From: Akkermansiaceae bacterium | GTDB lineage: Bacteria; Verrucomicrobiota; Verrucomicrobiia; Verrucomicrobiales; Akkermansiaceae | Direction of reading: 5' to 3' | Length of the DNA: 64,000 nucleotides | Assembly: GCA_029253285.1 (NCBI GenBank) | Contig: JAQWZU010000106.1 | Span: 16,758 to 80,757 of the forward strand | In this document: piece by piece, positions 1 to 64,000 of the stretch | Numbering within the stretch: position 1 is the first letter of the stretch | How the letters are laid out: each line of letters opens with the position of its first letter | Position numbers and translations under genes: made by a program | Notes under the pieces: generated by a model | Databases searched by the model: none | The model's input: the letters and a program-made list of their open reading frames with translations, nothing else | What the model was told of the DNA's origin: nothing

Positions 1-1553
1 AGTGTTCCATTGGCATTATTCTGCACACTTGGTCCTTTGAACCAAAAAGCGACCGTCCGGGCATCCGACCCTCCAATGCCATTGTAGCCCAAGACATCGA
101 CCCAACTATTCGCACCATTGAAGACAATCGATGCCGTCGATCCCCCGGGCACCGGTGCCGGATCAGAAGTATCAAATGTTGGCGTCCCCACAAAGGTCCC
201 CACAAAGCCAGTCTCACTCTCTGCAATTAAACTTGTCCCCCCGATTTCACCCGGAGCCTCTCCGACCTTCCAGTGAGCAATCAAACTCGGATCCTCCAGA
301 ATTAACACGGAAACACTTACCTGGCTTGTCACATCACCTTGGGAGTTCGACGCAGTGAGGGTATAGGTCGAATTCGCATTTACCGTGACAACGACACTTC
401 CAGCCATCGCATCGACCGCTCCGACGCCGTTATCAATCTCGGCCGAGATGCCGTTCGTCACTTCCCAGGAGAGAGTCACCTCCCCACCTACTCGAACCTT
501 TGAAACATTTGAGGTGAAGCTTTCCACCACTGCCGGCTCGTCGACCACGACGATCACTTCGAGCGATTCCGTTCCCACCGGACCGGTTCCAGACAAAGTA
601 TAAGTCGTCGTTACGGTTGGGGAAACGGAAATCCCACCAAGACAGTCTACCGTCTGAGGCAGAACATCAATCGGCCCTGAACCATCATCAAGAGTCAGCA
701 AAGTCAGAGCCGGAGACACCGACCAACTCAGATCGGCACTCATACCAGAATCCACATAAGTTACCGCGCTCGTAAAGTTCACCAAGGTGTCCGTATCAAC
801 AAGATACTCCTTGTAGTGGGTCCCCACCGCCGAATCAGCAATGTCACCGTCACCATTTAGGTCATCAAGACGCTTGTCATAAATCGCAATCTCATCGACG
901 AGCCCATTGAAAAGCTGTGTGGTAACAACTTTGTTTGCTCCAATGACCCAATTCCCGTTTGCCGCTTCCGGAATATTACTACTGGTTCCAGCTGCTTCTC
1001 CATTGATGTAAAAACGAAACGTTGGATCAGCTCCTCCGGCGGCACTTTGATCGTAGGTCAATATGACATGATCAAATCCATCTTCCGCGGCCATAACCCC
1101 CGAATTTGTAGTCGCTCCACCCAAGAAAGTCGTAAAAAAGCGACCGGCGTTTACAACCAAATTACTGCGACCCGGCCCCAAAGTCCCATCCTGGTTGGCC
1201 AAGATCACCATGTCCCCGGCGCCAACATCTGCGCGAACGACCGCTTCAATTGTAAAATCTCCCACTGTTGGGTCCAACAGGAGCGGAGTCACTATCGCGC
1301 CATCACCATTAAAGAGCGCTCCCGATCCAATCGCCGCAGGCTCGCCCAAAACCGTCGTGCCAGCAGGAATTGTATAGTCAATATCGAGGCCATTCCCGCT
1401 GGAGTCAGCTAAGGTAGTCGCGCCGGGCGCTTCTTCAAATCGATAGTAAGCCAAGGGGCTATCCGCTACAATGACTCCAGGAAGATCAGCGAAAGCCGAT
1501 GGCATCGCCGCGAGGCTCACTAGTTTTATTGTGAAGAGTATCTGCTTGTTCAT
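1..1553 (-). CDS. LamG/concanavalin-like domain secreted protein (3' end outside window)
   Basis: Minus-strand frame opens at ATG 1553 (MNKQILFTIKLVSLAAMPSAFADLPGVIVADSPLAYYRFEEAPGATT...) and stays open toward the window edge; 'YYRFEE..ADSSGNG' and 'FYINGE' are LamG-like; signal peptide. Confidence 0.75.
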   Translation of the reverse strand, partial: MNKQILFTIKLVSLAAMPSAFADLPGVIVADSPLAYYRFEEAPGATTLADSSGNGLDIDYTIPAGTTVLGEPAAIGSGALFNGDGAIVTPLLLDPTVGDFTIEAVVRADVGAGDMVILANQDGTLGPGRSNLVVNAGRFFTTFLGGATTNSGVMAAEDGFDHVILTYDQSAAGGADPTFRFYINGEAAGTSSNIPEAANGNWVIGANKVVTTQLFNGLVDEIAIYDKRLDDLNGDGDIADSAVGTHYKEYLVDTDTLVNFTSAVTYVDSGMSADLSWSVSPALTLLTLDDGSGPIDVLPQTVDCLGGISVSPTVTTTYTLSGTGPVGTESLEVIVVVDEPAVVESFTSNVSKVRVGGEVTLSWEVTNGISAEIDNGVGAVDAMAGSVVVTVNANSTYTLTASNSQGDVTSQVSVSVLILEDPSLIAHWKVGEAPGEIGGTSLIAESETGFVGTFVGTPTFDTSDPAPVPGGSTASIVFNGANSWVDVLGYNGIGGSDARTVAFWFKGPSVQNNANGT

Positions 1554-1572
1554 GTTGTGTTGGGGTTTGCGT

Positions 1573-4500
1573 TTATGGATTTTGGATCACCCGGATCCGC
1601 AAGAATTGCTGGTCTCGTGCCGAAACTACAAAGGGACTTTCGAAAATAACATCTTCGGTGCCATCGGCATTCGAAGTCGCCTCGGTGAGTGAAGCCTGCG
1701 TCGACCAATCAACAAGATCTGATGACACATCCACCGTCACCGTGATGTCCGGAGTCTTCTCTAGGCGTGAGAAATTTAAAGTCACCGACTCACCGTCGAT
1801 TTCTACGCTAACATCGCCGTTACCACCCTGTTTTTTCGGATCAACCCCGAAGGCATACTTCATCAAGTTGCTCACTCCATCTCCGCTGGCATCGGCCAAT
1901 GGACCGCTCACTGCAGGATCAGCCAACTCAGCCTCCGAGAAATACCCCCGACTCCAACTAGCGTAGGCATTGCTATGCGGAAGCGGATTAGCTACTCCGG
2001 GAGATCCTCCGGCCTCACTACTGAGAGCCCAGCTAAATTGATCATCCCACGACGACCAATCAGCATTTTCATTGAGGACGTCGAGGCTATACCCTCCACT
2101 ACGCGCCGGAGAAAACCAATCGCCTTCATAGTCGAACGACAGAATGTTCTCTCCATTGGCATCGCGCAGCGTCAATTGCTCGCCTCCATTGTTGAGTGCT
2201 CCCGTATAGGTCCCAACAATCTTCAACCCCGGGAAATTCCCCGGATTGGCTACGATCAAACCATACTCTCCCGGAGCCAAGGAACCGCTCAGACTCGCTT
2301 CCACGCCATCCGTGAATTGCACCCCAGTCAGATCAAGCGGATTCGGCCCAATGTTACGCACTTCAATAAACTCGAATTCCTTTCCGCCGGTAGGCGAAAA
2401 ATGCAATTCCGTAATCCGCAAATATTGCTGGGCCAGTGAGGAATTGTCAGGCGTTGTCACCACGGCAATCAACATCCCGTCGGCGTCATGTAAGGAAATC
2501 GTCTCACCTCGGGTTGAGATTTGACCATCATAATCCCCTTCGACATTCAAACCCTCGCCACCACTTGGACTGCTAAACCGTGTCCGGAAAGCCGTGACTG
2601 CAGGGCTGACATAGAGACTTCCGTTCGACTCAATAATCGTTCCCGGGAGAAACGTGAAATCAACTCCACCCGACAAAGTCCACCCGCTCATATCAACCGA
2701 CTCACTCCCGGAGTTTTTCAACTCAAGAAATTCTTCTGCCTGATTTCCGGAGGAGGGTGAATTCTCAAAATCGTCAAACGCAATCGACGGAACAAACATC
2801 AACGGGCCAGGCAGAAGCGCCGAGCTGGTTTGCGGAGTTGGATAAGTCCCGACATTTGCCGCAAGATGCGTCACCGAGAGGTGAGTCCTTCGAGGAATCA
2901 GATAATCGTTCTTTAGAACTCCTAATGCTTGGGCCAAAGTTTGCTGCTGCCCGAATTGACCCCATTTATTCTTATCAAGCACGGCATCATTCCCGAGAGC
3001 GACCTCCATGAGATCAATGCTGTCATCGATCTCACTTCCCAATAAAACTTCATCGACCAAGGTCTGCAAGCGACGTCGGAACATGTCCTTGAAGCGATCA
3101 TTCTCGAGCAGCTTATCGATCAACTTACTCCAACTCCGATTCCCCGGCAGCTCCTGAATCCCCACAAAAGGATGACTTGGCGAAATAGGGGCGTTGGCAT
3201 TTCGCCCACCCAAGACGTAATCCTCCGTGGCCCAAATCCCATCGTGTGCAATCGAGTCATTGGTCATGTAGTGACTTCCAAATGTCAGATCCACATCCCA
3301 GGGCATTTGAGTCCACTCACCACTTCCATCGCTGTCACGGTAGAGGTAGTAGTTCTTCCTCATGTTGTCGTTGTTCTGCGTGAGAACAGTCGCTGCGAGG
3401 TAATTGAGTTGTCGTGGAATATCGACGTTGTCGAAAATGAAATTCTCCAACGCGGTGCCGCTTTGATTGATACCATTCACAAAGGCCACAAGATCGGCAT
3501 TCGATTCATAGGTGCGGTTCTTCTTCTCCACCCCGCTGGTCCCGCTGGTTCCGCCATTAAACAACTTGTAGAGCGCGCCATCGTCATCGATCCCCTTTTC
3601 ACGTCGAAGCAGCCGCTTGTCCACCTGCTCGGTAAAGGCTGCCACGCTATAAAAGGCCCCATTCTGCTGCACCCTCATCAGAAAACACACCGAACCCGGA
3701 GAACCGGCGAGATCGTATAAATCGTAGCTCAGCGGCTGGCGTACGTAGGCTTTATCAGTCCAGGTCGTGTTGAGATTAAACTCCTCAACTCGAACCGAAT
3801 TCGGATCTTCATCCACCCGACAATGGTGCCCTGTGTTAAAGTCCACCTTGTAGCTCTTCTTCGAGAGCCCCGCAGAGGAAGCTCCCCGAATCCGACAATA
3901 GACATTATCATAAAACTCTCCCAGATAGAGCACCGACGCCCGGGTCCCAGTGCGGTTATTGGCTCCCGAGGGATTCTGAATGAACCATTCCAGGACCGGA
4001 AGATTGGAATTCACCACCGGATTAATCGCGGCTGTTCCATAATACTCAGGCGAGTTCAGCGGATCATGATAGAGCGGATTTTTGGAAGTCAGGCCACCCG
4101 CGTCACTCGACTCAACACGCCAGCGAACCATCTCGCCATCCTGCAATCCCGCCAAGGGAATGTTCGCGGAATAAATACCATCCCCTGTCACGTCATCCGG
4201 AGCCACTCCATCATCCAACATTTCCAGCGAGCTCTCCGCATCAAATTCCTGACGATAGAAAAGCTCTACGCGATCCACCGCATCCTGACTCGCTGTTACT
4301 GAAGCCGTCACTTTTAAGAGCGACTGACCGGCAAGATCCGGGCGGGTGGGATTTTCGGTAAGATCACGAATCACCGGACCCAAGTCTTCGACGCCGCTGG
4401 CATTCGGAGCATTCGGAGTCGGCGGCGTCATGTAAACCAACGCCGAGCCGGCGGCCGGGCTAGTCTGCGCCGACAACTCGCAGTCGAAAAGAAAATCAGA

Positions 4501-5475
4501 ATTCCCCGCGCTTCGGTTCATGCCATGAACCGCGAGAATATTGGTTCCCGCTACAAGGTTTACTTGCGCCAAATTGATCGGAAAAGATTCCAGCGCGATT
4601 GCCAACGTATCACTGTGCGAGCTATTCGCCGCCGCATTGTAATCCCACACGCCGTCCACCGGCGGGTTGGCGGAAGCAAGAAGCGGACTGCCATTAATCG
4701 ATATTCCAAAACCATCGTCGTAGCGGGTCCTAAACAGGAGAGTCGAAACCTCCGAGGGATCATCGATTTGAAATGGCACGCGAATATAGACCGTGGAATT
4801 CACGCCATCCATCTCACCCTGAATATCGCCATCCAACCCGAAGAAAGAATCATATGGATCAGTCCCCGCTAGATCGGCATACCCTATACCCATTTCCGCC
4901 GAATTCCACCCGATGTCGTCAAAGGCGATTTCATTGTAAGGATCGGCCTCACCAAGATCTAACGAGGTATCGGTGGGCACGTAATACTTCAGCGGCGAAT
5001 CCGCTCCGACCAATGCCACCGTCGATCCACCCGGACTTCCCTCACCATAGGATACATCAGGATACTGCTGGGGATACTCCGGAGAAAACGAGGACTCGAT
5101 GGTCACTCCGTCGGGACGAACCAATCCCAGATACTCACCCGAAGCAGAAAGTTTGAAGTCAGTGTGCAATTCACCAACCGGATCGCTCCGGTCTTTTCCC
5201 GAGGCAAAGATCAACAATTCGTCGCCTGGAGACAAAGTGACATTAGGAATTTCCCATCGATTCGTCGAAGTGGCGCTATCGGTGAGAAGCCAGCCGTCGA
5301 GATTCACCGGAGAGCCAGAGACATTGGTCAACTCGATCCAGTCGGAGTTTTGTCCATCTTCATCAGTGATGCCGGAAATGTTGGAGGCTAGGAATTCACT
5401 GATGACAACATCGGCTGCAGTGAGCCGGGCAACACCCAGAACACAAATAGAGAGAGTTAGAAAAATACGAAACAT
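1573..5475 (-). CDS. Secreted lamin-tail-domain / CotH kinase family protein
   Basis: ORF 1573..5526; likely start at MFRIFLTLSICVLG (signal peptide); repeated lamin-tail-like 'VVISEFLASN..DWIELTN' and 'LRITELHFSPTGGKEFEFIEVRN'; CotH-like core 'YCRIRGASSAGLSKKSYKVDF...QMPWDVDLTFG'. Confidence 0.8.
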   Translation of the reverse strand: MFRIFLTLSICVLGVARLTAADVVISEFLASNISGITDEDGQNSDWIELTNVSGSPVNLDGWLLTDSATSTNRWEIPNVTLSPGDELLIFASGKDRSDPVGELHTDFKLSASGEYLGLVRPDGVTIESSFSPEYPQQYPDVSYGEGSPGGSTVALVGADSPLKYYVPTDTSLDLGEADPYNEIAFDDIGWNSAEMGIGYADLAGTDPYDSFFGLDGDIQGEMDGVNSTVYIRVPFQIDDPSEVSTLLFRTRYDDGFGISINGSPLLASANPPVDGVWDYNAAANSSHSDTLAIALESFPINLAQVNLVAGTNILAVHGMNRSAGNSDFLFDCELSAQTSPAAGSALVYMTPPTPNAPNASGVEDLGPVIRDLTENPTRPDLAGQSLLKVTASVTASQDAVDRVELFYRQEFDAESSLEMLDDGVAPDDVTGDGIYSANIPLAGLQDGEMVRWRVESSDAGGLTSKNPLYHDPLNSPEYYGTAAINPVVNSNLPVLEWFIQNPSGANNRTGTRASVLYLGEFYDNVYCRIRGASSAGLSKKSYKVDFNTGHHCRVDEDPNSVRVEEFNLNTTWTDKAYVRQPLSYDLYDLAGSPGSVCFLMRVQQNGAFYSVAAFTEQVDKRLLRREKGIDDDGALYKLFNGGTSGTSGVEKKNRTYESNADLVAFVNGINQSGTALENFIFDNVDIPRQLNYLAATVLTQNNDNMRKNYYLYRDSDGSGEWTQMPWDVDLTFGSHYMTNDSIAHDGIWATEDYVLGGRNANAPISPSHPFVGIQELPGNRSWSKLIDKLLENDRFKDMFRRRLQTLVDEVLLGSEIDDSIDLMEVALGNDAVLDKNKWGQFGQQQTLAQALGVLKNDYLIPRRTHLSVTHLAANVGTYPTPQTSSALLPGPLMFVPSIAFDDFENSPSSGNQAEEFLELKNSGSESVDMSGWTLSGGVDFTFLPGTIIESNGSLYVSPAVTAFRTRFSSPSGGEGLNVEGDYDGQISTRGETISLHDADGMLIAVVTTPDNSSLAQQYLRITELHFSPTGGKEFEFIEVRNIGPNPLDLTGVQFTDGVEASLSGSLAPGEYGLIVANPGNFPGLKIVGTYTGALNNGGEQLTLRDANGENILSFDYEGDWFSPARSGGYSLDVLNENADWSSWDDQFSWALSSEAGGSPGVANPLPHSNAYASWSRGYFSEAELADPAVSGPLADASGDGVSNLMKYAFGVDPKKQGGNGDVSVEIDGESVTLNFSRLEKTPDITVTVDVSSDLVDWSTQASLTEATSNADGTEDVIFESPFVVSARDQQFLRIRVIQNP

Positions 5476-5575
5476 AGAGGAAAACCAGCAATCGTCAGTG
5501 CCTGAGTCTAAATCCCCGATTCCCAATCAAAAAGAAGAAACACTCCTCCTCTGTCACACATTAGCCCCGGGCCAA

Positions 5576-6538
5576 CTATTTCCCGGCCTTTTTGAGAACA
5601 TCTGCGATCAGCACAGCCTTCCCATTTTGACGCTTGCTCTCGTCGGCAGCCTCCATGAAGGCGAAGAGTTCGATGGTTTCCCCGGCGGAGACGGGCGGCT
5701 TTCTGGTTTTGAAAAACTTGACCACTTCGGCAACGAGAGGCTGATAGCCGTCAAAAGATCCGACCTTGGCCTCGCCTTTTTCGCCTTTGGCAATTCCCGA
5801 GTATCCCTTCCCTTCCAAAAAGATTCCGGTGCGATTTCCCTTCCAGATTCCCGTCACCACAATTTTCCCTTCTTCGGTCGTGCTTCGAACGACCGATTCG
5901 CAGCCTCTCCCCATCACGGTGAAGAGAGCCTCACAACCATGTACGCCATACCAAAATAAATCCGGATGATGTTTCTCGATACTTGCCGGACTGGTGGTTC
6001 GTGCAACTTCCACTTTCCCGATCGAACCATTCCTCACGGCTTGGGTCGCTTTTCCGTATCGCAGTGACGATGACGAAAAAACTGGAACCTTTGCTTCTTC
6101 AGCTAAACGAAAAATCTCCAGAACATCCTTCAAGGAACCAGCCATCGGCTTGTCGAGATAGAGAATCTTCCCAGCCGCGATGACCTTCCGGGCCTGTTCC
6201 AAATGAGGACGCCCATCGACCGACTCGATCATGACCGCTTCGACTTTGGTGCACAGTTCCTCGATGGTATCGCAGATCTCCACGCCATACTTTTCCTGAA
6301 GCGTCTTGGTGTATCCATCGACCCGCGAGGCACTCGATTCGATATCGGGACTCCCACCTTTAAAAGCCGCGATCACCTTCGCTCCTGACACGTGCCCTTT
6401 CGCCTTGGGATTATTAATCGTCTCCGTGAATGCCACCACATGTGAAGTATCGAGACCAATCATTCCAATCCGGATGACTTCCGCTTTCGCCGAAATAACC
6501 ATCCCCAAACACGCCAAAAACTTTCCAATTCGTTTCAT
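5576..6538 (-). CDS. Gfo/Idh/MocA family oxidoreductase
   Basis: 320 aa; 'IRIGMIGLDTSHVVAF', 'VMIESVDGRPHLEQARKVIAAGKILYLDKPMA' Rossmann/GFO motifs. Confidence 0.8.
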   Translation of the reverse strand: MKRIGKFLACLGMVISAKAEVIRIGMIGLDTSHVVAFTETINNPKAKGHVSGAKVIAAFKGGSPDIESSASRVDGYTKTLQEKYGVEICDTIEELCTKVEAVMIESVDGRPHLEQARKVIAAGKILYLDKPMAGSLKDVLEIFRLAEEAKVPVFSSSSLRYGKATQAVRNGSIGKVEVARTTSPASIEKHHPDLFWYGVHGCEALFTVMGRGCESVVRSTTEEGKIVVTGIWKGNRTGIFLEGKGYSGIAKGEKGEAKVGSFDGYQPLVAEVVKFFKTRKPPVSAGETIELFAFMEAADESKRQNGKAVLIADVLKKAGK

Positions 6539-6539
6539 C

Positions 6540-7790
6540 TTATAATCCTAGTTTGTCTAACACTGCAATGGTCGTGCGGATAGCCAACGCCACCGCGACA
6601 ACAAATCCCGCCCATCCTAAATTAATAATCCAGGTAGGAACCTTTCGCTCCCCTATCAAATCAGGTCGTGTTCCGAGGTAAAGTAAAGCCGCAGCCAAAG
6701 CCGGTATCCCCAAAACCGTGAGCGCCTGCGCAAAAGTAATCAAATTCACCGTGCTCTTCGCATCACTCAAATTCAACAAAGCGACCACCAGTCCGCTGAG
6801 TAATGCCGCAGTGGTCAGACCCAAAGTCCATCCTTCCCCGAGCCGCGATCCCTTCCCTAGCGAGTCGGACAAGACCGTTCCACCGACGAGGGCATTCACC
6901 AAAAAGGAACTGAAGGCTCCCGCAAAAATCCCCATACAAAAAACCATCTTGGCCCACGGACCAAACAGAGGCTGTAGCTGCATCGCCACATCCCCTACTC
7001 CACTGAGCACGACCGGTTCGGGACGACCGTAAAACACCCGCGCCGCTGTCATCAAAATGATCGTCGAAAGAATCCCCACCACGCTGATACTGACGACCGA
7101 GTCTACCTGACCTCGTTTCGCGTCGAGGAGTTTCCATCCCTTTTCTTTCACGAGGTAGGCTTGGTAAAAGGCCCCTCCCACCGAAAAAGTCGTCGCCATC
7201 AAGCCCATTAAAACAAGGATCTCTGGAGCCTTCCCGGATTTCACCGGCACATAACCTCGAGGGGAGAAATAAATAACGAGGAAGTTAATTAAGAAAGCCA
7301 CTACCATCAATCCGATGAGGAACTTCATCAAGGTCTCAATCGAGCGGTAGAGATGCCTCTTCCAGTAGAGGCAAAAAATCACCAGAGCATTGAACGAGAT
7401 CAAGATGATCGCGGGAGTTGCACCCGACATCAGAGAATAATCTTCCGTCTCAAACAAAGGCGCGAGCCCCGAAACAATCGCAACATTGTTGGAATATTGA
7501 AAAATTGCCACGAGCCCAAAGAGAATCACCCCCACAATCACCGCAACGGGCCGCCCCAAGCGACGCGCAAGTTGATCACAAGGACTGTCCTGATAAATCA
7601 CCCCGATCCGCCCTGCCAAGGCGACCATCGCAATCATTAACACCACCGCGAGCACGATGGCCGCAATCCCGATATATCCATACTGCGCTCCCGCTTTCGA
7701 ACTCGTCAGAATACTCCCGGGCCCCAGAACAATCGCCGCGACAATGATGGCCGGACCGAAGGAGCTGAAGAGTTGTTTGAGCCGATTCAT
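6540..7790 (-). CDS. Nramp-family-like transporter (atypical)
   Basis: 416 aa polytopic membrane protein; 'FGPAIIVAAIVLGPGSILTSSKAGAQYGY' aligns by eye with Nramp TM1 'GPG...DPGN...AGAQFGY'. Confidence 0.75.
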   Translation of the reverse strand: MNRLKQLFSSFGPAIIVAAIVLGPGSILTSSKAGAQYGYIGIAAIVLAVVLMIAMVALAGRIGVIYQDSPCDQLARRLGRPVAVIVGVILFGLVAIFQYSNNVAIVSGLAPLFETEDYSLMSGATPAIILISFNALVIFCLYWKRHLYRSIETLMKFLIGLMVVAFLINFLVIYFSPRGYVPVKSGKAPEILVLMGLMATTFSVGGAFYQAYLVKEKGWKLLDAKRGQVDSVVSISVVGILSTIILMTAARVFYGRPEPVVLSGVGDVAMQLQPLFGPWAKMVFCMGIFAGAFSSFLVNALVGGTVLSDSLGKGSRLGEGWTLGLTTAALLSGLVVALLNLSDAKSTVNLITFAQALTVLGIPALAAALLYLGTRPDLIGERKVPTWIINLGWAGFVVAVALAIRTTIAVLDKLGL

Positions 7791-8924
7791 TTAGGAAGTC
7801 TGATTAAAGTGTGTTCGGGCAAGCTCCCGATCTAGAGGAAGCTCAACCGGCTGACCTTTGGCCACCGAAAGCAAAATCGCCCAGCCCAATTCCGCGGTAG
7901 AGGCTGAATTCACAAAACTCAGAAACGACTGCTCACCCTTGCGCACGCAATCGATGAAGTGCGCCACACAGGAACCAGTCTGATGCTCCATGACATCTCC
8001 GCTATCAGGAGTCGTCGTCTCGTCGCCCCAGAAATGATCCGGCGAACGTCCGTCATCGAGCGGGTAAACCCACTCCTTGCTCGTCTCGCTCTCGGACCAG
8101 TAGCGCACCTTGTGCGAACGCTCGAGATAGCTGTCAAAAATGAAGCCGCCCTTCGTCCCATGAATGTTATGATAGGCGTCGTAGCCATTGGCTTGATCGA
8201 CATTCCCAAAACAAAGCCCGGTGGCACCGTTGCTGAAAGTTACGTGGATATTGTAAATCACATCCGCCTCAAAAGCGCGCGTTTGCTCTCCGCTGGCGGA
8301 GGCGTAAACCTGCACTGGCGTCGCGCCTTGGGCCGCCATGATATTCAGCATCACACTGAGAGCGTGGATGATTCCCATTCCTATGGCATCGCCCATGATC
8401 TCACGGCTCAGCTTCCACACTTTGTCTTCCGCAATGTTAATCGGGTGCCGGTAGTTCACCTGCAGCTGCGTGATCGTTCCGAAGGCGTCGCGGCTCACCA
8501 TCTCTTGCAAGCGATGCTCCATCGAATCGAAATTCATGAGGTAGTTGACGTAAGTGATCAACTCGGGATGCGCCCGGGCCAACTCAAGTTGATTTTCGAA
8601 ATCAGCAAAGGTCGTCGAGCAAGGCTTCTCACAAAAGACATGCTTTCCCGCTTCCAAAGCAGCGATCGATTGCGGACCGTGCGAACTATTCGGGCTGCAT
8701 AGAAAAACGCCATCGATTTCCGGATTCGCCAGCATCGCCGCGTAATCCTCATAAAATGCCGATTCCGGCAACCCGATCTTCGCCAGCGATTCGACACCGT
8801 TCCCCCGAGAACGCTGATGCAAAGCCACTACCTCCGCCTCCGGGTGCTCCGTCAACCGCTGCATCAAGGTGGATCCCATCCACCCTGCTCCGACAAATCC
8901 AATTCGAGTAAGCCCGCTGCTCAT
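7791..8924 (-). CDS. Gfo/Idh/MocA family oxidoreductase
   Basis: ORF 7791..8978, likely start MSSGLTRIGFVGAGWMGS; 'GVFLCSPNSSHGPQSIAALEAGKHVFCEKPCS'. Confidence 0.85.
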   Translation of the reverse strand: MSSGLTRIGFVGAGWMGSTLMQRLTEHPEAEVVALHQRSRGNGVESLAKIGLPESAFYEDYAAMLANPEIDGVFLCSPNSSHGPQSIAALEAGKHVFCEKPCSTTFADFENQLELARAHPELITYVNYLMNFDSMEHRLQEMVSRDAFGTITQLQVNYRHPINIAEDKVWKLSREIMGDAIGMGIIHALSVMLNIMAAQGATPVQVYASASGEQTRAFEADVIYNIHVTFSNGATGLCFGNVDQANGYDAYHNIHGTKGGFIFDSYLERSHKVRYWSESETSKEWVYPLDDGRSPDHFWGDETTTPDSGDVMEHQTGSCVAHFIDCVRKGEQSFLSFVNSASTAELGWAILLSVAKGQPVELPLDRELARTHFNQTS

Positions 8925-9089
8925 GAGCGGGGCATTCTGAACGAGCGGCCCCCAACGAAAAGAAAACAAATCCTCCAAATTTTGAGCCCAGAACGGAACC
9001 TCCCAGAAAATCCACGGTAATTACTAAAAACCATGAAGAAAAAAGCTCTCTTCTACCTTTTCAATTGGCTTCTGAATTTCTCCCAAAAA

Positions 9090-9119
9090 AAAAGCCGGAC
9101 GGTTTCCCGTCCGGCTTTT
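9090..9119 (-). terminator. Intrinsic terminator downstream of groEL
   Basis: Perfect 13-bp stem AAAAGCCGGACGG-tttc-CCGTCCGGCTTTT, followed by a T-run on the minus strand. Confidence 0.85.
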
Positions 9120-9142
9120 GAAGGTTGTTTGGAAGCAACGAC

Positions 9143-10810
<1,668 letters not shown>

Positions 10811-11104
10811 TTAGTCAGTGAGGACACCGAGGATGTCAGCCTGAGAGAGAATTAGGAGGTCTTCGCCGTCAACTTTGACGTCGGTGCCACCGTATTTTGA
10901 GATAAGAACCTTGTCGCCGACAGCAACGTCAAAGACGATGTCTTTTCCGTTTTCGTCAGTTCCACCGGTGCCGAGTCCGGTGACTTCAGCTTCCTGAGGT
11001 TTTTCCTGAGCAGAGTCAGGAAGGACGATGCCTCCTGCGCTTACTGCTTCTGCTTCGAGCCGCTTCACGAGGACGCGGTTTCCGAGTGGTTTAATACTAG
11101 CCAT
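10811..11104 (-). CDS. groES: co-chaperonin GroES
   Basis: 97 aa; 'IKPLGNRVLVKRLEAEAVSAGGIVLPDSAQEKPQEAEV'. Confidence 0.97.
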   Translation of the reverse strand: MASIKPLGNRVLVKRLEAEAVSAGGIVLPDSAQEKPQEAEVTGLGTGGTDENGKDIVFDVAVGDKVLISKYGGTDVKVDGEDLLILSQADILGVLTD

Positions 11105-11137
11105 TGTTTTTTGTTTTTCTTGTTTGTGGTTGGTTTT

Positions 11138-11155
11138 GCCCGCGATGTCGCGGGC
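11138..11155 (-). other. Perfect hairpin in the dnaK-groES intergenic region
   Basis: GCCCGCGA-CA-TCGCGGGC (8 bp, 2-nt loop), not followed by a T-run. Confidence 0.6.
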
Positions 11156-11163
11156 GAGAGTGT

Positions 11164-13095
11164 TTACTTATCAGCGTCTACGACTTCGGCGTCGACAACC
11201 TTTCCTTTTGCTTGGCGAGGTTCGTCGCTTTCATCTTCAGCGGGAGCCACATCGGGTGCGGCACCTCCCATGTCGGGCATCTGCGCTCCGGCAGCCTGCG
11301 CGGCCTGGGCGAGTTCGTTGAGAGACTTTTCGAGGTCTTCCGTGGTAGATTTGATGAGGTCGAGATCGTCGGCCTTGAGCGCACCTTTGACGGCATCGAG
11401 CTTGGTAGTGAGCATCTCTTTCAGGTCGGCAGGAGCTTCTTCGGGAAGTTCGCTGATCTGCTTTTCAACCTGGTAGATGATGTTCTCGCCCTTATTCTTA
11501 ATGTCGACGGCTTCGGCACGCTTCTTATCTTCCTCGGCGTGAGCTTCGGCTTCGCGCTTGGCCTTTTCGATCTCGTCTTCAGACAGTCCGCTGGACCCTT
11601 CGATGGAGATCTTCTGCTCTTTGCCGGAGTTCTTGTCCTTGGCTGAAACGTGGAGAATCCCGTTCGCATCGATATCGAAGGTCACTTCGATCTGAGGCAT
11701 GCCTCGCTGAGCGGGCTCAATTCCGGAGAGCTGGAAATTTCCAAGCAACTTATTATCGGCGAAGAGCGGGCGCTCACCCTGACAGATGCGAATATCAACG
11801 GCGGGCTGGTTGTCAGCGGCAGTCGAGAAAGTCTGGCTACGCTTCACCGGGATGGTGGTGTTACGCTCAATCATGGCGGTGGCGCGGCTTCCTTCAGTCT
11901 CGATGGAGAGAGTGAGCGGAGTCACATCGAGAAGAAGCACATCCTTCACGTCACCCTGGAGAACACCACCTTGAATTGCCGCACCGATGGCGACCACTTC
12001 GTCGGGGTTCACGCCCTGGTGAGGAGTCTTGCCAGCGAGTTCGTGAGCAGTTTCCACAACCTTGGGCATACGGGTCATGCCACCCACAAGAACGAGCTCG
12101 TCGATCTCGCCGGAGCTGACATCAGCCTCCTTCAAGCAGTCGGATACCGGCTTTTTGGTGCGAGAAAAAAGGTGGTCAGTCAGCTGTTCAAGCTTACCGC
12201 GACTCAAGCTCAACTGAATATGCTTGGGACCGGTTTGGTCAGCAGTGATGAAGGGCAGGTTTAGGTCGTAATTTTGCGATGAAGAGAGCGCTATCTTGGC
12301 TTTCTCGGCTTCTTCCTTGATCCGCTGAAGAGCGTCGGGCTGACCGCTGAGATCAATGCCTTCGGATGATTTGAATTCGGCCACGATGTGATCGATGAGC
12401 GCATTGTCCCAATCGTCACCGCCGAGCTGGGTATCACCGTCGGTCGAGAGCACTTCGAAGACGCCATCAGAGATTTCCAATACCGAGATATCGAAGGTTC
12501 CCCCACCGAGGTCATAAATAGCGACCTTTTGATCCATCTTGGAATCAAGTCCGTATGCAAGCGAAGCAGCGGTTGGCTCGTTAATGATACGGCGCACTTT
12601 TAGACCGGCGATTTCACCGGCCGCCTTGGTGGCATTACGCTGGGAGTCATTGAAGTATGCGGGAACCGTGATTACCGCTTCCGTGATGGTCTCGCCGAGC
12701 TTGGCTTCCGCATCAGACTTGAGTTTACCAAGAATGATGGCTGCGATTTCCTGGGGAGAGTAGACTTTCTTCTCTCCTTCAACTTCCACCTGAATGTGGG
12801 CGTCGCCATTGTCAGCTTCCACAAGCTCATAGGGGACGCGTTTGTCTTCAGCGGTGAGTTCGGAAAACTTACGTCCGATGAGGCGCTTGGCGGAGAAGAC
12901 GGTATTTTTTGCATTCGTGACAGCCTGACGCTTGGCGGCCTGACCGACGAGACGTTCTCCGTTCTTCGCAAAAGCGACAACAGACGGAGTGGTGCGTGCA
13001 CCTTCCGAGTTTTCGAGGACTACTGGTTCACCGCCCTCCATGACAGACATGCAGGAGTTGGTGGTGCCGAGGTCAATTCCTAAGATTTTACCCAT
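11164..13095 (-). CDS. dnaK: Molecular chaperone DnaK (Hsp70)
   Basis: Start [29 protein letters not shown]; '[43 protein letters not shown]'. Confidence 0.98.
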
Positions 13096-13158
13096 GATTT
13101 TATTTCTATGTATTAAAGTTGGTGGCAGGGCTCTCACCTGACAATTTTAGCAATTCCT

Positions 13159-13177
13159 TTGGCACGCACCGTGCCAA
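13159..13177 (-). promoter_or_regulatory. Perfect inverted repeat resembling a sigma-54 -24/-12 promoter upstream of dnaK
   Basis: TTGGCACG-N3-CGTGCCAA; minus-strand reading TTGGCACGGTGCGTGCC has GG and GC separated by 10 nt, as in TGGCAC-N5-TTGC. Confidence 0.45.
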
Positions 13178-13289
13178 TTGCCGCAATCCCTTATTCTACG
13201 GGAAACTCCGCGATTTCCCTCAATACCGGCGCGTCACTTTGACACGCATCACCCTGCAACCATTTGACACTTGGCGACAATTTGTCTCA

Positions 13290-13877
13290 CTACTCTCGCA
13301 CATCGATCGCCTCAGCGAGCATTCCTTTATAAACATCGGCAGGCACTTCGTAGCCGCCGAAGGTCTTCAGATGATCGGTCATCCATTGGGTATCGAGTAA
13401 TATTACCCCTTCGTCCCGCAGCCACTCCACCAAACGCACCAGCGCAATCTTACTGGCATCGGTTTTGCGGCTGAACATGCTTTCACCAAAAAACACGCGA
13501 TCGATCCGAACTCCATAGAGCCCGCCCTGCAGCCCTTCCTCATCCCAACATTCCACGGAATGCGCAAAGCCCCGCTCGAACAACTCACCGTAGCTGTCCA
13601 TGATCACGGGATCGATCCAGGTCTCCTCCCGCTCAGAACATCCCTCCATCACCTCTCGGAAAGCTGTGTCGTAACGGATTTCAAATGGACGCTTCTTCAG
13701 AGCACGCTTCAATCCCTTGGGAATATGAAAACGCTCATCCAGCGGAATGATCCCGCGCATTTTCGGCGAAAACCAAAAAATCTCCCCGTTCTCAGACATC
13801 GGGAAGACCCCTTCTATATAGGCACTGAGTAGCACTTCGGGAGGAATTCGTTCCACGAGGCGATTTTCACGATACAA
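13290..13877 (-). CDS. aat: Leucyl/phenylalanyl-tRNA--protein transferase
   Basis: 195 aa; 'GVFPMSENGEIFWFSPKMRGIIPL', 'SVECWDEEGLQGGLYGVRIDRVFFGESMFS'. Confidence 0.95.
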   Translation of the reverse strand: MYRENRLVERIPPEVLLSAYIEGVFPMSENGEIFWFSPKMRGIIPLDERFHIPKGLKRALKKRPFEIRYDTAFREVMEGCSEREETWIDPVIMDSYGELFERGFAHSVECWDEEGLQGGLYGVRIDRVFFGESMFSRKTDASKIALVRLVEWLRDEGVILLDTQWMTDHLKTFGGYEVPADVYKGMLAEAIDVRE

Positions 13878-13906
13878 AATCAGAATTTCAACCTACAATT
13901 CGCGCC

Positions 13907-14398
13907 ATGAAGATCGATCTCGCCAATCTGCCCGACGAAGGACAGCTCTTTGAAGGTGAATTAAGGCCCGAAATCTTTGATTTGGAGGGCAGCGACACCA
14001 CTCCGGCCGGACCTCTCCTCTACCGATTATTCGCCCAACGCTTTGATACAGAACTTCTTCTCACCGGAAATCTTGAGGCGACCTTCGAATTAACCTGCAT
14101 GCGCAGCCTGCACGGCTTCAAACAGACTGTTGAACTGGAAGGTAGCGCCATCAGCATCGAAATCGGCAACGACGGCGAAATTGACGCCTCGGAGGCCATT
14201 CGGGAAGAAGTTCTTCTGGAGCTCCCGACCAACCCGCGTTGCGAGGATGGCGACACCCCGGGAAAATGCGAAATAGATCCGAAGTATTTAGCAGTGGACA
14301 AGTCGACCAATGATGGAGTAGACAACGCCCCCGCGCAGGACGGACCCAATCCATGGGCCGCCTTGGACGCAATTGATTCCAACGATCAACCTTCTTAA
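13907..14398 (+). CDS. DUF177/YceD-family protein
   Basis: 163 aa, directly upstream of rpmF (conserved synteny); 'LTGNLEATFELTCMRSLHGFKQTVELE'. Confidence 0.8.
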   Translation: MKIDLANLPDEGQLFEGELRPEIFDLEGSDTTPAGPLLYRLFAQRFDTELLLTGNLEATFELTCMRSLHGFKQTVELEGSAISIEIGNDGEIDASEAIREEVLLELPTNPRCEDGDTPGKCEIDPKYLAVDKSTNDGVDNAPAQDGPNPWAALDAIDSNDQPS

Positions 14399-14410
14399 CC
14401 ACCTAGAACC

Positions 14411-14593
14411 ATGGCCGCACCAAAACGCCGCACATCCAAGCACAAGCAACGTCTCCGCAGAGGAGCCAACCGCTGGCGCAAGCCACTGCTAAAGACCTGT
14501 CCCGAATGTGGGAGCAGTATCCCAGGGCATATCGCCTGCCCATCTTGCGGAACCTACCGAGAGCGCCAAGTCGTCGATGTCGACTTGGTTTAA
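14411..14593 (+). CDS. rpmF: 50S ribosomal protein L32
   Basis: 60 aa; '[22 protein letters not shown]' with CPECG...CPSCGTYR zinc ribbon. Confidence 0.95.
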
Positions 14594-14620
14594 TCGTTTG
14601 GTTCCTATCAATTTTTTAAT

Positions 14621-14652
14621 GAGCGCGGGGCCTGTCTCCGCGCTCGTTTTTT
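14621..14652 (+). terminator. Intrinsic terminator between rpmF and plsX
   Basis: GAGCGCGG-...-CCGCGCTC followed by GTTTTTTC. Confidence 0.75.
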
Positions 14653-14656
14653 CGAG

Positions 14657-15691
14657 ATGAAAATCGCACTCGACGCCATGGGCGGGGACCACGCCCCCAG
14701 AGTAAATCTCGAAGGAGCACGCGAGATACTAGCCGCCAATCCGGACATCGAGACCATCTTCCTGACCGGCCCGGCCGAGGAACTCAAGAAAGCCGCGCTC
14801 GAATATGGACTCACCGACAAGCGTGCGCAATTTGTCGACGCCACGGAAGTCGTCGGCATGGAAGAATCCGGAGCAAAAGCAATTCGACGCAAAAAGAACT
14901 CCTCCATCGCCGTCGCCAACGACCTCGTTAAAAAAGGCGACGCAGAAGCCGTCGTCTCCGCAGGTAACACCGGAGCTGCTGTTGCCACCGCAACCGTAAA
15001 ACTTCGCCTCCTAAAAGGTATCCTTCGCGCCGGCATCGCCTCCCCCATGCCGAACGAACATGGCGTATGCAACCTACTTGATGCGGGAGCCAACCCGGAA
15101 GCAAAACCGGAACACCTTTTACAATATGCCATCATGGGCAGCGTATACGCGCATGAGGTTTTAAAGGTCAAAGATCCGCACGTTGGCATCATGTCCAATG
15201 GCGAGGAGGAAGAAAAAGGAACAGCCTTCACCAAAGAAACGATGGCCCTTTTGAAGGACCTTGTTGATCGGGACAAAGCACCTTTCACCTTCCTCGGAAA
15301 CGTCGAAGGACACGACCTTTTCCAGACCAAACTCGATGTCTGCCTCTGCGACGGGTTCACTGGAAACATTGTTCTCAAAAGCTGCGAAGCAACGGCCAAG
15401 GCCATGTCCAAATGGCTCAAAACAGCCTTCAAAAAGAACCCTATTCGCATGACCGGAGCTCTTCTGGGAAAAGGCGCATTTCAGGAGGTAAAAGAAACAT
15501 CCAGCTATGAATCCTACGGCGGCAGCCCTCTCCTTGGAGTCAATGGCGTCGTCATCATTGCTCATGGAGGGTCTTCAGCCCTCGCCATTAAGAACGCGAT
15601 TAAAATGGCGGCTTCTGCGATCAAGCACGACATCAATCACAAGATTGAAGACGCCATCGAAAGCGCCAACCCTTCTGTAACGGCGGGTTAA
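14657..15691 (+). CDS. plsX: Phosphate acyltransferase PlsX
   Basis: 344 aa; 'MKIALDAMGGDHAPRVNLEGA', 'CDGFTGNIVLKSCE'. Confidence 0.95.
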   Translation: MKIALDAMGGDHAPRVNLEGAREILAANPDIETIFLTGPAEELKKAALEYGLTDKRAQFVDATEVVGMEESGAKAIRRKKNSSIAVANDLVKKGDAEAVVSAGNTGAAVATATVKLRLLKGILRAGIASPMPNEHGVCNLLDAGANPEAKPEHLLQYAIMGSVYAHEVLKVKDPHVGIMSNGEEEEKGTAFTKETMALLKDLVDRDKAPFTFLGNVEGHDLFQTKLDVCLCDGFTGNIVLKSCEATAKAMSKWLKTAFKKNPIRMTGALLGKGAFQEVKETSSYESYGGSPLLGVNGVVIIAHGGSSALAIKNAIKMAASAIKHDINHKIEDAIESANPSVTAG

Positions 15692-15721
15692 TTCTCCTTT
15701 TTTTCATCCCACGAGAGAGTC

Positions 15722-16948
15722 ATGATCAATCGGCGCCTCGGCGACTCCTTGCTCAAACCATTCACCCGGGTAACCTCATCCGGTCGCTACGTCCCGGAAG
15801 TCGATGGCCTGCGCTGCCTCGCCATCGTTTTGGTGATCTTCTTCCACTGCCACCACCTCTTTCGAACCGGCAACGAACCGGTCACCTCCGCAGAACTAAC
15901 AGCGGAAGGCTGGGCCGCTACCGCAACCTTCCTTCCCAACTTTTTTTTCGCAAAGGGATGGTTTGGAGTACAGATTTTCTTTGTCATTTCCGGAATGGTT
16001 CTAGCCCTCCCCTTTGCCTCCCACTACCTCCAGGGGGCTGACCGCCCCAAAGTAAAAGATTACTTCCGACGCCGCCTAATTAGGATTGAGGTCCCTTACA
16101 TCATTACACTCACCTTCTTTCTCTTCTACGCCGTCACTTTTCAAGATCGCCTGTGGAACGAAATGCTTCCGAGATATTTCGCCGGTCTCATTTACTCCCA
16201 CTCGCTCATCTACGACGGTGCACTCAACCCACTCCTCTGGGTTTCGTGGACGCTCGAGATTGAAATTCAATTCTACCTCCTCGCCCCCCTGCTTTGCACC
16301 GTCTTTAAAATACCAAACACTCTCCTGCGAAGAGGCATCCTACTACTCGCAATCCTCTTCATTGAGCCCTGTGTCGATGCCGCCAACGCAGCCTTCCCCT
16401 CGGTAATTTGGCGCGAGAGCATCCTCAACCAATTCTCCTATTTCTTTGCGGGAATCCTCCTCGCCGACCTTTACCTCTCTCCAAAGCTAAAAGCCATCCG
16501 AGCCAACCCCACTGCCCTTATCTGGGACGCGATCGGACTGCTAGCCTGGCCTGCGACTTTCCTTCTTTTGGAATTCCCCCCCTCATTCAACCTCAAACCC
16601 CTCACCCTTATTCTCGCTTTCCTTGCCGTCCTGACCGGACCAGTCTTGCGCAAACTCTTCTCGAATCGCTGGGTCGTCGCCGTCGGAATGATGTGCTACA
16701 CGATTTACCTTTTTCACAATTTCTTCATCTACAGCATCCTTCAATACTTCATTTTTTCCAAATTTGTCGTCGAAGGTGACTGGCCTTGGAACCTCGTCTT
16801 GATGGCCCTGATGCTTGTGGGGTGCCTTATCCTGAGCGGTCTCCTGTTCCTCGTCGTAGAAAAACCCTTCGCCAAGGGAAAACTGCCGCGACTCTTCAAA
16901 AGATCATCCAAGCCCAGCCCGGATTGCAATTTGGATTCTATCAGCTAA
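15722..16948 (+). CDS. Acyltransferase family (acyltransferase_3) membrane protein
   Basis: 408 aa; 'VPEVDGLRCLAIVLVIFFHCHH', 'GWFGVQIFFVISG' typical of OafA/YrhL-type acyltransferases. Confidence 0.85.
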   Translation: MINRRLGDSLLKPFTRVTSSGRYVPEVDGLRCLAIVLVIFFHCHHLFRTGNEPVTSAELTAEGWAATATFLPNFFFAKGWFGVQIFFVISGMVLALPFASHYLQGADRPKVKDYFRRRLIRIEVPYIITLTFFLFYAVTFQDRLWNEMLPRYFAGLIYSHSLIYDGALNPLLWVSWTLEIEIQFYLLAPLLCTVFKIPNTLLRRGILLLAILFIEPCVDAANAAFPSVIWRESILNQFSYFFAGILLADLYLSPKLKAIRANPTALIWDAIGLLAWPATFLLLEFPPSFNLKPLTLILAFLAVLTGPVLRKLFSNRWVVAVGMMCYTIYLFHNFFIYSILQYFIFSKFVVEGDWPWNLVLMALMLVGCLILSGLLFLVVEKPFAKGKLPRLFKRSSKPSPDCNLDSIS

Positions 16949-16958
16949 CTCTACCGAC

Positions 16959-18095
16959 ATGCATAATTTCGACCAACCCGTTCACCGACGTGGCACCGGA
17001 TCACTCAAGTGGGACCGACGGCCTGACCTTGATCCGCTCTGGGTCGCGGATATGGATTTCACCTCCCCACCTCAAGTCATCGAAACTCTTCACGAGCGAG
17101 TTGATCATGGTGTCTTTGGATACGCCGTCCCACACCCCTCTCTCGTCGAAACTCTTCTCAATTACCTTCAAACCCGTATTGGCGCCACCAGCAGCGAAGA
17201 ACAAATCGTTCACCTCGGCGGACTCGTTCCTGCCTTGTCTCTAGCAACCAAAGCCTTCGCCTCTCCGGGCGATGCCCTACTCACCTGCACGCCGGTTTAC
17301 CCCCCGTTCCTCGGAGTTCACAACGACGGCGATCTCGAACTACAAAGTGTTGATCACCTCAATAATGACGGCACTTGGATCATGGATTGGGACGCGCTTG
17401 AAAACGCGGTCACTCCAAAAAGCAAACTCTTCATCCTTAGCAATCCGCAAAACCCACTCGGGCGCGTTTTCACCAAGGATGAAATGATTCAACTCGGTGA
17501 GTTCTGCCAGCGCCACGACCTCGTTCTGGTTTCTGACGAAATTCATTGCGACCTCATCCTCGACGAAGACGCCACACCACACTTTTCGGCCCTCAATCTT
17601 CCGGACGAACTTCGCGAGCGCACCGTCACTCTTCTTGCCCCGAGCAAGACCTACAATATCGCCGGGTTAGGTTACGCCTTCGCGGTCATTCCGAACGATT
17701 CCCTCCGTCGAAAATTCACCGCGGCCAAAGGCCATACCCTCCCCGAGATCAACTGCCTCGCCTATTACGCGGCCGAAGCTGCCTACCGACACGGCGAACC
17801 CTGGCGTCAGGACTTGCTCGCCTACCTCCGAACCAACCGGGACCTCCTCGCAAAAAAGATCACCGAAGGACTCCCCGGGGCACGCGTCCCGAATATCGAA
17901 GCAACCTATCTCGCCTGGATTGACTGCAAGGCTCTCTCCGTAGATCAGCCCATCGAAAAAGCCGAAGAGACCGGACTTTTCCTATCAGATGGCACCTTCT
18001 TCGGGCACAAGCGCTGCCTCCGCGTCAATTTCGGAACGCAAACAGCGCGTCTGGAAAATGCGCTCGAGCTGCTCGTTACCGCTCTCCAGTCTTGA
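16959..18095 (+). CDS. MalY/PatB family PLP-dependent aminotransferase (cystathionine beta-lyase-like)
   Basis: 378 aa; 'WVADMDFTSPPQVIE', 'LSNPQNPLGRVF', 'VLVSDEIHCDLIL', 'LLAPSKTYNIAGL'. Confidence 0.9.
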   Translation: MHNFDQPVHRRGTGSLKWDRRPDLDPLWVADMDFTSPPQVIETLHERVDHGVFGYAVPHPSLVETLLNYLQTRIGATSSEEQIVHLGGLVPALSLATKAFASPGDALLTCTPVYPPFLGVHNDGDLELQSVDHLNNDGTWIMDWDALENAVTPKSKLFILSNPQNPLGRVFTKDEMIQLGEFCQRHDLVLVSDEIHCDLILDEDATPHFSALNLPDELRERTVTLLAPSKTYNIAGLGYAFAVIPNDSLRRKFTAAKGHTLPEINCLAYYAAEAAYRHGEPWRQDLLAYLRTNRDLLAKKITEGLPGARVPNIEATYLAWIDCKALSVDQPIEKAEETGLFLSDGTFFGHKRCLRVNFGTQTARLENALELLVTALQS

Positions 18096-18126
18096 TGCCC
18101 GGCCTATCTGACTCCATTCTCACCTC

Positions 18127-18798
18127 ATGAAGGGTCTCTTCTTCCTCATTCTCTTGGCGATCACCACTCCGATCGTGGCCCGGGAACACGTCATTCTCAC
18201 CGGCGGACCCGCCTTGAGACACTGGGAAAACCTCCGGGTAGAGAAAGACCGGCACGATCGCTTTTGGGGGAATTTTCTTGCCGCCACCTCAATCCGCAGC
18301 GACGAACTTCGGAAAATCCATGGCAAAAATGCCAGCCTGACCTGGATTGTTTACAAGCCGGGCTACGTCATTCGCGGAAAGGAAGATCACAAGCCATACG
18401 CCAAGTGGGTCGCCAAGCAAGCCGCCAAACGGAACGCCAAACTGATCTGGATTAATACCGGCGATCAGGCCATCGCCGCCATCAATGGCCGCCGCGACAT
18501 CATCACCTTCGACTTCTTCGGCCACTCCAACCGTCACTGCTTCATGCTCGATTACGGCACCAATGTGATGGCTGTCAGCCAGGCTTGGATTCACGAAAAA
18601 GACCTGCGAAAAATCCGCAGAGGGGCTTTCAACAAATACGCTCTCTGCCAAAGCTACGGCTGCCACACCGGCGAAAGTATGAGCGCCATTTGGCGTAGCA
18701 AAGTTGGCATCCCGCTGATCGGAGCCAAAGGCAAAACCAATTACGAAACCGTCTCTTTCGGCAGACTTCCCTCGGTCTCCGGCAAGTGGATCCGCTGA
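18127..18798 (+). CDS. Secreted protein, possible caspase-like fold
   Basis: 223 aa, signal peptide; 'DIITFDFFGHSNRHCF' and 'YALCQSYGCHTGESM...GIPLIGAKGKTNYE'. Confidence 0.6.
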   Translation: MKGLFFLILLAITTPIVAREHVILTGGPALRHWENLRVEKDRHDRFWGNFLAATSIRSDELRKIHGKNASLTWIVYKPGYVIRGKEDHKPYAKWVAKQAAKRNAKLIWINTGDQAIAAINGRRDIITFDFFGHSNRHCFMLDYGTNVMAVSQAWIHEKDLRKIRRGAFNKYALCQSYGCHTGESMSAIWRSKVGIPLIGAKGKTNYETVSFGRLPSVSGKWIR

Positions 18799-18821
18799 CA
18801 CAATTTCCAACATCACCACTT

Positions 18822-19817
18822 ATGACCTTCCAAGAACTCAACGACCTCTATCAACTCCCTCTCTTCGATCTCATTCAACGCTCCCGCAGCGTTCACGAAG
18901 AAAACTGGCCCGCCGGCGAAGTCCAACTCTGCACCCTCCTCTCCATCAAAACCGGCGGGTGCTCGGAAGACTGCTCATACTGCGCCCAATCCGCGCGCTA
19001 CAAATCAGATGTCGCTCCCGAGCGGCTCATGGAAAAATGCCAGATCATGGAACGCGCCAAAGCCGCCCGTGACAACGGCTCAACCCGCTTTTGCATGGGA
19101 GCCGCCTGGCGCGGTGTTCGAGAGGGAACCCAACGATTCGACCAGGTTCTCGATATCATTCAGGATGTTTCCAAACTTGGCATGGAAGTTTGCGTCACCC
19201 TGGGAGAACTTGGCCCCAATGAAGCGGTAAGACTCAAGGACGCGGGAGTCACCGCATACAACCACAACATCGACACCTCGCCCGAGCACTACCCCAATAT
19301 CGTCACCACCCACACTTTTCAGGACCGCCTGAATACCATTCGCCACGCTCAGGACGCCGGCATGTCGATCTGCTGCGGCGGCATTCTCGGACTCGGAGAA
19401 AACACCGAGGATCGTTTGAAAATGCTCGAAGTGATTTCCAGCTTCAATCCCCAGCCGGAATCGGTCCCAATCAACTCACTCATGCCCATGCCCGGCACCC
19501 CTCTCGCCAAAAGCTCGGGAGTCGATGTCTTCGAATTGGTCCGCATCATCGCGCTGACCCGCCTCGCCGTGCCCAAGGCCAAAGTCCGCCTCTCAGCTGG
19601 CCGCACCAACCTTTCCGAGGAGGCGCAAACAATCTGTTTCTTCGCCGGCGCAAATTCCATTTTCTACGGCGACAAACTCCTTACTGCCGAGAACCCAGCC
19701 GTCGAAAAAGACCTCGCGCTGATTAACAAGCTTGGTCTCAGCCCGCAAAAACCCAATCGCGCGCAAGCCGCACCCGATTCCGATGAGGCCCTCCCCCGCA
19801 AACCGCACCTGGCCTGA
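18822..19817 (+). CDS. bioB: Biotin synthase
   Basis: Start MTFQELNDLYQLPLFDLI; radical SAM 'KTGGCSEDCSYCAQSARY'. Confidence 0.97.
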   Translation: MTFQELNDLYQLPLFDLIQRSRSVHEENWPAGEVQLCTLLSIKTGGCSEDCSYCAQSARYKSDVAPERLMEKCQIMERAKAARDNGSTRFCMGAAWRGVREGTQRFDQVLDIIQDVSKLGMEVCVTLGELGPNEAVRLKDAGVTAYNHNIDTSPEHYPNIVTTHTFQDRLNTIRHAQDAGMSICCGGILGLGENTEDRLKMLEVISSFNPQPESVPINSLMPMPGTPLAKSSGVDVFELVRIIALTRLAVPKAKVRLSAGRTNLSEEAQTICFFAGANSIFYGDKLLTAENPAVEKDLALINKLGLSPQKPNRAQAAPDSDEALPRKPHLA

Positions 19818-20265
19818 AGCTAACACTCGAATTGAGGTCTCAATTCAAGAACAAGCCCTGACCCTCTTCAAAAACGAAGAGAGGCAGTTCTCGGTCCCGG
19901 TTTCCACCGGAGCCAAGGGAATCGGATTTAGCGAAGGTTCGCATCAAACACCAACCGGGCACTTCGTTATTCGTGAACGCATCGGAGAAGGCGCCCCCCT
20001 TCATACCTTTTTCAAAGGACGACGACCTCTGGGAATCGGAGGCTCTCAGAGCGAAGATGCCATTCTTACCCGAATTTTATGGCTCGAAGGGCTGGACGAG
20101 GAAAACTCGAACACCTATCGCCGCTACATCTACTTTCATGGCACCCACGAGGAGGATTTAATCGGTCGCCCCGCCTCCCATGGCTGTATAAGATTGAATA
20201 ACGGGGACATGCTCGATCTCTTCGACCAAGTTCCGCTCTTCACCCGCGTCGATATCATCAAATAG
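19783..20265 (+). CDS. L,D-transpeptidase (YkuD)
   Basis: 'QTPTGHFVIRERIGEGAP', 'IYFHGTHEEDLIGRPASHGCIRLNNGD' (HGT...SHGCIRL); start overlaps bioB 3' end. Confidence 0.9.
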   Translation: MRPSPANRTWPEANTRIEVSIQEQALTLFKNEERQFSVPVSTGAKGIGFSEGSHQTPTGHFVIRERIGEGAPLHTFFKGRRPLGIGGSQSEDAILTRILWLEGLDEENSNTYRRYIYFHGTHEEDLIGRPASHGCIRLNNGDMLDLFDQVPLFTRVDIIK

Positions 20266-20275
20266 AAATTCCATT

Positions 20276-20920
20276 ATGAACAAACTGATCGCATTCGATT
20301 GCGACTCCACCCTCTCTGCCATCGAAGGCGTCGATGAACTCGCCCGCCTTGCAGGCGATGACGTCTTTCGCCAAGTTGAGGATCTCACCAACCAAGCGAT
20401 GAATGGAGAGATTCCCATTGAAGAAATTTTTGCCCGTCGATTGGAACTCATCAATCCCACCCGTCAACAATGTCTCGAAATTGGTAAAGCCTATCTTAAA
20501 GAGATCGAACCAACCGCCAAGGAAACGATCTCCAAACTCAAGAGGGAAGGATGGGAATGTATTATTATTTCGGGAGGATTTGTTACGTGTATCGAGGAGC
20601 TTGCGGAGTATCTAGAGATTTCATCTATTGAAGCCGTTCCATTATACTTTCATGAAAATGGCGACTACCGGGGATTTGATAATGACTACCCCACCACTCG
20701 GAATGGAGGGAAGCCTGAACTCCTCCAACAAGCTGCAAAAAAACACTCTGCAGAGCATGTTGTCATGGTAGGCGATGGCATTTCAGACCTCGAGACATTC
20801 GGAATAGCAGATAAGTTTGTTGGTTTCACGCGATACGCAGCTCGTCCACAAATCCTCGAAAAAAGCCCGCACCTCGCCTCCGAATTATCCCAAATATTAG
20901 ATATTCTAAAGGATAGTTAA
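20276..20920 (+). CDS. serB: HAD-family phosphoserine phosphatase-like
   Basis: 214 aa; 'FDCDSTLSAIEGVDELA', 'IISGGF', 'MVGDGISDLE'. Confidence 0.85.
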   Translation: MNKLIAFDCDSTLSAIEGVDELARLAGDDVFRQVEDLTNQAMNGEIPIEEIFARRLELINPTRQQCLEIGKAYLKEIEPTAKETISKLKREGWECIIISGGFVTCIEELAEYLEISSIEAVPLYFHENGDYRGFDNDYPTTRNGGKPELLQQAAKKHSAEHVVMVGDGISDLETFGIADKFVGFTRYAARPQILEKSPHLASELSQILDILKDS

Positions 20921-20948
20921 TCTTTAATTAAAATATCATATTTAGCTC

Positions 20949-20964
20949 TTGCACACTCGTGCAA
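20949..20964. promoter_or_regulatory. Palindrome upstream of the HTH gene
   Basis: TTGCAC-actc-GTGCAA perfect inverted repeat 20 nt before the ATG at 20984. Confidence 0.4.
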
Positions 20965-20983
20965 CACATCTCAAAGTAATTCC

Positions 20984-21301
20984 ATGGCTAGCAAGAAAGG
21001 AAAACGCTATACGGCAGCTGAAAAAGCTGAGGTCCTCAATTGGGTAAATGACTACAACGTCACGCATGGTCGCGGCGGTGTAGCAAATGCATCCAAAGAG
21101 TTTGGCATCACCCAACTGACAATCCACAACTGGGTTCGTCAGGGTGGCGCCGCAATGAGCGGAACATCAAACCTCCGCGTGGCCCCCAACCACGCAGGGA
21201 TCCTCCGCCAACTCGCTGACCTCTTGGACGAGATCTCACAACGTGAGACCGAGTTGGCCAAGCTCCGCAAGGAGTATGATGGCCTTCGCAAGAAGCTGTA
21301 G
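20984..21301 (+). CDS. Small HTH (transposase-like helix-turn-helix) protein with C-terminal coiled coil
   Basis: 105 aa; 'YTAAEKAEVLNWVNDYNV...ASKEFGITQLTIHNWV', C-terminal 'LADLLDEISQRETELAKLRKEYDGLRKKL'. Confidence 0.75.
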   Translation: MASKKGKRYTAAEKAEVLNWVNDYNVTHGRGGVANASKEFGITQLTIHNWVRQGGAAMSGTSNLRVAPNHAGILRQLADLLDEISQRETELAKLRKEYDGLRKKL

Positions 21302-21306
21302 GGAGT

Positions 21307-21393
21307 AAGGGGTTGAAAAACACCCCACTTTAAATAAGGGGTTGAAAAACACTCCACCTTAAACAAGGGGTTGAAAAACACTCCACCTTAAAT
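21307..21393. repeat. Three tandem 29-bp repeats, each a potential hairpin
   Basis: AAGGGGTTGAAAAACACYCCACYTTAAAY x3 at 21307, 21336 and 21365. Confidence 0.95.
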
Positions 21394-21394
21394 C

Positions 21395-21430
21395 AAAGAC
21401 CCTGAATGACCCGTTCATTCAGGGTCTTTT
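21395..21430. terminator. Bidirectional intrinsic terminator
   Basis: AAAGACCCTGAATGA-cccgt-TCATTCAGGGTCTTT, perfect 15-bp stem between convergent genes. Confidence 0.9.
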
Positions 21431-21436
21431 ATTTCC

Positions 21437-22075
21437 CTAGATTCCGCGGAGTCCCAATCGAATGATCTCCGCGCTCTCCGCTTCAGGATTCGCCTTCAAA
21501 GCCCGATCAACAGACTTCCGGGCATCTGCCTGCTTGAAGCCCAGCGCAATCAAGCCCATCTCCGCATCGCGCGCGGCGTCAGTACGATCGCCGGTCTCCT
21601 CCCAGGTCTGCACCACTCCAACCTTGTCTTTGAGCTCTAGAATAATGCGCTCCGCCGTCTTCTTACCAATCCCCTTCACCGCAGAAAGCCCCGCCGCATC
21701 ACCGTTAACGACGGCCTGCTTAAACATTTTCACCTCCAAGCCACTCAGAACCGCCATCGCAATCGCCGGCCCAATTCCACTCACTCGATCAATCAGCAAA
21801 AGGAAGACGTCCCTCTCCTCATCGTTGGCAAAGCCATAGAGAGTCAGCGAATTTTCCCGCACATGCTGGTAGGTCTTCAAGTCAATCGCCTCACCCTCCA
21901 ACGGATTCAGACGGTCATAGGTCGAAACCGGCACCAGAAGCTGGTAGCCCACTCCTCCCGCTCCCACCACAATTCGCCCCGGTAATGCCTCCCATACCTC
22001 TCCTTTGATGCGCGCAATCACAAAAAGTATGCTATCGTCCTTGGGGGAAACTTCAAGCCGCGATCCTACGCCCAT
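21437..22075 (-). CDS. ruvA: Holliday junction DNA helicase RuvA
   Basis: 'FVIARIKGEVWEALPGRIVVGAGGVGYQLLVP', 'SAVKGIGKKTAERIILELKDK'. Confidence 0.95.
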   Translation of the reverse strand: MGVGSRLEVSPKDDSILFVIARIKGEVWEALPGRIVVGAGGVGYQLLVPVSTYDRLNPLEGEAIDLKTYQHVRENSLTLYGFANDEERDVFLLLIDRVSGIGPAIAMAVLSGLEVKMFKQAVVNGDAAGLSAVKGIGKKTAERIILELKDKVGVVQTWEETGDRTDAARDAEMGLIALGFKQADARKSVDRALKANPEAESAEIIRLGLRGI

Positions 22076-22200
22076 AAAGGGATCGGCAGGATTTTATTAA
22101 TTAAGCTTGACTATTATTGTCGCTAAATTTTACGAATCAACGTTACTAGTGAATTTTTTCAGTCGCTTTTGTTACATGTTCCTGCTATCTTCGCGTCGTT

Positions 22201-22506
22201 ATGGCAACTACTAAACGGACACGTTTCTCCCGCCGACTTCCAGATCATGTCACCGATGAATTGGTGAATGTTTTAGGCTCCGACCCCAAACTCTTTGGAT
22301 TCAACGAGCTTTTCGAGGATGTCTACGAGCGGCTCAAGGAACGTAATGCAGTGAGTGGTGGCGAAGAAATGCTTCGTCTCCGCGCTTATGAAAAGCTGCA
22401 AAACCTGGTCACCCGCGGACTCGCCGAGAAAGATGGCAAAGAGTATCGCGGACTCGAGCGTATTCAAGAAGCGCACAGCGACAATCTAGCTCAGCAAGAC
22501 GCATAG
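22201..22506 (+). CDS. Hypothetical small protein
   Basis: 101 aa ORF, coding-like composition, followed by a terminator. Confidence 0.65.
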   Translation: MATTKRTRFSRRLPDHVTDELVNVLGSDPKLFGFNELFEDVYERLKERNAVSGGEEMLRLRAYEKLQNLVTRGLAEKDGKEYRGLERIQEAHSDNLAQQDA

Positions 22507-22554
22507 CTCGAAAATCGTAAAATTGGTGCTGGTTAATCCGGCAACGAAACTTTT

Positions 22555-22592
22555 AATTGCCCGCGTCTGCCCGACGCGGGCAATTTCTTTTT
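22555..22592 (+). terminator. Intrinsic terminator
   Basis: AATTGCCCGCGTC-tgccc-GACGCGGGCAATT followed by TCTTTTT. Confidence 0.9.
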
Positions 22593-22600
22593 ATACCGCC

Positions 22601-22972
22601 ATGCTTTCCGATTACCTTCCAGTTGTCCTCCAAGCCATCGCAGCGATCGGCTTTGCTGCCATCGCGCTTGGTCTCAGTGTCCTCCTTGGGAAAAAAGGCA
22701 GTCACTCTGAAATCAAGGAAACCCCATACGAATGCGGCATGCTCCCCATCGGAGAGGGCGCTCCTCGATTTAGCGTCAAATTCTACCTCGTCGCGATGCT
22801 CTTCGTCATTTTCGATATCGAGGTTGTCTTCATGTATCCATGGGCCGTTCAGTTCAGTGATCTCGTAAAACAAAACGGCATGGTCATTTGGAGCATGGCT
22901 GGATTCGTCAGCATCCTGACTATCGCCTACCTCTACGCGCTTAAAAAAGGCGCTTTTAACTGGAAGAGCTAA
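22601..22972 (+). CDS. nuoA: NADH-quinone oxidoreductase subunit A
   Basis: Start MLSDYLPVVLQ (after the terminator); 'KETPYECGMLPIG', 'RFSVKFYLVAMLFVIFDIEVVFMYPWA'. Confidence 0.95.
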   Translation: MLSDYLPVVLQAIAAIGFAAIALGLSVLLGKKGSHSEIKETPYECGMLPIGEGAPRFSVKFYLVAMLFVIFDIEVVFMYPWAVQFSDLVKQNGMVIWSMAGFVSILTIAYLYALKKGAFNWKS

Positions 22973-23067
22973 CCCCCTCAGGCCCTCTTCTTCGATTTCA
23001 TTTTCCGAGGAAGCTCTTTTGTTCCTCCCTTTTTTCTAGGCTCAACGACTCAATTAGAATTACCCCA

Positions 23068-23946
23068 ATGTTTGCAGGCACCTTCACGGCTCTCATCACT
23101 CCCTTCCGCGACGGACATCTCGATCGTGACGCATTTCAAGCTCTCATCGAACGTCAGATCGCAGCCGGCATCACCGGGGTCGTTCCCGTCGGCACCACCG
23201 GAGAATCTCCCACCCTCGACTCCGACGAACACCTCGCCGTGGTCAAAGCCGCGGTCGAATTTGCTGATGGCAAAATCAAAGTCCTTGCCGGTAGCGGAGC
23301 AAACTCCACCCGCGAAGCGATCCACCTCACCCAGGCCGCCGAAGCGATGGGGGCAGACGCCTCTCTCCAAGTTTGCCCATACTACAACAAGCCCAGCCAG
23401 GAAGGTCTCTACCAGCACTACAAGACGGTCGCCGAGAACACAGGCCTACCCATCATGCTCTATTCCGTTCCCGGTCGCTCCGTGATCGAGATCGGTATTG
23501 AAACAGTTTCCCGACTCGCCAATGACTGCGATAACATCGTCGCCAACAAGGAAGCCGGCGGCTCGGTCGATCGCGTGAATCAACTCGTACAAGCCGTGCC
23601 TGAAGATTTTCAAATCCTCTCAGGCGACGACCCTCTCACCCTTCCCTTCATGTCCTGCGGAGCGGTTGGCCTCGTCAGCGTCGCCTCCAATCTCATCCCC
23701 GAGGTGATGGTCAGCCTCGTGAATCGCTGCCTCGAAGGCGAATACGGTGAAGCACTTGAACTTCAAAAGCGTTACTACCCTCTCTTGTCCGGCTTGATGT
23801 CACTCGACACCAATCCAGTGCCCATCAAGTCAGCCGTTGCGCTCCAAGGGCACTGCACTTCGGAACTCCGCCTCCCCCTGATCCCTCTCAGCGACGAAAA
23901 AACCGAATCACTCCGCGGGCTTCTCAAAACTTACGGACTCCTTTAG
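23068..23946 (+). CDS. dapA: 4-hydroxy-tetrahydrodipicolinate synthase
   Basis: 'FAGTFTALITPFRDG', 'GTTGESPTLDSDEH', 'YYNKPSQEGLYQHY'. Confidence 0.96.
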   Translation: MFAGTFTALITPFRDGHLDRDAFQALIERQIAAGITGVVPVGTTGESPTLDSDEHLAVVKAAVEFADGKIKVLAGSGANSTREAIHLTQAAEAMGADASLQVCPYYNKPSQEGLYQHYKTVAENTGLPIMLYSVPGRSVIEIGIETVSRLANDCDNIVANKEAGGSVDRVNQLVQAVPEDFQILSGDDPLTLPFMSCGAVGLVSVASNLIPEVMVSLVNRCLEGEYGEALELQKRYYPLLSGLMSLDTNPVPIKSAVALQGHCTSELRLPLIPLSDEKTESLRGLLKTYGLL

Positions 23947-23955
23947 TCTGACTCC

Positions 23956-24687
23956 ATGAAAGTCGCCCGCCTTGCCGATGGATCTCCCGAGATCTTTCAC
24001 ACCCTGCAAGGTGAAGGCCCTTCTCTGGGAGCACCCGCAGTCTTCCTGCGCCTCTCTCTCTGCAATCTACACTGTCATTGGTGCGATACCCCCTACACCT
24101 GGAATTGGGAAAACACGCCCTGGGAACATCAGGACGGAGAGAAATTCTCCAAAGCAGATCAACTTCTTGAACTTGCCCCCGAAAATTTGGCGGAAACAAT
24201 TCTCCAATACGATTGCCCGCGACTTGTCATCACTGGGGGAGAACCACTTCTTCAACAACCCGATCTCATCAAGCTCCTCGCCTTCCTCCCCGGGCTTCCC
24301 CTCATCGAGGTCGAAACTAACGGCACCCAACTTCCTAATCCTGATCTCGCTCACCGGGTCACCCAATTTAACGTTTCCCCTAAACTCTCCAATTCCGGCA
24401 TCAAGGAAAGTCTCCGCCTCAATTCTGACGCCCTCTCCCTCTTCGCGACATTGGACAAAGCAGCCTTCAAATTTGTCGTCTGCAATGATGTCGATTTGGC
24501 CGAAATTCAAGCTCTTCAGGCCAAATTTCACATCCCTGCGGGGAAGATTTTCCTCATGCCGGAGGGGCGGGATGCCGAGACCTTAAAAAGTCGATCCCTC
24601 TGGCTGGCAGACTGCTGCAGGGATCAAGGCTATCACTTCAGCCCACGCCTCCACGTTCTCCTCTGGGGAAACGAAAGAGCGAAGTGA
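23956..24687 (+). CDS. queE: 7-carboxy-7-deazaguanine synthase-like radical SAM
   Basis: 'EIFHTLQGEGPSLGAPAVFLRLSLCNLHCHWCDTPYTWNW', 'ITGGEPLLQ'. Confidence 0.9.
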   Translation: MKVARLADGSPEIFHTLQGEGPSLGAPAVFLRLSLCNLHCHWCDTPYTWNWENTPWEHQDGEKFSKADQLLELAPENLAETILQYDCPRLVITGGEPLLQQPDLIKLLAFLPGLPLIEVETNGTQLPNPDLAHRVTQFNVSPKLSNSGIKESLRLNSDALSLFATLDKAAFKFVVCNDVDLAEIQALQAKFHIPAGKIFLMPEGRDAETLKSRSLWLADCCRDQGYHFSPRLHVLLWGNERAK

Positions 24688-24748
24688 AAAGAATCGTATT
24701 TTGACGCAACCATTCCCCTTCTTAACGGTTTCTTTACATAGATTCACC

Positions 24749-25162
24749 ATGAAGACGCCCCGCCAGACCCAAAACCTCCCGGATTTCGACGCCGATCTTG
24801 ATCAGGATCCGGTGTGGGACCTCCTCGACGACGCGCCCTTGCAGGAGCCCGGACCTCGCTTTGCGCAGGATCTCGTTCGTCGTGCTCGACTTGAGGGACA
24901 AGGCAGCAACCCACGGTGGAAAGCCCTTTTATCGCCCAAACCTCTTGTCGGAATGGCCGCGACGGCCTGCGCCTGCGCTGCCATTATTGTCAGCCTTCCT
25001 AATGAAAATTCAGATCCGGCCCCTGTAGCCGTCAATCCTCCTGTCCTAAGCGACAATTGGGAGGAGAACTTCGCAAACGACCTCGCCAACGAGCTTCTCA
25101 CCAGCGCAGCCGATGACCCAACCCTCCTCTCGGACTCCGAAATCATCGCCCTTTTATACTAA
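24749..25162 (+). CDS. Hypothetical single-TM protein (anti-sigma-like position)
   Basis: ORF from MKTPRQTQNLPDF; TM 'GMAATACACAAIIVSL'; directly precedes the DUF1549 gene. Confidence 0.6.
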   Translation: MKTPRQTQNLPDFDADLDQDPVWDLLDDAPLQEPGPRFAQDLVRRARLEGQGSNPRWKALLSPKPLVGMAATACACAAIIVSLPNENSDPAPVAVNPPVLSDNWEENFANDLANELLTSAADDPTLLSDSEIIALLY

Positions 25163-25167
25163 TCTCC

Positions 25168-27231
25168 ATGAAAAAACTCCTTCCTTTCCTCCTGATGCCC
25201 TTCGTGCATGCAGCCCCCCTCTCAGATGAGGTGATCCGAAATACCGCCCGCGAAATCGACGAAATCCTCCTCGCCGAACAAAAGGATCAAAAAATCACTC
25301 CGATGCCCGTCGCTGACGACTCGACTTTCGTCCGCCGGAGCTACCTCAATATCATCGGACGCCTTCCGACCGCCGAAGAGGCGAGATCCTTCCTCGATTC
25401 CAACGACAGAGAAAAGCGAGCTGACCTCATCGACACCCTCATTGAATCGCCGGGCATGAAGTCCAAGCTCTTCAACTACTGGAGCGACCTCCTCCGCGTC
25501 AAAACCAACTCCGAAACCAGCGGACTGGGCTGGCACGTCTGGCTTCGCGAAGCTGTCGAGACCAACATGCCTTACGACAAAATGGTTCACGCCATGCTCG
25601 CCGCCAACGATCACTCGGCCAATAACCCGGCCGCCGGTTACTACCTCCGCGACCGCGGCATGCTTCTCGATAATATCAGCAACACCGTGCAGGTCTTCCA
25701 CGGCCAGCAAATCGGATGCGCCCAATGCCACGATCACCCTTTCGATACCACCACCCAGATGGAATACTACCAGCTGGCCTCATTCCTCGCCGGAACCGAA
25801 TATAAATTCGAGGGTGCCCGCGAAAAAATCAAGGAAGTCATCGGAGTCGATGTCGACATGAAAAACCGCATGACCGGCGGTGGAAAAATCAACAAGAAGG
25901 ATAGAAAAGCCTATCAAAAGCAGAAAGCCGCCATGGCCAAGCAGAAGGCTGAGATGAACAGAAAGCGCAACGAAGCCAAAGACCTCTCCACAGTGTTCCG
26001 CTACCACAACCGAAACGCCCTCAGCGACAATCCAAAGAAACAACTTAAGCTTCCCGAGGACTACCAATACGAAGACGGAAAACCCGGTGAAGCCATCGAA
26101 CCTCAGTTCCTCTTCGGCAAAAAAGTTAAAGATGTTCCGCCTGGAAAGCGCCGCGAAGTCTTCGCCGACTGGGCCACTTCCCGCGACAACAAATATTTCT
26201 CCAAGGTCGTCGCCAACCGACTCTGGGCCTACACCTTCGGATACGGAGTCGTTCCGGCTCTCGACGACTGGAGCAATTCCCCCGATCCACTCTACCCGGA
26301 ACTGGTAGACTATCTTGAGAGCGCCATGAAGGTGACCAACTACGATGTGCAGCAATACCTCCGCATCCTCTACCACACCAAACTCTTCCAACGCGAAGTC
26401 TCTCACACCGAACCTACCCAGGGATTCGCCTTTGACTTCAACGGCCCCATCCTTCGCCGTATGGAAGCCGAGGAAATTCGTGATTCCTTCGTCACCTTGG
26501 CCTCTGGAAACATTGACGACAACACCAACTACGCACTTAAAGAATCTTGGGACAACTACGTTGAATCCTTTCAGTTCGTCATGAATGCCACGCCCAAGCA
26601 GATTCGCGAAATCGACGATGCCGCCGACAAGGCCGAACTGGATCGCCGTAGGTTCCAAAAAGAAACCGCCGAAATGCGCGTCGCTCTTCGCAAAGCCCAG
26701 GAAAGCGGTCAAACCAAGCGTGTCCAAACGATCAACCTGCAACTCAGAGAGCTGCGGGACAAAGCGTCCAAGAAATACCGCCGCGGTAGCATGTCGGATA
26801 CGACGATGAAAGCCCAAGCCGCTGTCGCCCGCCGATACACCCCAAAAAAGTCCAGCCATTCTCCTTTCCAAATGCGCTCTTCGGAAATTCCTGCACCTCA
26901 AAAAGGCGGAACCTTCGTTGCCGAGTTCGGTGGCTCCGACCGCGAAACCCCATCATCCGCTCACACCGAGGCCACCGTCCCCCAGACCTTGCGACTCTTG
27001 AACGGCACCGAGACCGCGATCCTTCTCAACAAGAAAGGCGACTTCGCCAAGACCGTGTCGAAGCTTAAGACACCCGAAGAACGCCTCGAACAACTTTTCC
27101 TCTCCCTCTACTCGTCCTACCCGACGAAAGAGGAAAAAATCGCCTTCCTACCCGAAGTCAAAACCCTTCCGTCCACCCAGGCATTCGCCCGGGCCATGAT
27201 CACCTCTAATCGCTTCCTCTTTGTCCAATGA
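25168..27231 (+). CDS. DUF1549/DUF1553 domain protein
   Basis: 687 aa; 'FVRRSYLNIIGRLPTAEEARSFL', 'QQIGCAQCHDHPFDTTTQMEYYQLASFLAG', 'KVVANRLWAYTFGYGVV'. Confidence 0.88.
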   Translation: MKKLLPFLLMPFVHAAPLSDEVIRNTAREIDEILLAEQKDQKITPMPVADDSTFVRRSYLNIIGRLPTAEEARSFLDSNDREKRADLIDTLIESPGMKSKLFNYWSDLLRVKTNSETSGLGWHVWLREAVETNMPYDKMVHAMLAANDHSANNPAAGYYLRDRGMLLDNISNTVQVFHGQQIGCAQCHDHPFDTTTQMEYYQLASFLAGTEYKFEGAREKIKEVIGVDVDMKNRMTGGGKINKKDRKAYQKQKAAMAKQKAEMNRKRNEAKDLSTVFRYHNRNALSDNPKKQLKLPEDYQYEDGKPGEAIEPQFLFGKKVKDVPPGKRREVFADWATSRDNKYFSKVVANRLWAYTFGYGVVPALDDWSNSPDPLYPELVDYLESAMKVTNYDVQQYLRILYHTKLFQREVSHTEPTQGFAFDFNGPILRRMEAEEIRDSFVTLASGNIDDNTNYALKESWDNYVESFQFVMNATPKQIREIDDAADKAELDRRRFQKETAEMRVALRKAQESGQTKRVQTINLQLRELRDKASKKYRRGSMSDTTMKAQAAVARRYTPKKSSHSPFQMRSSEIPAPQKGGTFVAEFGGSDRETPSSAHTEATVPQTLRLLNGTETAILLNKKGDFAKTVSKLKTPEERLEQLFLSLYSSYPTKEEKIAFLPEVKTLPSTQAFARAMITSNRFLFVQ

Positions 27232-28541
27232 ACCCAGTCAACAAACTCGACGAACTCTCACGGCGCAGCTTTCTCGCCAACACTGCCAACACTGCCTTCG
27301 GCGTCACACTTGGAGGAGCCGCGGCTTCGTGGTTCAACTCAGCCGAAGCTGCCGAAGCCATCGCGCAATCCAAGGGCAAAGCCAAGCATGTCATCTACCT
27401 CTACATGTCAGGAGGCATGACCCACATCGATACTTTCGATCCTAAGCCTGACGCTCCCGAAGAATATCGTGGACCGATCAAAGCAATCTCTACCAACGTC
27501 GCTGGCATTCAACTTGGACAGCATCTGGAAAAAACCGCCAAGCACGCCGACAAGATGTGTCTCGTGCGCTCGATGAATTCCACCCAGGGCGCCCACGCTC
27601 AGGGGAATTACAACGTCCACACTTCCTACACCATGCGGTCTTCCATCACCCACCCGACTCTTGGATCATGGGCAAACAAATTGGAACCTTCCCGCCTCAA
27701 TCAGACCCTGCCTCCCTACGTCACCGTCCACACTGGAAACAATCACGCCGGCGCAGGATTCTTCGAGCCCAACTCTGCTCCTCTTCCCGTCGGCGATGCC
27801 GTCATGGGACTGCAAAATTCCAAGCGTCGTCGCGAGGTCACCGAAGCTGACTTTAACCGCCAGATCGCACTCCGTAGCAAGCTGGACCAGGACTTCACCG
27901 ATCGCTTCAGCAAGGGCCAACGCAGCGTCCGCGCCTACGACGAAATGTTCAACTCCGCGGTCAAGCTCATGAGTTCGAAAGACCTCGAAGCTTTTGACCT
28001 TTCCAAGGAATCCAAAGACACCCACGCCGCCTACGGCAGCGACAAGTTCTCCAAAGGAGTCCTTCTCTCCCGCCGTCTCGTCGAACACGGCGTTCGCTTT
28101 GTGGAAGTACAACTCGGTGGCTTCGATTGGCACTCTGACAACTTCACCAAAGCCGAGGAAAAACTTCCCATCCTTGATCAAGCCTACGCAGCTCTGCTCA
28201 CCGATCTCAAACAACGCGGTCTCCTCGAATCAACCCTCGTCGTCATCGCCACCGAATTCGGACGCACTCCGAAGATCGACGACGACGCCGGACGGAATCA
28301 CTTCCCCAAGGCCTTCTCCTTCGCTCTGGCCGGTGCGGGAATCAAGGGCGGAACCGTTTACGGAAAAACCGATGAGACGGCCTCCAACGTCATCACCAAG
28401 AAGACTACACCTGCCGACTTCAACGCGACCATCGCCAGCGCCATGGGACTCCCTCACGATCAAGTCATCTTCTCCCCCTCCAAACGCCCCTTCAAAATGG
28501 GCGGCAAGGAAGGCGAACCCATCAAAGAGATCCTGGCATAA
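27228..28541 (+). CDS. DUF1501 family protein (Tat signal)
   Basis: 'LSRRSFLANTANTAFG' Tat motif; 'HVIYLYMSGGMTHIDTFDPKP', 'VVIATEFGRTPKID'. Confidence 0.9.
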   Translation: MNPVNKLDELSRRSFLANTANTAFGVTLGGAAASWFNSAEAAEAIAQSKGKAKHVIYLYMSGGMTHIDTFDPKPDAPEEYRGPIKAISTNVAGIQLGQHLEKTAKHADKMCLVRSMNSTQGAHAQGNYNVHTSYTMRSSITHPTLGSWANKLEPSRLNQTLPPYVTVHTGNNHAGAGFFEPNSAPLPVGDAVMGLQNSKRRREVTEADFNRQIALRSKLDQDFTDRFSKGQRSVRAYDEMFNSAVKLMSSKDLEAFDLSKESKDTHAAYGSDKFSKGVLLSRRLVEHGVRFVEVQLGGFDWHSDNFTKAEEKLPILDQAYAALLTDLKQRGLLESTLVVIATEFGRTPKIDDDAGRNHFPKAFSFALAGAGIKGGTVYGKTDETASNVITKKTTPADFNATIASAMGLPHDQVIFSPSKRPFKMGGKEGEPIKEILA

Positions 28542-28556
28542 CCGCGGCACTACTCG

Positions 28557-28574
28557 AAATACCCCTGGGTATTT
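28557..28574 (+). terminator. Hairpin after the DUF1501 gene
   Basis: AAATACCC-CT-GGGTATTT; second hairpin AACGCTCTGG...CCGGAGCGTT + TTTTCTTTTT at ~28598-28630. Confidence 0.55.
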
Positions 28575-28661
28575 CCAGGTGCTCAGCCCATCCTCTCAAA
28601 CGCTCTGGCAGTCCGGAGCGTTTTCTTTTTATCAATCGTCAAGCTTCATGACTTCCACCAA

Positions 28662-29039
28662 ATGAAACTCCCCGAGCTTCTCTCCATCAAAGGAACCGCA
28701 AGCAAAGCGGACTGGTGGCTCATCACCATCGTTACCGCCGTCATTGAAGCGTTCGCCCTCGCAGGCTGCCTCATTGCCGCTCTCGCAAACTCTCCACCAC
28801 TCAGCTACGCTGCCTTCGCAGTCTCCGCCGTGATCTTGCACCTCGCTCTTTGGGCCACCCTTGCCGCCGCCGCCCGACGCTTCCGCGACCTCGGCTATTC
28901 CCCCTGCTTCACCTCCCTCTACTTCATCCCCTATTTCGGCTGGCTTCTCGTCTGGATCCCCTGCGGATTTCTCCCTTACACCTTCCCAAAACGCACCAAA
29001 GTCCTCCGCCGCACCGTCTCCGAATCCTCCACGCCCTGA
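28662..29039 (+). CDS. DUF805-like small membrane protein
   Basis: 125 aa; 'GTASKADWWLITIVTAVIEAFAL', 'AARRFRDLGYS'. Confidence 0.65.
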   Translation: MKLPELLSIKGTASKADWWLITIVTAVIEAFALAGCLIAALANSPPLSYAAFAVSAVILHLALWATLAAAARRFRDLGYSPCFTSLYFIPYFGWLLVWIPCGFLPYTFPKRTKVLRRTVSESSTP

Positions 29040-29095
29040 AAATCCACCTTTCCCCTTCCCCCCCATCGAGCGACTCTCTTTAATTCCACCTAGGA

Positions 29096-31588
29096 ATGGC
29101 AGCCAGCGAAAAGAAGCTCACCCCGATGATGGCCCAGTATATGGCCATGCGGAGATCCCTGCCCGACGATATCCTCCTCCTTTACCGCCTCGGTGATTTC
29201 TATGAGATGTTCTTCGAGGACGCCAAAGCCGCCGCCGGTATTCTCAACGTCGCCCTCACCAAGAGAAACGACATCCCAATGTGCGGGGTTCCGCATCACG
29301 CAGCCCAAGGCTACATCGCCAAGCTCATCAAGGCCAACAAGCGCGTCGCCATCGCCGAGCAAACGACCGCTCCCGAACCCGGAAAGATTGTCGAGCGCGA
29401 GATCGCACAAATCATCTCCGCCTCCACCGTCAACGACCTCACCCTCCTCGACGACACCAAGCATACCTACCTCGCCGCCGTCTTCCAGGGAGGCTCCGCC
29501 AAGAAGCCCAACTTCGGCCTCGCCTGCGCCGATCACACCACGGGCGAATTCACCGTCGCCGAGTTCACCGACCGCCAGCAACTCGAAGACGAACTCGCCC
29601 GTCTTTCGCCCTCCGAACTTCTCATTTCCGACGAACAAGTTCAGGAATTTGGCGGCCTTCTCGGAAATCTTCCCTACGACGGTTACGCCTTCATCTCCGA
29701 CCAAGCCCTCCACACTCTCAAGGACCACTTCAAAGTCCAGTCACTCGACGGCTTCGGCTGCTCCGGCATGTCCACCGCCCTTTCCGCTGCCGGTGGCGTA
29801 ATGCATTACCTCACCTACCAACTTCGTCGAAACTGCGATCACCTCCGCGGACTCTCGGTTCGCAATGCCGCCGACCACGTCCTCATCGACTCGGCCTCCC
29901 AAGCCAACCTTGACCTCGTCGAATCCCGCTCCGGAAAACAACACACCCTCCTCGGCGTCCTCGACCGCACCTCCACTCCGATGGGCGCCCGCAAGCTCCG
30001 CGACTGGATTCTCCACCCGCTCCGCGAGCTCGCTCCCCTCACCGCCCGACTCGACCTCGTCGATTCCCTCCTCGCCGAACCCTACCTCCTCACCAAACTT
30101 CGCGACTCGCTCAAAAACATCCGCGACATCGAACGCACCACCGGCCGCCTCTCGCAGGGAGCCGGTAATGCCCGCGATCTCAAGTCGCTTCAGACCTCCC
30201 TCGAACACATCCCAAATCTCCGCTCCGACCTCTCTTCCATTTCGAACACGTCCGGCCTTCACGGCCAGCTCATCGAAAACATCCGGGAATTTCCCGATGT
30301 CGTCGGAACTCTCCAAGCCGCCCTCGTCGACGAACCGCCCGCGCAACTTCGCGACGGCGGCATCATCCGCGACGGACACTCCGCCACGCTCGACGAACTC
30401 CGTTCCGCCTCCCGCGATGGCAAACAATGGATTGCCGAGCTCCAGCAAAGCGAACGCGAACGCACCGGCATCGACAGCCTAAAGATCAAGTTCAACAACG
30501 TCTTCGGATACTTCATCGAGATCACCAAATCGAAAGCCGACCAGGCCCCCGACGACTACCAGCGAAAACAAACGATGGCCAACGCCGAGCGCTTCATCAC
30601 GCCCGGCCTCAAGGAAGTCGAAGGCAAAGTCCTCGGTTCCGACGACCGCGCCAAGGCTCTGGAATACGAAGAGTTCGTCAAACTCCGTGCCGCCATCACC
30701 GACCATCTCGTCCCGCTTCAAAAAACGGCCGACGCTCTCGCTACACTCGACGTCCTCATCTCCTTTTCCGAAACCGCGCAACTCTACCAACACACCCGCC
30801 CCGTCCTCGACGAATCCCGCAACCTCCAAATCGTCAACGGCCGTCACCCCGTTCTTGAGCAAACTCTCATCGAAGAAAAATTCGTCCCCAACGACACCCA
30901 CATCGAGCCCGAGGAATCGCTCCTGCAAATTCTCACCGGCCCCAACATGGCCGGTAAGTCGACCTATATTCGCCAGATCGCCTTAGTGACTCTGATGGCA
31001 CAAATCGGCGCCTACGTCCCCGCCGAGCACGCGCACATCGGACTCACTGATCGCATCTTCTGCCGCGTCGGAGCCTCCGACGACCTCTCAAAGGGCCAGT
31101 CAACCTTCATGGTCGAGATGAACGAGACCTCCCTCATCGTCAACAACGCCACCGACCGTTCCCTCGTCATCCTCGACGAAATCGGACGCGGCACCGCCAC
31201 CTTCGACGGCCTCTCGATCGCCTGGTCCGTCGCCGAACATCTCCACGACGAAGTGCAATGCCGCACCCTCTTCGCGACCCACTACCACGAACTCTGCGCC
31301 CTGGCCGACAGCAAGAAGTCCGTCGCCAACTTCAACGTCGCCGTCCGCGAGTGGAACGACGACATCATCTTCCTCCGCAAAATTCTCCCCGGCCAGGCCG
31401 ACAAAAGCTACGGCATCCAGGTCGCCAGACTCGCCGGTCTCCCAAAGCCCATCCTTGATCGCGCCAAGGAAATCCTTTCCCACCTCGAGATGAGTTCCTC
31501 AAAACCCTCCCAGGAGAAAAAGGAAACCCCCAAGGCCAAAAAAGCCCTCCCCGAAGCCGACTCCCCGCAGATGGATCTCTTCGGCTGA
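29096..31588 (+). CDS. mutS: DNA mismatch repair protein MutS
   Basis: 830 aa; 'TPMMAQYMAMRRSLPDDILLLYRLGDFYEMFFEDA', 'LTGPNMAGKSTYIRQ', 'DEIGRGTATFDGLSIAW'. Confidence 0.98.
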   Translation: MAASEKKLTPMMAQYMAMRRSLPDDILLLYRLGDFYEMFFEDAKAAAGILNVALTKRNDIPMCGVPHHAAQGYIAKLIKANKRVAIAEQTTAPEPGKIVEREIAQIISASTVNDLTLLDDTKHTYLAAVFQGGSAKKPNFGLACADHTTGEFTVAEFTDRQQLEDELARLSPSELLISDEQVQEFGGLLGNLPYDGYAFISDQALHTLKDHFKVQSLDGFGCSGMSTALSAAGGVMHYLTYQLRRNCDHLRGLSVRNAADHVLIDSASQANLDLVESRSGKQHTLLGVLDRTSTPMGARKLRDWILHPLRELAPLTARLDLVDSLLAEPYLLTKLRDSLKNIRDIERTTGRLSQGAGNARDLKSLQTSLEHIPNLRSDLSSISNTSGLHGQLIENIREFPDVVGTLQAALVDEPPAQLRDGGIIRDGHSATLDELRSASRDGKQWIAELQQSERERTGIDSLKIKFNNVFGYFIEITKSKADQAPDDYQRKQTMANAERFITPGLKEVEGKVLGSDDRAKALEYEEFVKLRAAITDHLVPLQKTADALATLDVLISFSETAQLYQHTRPVLDESRNLQIVNGRHPVLEQTLIEEKFVPNDTHIEPEESLLQILTGPNMAGKSTYIRQIALVTLMAQIGAYVPAEHAHIGLTDRIFCRVGASDDLSKGQSTFMVEMNETSLIVNNATDRSLVILDEIGRGTATFDGLSIAWSVAEHLHDEVQCRTLFATHYHELCALADSKKSVANFNVAVREWNDDIIFLRKILPGQADKSYGIQVARLAGLPKPILDRAKEILSHLEMSSSKPSQEKKETPKAKKALPEADSPQMDLFG

Positions 31589-31663
31589 GGGAACTACGGC
31601 GCCCTCGCCGCTTCACTTTGCATGCCCCCGAATCCAAGCGGCAAGGGCGCCGCGACTCCTTTC

Positions 31664-32725
31664 CTACCCGCTCGGGTGAAGCTCGCGATACTTGATCGCT
31701 TCGACTCCAAGCGCAGCAGCTGTTCCGAGGATCATTTCCTCACAAGCAGTTCTTGGAACCTGCGCAGCAGGCTTGGTCAGGCCGCAGATGATTTTCCCGT
31801 ATGCCTGGGCCCCGCCGAGGTGACGAAGGAGCTTCAGTGAAATATGCGCGGCGTCGAGGGAAGGAAAAATAAGAACGTCCGATGGTGGCTTCACCGCCAA
31901 TTCGGGAACTTTGACTGCAGCAGCCTCTGGCACGAGTGCCACGTCCGCTTGAATTTCGCCATCCACATCAATAGCGAGAACATCGACCCGCTCATTGGCC
32001 AATGCAGCCGCGGCTTGCATCATACGGGATGATTCGTCGCGGGCGCTTCCGTAATTGGAATGGCTCAGCAAAGCAACCCGGGTCATGCGTCCCAAGTGGT
32101 GATGAGCCAACTTTCCGGCTTCGGCCGCGATCGTGGCAATGTCATCGACTCCCGGCTCGGCAATTAATCCGGTATCCGCGAGGAAGAGGATTCCATCGGC
32201 TCCAAAATTCGGCAGGCTGTCTGAAACCAACACCGTGCAGGCAAAAGCCTTGTCGACACTCGGGCAAGGCTTCACCAAATGAAGGACCGGACGGAGGACG
32301 CCAAAGGGATCGATCTGATTTCCTCCCAAGCAGGCGTCGGCCTGACCGTATTGCACCATCATCGCGGCGAAGTAATGCGGTTTAGCGATGATACTTTCAG
32401 CATCAACATTCACAATTCCCCGGTAACGCTCGATTCGCTCAAATCGCCCGCAGAAGAGCTTGAAATCGGATGATTTCGCCGGATCGATAATACGCACGAA
32501 CTTGGTCGATAGCCCCAAGTCGGCAAAAATCGCGAGGATCTTCTCCCGATCTCCCAACAAAATAGGAATTCCCAACTCCAACTCCACCATCCTCGCAGCA
32601 ACCCGGACAATGCGGGGATCTTCGGCTTCCGTGAAGACAATCCGCTTGGGATGGCGCTTCAACTGATCAAAAAGAGGCTTGGTAAACGAATTGGGATCGG
32701 GAAAAACGCTGGCGGAATCAGACAT
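31664..32725 (-). CDS. pta: Phosphate acetyl/acyltransferase family protein
   Basis: Start MSDSASVFPDPNSF; 'KRIVFTEAEDPRIVRVAARMVELELGIPILLGDREKI', 'RVALLSHSNYGSA'. Confidence 0.85.
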   Translation of the reverse strand: MSDSASVFPDPNSFTKPLFDQLKRHPKRIVFTEAEDPRIVRVAARMVELELGIPILLGDREKILAIFADLGLSTKFVRIIDPAKSSDFKLFCGRFERIERYRGIVNVDAESIIAKPHYFAAMMVQYGQADACLGGNQIDPFGVLRPVLHLVKPCPSVDKAFACTVLVSDSLPNFGADGILFLADTGLIAEPGVDDIATIAAEAGKLAHHHLGRMTRVALLSHSNYGSARDESSRMMQAAAALANERVDVLAIDVDGEIQADVALVPEAAAVKVPELAVKPPSDVLIFPSLDAAHISLKLLRHLGGAQAYGKIICGLTKPAAQVPRTACEEMILGTAAALGVEAIKYRELHPSG

Positions 32726-32796
32726 GTGGCATGAGGCTTTGCGCCTTGGCGAGGAATCTAGTATGACTCCCTCGTTGCGACAACGCCAAAGCGCCA

Positions 32797-33594
32797 ATGC
32801 TTGCAGATTACCACACCCACACCCCGCTTTGCCGTCATGCAGAGGGCAAACCGGAGGAATACCTCGACCAAGCCCTCGCCGCTGGACTGGTGGAATACGG
32901 CATTTCCGACCACGCCCCGCAGACGCCCGAGCCCTTCGACGACTGGCGTATGCTCGAATCCGAGCTCCCGGAATACCTCGAATGGATCGAGCGTGCCCGC
33001 CAACACGCCGGCGCCCGACTCCCAGTGCGGGCGGGGCTGGAGTGCGACTGGTTCTCCGACTGCCACGAATGGATCGTCAATCTCTCCGGCAGATACGAAT
33101 GGGATTTCCTCATTGGCTCTGTCCACTACCTCGGCGACAAGTGGGATTTCGATAATCCAAAATGGCTCGGGCGCTGGGCCGAAACAGACGTCGAAGAAAT
33201 CTGGACCGCCTATTGGGAAGAATATGCCAACATGGCCCGCTCCGGCCTTTTCGACATTCTCGGCCACCCCGACCTCATCAAAAAATTCGCCTACACTCCG
33301 GAAGGTGACCTTCGTCGGTTTTACGACCCAGCCATCGAAGCCATCGTCGCCGGACACGCCGCGATCGAACTCAACACCGCCGGCTTCCACAAACCCTGCG
33401 CCGAGCAATACCCTTCCGCCGAGTTTCTCAAGCTCGCCCGCGAAGCCAACATCCCCATCACCCTCTCCTCCGACGCTCACGCCCCCGGCGAAGTCGCCCG
33501 CGATTTCGACAAGGGCACCGCCCTCATCAAAGAAGCCGGCTACACCCAACTCTGCCGCTTCGACCAACGGACCCGCACCCAAGTCGATTTTTAA
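32797..33594 (+). CDS. PHP-domain histidinol-phosphatase-like
   Basis: 'MLADYHTHTPLCRHAEGKPEEYLDQALAAGLVEYGISDHAP', 'GSVHYL', 'SDAHAPGEV'. Confidence 0.88.
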   Translation: MLADYHTHTPLCRHAEGKPEEYLDQALAAGLVEYGISDHAPQTPEPFDDWRMLESELPEYLEWIERARQHAGARLPVRAGLECDWFSDCHEWIVNLSGRYEWDFLIGSVHYLGDKWDFDNPKWLGRWAETDVEEIWTAYWEEYANMARSGLFDILGHPDLIKKFAYTPEGDLRRFYDPAIEAIVAGHAAIELNTAGFHKPCAEQYPSAEFLKLAREANIPITLSSDAHAPGEVARDFDKGTALIKEAGYTQLCRFDQRTRTQVDF

Positions 33595-33658
33595 CCCCCT
33601 CAACCAAAAAAGAGGTCCGCGTCAATTCGCGAAATTAACGGTCACCCCCCAACCATGG

Positions 33659-33693
33659 ATGCTCCATGCTCCATGCTCCATGCTCCATGCTCG
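33659..33693. repeat. Heptanucleotide tandem repeat ATGCTCC x5 (last unit imperfect)
   Basis: atgctcc atgctcc atgctcc atgctcc atgctcg. Confidence 0.95.
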
Positions 33694-33776
33694 AAAGCCC
33701 AAAGCCATCATAGCAAACCCAAAAGCGACCTCTTCTTTTCCATCCTCAAATTCTGCCACAGAATACGCTAGATTTC

Positions 33777-34199
33777 ATGATCCTCACCGAGCCCGTTCAC
33801 ATTAACTTCCACTGCCCTGCCATCGACCCGCTGGGACGGGAAAATCTAATTGGTAAACTTCGCTTCCTCAGCGACCACGTCGAACTTTCCTGGCGTATGA
33901 AAGGCAACGTCTTCACCGGCGGAAAAAGTGAAATGGAAACGATCGACCTGCCATATTCTGAAATCGACCACGTCGAGCTTGTCAAAAAATGGTGGAAGAT
34001 CCGAAAGCTTATCTTCCGTGTCTCCAACCCCAAACTCCTCGGCGACATCCCCATGTCCGACATGGGGAAGCTCGAAATGGAAATCGACAAACGCTCCCGT
34101 CAGGAAGCCAAAAAGCTCACTTCCCTCATCGACTTCCAACGTTCCGTCTTCCTCCTTGATGAACAAGACAAACGTCTCACGGCAATGAGGGAGGAGTAA
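33777..34199 (+). CDS. Hypothetical protein
   Basis: 140 aa ORF; coding-like composition. Confidence 0.65.
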   Translation: MILTEPVHINFHCPAIDPLGRENLIGKLRFLSDHVELSWRMKGNVFTGGKSEMETIDLPYSEIDHVELVKKWWKIRKLIFRVSNPKLLGDIPMSDMGKLEMEIDKRSRQEAKKLTSLIDFQRSVFLLDEQDKRLTAMREE

Positions 34200-34223
34200 G
34201 TCGCTTTCTCACGCAGAGACTCC

Positions 34224-35648
34224 TTATGCAAGGATCGGCTTAATCACCTTCCCACCCACATCGGTCAGCCTGAATCGCCGTCCGTTGTAATTATACGTCA
34301 GTTTCTCGTGATTGAAGCCCAGCTGATGCAAGATCGTCGCGTGGATGTCATTCACGTGCGCTTTATCAACGGCAGCGTGATGACCAATTTCATCCGACTC
34401 CCCATAACTCACGCCACCTTTCACTCCGCCGCCCGCCATCCAGGTGGTGAAGCAATGCGGGTTGTGATCGCGACCCGGTTTCTTTGATTTTTGAGTCAAC
34501 GGAAGGCGTCCAAATTCCCCGCCCCAAATCACAAGAGTATCATTGAGCAGCCCACGTTGTTCCAGGTCCGTCAAAAGCCCCGCAATTGGTGTATCGGTCT
34601 CGCCAGCGAACTGGCTGTGGTTTCCCTTAATGTCGTTGTGTCCGTCCCAACTCCGTTGATTTTCCATCCCGCCGGAATAGATCTGCACGAAACGCACTCC
34701 TCGTTCAACCATGCGTCGCGCGGTAAGACATTGACGTGCGAAGTGATCGCATCGCTTCTCGCCTACGCCATAGAGTTTTTTGACATGCTCCGGCTCGCGG
34801 TCGATATCGAAAGCTTCGGGCGCGGCATTCTGCATCCGGTAAGCCAACTCAAAACTCTTAATCCGAGCCTCCAGTTCCGCATCACCGGGACGCTCTTTGA
34901 TGTGCTCGCCGTTGAGTTTCTTCAACAAGGCTAATTGCCGCAACTGCTGGGCATCGCTCATATGCTTGGGTCGATTGAGATTATCAATCGGGTCCCCCTT
35001 CGGCTTGAGCCAAGTGCCTTGGTAAACACTCGGCAAAAATCCCGCACCCCAATTTGCCGCATGACCTTTGGGCAGGCCACGGTCGAGTGGGTCGGACATC
35101 ACCACGAAAGCCGGCAAGTCACGACTCTCGCTTCCCAGCCCATAAGTCACCCACGACCCCACACAGGGCAAGCCCATGCGCGGCTGCCCGGAGTTCATCA
35201 TAAAGAGCGCCGGACTGTGGTTGTTAGACTCGGTATGCCCCGAGTGAATGAAAGCCATCTTGTCGACGTGCTCGCCAAGCTTCGGAAAAATCGACGACAC
35301 CATCTTCCCGCACTCTCCGCGCGGGGTGAACTCGAAGGGCGACTTCATCAAGGGCCCGACGGCATTGGCGAAAAATCCAGTATTCTTATCGAAGCCCTCG
35401 AGTTCCTTTCCGTCCATCTTCTCGAGCTCCGGCTTATAATCCCAGGTATCGACCTGACTGGGACCGCCATTGATGAACAACCAAATCACCGACTTGGCCT
35501 TCCCTCCGAAATGCCCCTTTTTAGGAGCGAGTGGATCATCAGTTACAAGAAGCCCCTCATCGGCCAACAAGCTAGCGAGACCAAGGCCACCCAGGCCGGC
35601 TCCTGATTTTTGAAGCCAATGACGGCGCGTATAGTGAGGAAGATTCAT
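34224..35648 (-). CDS. DUF1501 family protein (Tat signal)
   Basis: 'YTRRHWLQKSGAGLGGLGLASLL', 'SVIWLFINGGPSQVDTWDYKPE', 'LVIWGGEFGRLPLTQ'. Confidence 0.92.
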   Translation of the reverse strand: MNLPHYTRRHWLQKSGAGLGGLGLASLLADEGLLVTDDPLAPKKGHFGGKAKSVIWLFINGGPSQVDTWDYKPELEKMDGKELEGFDKNTGFFANAVGPLMKSPFEFTPRGECGKMVSSIFPKLGEHVDKMAFIHSGHTESNNHSPALFMMNSGQPRMGLPCVGSWVTYGLGSESRDLPAFVVMSDPLDRGLPKGHAANWGAGFLPSVYQGTWLKPKGDPIDNLNRPKHMSDAQQLRQLALLKKLNGEHIKERPGDAELEARIKSFELAYRMQNAAPEAFDIDREPEHVKKLYGVGEKRCDHFARQCLTARRMVERGVRFVQIYSGGMENQRSWDGHNDIKGNHSQFAGETDTPIAGLLTDLEQRGLLNDTLVIWGGEFGRLPLTQKSKKPGRDHNPHCFTTWMAGGGVKGGVSYGESDEIGHHAAVDKAHVNDIHATILHQLGFNHEKLTYNYNGRRFRLTDVGGKVIKPILA

Positions 35649-38600
35649 GGTAGATAAACAAATTCGTTAAGGCTGAAAATGACCTGACAAAGGTCAGCGT
35701 AGGCAAGTTGTTTCCCGTTTTTGGTTCCTTGATAAGAAGACGCCTGAGCATCAATGAACGCGCGGTTATCACGTAACTCCGTTGAGCTTGGGTCACGACT
35801 TAGCGTGCGACGGTAGAGTTCGCTAATCGCTTCATCGGTCTCCTTTTGGGAGACACTTGCCGCCAAAGCGCCCGCCCAACTCACAACCTGCGGATTATTC
35901 ATGAAGAGCAAGGCCTGGGGTGCGATCGTCGTACTGGGACGACTTCCCTGACTCGACAGCGGCTCAGGTTGATCAAAGATCTGCATCATCGGAACGAGCC
36001 GACTACGCTTGATCATGAAATAGATACTGCGACGGCGATGCCTCTCATCCAAAGTCCCCGGTCCATACATTCTGGTGTCCAGTTGCCCGGCCGACGAAAG
36101 AATAGAATCACGCACGATTTCGGCTTCGAGACGTCGCGGAGTGAAGCGCCAGAGGAATTGATTATCGGGATCAGCCGCAACTTTCTTCGGCGAGGGCGCA
36201 CTGCTTTGTTGCCAGGTCGCACTGAGCATGATGTCGCGATGTAAGGCTTTCACATCCCATCCGCTCGCAATAAACTGTCGAGCCATGTAATCCAACAACT
36301 CCGGATGCGAGGGAAGCTTTCCTTGCAGACCAAAGTCGTTCGGGGTCGATACGATTCCCCTTCCAAAGTGATGATGCCAAATACGATTCACTGCCACCCG
36401 CGCCAACAAGTGGCCTGCGCCATTCTCGACATCCGTCATCCAGTTCGCCAATCCGGTGCGACGATAACTCGTACGCTTCCAATCAGCCGGAGGCTGCTCC
36501 TGCCAATCAGCACTGGCCTTGCCATCATTCATGAGCACCTGAAGAAAACCCGCATTTGCCACACCCTTTTTCTGATTCGGATCGCCTCGACTTAGGAAAT
36601 GTGTCTTAGGATAAAAATGCGGGAAACCGCGGCCATCGGCATGATGTTTTGTTGGCTTAAACCCTTCGCTGGTCACCTGCACTTTGGTCACGCTGGGCTT
36701 GGGCTTGGTTCCGGGGGAATTTCTGACAGCCGCATCCAGCTTCACCCATTCCGGGATTGAAATGAGGTATTGCTGAAAGAGCACCTCTCGCTGTTTCTCA
36801 TCAAGCGTTCCTTTCGCCAAAGCCTCAAGAGCCGCGCTGATCGCACCGTCTTTTCCACCGCCCACTTTCACTGAAGGCGCAGGATTTCCACTCACCGAAA
36901 GACGGAATCTTCCCAAGCTATGCTGTGTGTTATTGGAAAACCTCAGTTCCACCTCCAGCATCTCTCCGCTATTAAGCTTCGTTACCTTCTCTAACTCAAA
37001 AACCGCAGCCTGATCTTTCCCAATCCCTCCTGAATCCACAGCCCAACCAGTCCCATTGAAATCTTTGTCAATCGACGAAGCCACCGAGAGATTACTCTTA
37101 TTTTGTTGATGCGTCGCTTTCGCGCCGACCAATTTCAGCTCCCGTTTTTTCCCGTCGCGAGAAACCGCCAAAAGCTTGAGATTGCTCAATGCAAAATTCC
37201 CATTACTCGCTCGCCCCGGTCCCTTTCGCTTCATCGAGGAATCAGTCAAGGCCTCCACGCGGAGAAATCGCATCATCCCCGAAGGAGGTGCCGATCCGAC
37301 TGTATAGGTCTCCTTCGCCCCTGCTGCCCCCACCGCCAATATCGCACCGTCGGCTTGCTGTTTCAGCTTGGTTGCCTTGTGACTGGAAACGGCACTCTTC
37401 ACGCCAAGGTTCATCCACTCACTTTGCGCCACCGAAGAACGAGCACCGGTCTTGAGCCACTCTTTAAATGAATTTACCAGCTTGGGATTCGCTTCAAATG
37501 CCGCGCGAGCATTCACTGACTGATCGCACCTCACCTGCCACTCCTTCAAGGCCAACTGATATTCTTCAGAATCCAAATCAACATCGATCTCACTGCGAAT
37601 CGTCGTGGTGAAGTTCGCCACAAAACGATAGTAATCCTTGACCGGAATGGGATCAAACTTGTGATCATGGCAACGGGCACATCCGATGGTCAGCCCCAAC
37701 ATCGCCGTGCCAGTCGTGGCGGCCATGTCGTCCAATTCATCGTAACGCGCGCTTTCAAATTCCTTCTCCGTCAGCTGCGTCGGAAAGACACCCGCTCCTA
37801 AAAAACCCGTCGCCATCATCGCGAGCGGATTCTCCGGATCGATCTCGTCGCCCGCGACTTGCAACCGAACAAATTCATCCCAGGGCATGTTCGCGTTGAG
37901 CGCCTTGATCACAAAATCGCGATAGTGGTAAGCATACTTACGGTTGTAATCCTGCTCAAAGCCATGGCTCTCCGCAAAGCGCGCCGCATCCAACCAATGC
38001 CGCGCCCAACGCTCTCCATAGTGCGGGCTGGCGAGAAGTTCATCCACCAAGTCCACATGGCTCATCGAAAGCGCCGCCTTCAATTGCTCTGCGGTCGGCG
38101 GCAATCCAATCACCGATAAATACGCCCGCCGAATCCGATCTCGATCCTTGGCCTGCGAATTGGGAAGCAGATTATTTTCCTGCAATTTTGCCGCGACGAA
38201 TTGGTCAATCTCCCCCTTCACCCATTTCCCTCCAGCCTTCGGCGGCGTCACCTTGGCCAGCGGCTTAAACGACCAAAACTCACGATCACTATCCGTCACC
38301 CTCATCTCAGCAGGACGATCGCCCTTCTTCTCAAGCAGCGGCTTGTCATAAGGTGCGCCCAGCGCGATCCACTTCTCAAAATCTGCGATCAGGGAATCAG
38401 GTAGCTTGTCCTTCTTCGGCGGCATCTCCAGGTCCTCTTCCTCATGTCGGATCAAAGTGAGTAAATAACTCTCTCCCGGCTTTTCCAAATCAATGGCATC
38501 CTCCGAATCCCCGCCTTCCAACAACAAATCCCGCGTTGAGAGATCCAATCCCGAGCGAACCTTCTCATCCCCGTGGCATTTCAGACAATTGTCGATCAGG

Positions 38601-38722
38601 GCCGGACGAATCGTCTTTTGAAACAAGGCAGTCCCCTCCTTCATCTTCTCGGCATGCCCTTCCTGGGACAATGCCGGACTACCTAAGAGAACAACCGCGA
38701 TAGTAAGGACTTGTTTGCGCAT
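35645..38722 (-). CDS. Cytochrome-type PSCyt1 / DUF1549 / DUF1553 protein
   Basis: 1025 aa; 'RPALIDNCLKCHGDEKVRSGLDLSTRD', 'RDRIRRAYLSVIGLPPTAEQ', 'CARCHDHKFDPIPVKDYYRF'. Confidence 0.92.
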   Translation of the reverse strand: MRKQVLTIAVVLLGSPALSQEGHAEKMKEGTALFQKTIRPALIDNCLKCHGDEKVRSGLDLSTRDLLLEGGDSEDAIDLEKPGESYLLTLIRHEEEDLEMPPKKDKLPDSLIADFEKWIALGAPYDKPLLEKKGDRPAEMRVTDSDREFWSFKPLAKVTPPKAGGKWVKGEIDQFVAAKLQENNLLPNSQAKDRDRIRRAYLSVIGLPPTAEQLKAALSMSHVDLVDELLASPHYGERWARHWLDAARFAESHGFEQDYNRKYAYHYRDFVIKALNANMPWDEFVRLQVAGDEIDPENPLAMMATGFLGAGVFPTQLTEKEFESARYDELDDMAATTGTAMLGLTIGCARCHDHKFDPIPVKDYYRFVANFTTTIRSEIDVDLDSEEYQLALKEWQVRCDQSVNARAAFEANPKLVNSFKEWLKTGARSSVAQSEWMNLGVKSAVSSHKATKLKQQADGAILAVGAAGAKETYTVGSAPPSGMMRFLRVEALTDSSMKRKGPGRASNGNFALSNLKLLAVSRDGKKRELKLVGAKATHQQNKSNLSVASSIDKDFNGTGWAVDSGGIGKDQAAVFELEKVTKLNSGEMLEVELRFSNNTQHSLGRFRLSVSGNPAPSVKVGGGKDGAISAALEALAKGTLDEKQREVLFQQYLISIPEWVKLDAAVRNSPGTKPKPSVTKVQVTSEGFKPTKHHADGRGFPHFYPKTHFLSRGDPNQKKGVANAGFLQVLMNDGKASADWQEQPPADWKRTSYRRTGLANWMTDVENGAGHLLARVAVNRIWHHHFGRGIVSTPNDFGLQGKLPSHPELLDYMARQFIASGWDVKALHRDIMLSATWQQSSAPSPKKVAADPDNQFLWRFTPRRLEAEIVRDSILSSAGQLDTRMYGPGTLDERHRRRSIYFMIKRSRLVPMMQIFDQPEPLSSQGSRPSTTIAPQALLFMNNPQVVSWAGALAASVSQKETDEAISELYRRTLSRDPSSTELRDNRAFIDAQASSYQGTKNGKQLAYADLCQVIFSLNEFVYLP

Positions 38723-38767
38723 AGAATTCAGACCAGTGATCAGTAGTTTCCCATTTACGCCCCACCC

Positions 38768-39005
38768 ATGGCAATCTCTATCAAGAGCCCACTACGAAAA
38801 AAGAGAGACTTTTACCGCCAGCTGCGCTGGTGCGAACCTTGGTTCCAAGAGGCCATCGACCGCCTGAAGAAAGAACGCGGAGAGACGAATCGGGAGAATG
38901 GAAATCAGAAATTATATTTTTCTCACTCCCCCCCCCGGCCAGCTAGGACTTTCCTACCGCGGTCTCATCCTGCCTCAACAACAAAAAACGAGTGGTACGG
39001 GATGA
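38768..39005 (+). pseudogene. Small ORF interrupted or re-registered at a 9-C homopolymer
   Basis: MAISIKSPLRKKRDFYRQLRWCEPWFQEAIDRLKKERGETNRENGNQKLYFSHSPP then C9 at 38928-38936; the nominal frame runs antisense through a tRNA. Confidence 0.45.
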
Positions 39006-39068
39006 CGGACTCGAACCGCCGACATACTCGGTGTAAACGAGTCGCTCTACCAACTGAGCTAATCCCGC
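38993..39068 (-). tRNA. tRNA-Val (anticodon TAC), CCA encoded
   Basis: Minus strand GCGGGATTAGCTCAGTTGGTAGAGCGACTCGTTTACACCGAGTATGTCGGCGGTTCGAGTCCGTCATCCCGTACCA: full cloverleaf. Confidence 0.93.
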
Positions 39069-39170
39069 ATGGACCACTCGGACGGGCGGACTTTAATCAG
39101 AAGCCTGGGGGGCGATCAAGCGATTTGCGCGCTTGTGTGTCACTAAATTCGGTGATTTCTTTCGCGCGCC

Positions 39171-39635
39171 ATGCATTTGCGCTTCACGGAAGAAGAACTC
39201 GCCACTCTCGTAGAGATGGTCAGCCTGGCTGCGGAGGTGGCAAACTTAAACCCTGAAGAGAGCGGATCAGCTGATTTGGCGCGCTTTGAGGCTGTCGAAA
39301 GCAAGGTTCTCGAGTCGGCCAAGCACGCCGGGATGGCGGAATGGATCGAGTTCGACCAGCAACGGAGCAAGAACCGCGTGACGGAGAAATTCCAGGCCAA
39401 TTCCTATTTCCAGCGCTGCATCGAAGAGTTCCGTAATGCCCATTTCTGGGAAGAACTCATGATTCGTCTCGCCGAGCGGGATCTCATCAAGGAGATGGGC
39501 GAAGAAGCCTATCTCGCGATGAACGAAGAAGCCCGCCGCAAAAAAGCCGAGCCCCGCGAAAAGCGCTATTGGGCCAAATTCCAAAAAAAAGGAATCAGCC
39601 CGCTCCATTGGGTGGAACCCAACGAAGACCTCTAA
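39171..39635 (+). CDS. Hypothetical helical protein
   Basis: 154 aa ORF, charged/helical; 50 bp upstream of the kinase-like gene. Confidence 0.7.
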   Translation: MHLRFTEEELATLVEMVSLAAEVANLNPEESGSADLARFEAVESKVLESAKHAGMAEWIEFDQQRSKNRVTEKFQANSYFQRCIEEFRNAHFWEELMIRLAERDLIKEMGEEAYLAMNEEARRKKAEPREKRYWAKFQKKGISPLHWVEPNEDL

Positions 39636-39684
39636 GTCGCGTTTCTGCGTTTTCATTCCCCAACTTCTCCCCCATCTTTCTGTC

Positions 39685-40716
39685 GTGATCACGCGACGAA
39701 AGACCTTTTACCCGATCTCGGATTCCCTCCGAAACTATCTCGCGCACTACGGCCGGCTTTCTGAAGTCCCTCTCGTCTACGACGAACTCCTCCGCTTCAC
39801 CGGCTCCATCCCCTACGAAAACCCCAAAGGCGAGGAAACTCTCTGGCTGGAGGTAATGTATCCTCCCGAGGTTATGGCCGAGCTCCGACCCAAGCTCACC
39901 AGGATCTATTCCATGCTCAAAATCGGCGACGACTTGAGCCTCGCCGATCACCTTACTGTTGAGCGCATCGACTTCGGCGAGTTTGGAAACTCCCGCCCAT
40001 TCCGCATCCGCATCACCAACCTCTTTAACGGCAACTCGGATTATTATTATGTCAAACACGCCGATGCTTCCCGACTCTTTGGCCTGGAGCTGGAACACAT
40101 CCTCTCGCCCAACCGCATCAACTACCTCGTCAATGGCAACACCTTGATCGAGGAACACATCGCAGGCGTTCCGGGCGATGTCTTCATTCGCGACTACCTC
40201 TCCGACCCGGCCCTCAATCACGTCCGGGTCGCCAAGGAATTTGTCAAATTCGGCGAACGTTGCTTTCTTCGTATGCTCGGCGACATGCGCACGGTGAATT
40301 ACGTTGTCGATATCACGCCTGACTTCGAGGAAGTGCAATACCGCGTTCGTCCCATTGACTTCGATCAACAATCATACGAAGGCAAGCTCTCGGTCTACCG
40401 CGCCCACATGTTTCCTGACAACCGTCCGGTGGAAGAGTTGGTGCGCTCCCACCTCAACGATCAAACGATACTGCAATACCGCGCCGAAGAGCACCTCCAA
40501 ATGAGCCGTCGGGCCAAAGTCGAACGCAATCGCCTCAAAGCCGTCCTCACCGTAATGAATCGCACCAACCTAGCGCCTCACGAACACGTGGTGGAACTCC
40601 GCGAAGCGATGGTCGAGCGCTATGGCTCGCACGCCTTCGAGGCCTGTGAATCGATGGGAGCCCTGACCGCGACCCACCTCCAACAAGTCCTCGACCTTAC
40701 TCCACGCCGAAGTTGA
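39685..40716 (+). CDS. Hypothetical protein with APH/HipA-like kinase motifs
   Basis: 343 aa; 'YYYVKHAD', 'LIEEHIAGVPGDVF', 'FLRMLGDMRTVNYVVDI', 'RPIDFDQQ'. Confidence 0.7.
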   Translation: MITRRKTFYPISDSLRNYLAHYGRLSEVPLVYDELLRFTGSIPYENPKGEETLWLEVMYPPEVMAELRPKLTRIYSMLKIGDDLSLADHLTVERIDFGEFGNSRPFRIRITNLFNGNSDYYYVKHADASRLFGLELEHILSPNRINYLVNGNTLIEEHIAGVPGDVFIRDYLSDPALNHVRVAKEFVKFGERCFLRMLGDMRTVNYVVDITPDFEEVQYRVRPIDFDQQSYEGKLSVYRAHMFPDNRPVEELVRSHLNDQTILQYRAEEHLQMSRRAKVERNRLKAVLTVMNRTNLAPHEHVVELREAMVERYGSHAFEACESMGALTATHLQQVLDLTPRRS

Positions 40717-41512
40717 CGAAGCAATCACGCTCGCCCAATTTGTCGTTATTGGCCCACCAGTAAATCGTGAGTCCCCGATAAATCTCGCTCTTCGCCTCCA
40801 CTTCAAGAACCCCGATTTTTTCGCTTCCTTGCTCGATCACAAATGAATCGGAGCCATATTGCTTGGACTTAATTTCGAGTTCACTCATTCCCGCGGCAAA
40901 GTGCTTTTCATCGTTGAGATCCACCTCGGTGTCAGAGAATTTCACCTTCACCTTCTTACCGTCCTTGAGGCGTTTTCCGATAAAGACATCACTCCTGATG
41001 GCCTTCTCGATTTTTTCTTCTTCAGTATCACTCTTAATGCTGTGGAAAGCTCGCAAGGAAAACTTTAAGCCCACCCGGATCGGGTTCTCGGTCTTTTTCT
41101 CGACCACCTTTGGCTTCACCATGACGCCCTTGCTCGAAACGGCATGCACAAATTCCACCTTGGTATCGCCCGTCACCGTCACCGTGAAATCAACCGGCTT
41201 TTTCGAATTTAGAATCGCCTCTTTGGCCGTAGTGGTAAATGGATCCTCTGAGATTGGCCTGCGGGTCACCCATTTCCCTTTGATCTCTTCCTGCACAACG
41301 AAGTTAAGCTTCACCTCCTTATGAGAGGTCCGGGTCTTTCCTTTTTTGGGGTGTAGGAGCCCCTCGAGATCTTCGGAACCAACACCATAGTCATACTTGC
41401 GGCCATCCCAGCCAATGAAATATCCGAGCCATTCCGTGCGGTCGGCATGAACGGGAAGTTCCGCGAATGCGGAGGAGGTCAGGATGGCGAGGAGGGTCAG
41501 CGTGCGTTTCAT
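40697..41512 (-). CDS. Hypothetical secreted protein
   Basis: 271 aa, signal peptide MKRTLTLLAILTSSAFA; convergent 20-bp overlap with the upstream gene. Confidence 0.7.
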   Translation of the reverse strand: MKRTLTLLAILTSSAFAELPVHADRTEWLGYFIGWDGRKYDYGVGSEDLEGLLHPKKGKTRTSHKEVKLNFVVQEEIKGKWVTRRPISEDPFTTTAKEAILNSKKPVDFTVTVTGDTKVEFVHAVSSKGVMVKPKVVEKKTENPIRVGLKFSLRAFHSIKSDTEEEKIEKAIRSDVFIGKRLKDGKKVKVKFSDTEVDLNDEKHFAAGMSELEIKSKQYGSDSFVIEQGSEKIGVLEVEAKSEIYRGLTIYWWANNDKLGERDCFVNFGVE

Positions 41513-41600
41513 ACCGAAAACTCTAGCGAGAGATTTTCAGCCTGCCAGCGAAAATCGCCTTGCCGGGAATACCCACCCTCCCCGACGCGCTTATTCCTCG

Positions 41601-41885
41601 ATGAAACGTCTTCTTCTCGCTTTCTTTCTTCTCGCCGACTGCTAGGCCGAAGCCGGACCGGTGGAAATCGGCACCGTCAAGTGATCCCGCGATCTCGATA
41701 AATCCCTCACCTCCCCCAAAGAGAGCGGAAAACCGGTCCTCATTCTCTTCCAGGAAGTGCCTAAATTAAGTAGCTGGAAGGACCGCATCAACACGCGGGC
41801 CGGCGTGGCCAAGCGAATGATCAAGACGCCAGAAAAGAAAAAGCGCCCGGTTCCAGAGGAACTCAAGGCGCTTGTAAAAAGATGA
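41601..41885 (+). pseudogene. Degraded secreted thioredoxin-like gene
   Basis: MKRLLLAFFLLADC*AEAGPVEIGTVK*SRDLDKSLTSPKESGKPVLILFQEVPKLSSWKDRINTRAG...LKALVKR*: one frame with in-frame TAG and TGA. Confidence 0.7.
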
Positions 41886-41898
41886 ATCGAACGACCGC

Positions 41899-42513
41899 TT
41901 ACTTGGTAGCCGCAAAGTTTGCTGCGACGACGTCCCAGTTGACGACATTCCAGAATGCGGAAATATAGTCGGGACGACGGTTTTGGTAGTTCAGGTAGTA
42001 AGCATGCTCCCAGACGTCGAGTCCAAGAATCGGAGTGCAGCTACAAACGCCGGCAGCCTCGCCCATGAGCGGGTTGTCCTGGTTGGGAGTGGAACAAACT
42101 CCTAGAGTTCCGTCAGCCTTGACGCCAAGCCAGGCCCAGCCGGAACCGAAGCGAGTCGCGCCAGCTTTGGCGAACTCAGCCTTGAATTCGTCGAGTGATC
42201 CGAAGGCCGCGTCGATGGCCGCTGCGAGATCGCCCGAAGGAGCGCTCGCCCCACCGGGAGCGATGACCTGCCAGAAAAGGCTGTGGTTGAAATGTCCGCC
42301 GCCATTATTGCGAAGAGCAGGAATGTCCGCGATCTTGGCCTGAAGGTCGACCAGCGAAAGATCCGCCAGCTCGGCATTGCCTTCGAGAGCGGTGTTGAGG
42401 TTGGTCACGTAAGCATTGTGGTGCTTTCCGTGGTGAATTTCCATCGTCTGTGCGTCGATGTGCGGCTCGAGAGCGTCGTGAGCGTATCCCAGCTCGGGAA
42501 GTGAATGTGCCAT
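41899..42513 (-). CDS. Superoxide dismutase (Fe/Mn family)
   Basis: '[34 protein letters not shown]', '[29 protein letters not shown]'. Confidence 0.97.
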
Positions 42514-42624
42514 GGTTTTAATGAATTGTTTGATTTTGACGACCTGTGCTCACAGAGTGAGACGCGCCGTCGCTGGCAAGGAAAGCACCTTCCGCGACAA
42601 CCGCAAGAGACAAACATCCTCGAA

Positions 42625-44106
42625 ATGCCAGAATTTATCCAACAACCCGCCACTGCATCCGCTCTGATCGCTTTTATCGTCGGATTAGTCATCGCCGCGC
42701 TCTATTTTAAAGCCCAGCTCAGCTCGGTCAAAGCCGCTGCCGATGAACGCACTAAAAGCACCGAGAAAACAATCTCCGACCACGAAACCGAGAAAACCTC
42801 CCTCAAATCCGAGCTCGAAACGCTCCGATCCTCGGAATCCACGCTCCTGCAACATCAAAGCAAGCTCGAGGCCCAGATCGAATCCTTTAAGCAGCAGCAA
42901 AACGAAACCAACCAACTCGAGAAGCGGTTCTCCGACACCTTCAAATCCCTCTCCAACGACGCCCTTAAGTCCACCCAGCAGCAATTCCTCGACCTGGCCA
43001 AAACCACCTTCAAAACCGAGCAAAAACAAGCCAAAGGTGAACTTGAAAAGCGTGAACAAGCCGTCGCCCATCTCGTCAAGCCCGTCGCCGAGTCCCTCGA
43101 AAAAATGCAGACCCGTATTGGCGAAATCGAAAAAGCCCGCGAAGGCGCCTATTCCGCGATCAAGGAACAGGTCCACTCGCTCGTCGACTCCCAAAAAGGT
43201 CTCCACAAGGAAACCCGTCAACTCGTCAAGGCCCTGCGCCAACCCACCGGCCGCGGGCAGTGGGGTGAGATGCAACTTCAGCGCGTCGTCGAGATGGCCG
43301 GAATGCAGGAGCACTGTGACTTTACCACGCAGACCTCCACCACCACCGACGAAGGCAAACGCCTTCGCCCCGACCTCATCGTGAAGCTCCCCGGCGGCAA
43401 GCAAATCATCGTTGATTCCAAAACACCCATGGACGCCTACCTCGACGCGCTCGAAGCTGACTCCGACGAAGATCGCGACGGCCACCTCGCCCGTCACGCC
43501 AACCAGGTCTCCACACACATTCGCCAACTCGCCTCCAAAAACTACCAGGCCCAATTCCAACCCGCGCCGGAATTCGTCGTCCTCTTCCTTCCGTCCGAGT
43601 CCTTCTTCTCAGCCGCTCTCACCCAAGACTCTTCCCTCCTCGAGCAGGGCGTCGATCAGAACGTCATCCTTGCCACTCCGACCACCCTCATCGCTCTCCT
43701 CCGCTCTGTCGCTTACGGCTGGCGTCAGGAAGCCCTCGCCGAAAACGCCCGCCGTATTTCCGACACCGGACGCGAACTCCACAAACGTCTCACCGTCTTC
43801 TCCGGACACCTCGGCAAAGTCGGACGCGCCCTCGACACCTCGGTCAAATCCTACAACTCCGCCGTCTCCTCCCTCGAGTCCCGCATCCTTCCCTCGGCAC
43901 GCAAATTCGAAAACCTCGAAGCCTCCGAACAAAGTCTCACCTTCGAGAGTCCCAACAGTCTCGAAATCACCCCCAAACATACCCAGTCCCTCGAAGCCCC
44001 CGCCGACGACATCACCCTCGATCTCGGAGAACCACCCACTGGAGAAGTCGAAGAAAAAGCTAGCTCCGCCGCCGGCGACTTCCGCGCCGCCCTCGAAGAC
44101 TCATGA
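42625..44106 (+). CDS. rmuC: DNA recombination protein RmuC
   Basis: Start MPEFIQQPATASALIAFIVGLVIAAL; 'GRGQWGEMQLQRVVEMAGM', 'RPDLIVKLPGGKQIIVDSKTPMDAYL'. Confidence 0.93.
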   Translation: MPEFIQQPATASALIAFIVGLVIAALYFKAQLSSVKAAADERTKSTEKTISDHETEKTSLKSELETLRSSESTLLQHQSKLEAQIESFKQQQNETNQLEKRFSDTFKSLSNDALKSTQQQFLDLAKTTFKTEQKQAKGELEKREQAVAHLVKPVAESLEKMQTRIGEIEKAREGAYSAIKEQVHSLVDSQKGLHKETRQLVKALRQPTGRGQWGEMQLQRVVEMAGMQEHCDFTTQTSTTTDEGKRLRPDLIVKLPGGKQIIVDSKTPMDAYLDALEADSDEDRDGHLARHANQVSTHIRQLASKNYQAQFQPAPEFVVLFLPSESFFSAALTQDSSLLEQGVDQNVILATPTTLIALLRSVAYGWRQEALAENARRISDTGRELHKRLTVFSGHLGKVGRALDTSVKSYNSAVSSLESRILPSARKFENLEASEQSLTFESPNSLEITPKHTQSLEAPADDITLDLGEPPTGEVEEKASSAAGDFRAALEDS

Positions 44107-44792
44107 AAACCGCCCTCGTCACCGGAGCGTCTTCCGGCATTGGAAAAGCCATCGCGATTGCCCTTCAGGAATCAGGGATGAAAGTCATCGGGCTCTGTCG
44201 GTCTGTCGAGAATCTTCCAGAGGGAGTCACACCGCTTGCTTGTGATCTTCGCGATGCCACCCAGATCCAGGAAGCCTTCCTCTCGCTCGATCACCTCGAT
44301 ATTCTCGTTAACTCTGCAGGCCTGGCTTATCTCTCCCGACTCACCGATGGCGACCCCGCGCTTTGGGAAGAAATGTGGCAAGTCAACGTGCACGCCCTTA
44401 GTCTTTGCTGCCAGTTAGCCCTTCCCCTTTTCCCCGAAAACAGCGGGCAGATTCTAAATCTCTCTTCCATGTCCGGGCACCGCGTTCCGCCCACCGGAGG
44501 ATTCTACGCCGCCACCAAATTTGCAGTCCGCGCCGTCAGCGAAGCCCTCCGCGCCGAATTAAAGAGCAACTGCTCGGCCATCCGAGTCGCCACCCTTTCC
44601 CCCGGCTTCGTCGACACTCCACTTCTCGACAAATACTTCGCCGGACGCGAAGACCAGCTCAAACAAACCCGCGAGAGCATCAAGATGCTCACCCCTGAAT
44701 CCATCGCCGCCAGCGCCCTCCACATCCTCACTTCCCCACCTGACGTCGAGGTCAACGACATCATGATGCGCAGTGCAGACCAGGCGATGTGA
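44103..44792 (+). CDS. SDR family oxidoreductase
   Basis: 'ALVTGASSGIGKAIAIALQESG', 'YAATKFAVRAVSEALR'. Confidence 0.92.
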   Translation: MKTALVTGASSGIGKAIAIALQESGMKVIGLCRSVENLPEGVTPLACDLRDATQIQEAFLSLDHLDILVNSAGLAYLSRLTDGDPALWEEMWQVNVHALSLCCQLALPLFPENSGQILNLSSMSGHRVPPTGGFYAATKFAVRAVSEALRAELKSNCSAIRVATLSPGFVDTPLLDKYFAGREDQLKQTRESIKMLTPESIAASALHILTSPPDVEVNDIMMRSADQAM

Positions 44793-45027
44793 GATTCTTA
44801 AAAACCCCATTGGAGACCGAAGCCTCCATGAAAAAAGTCGACGAGCAATTCGTCTCCGGAGGCGCCCGACTCCCGATCCGCAGCCCAGCTATAGGACCCG
44901 TCACACAAAGTTGAACAGTTGAAACAAAATATCGAGTATAAGATTGCCCTGCCGCAGACTTTACCGTGGCACAAAAAACCGCGTCCTTTTCAAAAAAAAC
45001 GTGGTCCTAAAATATTAATTGGGAATT

Positions 45028-46896
45028 TTACTCGCCAGAAGGCTTTCCCTCTTCAGCTGGTTCGTCGGTTGACTCCTTCTCCTCTACAGGAGCTGGCTCT
45101 GGTGGCTCATCCGTCTTGGGCGCTTCTTCAGCCGGAGCCTCTTCCACCTTTTCTTCAGCCTTTGGCTCTTCTTCAGGCCCGGGCGTTTCTTCGGCGGGCG
45201 CTTCAGTCTTCGGATCTTCTTTGGGCTCAGGAGTTTCTGTGGCAGGCGCCTCGGCTTTAGCTTTCGCCTCCTTTTTGGGAGCACTCTTTTTCTTTGCCGG
45301 AGCGGGGTCGCCCCCTGGCTTGGAGAGATGCAGTGTGGTATCGGAAAGCAAAATGGCGTGGCCTTGATTAAGAAGCCAGTGAAGGTCGTGGAACCATTCG
45401 TGCTTCACTTCATCAGTGGCATTTTCAGGCAATAAGGCGTCCCAAAGATCCTTCAATTGCTTCCCGGAATTATTTTCCAGAAAATTGATAATAGCTTGCG
45501 GGCGTTCCGCGAGCGGAGTCTCGGCAGAGACAGCGTGAGGCCGGGAAGGACCAACCTTGAGCTTCTTTTTCCACTTAAAAACTGCGACGTGACGACCGGA
45601 AAGCTGGCGACACACCAGAGGCATGAGATTGGCAGGGTAACGTTTTTCCTCAGCAACCGCGCGCTTCAGCAAGGTCAGCATTCCCGGAGAAAGAAGATTC
45701 CCGGGAATGTCCCCCATCACCCAGGCGCGATTGGTTTCCTCGAAGGCCTTTTCAAAAAAGCTCTCCGAGAAATGACGTTCGACCTCACGGGAGTCAGCCA
45801 AGAGCTCTTCCTCCGCAACCGCTTCGGGTTCAGCTTCGGCGGGAGCCTCCTCTTCGCCGGGAGCTTCTTCCTCAGCCTGAGCTTCCTCTGCTTCGGCTTC
45901 GGGTTCTTCCGGAGCAGCGTCTTCAGCCGGGCTCTCTTCTGCAGTCGCATCCTCGACAGCGGTTGCTTCTTCTGCCTTTATTTCCTCTGCAGCAGGAGCC
46001 TCTTCCGTTTTCTCTTCCTCAGCAGCAGCTTCGGCGGGCACTTCTTCAGCGATTATCTCTTCTTCGCCAGTGCCAACCTGCCACTTGGTGACAATTTTCA
46101 TACTATCCAACCAGGCTTCGACCGCTTCCTCGCCATGCTCCATGCGGACCTTGGCTTTGTAGTTGTCGAGTGACATGTGGCCGAAGCGCTCACGATGAAG
46201 GGTCGCGATATTTTGCTGGTAGCCGTGATAGTTTGGTGGTCCGAGATATTCTCCGCTGATGCCGCAACGGGCAACAGAGGAAAAGCTTCCCTTGGGAGCT
46301 TCGCCCTCGGTTTTCACTTCAGAGTAATACTTCTTTCTCCACTCACCACGCCAAAGATGTCGAATTGCTTCGTCTTTAGACAACCAAAGCGAGTTGTCTT
46401 CGCGACAACGGAAATACTTTTTCTCGGGGGATTCAAAAATCACACGGAAGCGATCACGCTTCTGCAAAAGAACTTTTGCCAAATCGAACACGGAAAAGGT
46501 GCGTCCGGTATCGGCGACCTGCTTGGCCAGGAGATCAAGGCTCTCCTCGGACGGCATTATTTTGAGGCTCACTCCTTCGGGTGGTTCTACTTCCTGACGC
46601 TGGGGACGACGATTGTCCCGGTCATCACGTCGATCACCACGGCCTTTGCCTTTGAAGCCTCCGCCACCTCCTCCGCCGCCTCCTCCGCCGCCACGATATT
46701 CACGACGACCACCACCGCCACCGCGATTATCTCGTCGACCACCACGGTCACGGGAATCACCCCGGTCGCCACGGTCTTTAAATTTTTTAAGGGACTTCGA
46801 TTCCGAATCATCACGCGCCCACGCAGGGCCGAAATTCAATCCGGACAGATCAAGAGCCCCGTCTTTGTCGGGAGTCTGTGGAGTTTCTTCACTCAT
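45028..46896 (-). CDS. Low-complexity RGG/poly-Gly and Glu/Ala-Pro-rich protein
   Basis: Likely start MSEETPQTPDKDGALDLSG; 'RGGRRDNRGGGGGRREYRGGGGGGGGGGGGFKGKGRG', long E/A-rich linkers. Confidence 0.75.
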   Translation of the reverse strand: MSEETPQTPDKDGALDLSGLNFGPAWARDDSESKSLKKFKDRGDRGDSRDRGGRRDNRGGGGGRREYRGGGGGGGGGGGGFKGKGRGDRRDDRDNRRPQRQEVEPPEGVSLKIMPSEESLDLLAKQVADTGRTFSVFDLAKVLLQKRDRFRVIFESPEKKYFRCREDNSLWLSKDEAIRHLWRGEWRKKYYSEVKTEGEAPKGSFSSVARCGISGEYLGPPNYHGYQQNIATLHRERFGHMSLDNYKAKVRMEHGEEAVEAWLDSMKIVTKWQVGTGEEEIIAEEVPAEAAAEEEKTEEAPAAEEIKAEEATAVEDATAEESPAEDAAPEEPEAEAEEAQAEEEAPGEEEAPAEAEPEAVAEEELLADSREVERHFSESFFEKAFEETNRAWVMGDIPGNLLSPGMLTLLKRAVAEEKRYPANLMPLVCRQLSGRHVAVFKWKKKLKVGPSRPHAVSAETPLAERPQAIINFLENNSGKQLKDLWDALLPENATDEVKHEWFHDLHWLLNQGHAILLSDTTLHLSKPGGDPAPAKKKSAPKKEAKAKAEAPATETPEPKEDPKTEAPAEETPGPEEEPKAEEKVEEAPAEEAPKTDEPPEPAPVEEKESTDEPAEEGKPSGE

Positions 46897-47178
46897 AAAG
46901 GAGAGCGGAGTGAAGCACATGATTCGCGGCTTAGGAAGCACCCATCGCGCCTTTTTATTCAGGGGATATTTTGCCATTCTTTACCACATGAACGACATCA
47001 TCCCACTCGAAGGATTTTTCGTTCGTCACCACGCGCTGATCAAGGACAATCAAGTGCCTCTTCTGGACCATCTCAAAAAGCGAAGACGGAGTAAATGAAG
47101 GAGTCACTTACACCCTCATGATCAGCTCGAGTCTCGTGACTTTTCACGAAGACGGAGAGGTTCTTCCACTCTTTAAAC

Positions 47179-48780
47179 TTACCTCTTCTTACGTTTCCCC
47201 TTGCCATTAGATGCCGTTTTTTTGGCCAATTCGATCATGGCGTTCTGCTCACTGAGCCAACGATTTTCGAGGTCCTTCGCTTTCTTCGAGTCCTTTTTAG
47301 AAAGATCATTTTCCTCCGCTCGATCCGTCCGGAGATCATACAAAGCCCAGGGATCGTTTTTTGCGGCGACGAGCTTCCAATCTCCAATGCGGATTCCCCG
47401 GTGTCCTTCATGATTCCACCAAAGGACATCTCTCTCGACGTCCTGATCTTTCTCAAAAACCGGAGCCAGACTCTTGCCCGGCAAGGGAGGACGCTTCTCG
47501 CCTTTCCAATCTGCTGGAGCTTCAACTCCGAGCAAATCAAAAATCGTCGGAGCAATATCGATAAGATGCCCCGGTGTATGGCGAATCTCATTCTTGCCTT
47601 TAATCCCCTTCGGCCAATGCACCACGAGTTGGGTGGCAATGCCGCCTTCGTGAACCCACACCTTATGACGGCGAAACGGCGTATTACAGGCACTCGAAAA
47701 TCCCGGTCCCAGGCAGAGGTAGCTCGCCGCGCTCCCCGGAGGCACCTTGGGGTCGTGCCCGCCATTGCGTACCATGATCTCCGCGCTCGCTCCATTGTCC
47801 GATGCAAAGAAGATCAGGGTATTTTCAAACTGTCCCATTTTCTTGAGCTGCGCGATCACTCGTCCGATTTCCTGATCCATGCGATCCACCATCGCGGCAT
47901 GAATCGCCATCTTGGTTGCTTGGAAGCGCCGCTGTTCGGCGTTGAGATCTTTCCACGGGAGAGGCCGATTCAGCTCGCCCGGACCCAACTTTTTCAATGC
48001 CTCCGCAAAATGATACGGTGGTCCGACCTTTTCCTCGAGACCTGACAACTCGGTATTGATGAGACCCATCTCCTTCTGACGGGCAAAGCGCTTCTTCCGC
48101 ATCTCATCCCAGCCCGCCAAATAGGCATCGCGGTATTTCGCGATATCCTGGGGCAACGCATGCAGCGGAAAGTGGGGCGCGATGAATGCCAGATAATGAA
48201 AGAAGGGCTTCCCGACATGATTCTTCCCATGATCCTCGAGACACGAAATCGCGTGATCCGCTGTTGCGGTCGTCGTGTAGTAGCCTTTTTCATTGTTCGG
48301 AGGCTTCACCGGAACACCATCGAGAGTATTCCCCTTGCTCGAAAAAAAGTTCCCCTGATTCCGGGTGTCGTAGGAATGGTCAAATCCCGCCGCCAGTGCC
48401 TTGCCATCCAAATGCCATTTGCCGCTGTGGTAATTACGATAGCCCAATGGCTTGAGAAAATCCGGCAACATTCGCGCCCATTCCTGACGCACCCCGCGCC
48501 CTCCTCCACCGACGCCAGGCAATACATCGCGATGCACCTGGTGGGGATAATATCCCGTCATCAAAGCCGCCCGACTGGGCCAACAACGACCGGTATTGTA
48601 AAACTGGCTAAACCGCAGCCCATTCTTGGCTAAAGCATCGAGGTTCGGCGTCGCAATCTCCCCGCCGTAACACCCCAAATCCGAAAAGCCCAGGTCATCA
48701 GCGAGAATGAAAACAATATTCGGCTTCGCCCCCATCAAAGGCTGCAAAAGAAGAATCGATAAGAATGTTGGTAAGCGCAC
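47179..48780 (-). CDS. Sulfatase-family hydrolase (fGly type)
   Basis: 'KPNIVFILADDLGFSDLGCYGGEIATPNLDALA', 'GRCWPSRAALMTGYYPHQ' (CxPSR motif). Confidence 0.93.
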   Translation of the reverse strand: MRLPTFLSILLLQPLMGAKPNIVFILADDLGFSDLGCYGGEIATPNLDALAKNGLRFSQFYNTGRCWPSRAALMTGYYPHQVHRDVLPGVGGGGRGVRQEWARMLPDFLKPLGYRNYHSGKWHLDGKALAAGFDHSYDTRNQGNFFSSKGNTLDGVPVKPPNNEKGYYTTTATADHAISCLEDHGKNHVGKPFFHYLAFIAPHFPLHALPQDIAKYRDAYLAGWDEMRKKRFARQKEMGLINTELSGLEEKVGPPYHFAEALKKLGPGELNRPLPWKDLNAEQRRFQATKMAIHAAMVDRMDQEIGRVIAQLKKMGQFENTLIFFASDNGASAEIMVRNGGHDPKVPPGSAASYLCLGPGFSSACNTPFRRHKVWVHEGGIATQLVVHWPKGIKGKNEIRHTPGHLIDIAPTIFDLLGVEAPADWKGEKRPPLPGKSLAPVFEKDQDVERDVLWWNHEGHRGIRIGDWKLVAAKNDPWALYDLRTDRAEENDLSKKDSKKAKDLENRWLSEQNAMIELAKKTASNGKGKRKKR

Positions 48781-48835
48781 CCCGGAAAGCTGCCCGATTC
48801 TTCACCCCACCACGATCATTTTCCGCAGGATCTTC

Positions 48836-50563
48836 CTACTCGCCAGTCCTAAGCTTACCCCGGACAAAATCACTCGTGAGATCCCCTACAAAAACCAAAG
48901 CCGCTCCCAGACCGACCCACAGAATCATTTCATCGTAAAAGAACGACACCTTCGCATCGGAAATCAAAAAGCCGAGGGAGGCCACACCGAGCATTCCCAG
49001 CACTGTCGCTTCACGGATACACGATTCCCATCGATAAAATACAAAGAGCACCAAACGGTTGAATCCAGCCGGCATCATCGCGGCCAAATACGCCGACGAG
49101 CGATTACCACCCTGCGCCAAGATCACCTCGCTTGCCTGACTCTTTGTGTTGTCGATGGCCTCCGCACCCAATCTCAGCAAAATCCCCCCGTTGTGAATCG
49201 CGAGGGCCAAAATTAAAACCCAGTAGGTTGGCCCAAACACCCGGAGCAAGAGAAACGCCAAGATATATTCCGGCATGGCGCGGGCCAACATCGAGCCCCC
49301 CCGGAGGAACAGTCCCAGAAGCCCGCGAATCTTACCGCCACCATCTCGGACCCCTCTCGGATTGGATGCCGCCAAGGTCCGCGCTGCGAACAGAATCCCG
49401 AGCAAGGACAAGCCTCCTGCTAACAAAATCGCCGTCGTCCCCACGTGAAATGTCCGCCAAAGAGCAACTGTTCCCCCGTCCGACATTTTTTCGGCAAACC
49501 ACGAACCAAAGACACTCCAATCACCATCCGCCTCCCGCACCGGATAGGGCACCATTTCATCTGTGAAGCGATCCAAATTCCTCTCCCGCTGTTCCCAGCC
49601 CACTCCCGCTCCCCATCGATCTTCCGCCATCCATCCGGCAGCGATTCCCACAGCCAGAGTGGCCACAGAGAATCTTAAAAACCACGAACGCCCCCGACCC
49701 CGCCAAAGTTCACTCAACGATTGCCCCTTCTCTTCACCAACACGCGATGGCGTCCCCTTCGTCAATAATCCTCTCACCTCAGCTCCCCATGCTTCGAACA
49801 AAACCACGACGATCAACAAAGCATACACGTAAGACCAGATCTCATGATAATGTCCATCCTCGTAGGCTGTTTTAATTTCATATCCAATCGTCGGAATCCC
49901 CACAAACCCAAGAACCGCCGAAGAACGAACCGCGCATTCCAAGCGATACAATGCGTAGGTCGCGAGATCCGGAAGGGCCTTGGTTACGACTCCCGCGAAG
50001 AAGGCCGTAAATCCGCTCCCACCCGAGGCCCTAATCACTTCTCCAGCCGAACTTTCACTTTCATCAAGGAGCTCAGAAAATACCTTTGCCAACGTTCCGC
50101 CGTAAGGCAAGGCCATCGCCAGAATCGCAACCAACGGAGAGGTCCCAACCGCCGATAGAAACAACAAGGCCCACATCAACTCGTGAACTGATCGAATCGC
50201 CGTCGCCAGCAATCGCGTCCCAATCCGGAGGACTTGCAAAAACAAATTCGGCTGAGACCACCACGCCCTTGATCCCAACACGCCACCAATGACCCCGATC
50301 ACAAAAGCGAGACTCATCGCCACCACTGCATAGCGCACCGTTAACCAGAGCGCCTTACCAATTTTCCCCAGAAAGGAAACCTCCCCTCCTCGCATGTCCG
50401 ACTCCTCGTAATCGAGGGCAGGCTGTAAAGCGGCACTCAAAAAATCTCCCGCCGCTTCCCGGCCACCTTCACTCGGGATCAACTGACCGGGACGGACCTC
50501 GAGAACCCAAAGACCCCAGAAAAAGAGCGCAATCGCTCCGAGAAAAAACCACCGACGTCTCAT
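48836..50563 (-). CDS. phnE: Phosphonate-type ABC transporter permease, tandem PhnE-PhnE fusion
   Basis: 575 aa with two permease modules; duplicated 'ALALPYGG..KVFSELLDESESSAGEVIRASGG' and 'ALAIHNGGILLRLGAEAIDNTKSQASEVILAQGG'. Confidence 0.88.
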   Translation of the reverse strand: MRRRWFFLGAIALFFWGLWVLEVRPGQLIPSEGGREAAGDFLSAALQPALDYEESDMRGGEVSFLGKIGKALWLTVRYAVVAMSLAFVIGVIGGVLGSRAWWSQPNLFLQVLRIGTRLLATAIRSVHELMWALLFLSAVGTSPLVAILAMALPYGGTLAKVFSELLDESESSAGEVIRASGGSGFTAFFAGVVTKALPDLATYALYRLECAVRSSAVLGFVGIPTIGYEIKTAYEDGHYHEIWSYVYALLIVVVLFEAWGAEVRGLLTKGTPSRVGEEKGQSLSELWRGRGRSWFLRFSVATLAVGIAAGWMAEDRWGAGVGWEQRERNLDRFTDEMVPYPVREADGDWSVFGSWFAEKMSDGGTVALWRTFHVGTTAILLAGGLSLLGILFAARTLAASNPRGVRDGGGKIRGLLGLFLRGGSMLARAMPEYILAFLLLRVFGPTYWVLILALAIHNGGILLRLGAEAIDNTKSQASEVILAQGGNRSSAYLAAMMPAGFNRLVLFVFYRWESCIREATVLGMLGVASLGFLISDAKVSFFYDEMILWVGLGAALVFVGDLTSDFVRGKLRTGE

Positions 50564-51294
50564 TCGTCCAGTCGGTAAAGCTCTTTCACTCCGGCATCGT
50601 CCGGCGAACCATCAAGCACGACCCGACCGGCTCGCATTCCAATCACGCGGTCGAAATAGCGCTGCGCCAAGTCTACATCGTGCAGACTCATCACGAGCGT
50701 CATCTTTTCCTCCCGCGCAATTGTCGTGAGCAACTCAACCAAACTTTTGGCCCTCTCGGGATCAACCGCGCTCACCGGTTCGTCCGCCAAGATCATTTGC
50801 GGCTCCTGATAAAGGGCCCGTGCAATGGCCACCCGCTGCCGCTGACCGCCTGATAAATGATCCACCCTTGAAAAAATATTTTCCTCAATCCCGACCCGCT
50901 TTAGCAAGCCGCTCACCCGCTCTTTTTCCGCCTTCCCCATCAAAAGGAGGCTTTTCATCAAACCCCAAAACCCTTTCCGCGCGGCCCGCCCACAGGCCAC
51001 ATTCTGACTGACCCTTAGATTTGGAATGAGCCCCAGGTCTTGCGGCACCCAAGCAATCCCGGACCGCACTTCCTTCAGCGCTTTTCCGTTCAATTTACCC
51101 AGGTCCTGATCATTCAAAACCACCTTCCCACTCGTTGCCGGAACACGCCCATTGCACAATCCCAACAGACTGGATTTCCCCGCCCCACTCGGCCCGATTA
51201 AACAAACCTGCTCTCCGGACCGAATCGTCAAATCAACCGAATCCAAGGCCACAGTTGCCCCATAGCTCAGACTCGCTGACTGAAATTTCAACAT
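50560..51294 (-). CDS. phnC: Phosphonate-type ABC transporter ATP-binding protein
   Basis: 'LIGPSGAGKSSLLGLCNG', 'LSGGQRQRVAIARAL', 'ILADEPVSAVDP'. Confidence 0.93.
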   Translation of the reverse strand: MLKFQSASLSYGATVALDSVDLTIRSGEQVCLIGPSGAGKSSLLGLCNGRVPATSGKVVLNDQDLGKLNGKALKEVRSGIAWVPQDLGLIPNLRVSQNVACGRAARKGFWGLMKSLLLMGKAEKERVSGLLKRVGIEENIFSRVDHLSGGQRQRVAIARALYQEPQMILADEPVSAVDPERAKSLVELLTTIAREEKMTLVMSLHDVDLAQRYFDRVIGMRAGRVVLDGSPDDAGVKELYRLDE

Positions 51295-51295
51295 A

Positions 51296-51330
51296 ATAAA
51301 ACGGCGGAGTCCTCCTCGAAGACCCCGCCA
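51296..51330 (-). terminator. Hairpin/attenuator between phnD and phnC
   Basis: Minus strand GGCGGGGTC-ttcgagga-GGACTCCGCC followed by GTTTTATT. Confidence 0.55.
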
Positions 51331-51354
51331 TCAAAGATGATTTGGCCTGTGCGA

Positions 51355-52311
51355 TTACCGCATGATGCCAACTTCCTTGGCCACCTCGTAAATGCCTTCG
51401 AACTCTTCGTTTTTAGCCGGAATGAGATCGTCACGGTTGAATGCCTTGAGCACCCCCTCGTCTTCACAATCAACGAGCGCCTTCTGCAACTTATCGATAA
51501 ATCCTTCACCGAACATTTCCTCCAGTGCCGGGTGAGCGGTGAGGTTGTAATCAGCGTAGTAAGGAGTTTGCCAAATGATGGGCGCGTCCTCGGCCTTGAT
51601 TTCGCCGTCAGCGATCATGGAGTCATACTTCTTGTAGCTGAGCGCACCGACTTGCACCGATCCGCTGGCAACTGCGCGAGCGGTGGCATCGTGACCACCG
51701 GTAGTCTGGAATTGAACCGGCTTCGAGAAGTAGTCTTCCGGAGATTTTCCTGTTTCTTTCATGATGAAATAGGTCGGCATGAGACGACCCGAAGTCGAGC
51801 TCTTCGATCCAAAGGTAAAGGTCATGTCTTTGATCGCTTCCGGGAAGGTATCTGCCTTCGCCAAGCCCGTGGACTTATGAGCGATGAAGTAACTCTTATA
51901 CTGCGGATCAACATCCCCCTGGGCAATTGCCCGGGCACCAGGAACAGCCTTACGAGCCTGCACGCCGGTCAGACCACCGAACCATACAAGGTGGACTTCG
52001 CCATTCTTGAAGCGCTCAACGGCAGCGGTGTAGTCGGCCGAGATCGAGAAGCTGACGTCAATCTCCAGATCCTTTGCCAGGAAGTCCTGCAGAGCTTTGA
52101 ATTTCGCCTCCTGATCGGAAACCTTTTCGTCAGGAATTGCGGTGATCACGAGGGACTTCCCTGCAGAATCTCCTCCGTCTACACCGACGGCTTCTTCTTC
52201 CTTATCTCCACAGCTGGAGAGAGTGACTGCCGTGGCGGCAATCGCGATGCTGCTGAGGCAGCCCTTCATGGTCTGAGCAATCGACCGATTGCCCGAGTTA
52301 AACAATTTCAT
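51355..52311 (-). CDS. phnD: Phosphate/phosphite/phosphonate ABC transporter substrate-binding protein
   Basis: Likely start MKLFNSGNRSIAQTMKGCLSSIAIAATAVTLSSCGD (lipoprotein); 'VHLVWFGGLTGVQARKAVPGA', 'FTFGSKSSTSGRLMPTYFI'. Confidence 0.9.
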   Translation of the reverse strand: MKLFNSGNRSIAQTMKGCLSSIAIAATAVTLSSCGDKEEEAVGVDGGDSAGKSLVITAIPDEKVSDQEAKFKALQDFLAKDLEIDVSFSISADYTAAVERFKNGEVHLVWFGGLTGVQARKAVPGARAIAQGDVDPQYKSYFIAHKSTGLAKADTFPEAIKDMTFTFGSKSSTSGRLMPTYFIMKETGKSPEDYFSKPVQFQTTGGHDATARAVASGSVQVGALSYKKYDSMIADGEIKAEDAPIIWQTPYYADYNLTAHPALEEMFGEGFIDKLQKALVDCEDEGVLKAFNRDDLIPAKNEEFEGIYEVAKEVGIMR

Positions 52312-52790
52312 GAGTTTATTTGTGTCCCGTGGCCATTGTTGGGTGACCCCGACGCCCCCACAGTCCACGTATTTCATGAGAGTGCAATCGCGAAATCTCA
52401 TTCCTGATAAGGCATCAGAGCCCGAATGCACTCCCCCCGTGCTGGACGGGCCGCTGTTCTTCGTCGATAGCGCACAAAGAGATTCTAAAAAATCAGAGTG
52501 TTACCATCGTGATGATCCAGATCCCACGGCCTTTCGGGCTATGTGGACTTAGAGAGCGAACATTACCATTCTCATAAAGCGACGCCGTTACGGCAACCGG
52601 ACGGGTCTTCCGCCCGTCCCGATTAAAAAATATCCAGCCCCCCGGACCCATCGCGCCGCCTAGACAAGGCGCACATGACAACAAGCTGTTATGGCTGAAT
52701 CGGAGGTTTTTCCACTGGCTTTTGATCACCCCCGACCGGGAGTGAAGTTTTGGTCTTTGATCATCCTCCACCTGAGGATCCCTTATTCAT

Positions 52791-52880
52791 TCATGTGGGA
52801 ACTCCCATCGCAGGGAGAATCCACATCTGCAGGGCCACGTAGGCCGCCACGACACAAATTCCAATGATGATACCTTTCAT
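52791..52880 (-). CDS. 29-aa hydrophobic small protein (not in ORF track)
   Basis: ATG at 52880: MKGIIIGICVVAAYVALQMWILPAMGVPT*. Confidence 0.45.
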   Translation of the reverse strand: MKGIIIGICVVAAYVALQMWILPAMGVPT

Positions 52881-53052
52881 TTTCGATTACTGTTATCGGG
52901 AAGAGCTCCCGTCTGCCTGACTTATTCCCCAATTTCCCCGAAAACGCAACTTTTTGGCCCTCACTTCCCGCTTTCCGGACCTAAAAAACCTTTCCCCCCA
53001 AGGAATCTTCCTGTTTCCTCGCGCCCCGCGGAAAAAACCTCCGCCCAGAACC

Positions 53053-54636
53053 ATGGCTAACAAAGACCAGACCGATACCGTACGCATGGAGAAAATTGTC
53101 TCCCTGTGCAAGAGACGTGGATTCATCTTCCAATCTGCCGAACTCTACGGCGGGTTGAATGGTTGCTGGGACTACGGCCCACTCGGAGCGGAACTCAAAC
53201 GTAACCTCAAGGACTACTGGTGGCGCAAGAACGTCCAGGAACGCGACGACATTCTCGGACTTGATGGATCCATCCTCACCCACCAGGCCGTCCTCACCGC
53301 CTCCGGACACATCGGCGGATTTTCTGATCCCATGTGCGACTGCCTTCTCACCAAGGCCCGACTCCGCGCGGATCAGATCGACCCGCAATCCGGCACCGCC
53401 TACCACTTCACCGGAGCGTCCCACGAACAATCCGGCTGGTCTGTTGATCGCCCCTACTCCGTTCTCCTAAACCAACCAAACCAAGACGAGCACAAAGCGC
53501 GCAAAACCGCCAAGGCTTTCTACGCCCAGTTCCTCAACGACAATCAGATCTCGCCCAAGAAACTGACCCTTATCGGCGAAACAACATCGGAAGAGACGGA
53601 CGTCACCAACTACAATCCCGACAACGGATCACTCCTCACCGAACCCCGTGACTTTGAACTCATGTTCAAAACGCAGATGGGTGCTTCGGCCGACGAAAAC
53701 GATCCCAACGCCACCGCTTATCTTCGGCCCGAAACCGCCCAGTCGATCTTCGTGCAGTATAAGAATGTTGTTGATTCCAACCGAGTGAAGCTTCCCTTTG
53801 GTGTCGCCCAAATCGGCAAGGCCTTTCGCAACGAAATCAATCCACGTAATTTCACCTTCCGTTCTCGCGAATTCGAGCAGATGGAAATCGAATACTTTTG
53901 CAAACCCGAAGACGGTCTCAAGCTAACCGACACATGGCTCGCCAACCGCCTCGCTTTCTACGAAGAGATCGGCCTTGATAAGGACAAGCTCCATGTCCTC
54001 GATATTCCCGATGGCGAGCGTGCGCATTACTCGCAGAAGACTTACGACATCGAATACGACTTCCCCTTCGGTCAGCAAGAGCTCGAGGGTGTCGCTTACC
54101 GTGGTGACTACGATCTCGGTAAGCACCAGAAGCACTCTGGCAAGCCGCTGGAGTACTTCGACGAGGAGACCAAAGAGAAGTTCATCCCACACGTGGTGGA
54201 ACCGTCCGCCGGCTGCGACCGCACCGTTCTCGCCCTGATCTGCGAAGCCTTCGACGAGGAAGACCTCACCAAAGAAGGCGGCAAGAACGACGTCCGCACC
54301 GTGATGCGTTTCAGACCTTGCGTCGCCCCGATTAAGGTCGCCGTCCTGCCCCTGCTGAAGAACAAGCCCGAGCTCGTCGCCAAGGCCAAGGAGGTGCAAC
54401 ACCTGCTCCAACCCTTCATGAATGTCTTCTACGACGAAGCCGCCGCCATCGGCCGCCGCTACCGACGTCAGGACGAAGTGGGGACGCCATTCTGTGTCGC
54501 CATCGACTTCGAAACCCTCGGCGAAGAAGATGCCTCATTGAAAGACACCGTGACCATCCGTCATCGTGATTCAATGGAGCAGGAACGTGTCGCCATCACC
54601 GATCTCCTCCCCTGGCTCCTCGAAAGAATTCGTTAA
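53053..54636 (+). CDS. glyQS: Glycyl-tRNA synthetase (single-chain class II)
   Basis: Start MANKDQTDTVRMEKIVSLCKRRGFIFQSAELYGGLNGCWDYGPLGAELKRNLKDYWW; 'PFGVAQIGKAFRNEINPRNF'. Confidence 0.97.
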   Translation: MANKDQTDTVRMEKIVSLCKRRGFIFQSAELYGGLNGCWDYGPLGAELKRNLKDYWWRKNVQERDDILGLDGSILTHQAVLTASGHIGGFSDPMCDCLLTKARLRADQIDPQSGTAYHFTGASHEQSGWSVDRPYSVLLNQPNQDEHKARKTAKAFYAQFLNDNQISPKKLTLIGETTSEETDVTNYNPDNGSLLTEPRDFELMFKTQMGASADENDPNATAYLRPETAQSIFVQYKNVVDSNRVKLPFGVAQIGKAFRNEINPRNFTFRSREFEQMEIEYFCKPEDGLKLTDTWLANRLAFYEEIGLDKDKLHVLDIPDGERAHYSQKTYDIEYDFPFGQQELEGVAYRGDYDLGKHQKHSGKPLEYFDEETKEKFIPHVVEPSAGCDRTVLALICEAFDEEDLTKEGGKNDVRTVMRFRPCVAPIKVAVLPLLKNKPELVAKAKEVQHLLQPFMNVFYDEAAAIGRRYRRQDEVGTPFCVAIDFETLGEEDASLKDTVTIRHRDSMEQERVAITDLLPWLLERIR

Positions 54637-54654
54637 GCGAAAAACCAATCACCA

Positions 54655-54690
54655 AAACGGGCGCGGCTTCACGGCTTCGCCCGTTTTTTA
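54655..54690 (+). terminator. Intrinsic terminator
   Basis: AAACGGGCG...CGCCCGTTT TTTA. Confidence 0.85.
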
Positions 54691-54791
54691 GGCCTCATTA
54701 AAATCGATAAGCAACTCGGCATATTTCATCAGTGATGATACCGAAAAAATATCGCGATGGCTAATGATAGGAAACGAGAATCTGCTAAAGT

Positions 54792-56015
54792 GTGTCCGTG
54801 CGAGCAATTCTAGCCCTCCTTATCCTTTTCCTGCTCAACTCCTGCGCGGTGAAAATTGAACCTGCAGCTGCGCCCTCTGAGAAATCACCACCTCCCCAAA
54901 TCACCCTCCCCGGTTGGAAATCAAAATCATTTGCCGACACCGCCCCTCCGTTTGCCGAGCAATTTGCACCCCGCTACCTTAGCCTCAAAGATGGTGAAAT
55001 CGCTACCTACGGAATTCGCAAAGACGGCACCGAAATCTTTTCTGTTATCAGCGAACGAAATGATTCCGAATATCCCGGCATTCACCCGCTCAGATTTTGT
55101 TTCCTCCCCACCTCGCTCCTCGCCGGGAACAGCCCCTATTTAAAAGATACGAATAAACTGACACACGAAGATGGCAACTATTGGGAGTTCTGCGCCTTCG
55201 ACCTTCGCACCACCATTTTTCAACTTTTCCCAAGCGAAAGAAAAAGCGCCAAGGGCCTGCTTGTCTACCACACCTCCATTATGCTCCTTTCGAAGGTGGA
55301 GCAGCAGTTCGTCAATAAAATGCAAAAACTCGGGTGGAACGTCATGGTGGGGCTTCCCCCCGACAGCCTCTACCGCGGACGTATCCCCACCATGATCTCG
55401 AAATTAGGCACGATCGAAAACGGAGCCAGTCTTCTTGCCAACGACATGGACCTCCACCACGCCGAACAAGCCCACTCCACCCGAGCCGCCCTGGCCTACC
55501 TCCGAAAGACCCGCCCTGCCTGGCTTGCCGGAAAGAAGGCCCTCATCGGCACCAGCGCCGGAAGTTTCGGAGTCCCCGCCGAGGTGAAACTCAATCCGGA
55601 CTGGGATTCCATCGTCCTCGTGAGCGCCGGAACCAATCTCCTCTCAACCTACGAATCCGGAGCCGCCGGAGTTTTCCCCAATACCCTCGAATGGGTGAAA
55701 GACGTCCGAAAAGATCCACCTGAAAAAGTCACGCACATCCTCACCGACGAAGAATTTCACACCGTCTATCGTCGGGCCGCTGAACTCACGAAGCTACACC
55801 CCGGTAAAACCGGCAGCATCTTACGTAATTACCGACTCCTCACCATCCACGGGCGACTCGATAAAATCATCCCCAAAGAACAAACCCGCGAACTCCACCA
55901 AATCCTGGGCAATCCCGAGCGGTGGACCTATCCGCTCGGGCATCACCTCATCGCGGTACAATTGGTCTTCGATGCCAACCGCATCGACCACTGGCTCATG
56001 AAGCCAGTCGATTGA
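54792..56015 (+). CDS. Lipoprotein alpha/beta-hydrolase-like
   Basis: GTG start; lipobox 'LLNSC'; 'KALIGTSAGSFGVP' GxSxG; 'IHGRLDKIIP', 'PLGHHL'. Confidence 0.65.
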   Translation: MSVRAILALLILFLLNSCAVKIEPAAAPSEKSPPPQITLPGWKSKSFADTAPPFAEQFAPRYLSLKDGEIATYGIRKDGTEIFSVISERNDSEYPGIHPLRFCFLPTSLLAGNSPYLKDTNKLTHEDGNYWEFCAFDLRTTIFQLFPSERKSAKGLLVYHTSIMLLSKVEQQFVNKMQKLGWNVMVGLPPDSLYRGRIPTMISKLGTIENGASLLANDMDLHHAEQAHSTRAALAYLRKTRPAWLAGKKALIGTSAGSFGVPAEVKLNPDWDSIVLVSAGTNLLSTYESGAAGVFPNTLEWVKDVRKDPPEKVTHILTDEEFHTVYRRAAELTKLHPGKTGSILRNYRLLTIHGRLDKIIPKEQTRELHQILGNPERWTYPLGHHLIAVQLVFDANRIDHWLMKPVD

Positions 56016-56016
56016 T

Positions 56017-57549
56017 TCATTCGTTATAAGCCGACCAAAATGCCTCCGTCTGACTCCCCGAAGGCGCGATCTCTAGAATCAAGGTCTGATTCTCCAACTC
56101 AATCTCATCAAGTTGATCGAAATCCTCCCGCCGGGTCACTTTGGCGTATGCCATGCCCCACATTGCAGCCCAAGATTTCAAATCAACCTCCTGTGGCTGC
56201 ACCACCGCCTTGCGCTGTTCACCGGACAAGCTCTCAAGTCTTGGTAAACGATCAAAGATCCGCCCTCCGCCATTATTGATCACCACGAGAACCCGCCCTT
56301 CCTGCGCGACTTGCCCGAGCAATGACGGAGCTGCCAAATCATAGAGTGTCGTCAAATCTCCAAATACTCCCCAGGAATCCGGAGTGTCCGCACTCGCGCC
56401 CAGCCAGGTCGAGAGCTGACCATCGATCCCATTCGCCCCGCGATTTGCGCGAACCAAGGCATAAGGAGTGTCCCGCTGTGCAAAATCATTCCACTCCCGG
56501 ATCGGCAGGCTGTTCCCCAAAAAGAGACTCTCTCCTGTCGTGGCGTAAACCGACAGCAGGCGAACCAAACCCGGCTCGCTGTCAGGATAGGCTTCGAGCA
56601 GTTCATCAACTTTCCCGGCAATTGGACGCGCCTTCAAAAAATCGTCGCGCACGTCACCGACCTCTTCCGCCTCCCCAAGCCCTTTGAGCACCCGATTTAA
56701 TTCGCCACGAATCACGAACGATTCCCGCGCCAGCCCGGGCAAGCCATTTTGACAAATCGAGAGCACCTCGGTTCCCGGACTATATTCCAGGTCACGCCAC
56801 AATCGGCCTACCGGCACTTCTCCCAAACGCAAAATCCGTCCGGGGAAATTCCCCCGCAAAACCTTCTCCGAGATTATCTGGCCAGCCAAAGCCTCCCGCA
56901 AGCCACTCGTAACATCAGCGATCACCGGAATGCCTAATTCCTTCAAAAAATAATACGTCTCCTCTCGTTCCTCTTCTTCCAAGCCTCCCACCATCGCAAC
57001 GAGCCCGCGGAAAACTCCGCCATCCAAGAAATCACGTAACCTACGCACTTCGAAAGACAAGCGCACCGGAGAAAACTCCGCAACTTCAGCCACCCATTCA
57101 TCCACCTTCACCTCGCCCTCTTCCAGAGAAACATTCACATGGAGCGGGCTTCTCCCATTCCAATTCGCGGAGTCTTTCCCGGCATAGTTCCCAAAGAGAT
57201 TTTCCTGCTCGATGGTCTGAGGAGCTCCCGATCCGCGAAAATTTTCCGGTCGATCCGCTGACAATATCACAAGAGGCTTCGCACTATAAAAAGCTTCAAT
57301 CACCGCCGGAAGACACTCCGCCACCGCCGTCCCGCTTGTAGTCACCACCGCACAAGGCCGACCGCTGTCTTTGGTCCGCCCCAGCGCAAAGAACGCCGCG
57401 CCTCTTTCTTCAAAATGCCGCCAAACCCGAATTCCTCCGGCGGCTTCCAACAAAGCCACCAAACCTGCGTTGCGAGCTCCACCACAGACGACAAATTCCC
57501 CGCATCCCAAATCCAGGAGCTCCTGAACAATCTGTCGTTCCCGCTGCAC
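56017..57549 (-). CDS. menD: 2-succinyl-5-enolpyruvyl-6-hydroxy-3-cyclohexene-1-carboxylate synthase
   Basis: 'FFALGRTKDSGRPCAVVTTSGTAVAECLPAVIEAFYSAKPLVILSADRP', 'NRGANGIDGQLSTWLG'. Confidence 0.93.
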   Translation of the reverse strand: MQRERQIVQELLDLGCGEFVVCGGARNAGLVALLEAAGGIRVWRHFEERGAAFFALGRTKDSGRPCAVVTTSGTAVAECLPAVIEAFYSAKPLVILSADRPENFRGSGAPQTIEQENLFGNYAGKDSANWNGRSPLHVNVSLEEGEVKVDEWVAEVAEFSPVRLSFEVRRLRDFLDGGVFRGLVAMVGGLEEEEREETYYFLKELGIPVIADVTSGLREALAGQIISEKVLRGNFPGRILRLGEVPVGRLWRDLEYSPGTEVLSICQNGLPGLARESFVIRGELNRVLKGLGEAEEVGDVRDDFLKARPIAGKVDELLEAYPDSEPGLVRLLSVYATTGESLFLGNSLPIREWNDFAQRDTPYALVRANRGANGIDGQLSTWLGASADTPDSWGVFGDLTTLYDLAAPSLLGQVAQEGRVLVVINNGGGRIFDRLPRLESLSGEQRKAVVQPQEVDLKSWAAMWGMAYAKVTRREDFDQLDEIELENQTLILEIAPSGSQTEAFWSAYNE

Positions 57550-58802
57550 TAGTATCTTTCCACCAACAAAGAGGCGTTGTGTCCACCAAATCCGAAGGAG
57601 TTACTCAGCGCCGCTTTCACTTCCACCTCCCGGGCGGTGTTGGCGCAGTAGTCGAGATCACAATCGGGATCTTGATCTTCCAGGTTGATCGTCGGCGGAA
57701 TCACCCCGTCGCGAATCGCCATGAGACAAGCCAGGATCTCGACTCCGCCAGCGGCCCCGAGCAAGTGACCAGTCATCGATTTGGTCGAGCTAACAATCAT
57801 GCCTTCCTTGGCGTGATCTCCGAAAGTTCTCTTGATCGCCTTCGTTTCACAAACGTCTCCCATCGGAGTTGAAGTGCCATGCGCGTTGACGTATTGTACC
57901 TCCTCCGCATTCAGACCGGCATGCTTCAACGCCATGTCCATGCAGCGACTTGCACCAATCCCCTCGGGATGAGGCGAGGTCAAATGATAGGCATCGGCAC
58001 TGAGGCCATATCCGGTCAACTCGGCGAGAATGTTCGCACCGCGATTCTTGGCATGCTCGAGTTCCTCGATCACGACCAGCCCGGCACCTTCACCCATGAC
58101 AAAACCATCCCGCCCGGTATCGAAAGGACGTGAAGCCCGCTCGGGCTCATCATTGCGTGTACTGAGCGCTTTCATGTTGCTGAAGCCCGCCACGCCCATC
58201 GGAAGAATCGAGGCTTCCGCTCCGCCGGCGATAAAGGCATCGGCATCTCCAAATTTAATCATGCGCCATGCTTCACCAATACTGTGGTTGGCCGTCGCAC
58301 AGGCCGTCACGATGGCCATGTTCGGACCGCCCAATCCATGCTCCATCGAGAATACTCCACTCGCGATGTTGGAAATCATCATCGGGATTGTAAACGGAGA
58401 AACCCGGCTCGGACTCTTGGTCAAAAGCGCAGTGTGATTGGCTTCCAATACACCCAAACCACCAATGCCGCTGCCAAGCATGACACCAATGCGATCACGA
58501 TTCACATCGGATTCCAGAAGCCCGGAATCGGTCAGGGCCATCTGTGCGGCCGCGATACCAAAATGCGCATAGCGGTCCATGCGACGGGCATCCTTGGGAT
58601 TGGAAAAAAACGGCTTTGGATCAAAGCCACGAACTTCACCACCGATCTTCACGGTATAATCCGTGGTATCCATGTTTTCCAGGAGACGGACTCCGCTGCG
58701 ACCAGCCTTCATTCCCTCCCAGGTTGAGGCTGCGTCATTACCCAGAGGACTCACCGCCCCCACACCAGTCACTACGACACGTCGATCTTCGATTGCTCCC
58801 AT
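57549..58802 (-). CDS. fabF: Beta-ketoacyl-ACP synthase II
   Basis: 'RRVVVTGVGAVSPLGNDAASTWEGMKAGRSGV', 'TACATANHSIGEA', 'NAHGTSTPMGD'. Confidence 0.97.
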   Translation of the reverse strand: MGAIEDRRVVVTGVGAVSPLGNDAASTWEGMKAGRSGVRLLENMDTTDYTVKIGGEVRGFDPKPFFSNPKDARRMDRYAHFGIAAAQMALTDSGLLESDVNRDRIGVMLGSGIGGLGVLEANHTALLTKSPSRVSPFTIPMMISNIASGVFSMEHGLGGPNMAIVTACATANHSIGEAWRMIKFGDADAFIAGGAEASILPMGVAGFSNMKALSTRNDEPERASRPFDTGRDGFVMGEGAGLVVIEELEHAKNRGANILAELTGYGLSADAYHLTSPHPEGIGASRCMDMALKHAGLNAEEVQYVNAHGTSTPMGDVCETKAIKRTFGDHAKEGMIVSSTKSMTGHLLGAAGGVEILACLMAIRDGVIPPTINLEDQDPDCDLDYCANTAREVEVKAALSNSFGFGGHNASLLVERY

Positions 58803-58877
58803 TACTCTTCGAAACGTTTCCCGTGGTTAGACCGCTCCACGCGTAAAAGCAAGGCTATCTATCCACCTTCCGAACCT

Positions 58878-59117
58878 TCACCCCAGCCGACGGTTGCCTC
58901 CGCGAATATTTTCTCCCTCACATTCGGGACAGCGGGAAAGCTTCACCCGTTTCTTTTCCCGGTAAATTTTCCCGCAAAGATGGCATTCCCGGCTGATTTT
59001 CCGCACCCGTCTGGCCTCTCCCCGCTCTCGCAAAATCCCAAAGCACCAATCCATAATCATCCAGAAGAATGCCAGAATGACGATTGCGAGCAGGAACTGA
59101 CTGTAGGTAAAAATCAT
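58878..59117 (-). CDS. Membrane-anchored zinc-ribbon small protein
   Basis: 79 aa; N-terminal TM and 'CHLCGKIYREKKRVKLSRCPEC'. Confidence 0.7.
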   Translation of the reverse strand: MIFTYSQFLLAIVILAFFWMIMDWCFGILRERGEARRVRKISRECHLCGKIYREKKRVKLSRCPECEGENIRGGNRRLG

Positions 59118-59887
59118 TCCTCGGTTACCAGATTGACTAAACGAACCTCAATGGTGATCCACCGTTCCGGATCATTACGCTTCAACGCCGGATAGCTCGC
59201 GGCTCGCAATCGGCCCAAAACCTCGCGGGTGAATTCATCGTCATCTCCGGACAAAGTCGAACAACTCAACACCCTCCCACGCCAATCCAGTCCGAGCAGA
59301 ATAATCCACACCTCGCCCTCACTCAGATTCTCATCCGAATCATCCCAATCGATAATGGCCCCCTTCCAATCCCCCGCTCCGGAAACAGGCTGAACCGAGA
59401 TTGCCCAGCGTGATTTTGGCAACTCCACTGGCTTGCGCTCCACATCTTCGGGAGCCGGGTAGTTTTTCGGACCGAGACCGGGAAGACTCACCAATGTCAG
59501 AGGCTTCTTCGGAACTGGAATCTCCCGCAGAGCCGGCTGATAATGTCTGGGCGAGACCGTGCTCAGCTGACGGGTGATTTCCTCCTCCAGACTTTTCGAG
59601 CTGGCAACCTCCCATCGATGAGCAAAAGGCGACTCTTCATCAATGATGTCAGCCAGCCCTCGATTAGATTTTTCGCTCACATCAATGAAGGTTACATCCG
59701 CTATCTGTTCCCTAAGAGCCGGTTTCTCGGGATGCCGGAACTGCACATAGCCAAAGATAATTCCAAAAATAAAACAGCTCACAATCCCCGAAAAAAACAA
59801 GCGCCCGGTCGAACCATGCCCCCGACGCCAATCGAAAACCATTCCGGCCTTGCGATCACGAATCACCCGACGTTTGCGCCAAATCAT
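59114..59887 (-). CDS. TonB-like / energy-transducer-like hypothetical protein
   Basis: Likely start MIWRKRRVIRDRK; single N-terminal TM; C-terminal beta-rich domain; co-directional with exbD/exbB. Confidence 0.55.
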   Translation of the reverse strand: MIWRKRRVIRDRKAGMVFDWRRGHGSTGRLFFSGIVSCFIFGIIFGYVQFRHPEKPALREQIADVTFIDVSEKSNRGLADIIDEESPFAHRWEVASSKSLEEEITRQLSTVSPRHYQPALREIPVPKKPLTLVSLPGLGPKNYPAPEDVERKPVELPKSRWAISVQPVSGAGDWKGAIIDWDDSDENLSEGEVWIILLGLDWRGRVLSCSTLSGDDDEFTREVLGRLRAASYPALKRNDPERWITIEVRLVNLVTEE

Positions 59888-60321
59888 TCCTCGTCTTCCA
59901 AAAATTGAGCCTCGTTGCGAACCACCAAATAAATCCGAAAACCCAAACCAGTCACAAGTTCCTGCAACTCTTGATTGACTCTCACCGACACCCATTGATC
60001 GGCCTCAATCGCCACCGCCCGCGTTTCCCTTTCCTCCGCCGCAGTCGAAATCTCTTCCTCCAGCTCCTCATGGCTAATCTGACGCCGGCCCACGTAGTAT
60101 GTTGGTCCGTCAGCCGAACTCTGCACCGTGACGATGACCGGATTCACATCGATCATTCGCTCAGTTCGAAAGCCGGTGGCCGGAAGCTTCACCTCAACCA
60201 ACCCCTCCCTGGCCACCACTCCGGTCAACATGACCAAAGCCAGCAAGAGCGCCACAAAATCAAATCCCGGAACCACGAAGATCCACCCCGGATGCTCTGG
60301 AAGTGACATCTTCAACTTCAT
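59884..60321 (-). CDS. ExbD/TolR-like biopolymer transport protein
   Basis: 145 aa; N-terminal TM 'GFDFVALLLALVMLTGVV', 'VEVKLPAT', periplasmic 'VAIEADQWVSVRVNQELQELVTGLGF'. Confidence 0.8.
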   Translation of the reverse strand: MKLKMSLPEHPGWIFVVPGFDFVALLLALVMLTGVVAREGLVEVKLPATGFRTERMIDVNPVIVTVQSSADGPTYYVGRRQISHEELEEEISTAAEERETRAVAIEADQWVSVRVNQELQELVTGLGFRIYLVVRNEAQFLEDEE

Positions 60322-60323
60322 CC

Positions 60324-61022
60324 CTAGGACTCCTTGCTATCGCGCTTGGATTTCTTGGAAGTGACCACCTTTGGGGATTCCACCTCCTCCCGGAACGACA
60401 CGATACGGTCGTGCTCCCGGCTATCACAAATAATATTCACCGCTTCGATTCCAGCTCTCTCCAAGCGGTGAATGAGGCGCTTTCCTTTCCCATACAAGTA
60501 GAGATAAATCAAATAGGCCGGAATCGCGATCGACAAGCCCATCGCGGTTGAAGTGAGGCTTTGGAAAAGCCCCTCCGCCAGCTTCGTCTGAGCCACCGCT
60601 TGTTCTGCCGCGCTGACATTCACAAAAACATCGATCAATCCCAGAACCGTTCCGAACATTCCCAACATCGGGGCGAGCATGGCCACTCCAAGCAAAACCC
60701 GCATGTTCCGCTCGATTCGGGGAACCTCCAACTGGCCCGCCTCCTGGGCAATCTCGCGCAAATTAGTGCGATCCAGATTATGGCGCATCAATACCGAGTG
60801 AACGACCCGCGCCTCTGGCCCCCGCGCCCTCGAAGCTTCGTGGAGAGCCTCCGCATAGGCCTTTTTACGAACGTGATTGGTGATCCCCAGAAGGAGATCC
60901 GCCACCCTCCCGCGGGCATGCTGGAAGAAGATCATCCGCTCCACCATCACCAGCAATCCCACAAATCCCACGGCGGCCTGTATCCACAGAACCAAACTGC
61001 CAGCTTCACTAGGAAAATTCAC
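60324..61022 (-). CDS. MotA/TolQ/ExbB proton channel family protein
   Basis: 232 aa; 'LGVAMLAPMLGMFGTVLGLIDVF', 'TKLAEGLFQSLTSTAMGLSIAIPAYLIYLYL'. Confidence 0.92.
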   Translation of the reverse strand: MNFPSEAGSLVLWIQAAVGFVGLLVMVERMIFFQHARGRVADLLLGITNHVRKKAYAEALHEASRARGPEARVVHSVLMRHNLDRTNLREIAQEAGQLEVPRIERNMRVLLGVAMLAPMLGMFGTVLGLIDVFVNVSAAEQAVAQTKLAEGLFQSLTSTAMGLSIAIPAYLIYLYLYGKGKRLIHRLERAGIEAVNIICDSREHDRIVSFREEVESPKVVTSKKSKRDSKES

Positions 61023-61098
61023 TTTGGTAAAATATCATCACTTCCCTCTGATGACCAGTGAATCCGGTCGATTCATCACAAAAGACCGATTCGCTTCC

Positions 61099-61716
61099 TC
61101 ACGCTCCCATCTTCACCTTCTTGCGATCAGGCGCAATAAATTCATTCCAGACTTCATCGGCCGACGTTTCCTTCATCCCAAACAAAGGCCGCCACCTCGG
61201 CCTGGCGGGCTCGTTCAACAAACTCATCCCCGCCTCCCGCGGCAGACGATTTGCCTTTCGGGTATTGCAGGAGACACAGGAAGTCACGATGTTTTCCCAC
61301 ACCGTCTTCCCTCCCCGATCCCTCGGCATGACGTGATCCAGATTCAGCTTTCCCTCGACAAACACCCTCTTGCAATACTGGCAAGTATGCTTATCGCGGA
61401 GAAAAATATTCTGCCGGGTAAACTTTACCTCCTTACGCGGAATCCGGTCATAAATCGCCAAAACAATGATTTTCGGGACACGCAAGGCCACCTTCACCGA
61501 ACGAATCACTTCCTCAGCCAGAGACGAAGCCTCATCACCGGAATACTCCACCCAGGATCCAATGTCATGAGTCTGGTAGCGCGCCTCCCCCTCCGTCTGC
61601 ACCACCTGGGCATGTCCCAGACAGAGCAGCTTCAAGGCCCGTTTGACGGAGCAGGTATGAACCGGCTGCCACAAACGGTTGAGAACGAGAACAGGACGCT
61701 CAAGTAACAATTCCAT
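61099..61716 (-). CDS. HNH endonuclease
   Basis: 'CQYCKRVFVEGKLNLDHVMPRDRGGKTVWENIVTSCVSCNTRKANRLP'. Confidence 0.92.
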   Translation of the reverse strand: MELLLERPVLVLNRLWQPVHTCSVKRALKLLCLGHAQVVQTEGEARYQTHDIGSWVEYSGDEASSLAEEVIRSVKVALRVPKIIVLAIYDRIPRKEVKFTRQNIFLRDKHTCQYCKRVFVEGKLNLDHVMPRDRGGKTVWENIVTSCVSCNTRKANRLPREAGMSLLNEPARPRWRPLFGMKETSADEVWNEFIAPDRKKVKMGA

Positions 61717-61819
61717 AATTCCTTCTGATGCGTTAGCAAACCTACAGAAGGACTCAATCGACGCAATCTCGAAAGATTATCATCTTACCTGCTCCAGCTG
61801 TCGTGAGCAGATTCGATTC

Positions 61820-64000
61820 TTAATCCAATATCTTAACCAAAAAGAAGGTCTTCGGCGAAATGGGCCCACTCAAAGGAAAGGTCACCTCGGTGGTAGATCC
61901 ACCAGCGGCTCCCGAGAAATCGTCAACCTCCAGCCAATTCTCCAAATCGGTAGAACCATCAACCGCATAGTTTACTCCCTGAATCGTCCCATCGACAGTC
62001 AGAGTAACCCGATCGTTATCGGAAATAACAATCGACGAAATCCTCAAGCCACCCCTGTCTGATGGAATTGGAGAGATCGTTCCGTTGGCCAAGTCGGCAA
62101 TCAACTGCGGACTCATTGAAATATCCCACACGGCGACATCGTCCATTTGTCCCTGGAAGAAATTTCCTGTCGCATCATAGATGCCACCACCACCAATATT
62201 AAAGAAAAAGTCGGAAGCATTGAGCGGAGTCGCCGCCGCACCACGAACAGCCTCCACTCCATCGATGAAAATCGTCCGGCCTGTTTCATCGCCGACAAAA
62301 GCAATGTGCGTCCATTCCGTCGGCGTGGCATTCGTTTCGATCGCTCCTCCGGGGTTCGACCACAATTGCACGGTATTTCCGGTGCTAAATCCAAATTCCA
62401 AAATATCATTCTGACCGAAGAGACCAGTTCGATTCGTCTGAGCAACGTCAGACTTGATCCAGCCAGCCATCGTAAAGAATCCGATATTGCTTAAAGTCAG
62501 CGGGGTCGTCACCGCATCATCAATGCCGTCCAAATCAATAGCAAAATCCCCGGCAGCTCCGGTGCGGCCCGCGACATAGGACGCTTCGCCCAACACAGTT
62601 CCGTTATACCCATTGGGAGACAAATCAGCGGTCGTGACGGCTCCTTGATCATCGAAGGACCAATACCCCAGCGGAACAGGAAAGGCGGGCTTGTCGTTAG
62701 GATCGTTGGGATTCGTGCCCAAAGACAATTCCTTTTCATCAGAGTAACCATCGGCATCTGTATCGAACTTATTGGGATCTGATCCGGTCTGATTCGCATC
62801 GACAAAATTTCCATCACCAGTCTCGGCACCATCGGAAATCCCATCATTATCGGAATCTGTATCGAGAGGATCAGTTCCCGTCTGCGTGGCACTCACCCAG
62901 ACTCCGCCAAGATCTTCATAACCATCCAGAACAGTGTCATCATCGCTGTCATTATCATTGGGGTCCGTGCCTCGAGTGAACTCTTCGAGATTCGAAGACG
63001 CATCGGCATCCGGATCACCGGCATCCCCATTTTTCACGTCCACTCCACCATTGTCATTGGGGTCGATCCCATTAGTCACTTCCCAGCCATCGGGAAGGCT
63101 GTCACCGTCCGTGTTTAATTCATTGGGATTGCTCCCGGTCTGATTTTCATCAACATAAATCCCTGAGTTGTTTTCCACCCCATCGAGAAGACCGTCGCCA
63201 TCTCCATCTGGATTCAAAGGATCAGTTCCGGTATCAGCCAAACTGGTCCAAGTTCCACCACCTGTCTCCACACCGTCCTTGAATCCATCATTATCGGAAT
63301 CATCCGAAGTAGGATTGGTCCCGGCAGTCTGTTCTTCGAGATTAGTCAGATTGTCACCATCCTGATCTCCATCCGCACCATCATCGCCGACATCACTATT
63401 GGGATCTAATCCAAAGCCTACTTCCCAAGCATTGCGGAGTCCGTCGTTATCATCATCCCCATCGGGATCTGGAACGGTGGATGTCGCGTCAACCGAAATG
63501 AGGTCATAGACCACGTTGCCGGTTGTGGCACCGACTGCGAGGATAACATTTCCGGTAGGAACGGTTGGTCCAGTAGTGTAGGTGGCAATATTTCCAGCAG
63601 CAGGGTCAAGTGACGAGACAGCGAAGAACTGGTTGGATGTTCCGATCTGGGAACTGTTAGTAGCACCAGGTGTTCCCAGAAGAGACGCGGTGCTGTCAGC
63701 GATGCCGAAGTATCCCACGTTGTTGGCAGCCCCGCGACGATTGACCATGATGTCGACTGTGTAAGTGGTGTTGGGCTGAAAAACAACTCCAAGGTCCTGA
63801 TAGATAAATCCGTTTGTTCGTACACCGAGGTTATTCGGCCCATCACCACCGGTGGCTCCGATCGCTGAAGACAACTCAAGAAAGGTGTTGTTGAAGTTGG
63901 GATCCGTAGTTGGCGCACCTGGTGTTCCAGCAACGTTACCTTCGGAAAACCAGCCGTTGGGAATGGCATCGGCCCAAGCGTTGCCACCCAGAACGTTGTC
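61820..64000 (-). CDS. Secreted protein with TSP type-3-like Ca-binding repeats and LamG domain (5' end outside window)
   Basis: Frame open to the window edge; repeated 'DTDSDNDGISDGAETGDGNFVDANQTGSDPN', LamG 'LDGIDDAVTTPLTLSNIGFFTMAGWIKSD'. Confidence 0.85.
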   Translation of the reverse strand, partial: DNVLGGNAWADAIPNGWFSEGNVAGTPGAPTTDPNFNNTFLELSSAIGATGGDGPNNLGVRTNGFIYQDLGVVFQPNTTYTVDIMVNRRGAANNVGYFGIADSTASLLGTPGATNSSQIGTSNQFFAVSSLDPAAGNIATYTTGPTVPTGNVILAVGATTGNVVYDLISVDATSTVPDPDGDDDNDGLRNAWEVGFGLDPNSDVGDDGADGDQDGDNLTNLEEQTAGTNPTSDDSDNDGFKDGVETGGGTWTSLADTGTDPLNPDGDGDGLLDGVENNSGIYVDENQTGSNPNELNTDGDSLPDGWEVTNGIDPNDNGGVDVKNGDAGDPDADASSNLEEFTRGTDPNDNDSDDDTVLDGYEDLGGVWVSATQTGTDPLDTDSDNDGISDGAETGDGNFVDANQTGSDPNKFDTDADGYSDEKELSLGTNPNDPNDKPAFPVPLGYWSFDDQGAVTTADLSPNGYNGTVLGEASYVAGRTGAAGDFAIDLDGIDDAVTTPLTLSNIGFFTMAGWIKSDVAQTNRTGLFGQNDILEFGFSTGNTVQLWSNPGGAIETNATPTEWTHIAFVGDETGRTIFIDGVEAVRGAAATPLNASDFFFNIGGGGIYDATGNFFQGQMDDVAVWDISMSPQLIADLANGTISPIPSDRGGLRISSIVISDNDRVTLTVDGTIQGVNYAVDGSTDLENWLEVDDFSGAAGGSTTEVTFPLSGPISPKTFFLVKILD

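Follow-up and report, generated by a model that had tools for sequence, protein, structure and literature searches.

A divergent kinase-fold protein family of Verrucomicrobiota and Bacteroidota, probably a stand-alone PKL-type enzyme

Two co-oriented open reading frames in a 64,000-nucleotide stretch of an Akkermansiaceae genome (contig JAQWZU010000106.1), hereafter the window, raise the question of whether the longer one encodes a kinase and the shorter one its dedicated partner. The original prediction had described them as an APH/HipA-like kinase of 343 aa with a highly charged helical protein of 154 aa encoded about 50 bp upstream. Both reading frames are present on the same strand, 49 bp apart, downstream of an opposite-strand tRNA-Val gene, and the four motifs described for the 343-aa protein were located at residues 123-127, 154-167, 198-210 and 221-229 (Table 1). 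Within-genus comparison gave a pN of 0.06-0.15 versus a pS of 0.66-0.83 for the kinase-like gene, and a pN of 0.18-0.24 versus a pS of 0.71-0.84 for the 154-aa gene. Since pN lies far below pS in each case, both are real genes under purifying selection. The 3′ end of the kinase-like gene shares 20 bp with a gene running towards it, whose 271-aa product probably carries a signal peptide and matched no family; convergent genes of a similar kind flank the kinase-like gene in two other loci (L014 and L017).

Table 1. Features of the locus, in window coordinates
Feature	Position	Strand	Remarks
tRNA-Val(tac)	38993-39068	-	Syntenic landmark for showing that sister genomes have lost the 154-aa gene
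Charged helical protein gene, 154 aa	39171-39635	+	ATG start; real gene, upstream neighbour
Kinase-like (PKL-fold) protein gene, 343 aa	39685-40716	+	GTG start
FGNSRPFR, residues 100-107	39982-40005	+	Position of the glycine loop, between N-lobe strands one and two; invariant N102, P105 and R107
VKHADASR, residues 123-130	40051-40074	+	K124 ends strand 118-125; K124, D127 and R130 (K..D..R) invariant
Predicted helix 128-140 (helix-C position)	40066-40104	+	E137 invariant, E135 nearly so
Hinge-like LIEEHIAGVPGDVF, residues 154-167	40144-40185	+	E156, H158, G161, P163 and F167 invariant
Catalytic-loop candidate LGDMRTVN, residues 198-205	40276-40299	+	L198, G199, D200, M201 and N205 invariant
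Mg-binding (DFG-position) candidate DFD, residues 225-227	40357-40365	+	Invariant
Convergent gene, 271 aa	40697-41512	-

The AlphaFold2 model of the 343-aa protein (pLDDT 89.6, pTM 0.88) displays a bilobal kinase layout, with the N-lobe sheet, helix C and helical C-lobe that are features of the PKL fold. Three N-lobe strands (residues 90-98, 106-112 and 118-125), the last of which ends at K124, are followed by the helix 128-140. Next come the strands 147-150 and 153-157, the hinge-like segment 158-163 and the helices 164-171 and 179-195; the loop 198-205 then precedes the strands 206-212 and 217-223, the DFD at 225-227 and further helices. The strand lysine, helix, hinge strand, catalytic loop and DFD are therefore arranged in the kinase order in this model. 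The N-terminal part, of about 88 residues in the family, is not a typical kinase element and carries the invariant residues K6, R24, Y32, W54 and Y75.

A Foldseek search of the model against the PDB listed 50 matches, all of them kinase-fold proteins (kinases or pseudokinases), including 31 at E<=0.001. The top matches were PI3K-delta, the lanthipeptide kinase CurKC, Vps34, CK1, LegK4 and Bud32, and the named top matches in a viral structure library were likewise kinases. TM-scores to solved kinases were low (TMq <=0.41, TMt <=0.43, with large rmsd), which places the match at the level of the superfamily rather than close to any one family. The prediction of a divergent kinase fold is thus supported by the bilobal model and by the listed matches. 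Of the four kinase families it had proposed for structural comparison (APH, HipA, CotH and Fam20), the last two were absent from the 50 best PDB matches listed and gave no Pfam match.

Conservation was analysed on 173 distinct homologs of the 343-aa protein, with a minimum pairwise identity of 40% and a median of 52%. The family alignment is nearly gap-free, its members being 40-99% identical, and 44 of 336 columns are strictly invariant. All six preselected positions, K124, E137, D200, N205, D225 and D227, are among them (chance p ~4e-6), so the catalytic motifs are not a product of chance. Of the two observations that had been named beforehand as counting against the prediction, a model lacking a bilobal kinase fold and motif residues that vary among homologs, neither was made. 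Q229, in the segment V221-RPI-D225-F-D227-QQ, is also strictly invariant over the 173 sequences. The key residues of the PKL superfamily include K72, E91, D166, N171 and D184; of the ten in total, only one is reported to be indispensable in every family (Kannan and colleagues, PMC1821047). K124, E137, D200, N205 and D225 match these five residues in order, the correspondence being drawn from order and secondary structure. PKL H164 of the HxD motif has no equivalent, its position being occupied by the invariant L198. The original prediction had seen here the D-to-N spacing of HGDxxxxN with the histidine replaced by leucine, and D200, N205 and L198 are indeed all invariant. In the window protein, this loop continues as L198-G-D200-MRTV-N205-YVVDI. 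Across the family it reads DMRxxN in 160 of 173 sequences and DMHxxN in the other 13, all carriers of LGDMHxxN being Bacteroidota sequences; this form of the loop is similar to those of HipA and PI3K.

The relation to known kinase families was then considered at the level of sequence. The 343-aa protein matched no Pfam, NCBIfam, PHROGs or PADLOC family, and a sequence search of the PDB yielded no meaningful match, even with a 38-member profile. Neither PF01636 (APH) nor HipA_C (PF07804) was matched at E<=10 by the window protein or the 38-member set, and PF00454 (PI3/PI4K) was matched at this threshold by none of the 38 members. In profile-profile comparison (hhalign, with APH proteins of the same class), scores to APH and HipA were not significant. 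The sole local alignment with the APH profile paired LGDMRTVN...IDFDQQ with HGDFHPGN...YDFDY, which is where a match would be expected, whereas the HipA profile did not align there but elsewhere; global alignment to either was uninformative. An unrelated neighbour cluster used as a control (c25, possibly a set of antisense ORFs) scored above APH, and the APH-like signal at the catalytic loop and Mg motif is therefore suggestive only. A search for PF00454 relatives for the same comparison returned only short fragments, from two genomes belonging to a single genus. With no Pfam matches, and no significant profile similarity to APH or HipA, membership in any of APH, HipA_C and PI3/PI4K was rejected, and the "APH/HipA-like" label is not supported. 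A search of open-access papers found no description of the family, which, by the libraries searched, is apparently an undescribed one within the known PKL superfamily.

The kinase-like gene occurs in 44 of 58 related genomes, as a single copy in each, at 49-99% identity to the window copy. In a 188-genome sample of the class it was likewise found in 44 genomes, and it was absent there from the large Akkermansia-like genus g3 of the same family. A scan of named genomes confirmed more than 570 relatives, including Verrucomicrobiales MAGs, Roseibacillus and Haloferula. The best 80 of these belong to Verrucomicrobiota, to Bacteroidota (Pontibacter, Hymenobacter, Rufibacter, Algoriphagus, Roseivirga and Sediminibacterium) and to one Fibrobacterota MAG. 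About a quarter of the Bacteroidota genomes sampled carry the gene (69 of 248), 68 in single copy and one (G429) in two; the second, more divergent copy (G429:C3:105230-106207, E 2.7e-110) is the sole duplicate seen. Among 81 Fibrobacterota genomes, the gene was found only in the starting MAG itself. This Fibrobacterota-labelled MAG (L136), with none of the 80 others in the phylum sample carrying the gene, may reflect a transfer or a mislabelled contig. Plasmid, phage and viral-contig searches found no copy of the gene, and a mobile or phage origin was rejected on these grounds. A quick tree separated the phyla with three label changes, against a shuffled mean of 31, which points to mostly vertical descent with a few old transfers. 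As judged from these sequences, the family is chromosomal, usually single-copy and mostly vertically inherited.

Regarding the upstream gene, its product belongs to a helical family of its own (A2), in agreement with the helical character predicted for it. Its structure model (pLDDT 85) gave no fold match at E<=0.001, the best hits (E 0.7) being HTH/DtxR-type helices. The family (seen also at L196 and L198-L203), whose invariant residues are E15-M16, L19, F92-W93 and R99, is spread over genomes of the bacterial family, the order and the Opitutales-like f17, and is present in nearly all sampled Akkermansia-like (g3) genomes. The gene adjoins the kinase-like gene in 17 genomes of the window genus, and it does so too in g8, a related genus, in Roseibacillus and in near relatives. 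In the 188-genome class sample, hand tallies from the search tables gave 44 genomes with the kinase-like gene, 39 with the 154-aa gene and 20 with both. The two are adjacent in only one of these 20, the window's own genome; in the other 19 they are separated by roughly 100 to 570 kb or sit on separate contigs. In 19 of its 39 genomes, all of genus g3, the 154-aa gene occurs without the kinase-like gene. Within the window genus, three loci (L014, L017 and L020) retain the junction between tRNA-Val and the kinase-like gene but lack the 154-aa gene, and in a fourth (L021) it is reduced to a remnant beside an intact kinase-like gene. In another locus (L009, genome G014), a frameshift splits the 154-aa gene upstream of an intact kinase-like gene, by decay or assembly error. 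The dedicated two-gene unit initially proposed thus reduces to an adjacency confined to the window genus and near relatives. A role as dedicated partner or adaptor was rejected in view of the unlinked and kinase-free occurrences and the natural losses. We take the 154-aa protein to serve a function of its own, the shared orientation of the two genes being no more than a local feature.

Taken together, the invariant catalytic positions, the bilobal model and the listed Foldseek matches make the assignment of the 343-aa protein as a divergent PKL phosphotransferase well supported. We consider it a cytosolic stand-alone PKL-fold enzyme forming its own family, with a probability of about 0.7. We infer ATP binding, phosphotransfer and the class of substrate as follows. 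ATP would be held between the two lobes, where residues 100-107 may form the nucleotide loop and K124, paired with E137 of helix C, would hold the phosphates. Mg would be bound by N205 and D225, with D227, while D200 in the LGDMxxxN loop would activate the acceptor, to which the gamma-phosphate would be transferred. As for the substrate, gene neighbourhoods were compared over 120 loci using a crude ORF-based caller, which called no kinase ORF at 18 of them; recurrent neighbours were confined to closely related genera and none was found conserved beyond them, so the genomic context names no substrate. We lean towards a housekeeping kinase of a cytosolic metabolite, because the gene is usually single-copy, chromosomal and under strong purifying selection, and because its product lacks sensor and membrane domains while its hinge and Mg segment are APH-like. 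A protein kinase is the slightly less probable alternative.

One form of the latter, a protein Ser/Thr kinase of PI3K/PIKK-like architecture with one dedicated protein target, would be a special case of the kinase reading that differs in substrate. PI3K-delta and Vps34 (TMq 0.40-0.41), as well as PI4KIIIbeta, are among the best fold matches, and the K..D..R spacing that follows the lysine strand resembles the PI3/PI4K signatures, as does the GD[M][RH]..N loop. This sub-case is nevertheless doubtful, as PF00454 is unmatched in the 38 members and neither a regulatory domain nor a linked target gene was detected. A toxin kinase of the HipA type, for which the 154-aa protein would serve as antitoxin or adaptor, would agree with two co-oriented genes so close together in the window and with a GDM[RH]xxN loop that recalls the HipA catalytic loop. 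It is nonetheless the least probable reading: HipA_C is unmatched, the distribution and copy number of the kinase-like gene are housekeeping-like and not mobile, and the 154-aa gene, besides being frequently kinase-free or unlinked, is absent, decayed or frameshifted beside intact kinase-like genes, losses that a toxin-antitoxin reading would not withstand. As a general model, a HipA-type toxin-antitoxin system is refuted by this natural loss.

Two further explanations concern the fold and its chemistry. A PKL fold with non-kinase chemistry, such as the AMPylation performed by SelO or the glutamylation performed by SidJ, or a pseudokinase that binds nucleotides, appears unlikely. The repurposing of kinase folds has precedent, as described for SidJ (PMC6858067). 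The absence of the HxD histidine and the N-terminal part with its invariant residues fit such a change of chemistry. The standard catalytic and metal positions, however, are without exception invariant, which argues against a pseudokinase, and active kinases that lack the HxD histidine are known as well. That the motifs arose by chance in an unrelated conserved protein without a kinase fold is improbable: the lack of any sequence-level match to a kinase family and the low TM-scores would be compatible with it, but the model is of high confidence, two structure libraries consistently list kinases as its matches, and the predicted catalytic positions are invariant.

Kinase-fold families invisible to sequence profiles are a known blind spot. 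The 343-aa family retains 40-50% identity across two phyla with strictly invariant catalytic residues, yet is unmatched in the libraries searched. If active, it would constitute a new kinase family in the cultured genera Pontibacter, Hymenobacter, Algoriphagus and Roseivirga, where it is directly testable. More speculatively, this deep family of kinase-fold proteins, which the curated libraries searched do not contain, might carry out a conserved step of Bacteroidota and Verrucomicrobiota outside known pathways; its chemistry might be non-canonical, and its own N-terminal part, specific to the family, might bind the substrate.

Compared with known systems, the family shares with CurKC (7wj6, the kinase domain of a class III lanthipeptide synthetase) and Bud32 (4wwa) a compact kinase fold, both being among the top PDB matches, but TMq is about 0.3, identity 14-16%, and no linked lanthipeptide or KEOPS genes were seen. 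The GDM[RH]xxN loop resembles the D-x-H-x-x-N loop of HipA (PF07804), whereas DFD differs from the P-x-[YF]-D of HipA and there is no paired antitoxin. PI3K-delta (9gdi), Vps34 (2x6h) and PI4KIIIbeta (6gl3) stand with Bud32 and CurKC among the best Foldseek matches. Unlike these PI3K/PI4K enzymes, the family has no PF00454 similarity, a TMq of at most 0.41, no helical or lipid-targeting domains and, in place of their DRHxxN loop, no DRH in any member (DMH in 13 of 173); like them, it has a lysine with D at +3 and R at +6, a GDxxxxN loop and an IDF Mg motif. Unlike APH (PF01636), it carries an extra N-terminal alpha/beta part, aligns only in the C-lobe segment and has an invariant leucine in place of the histidine of H-G-D-x(4)-N (LGDMxxxN), with the spacing of D and N kept. 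With APH, it shares a hinge-like [L]-E-x-[hydrophobic]-x-G pattern and an HGDxxxxN...IDF[DE]-like C-lobe segment.
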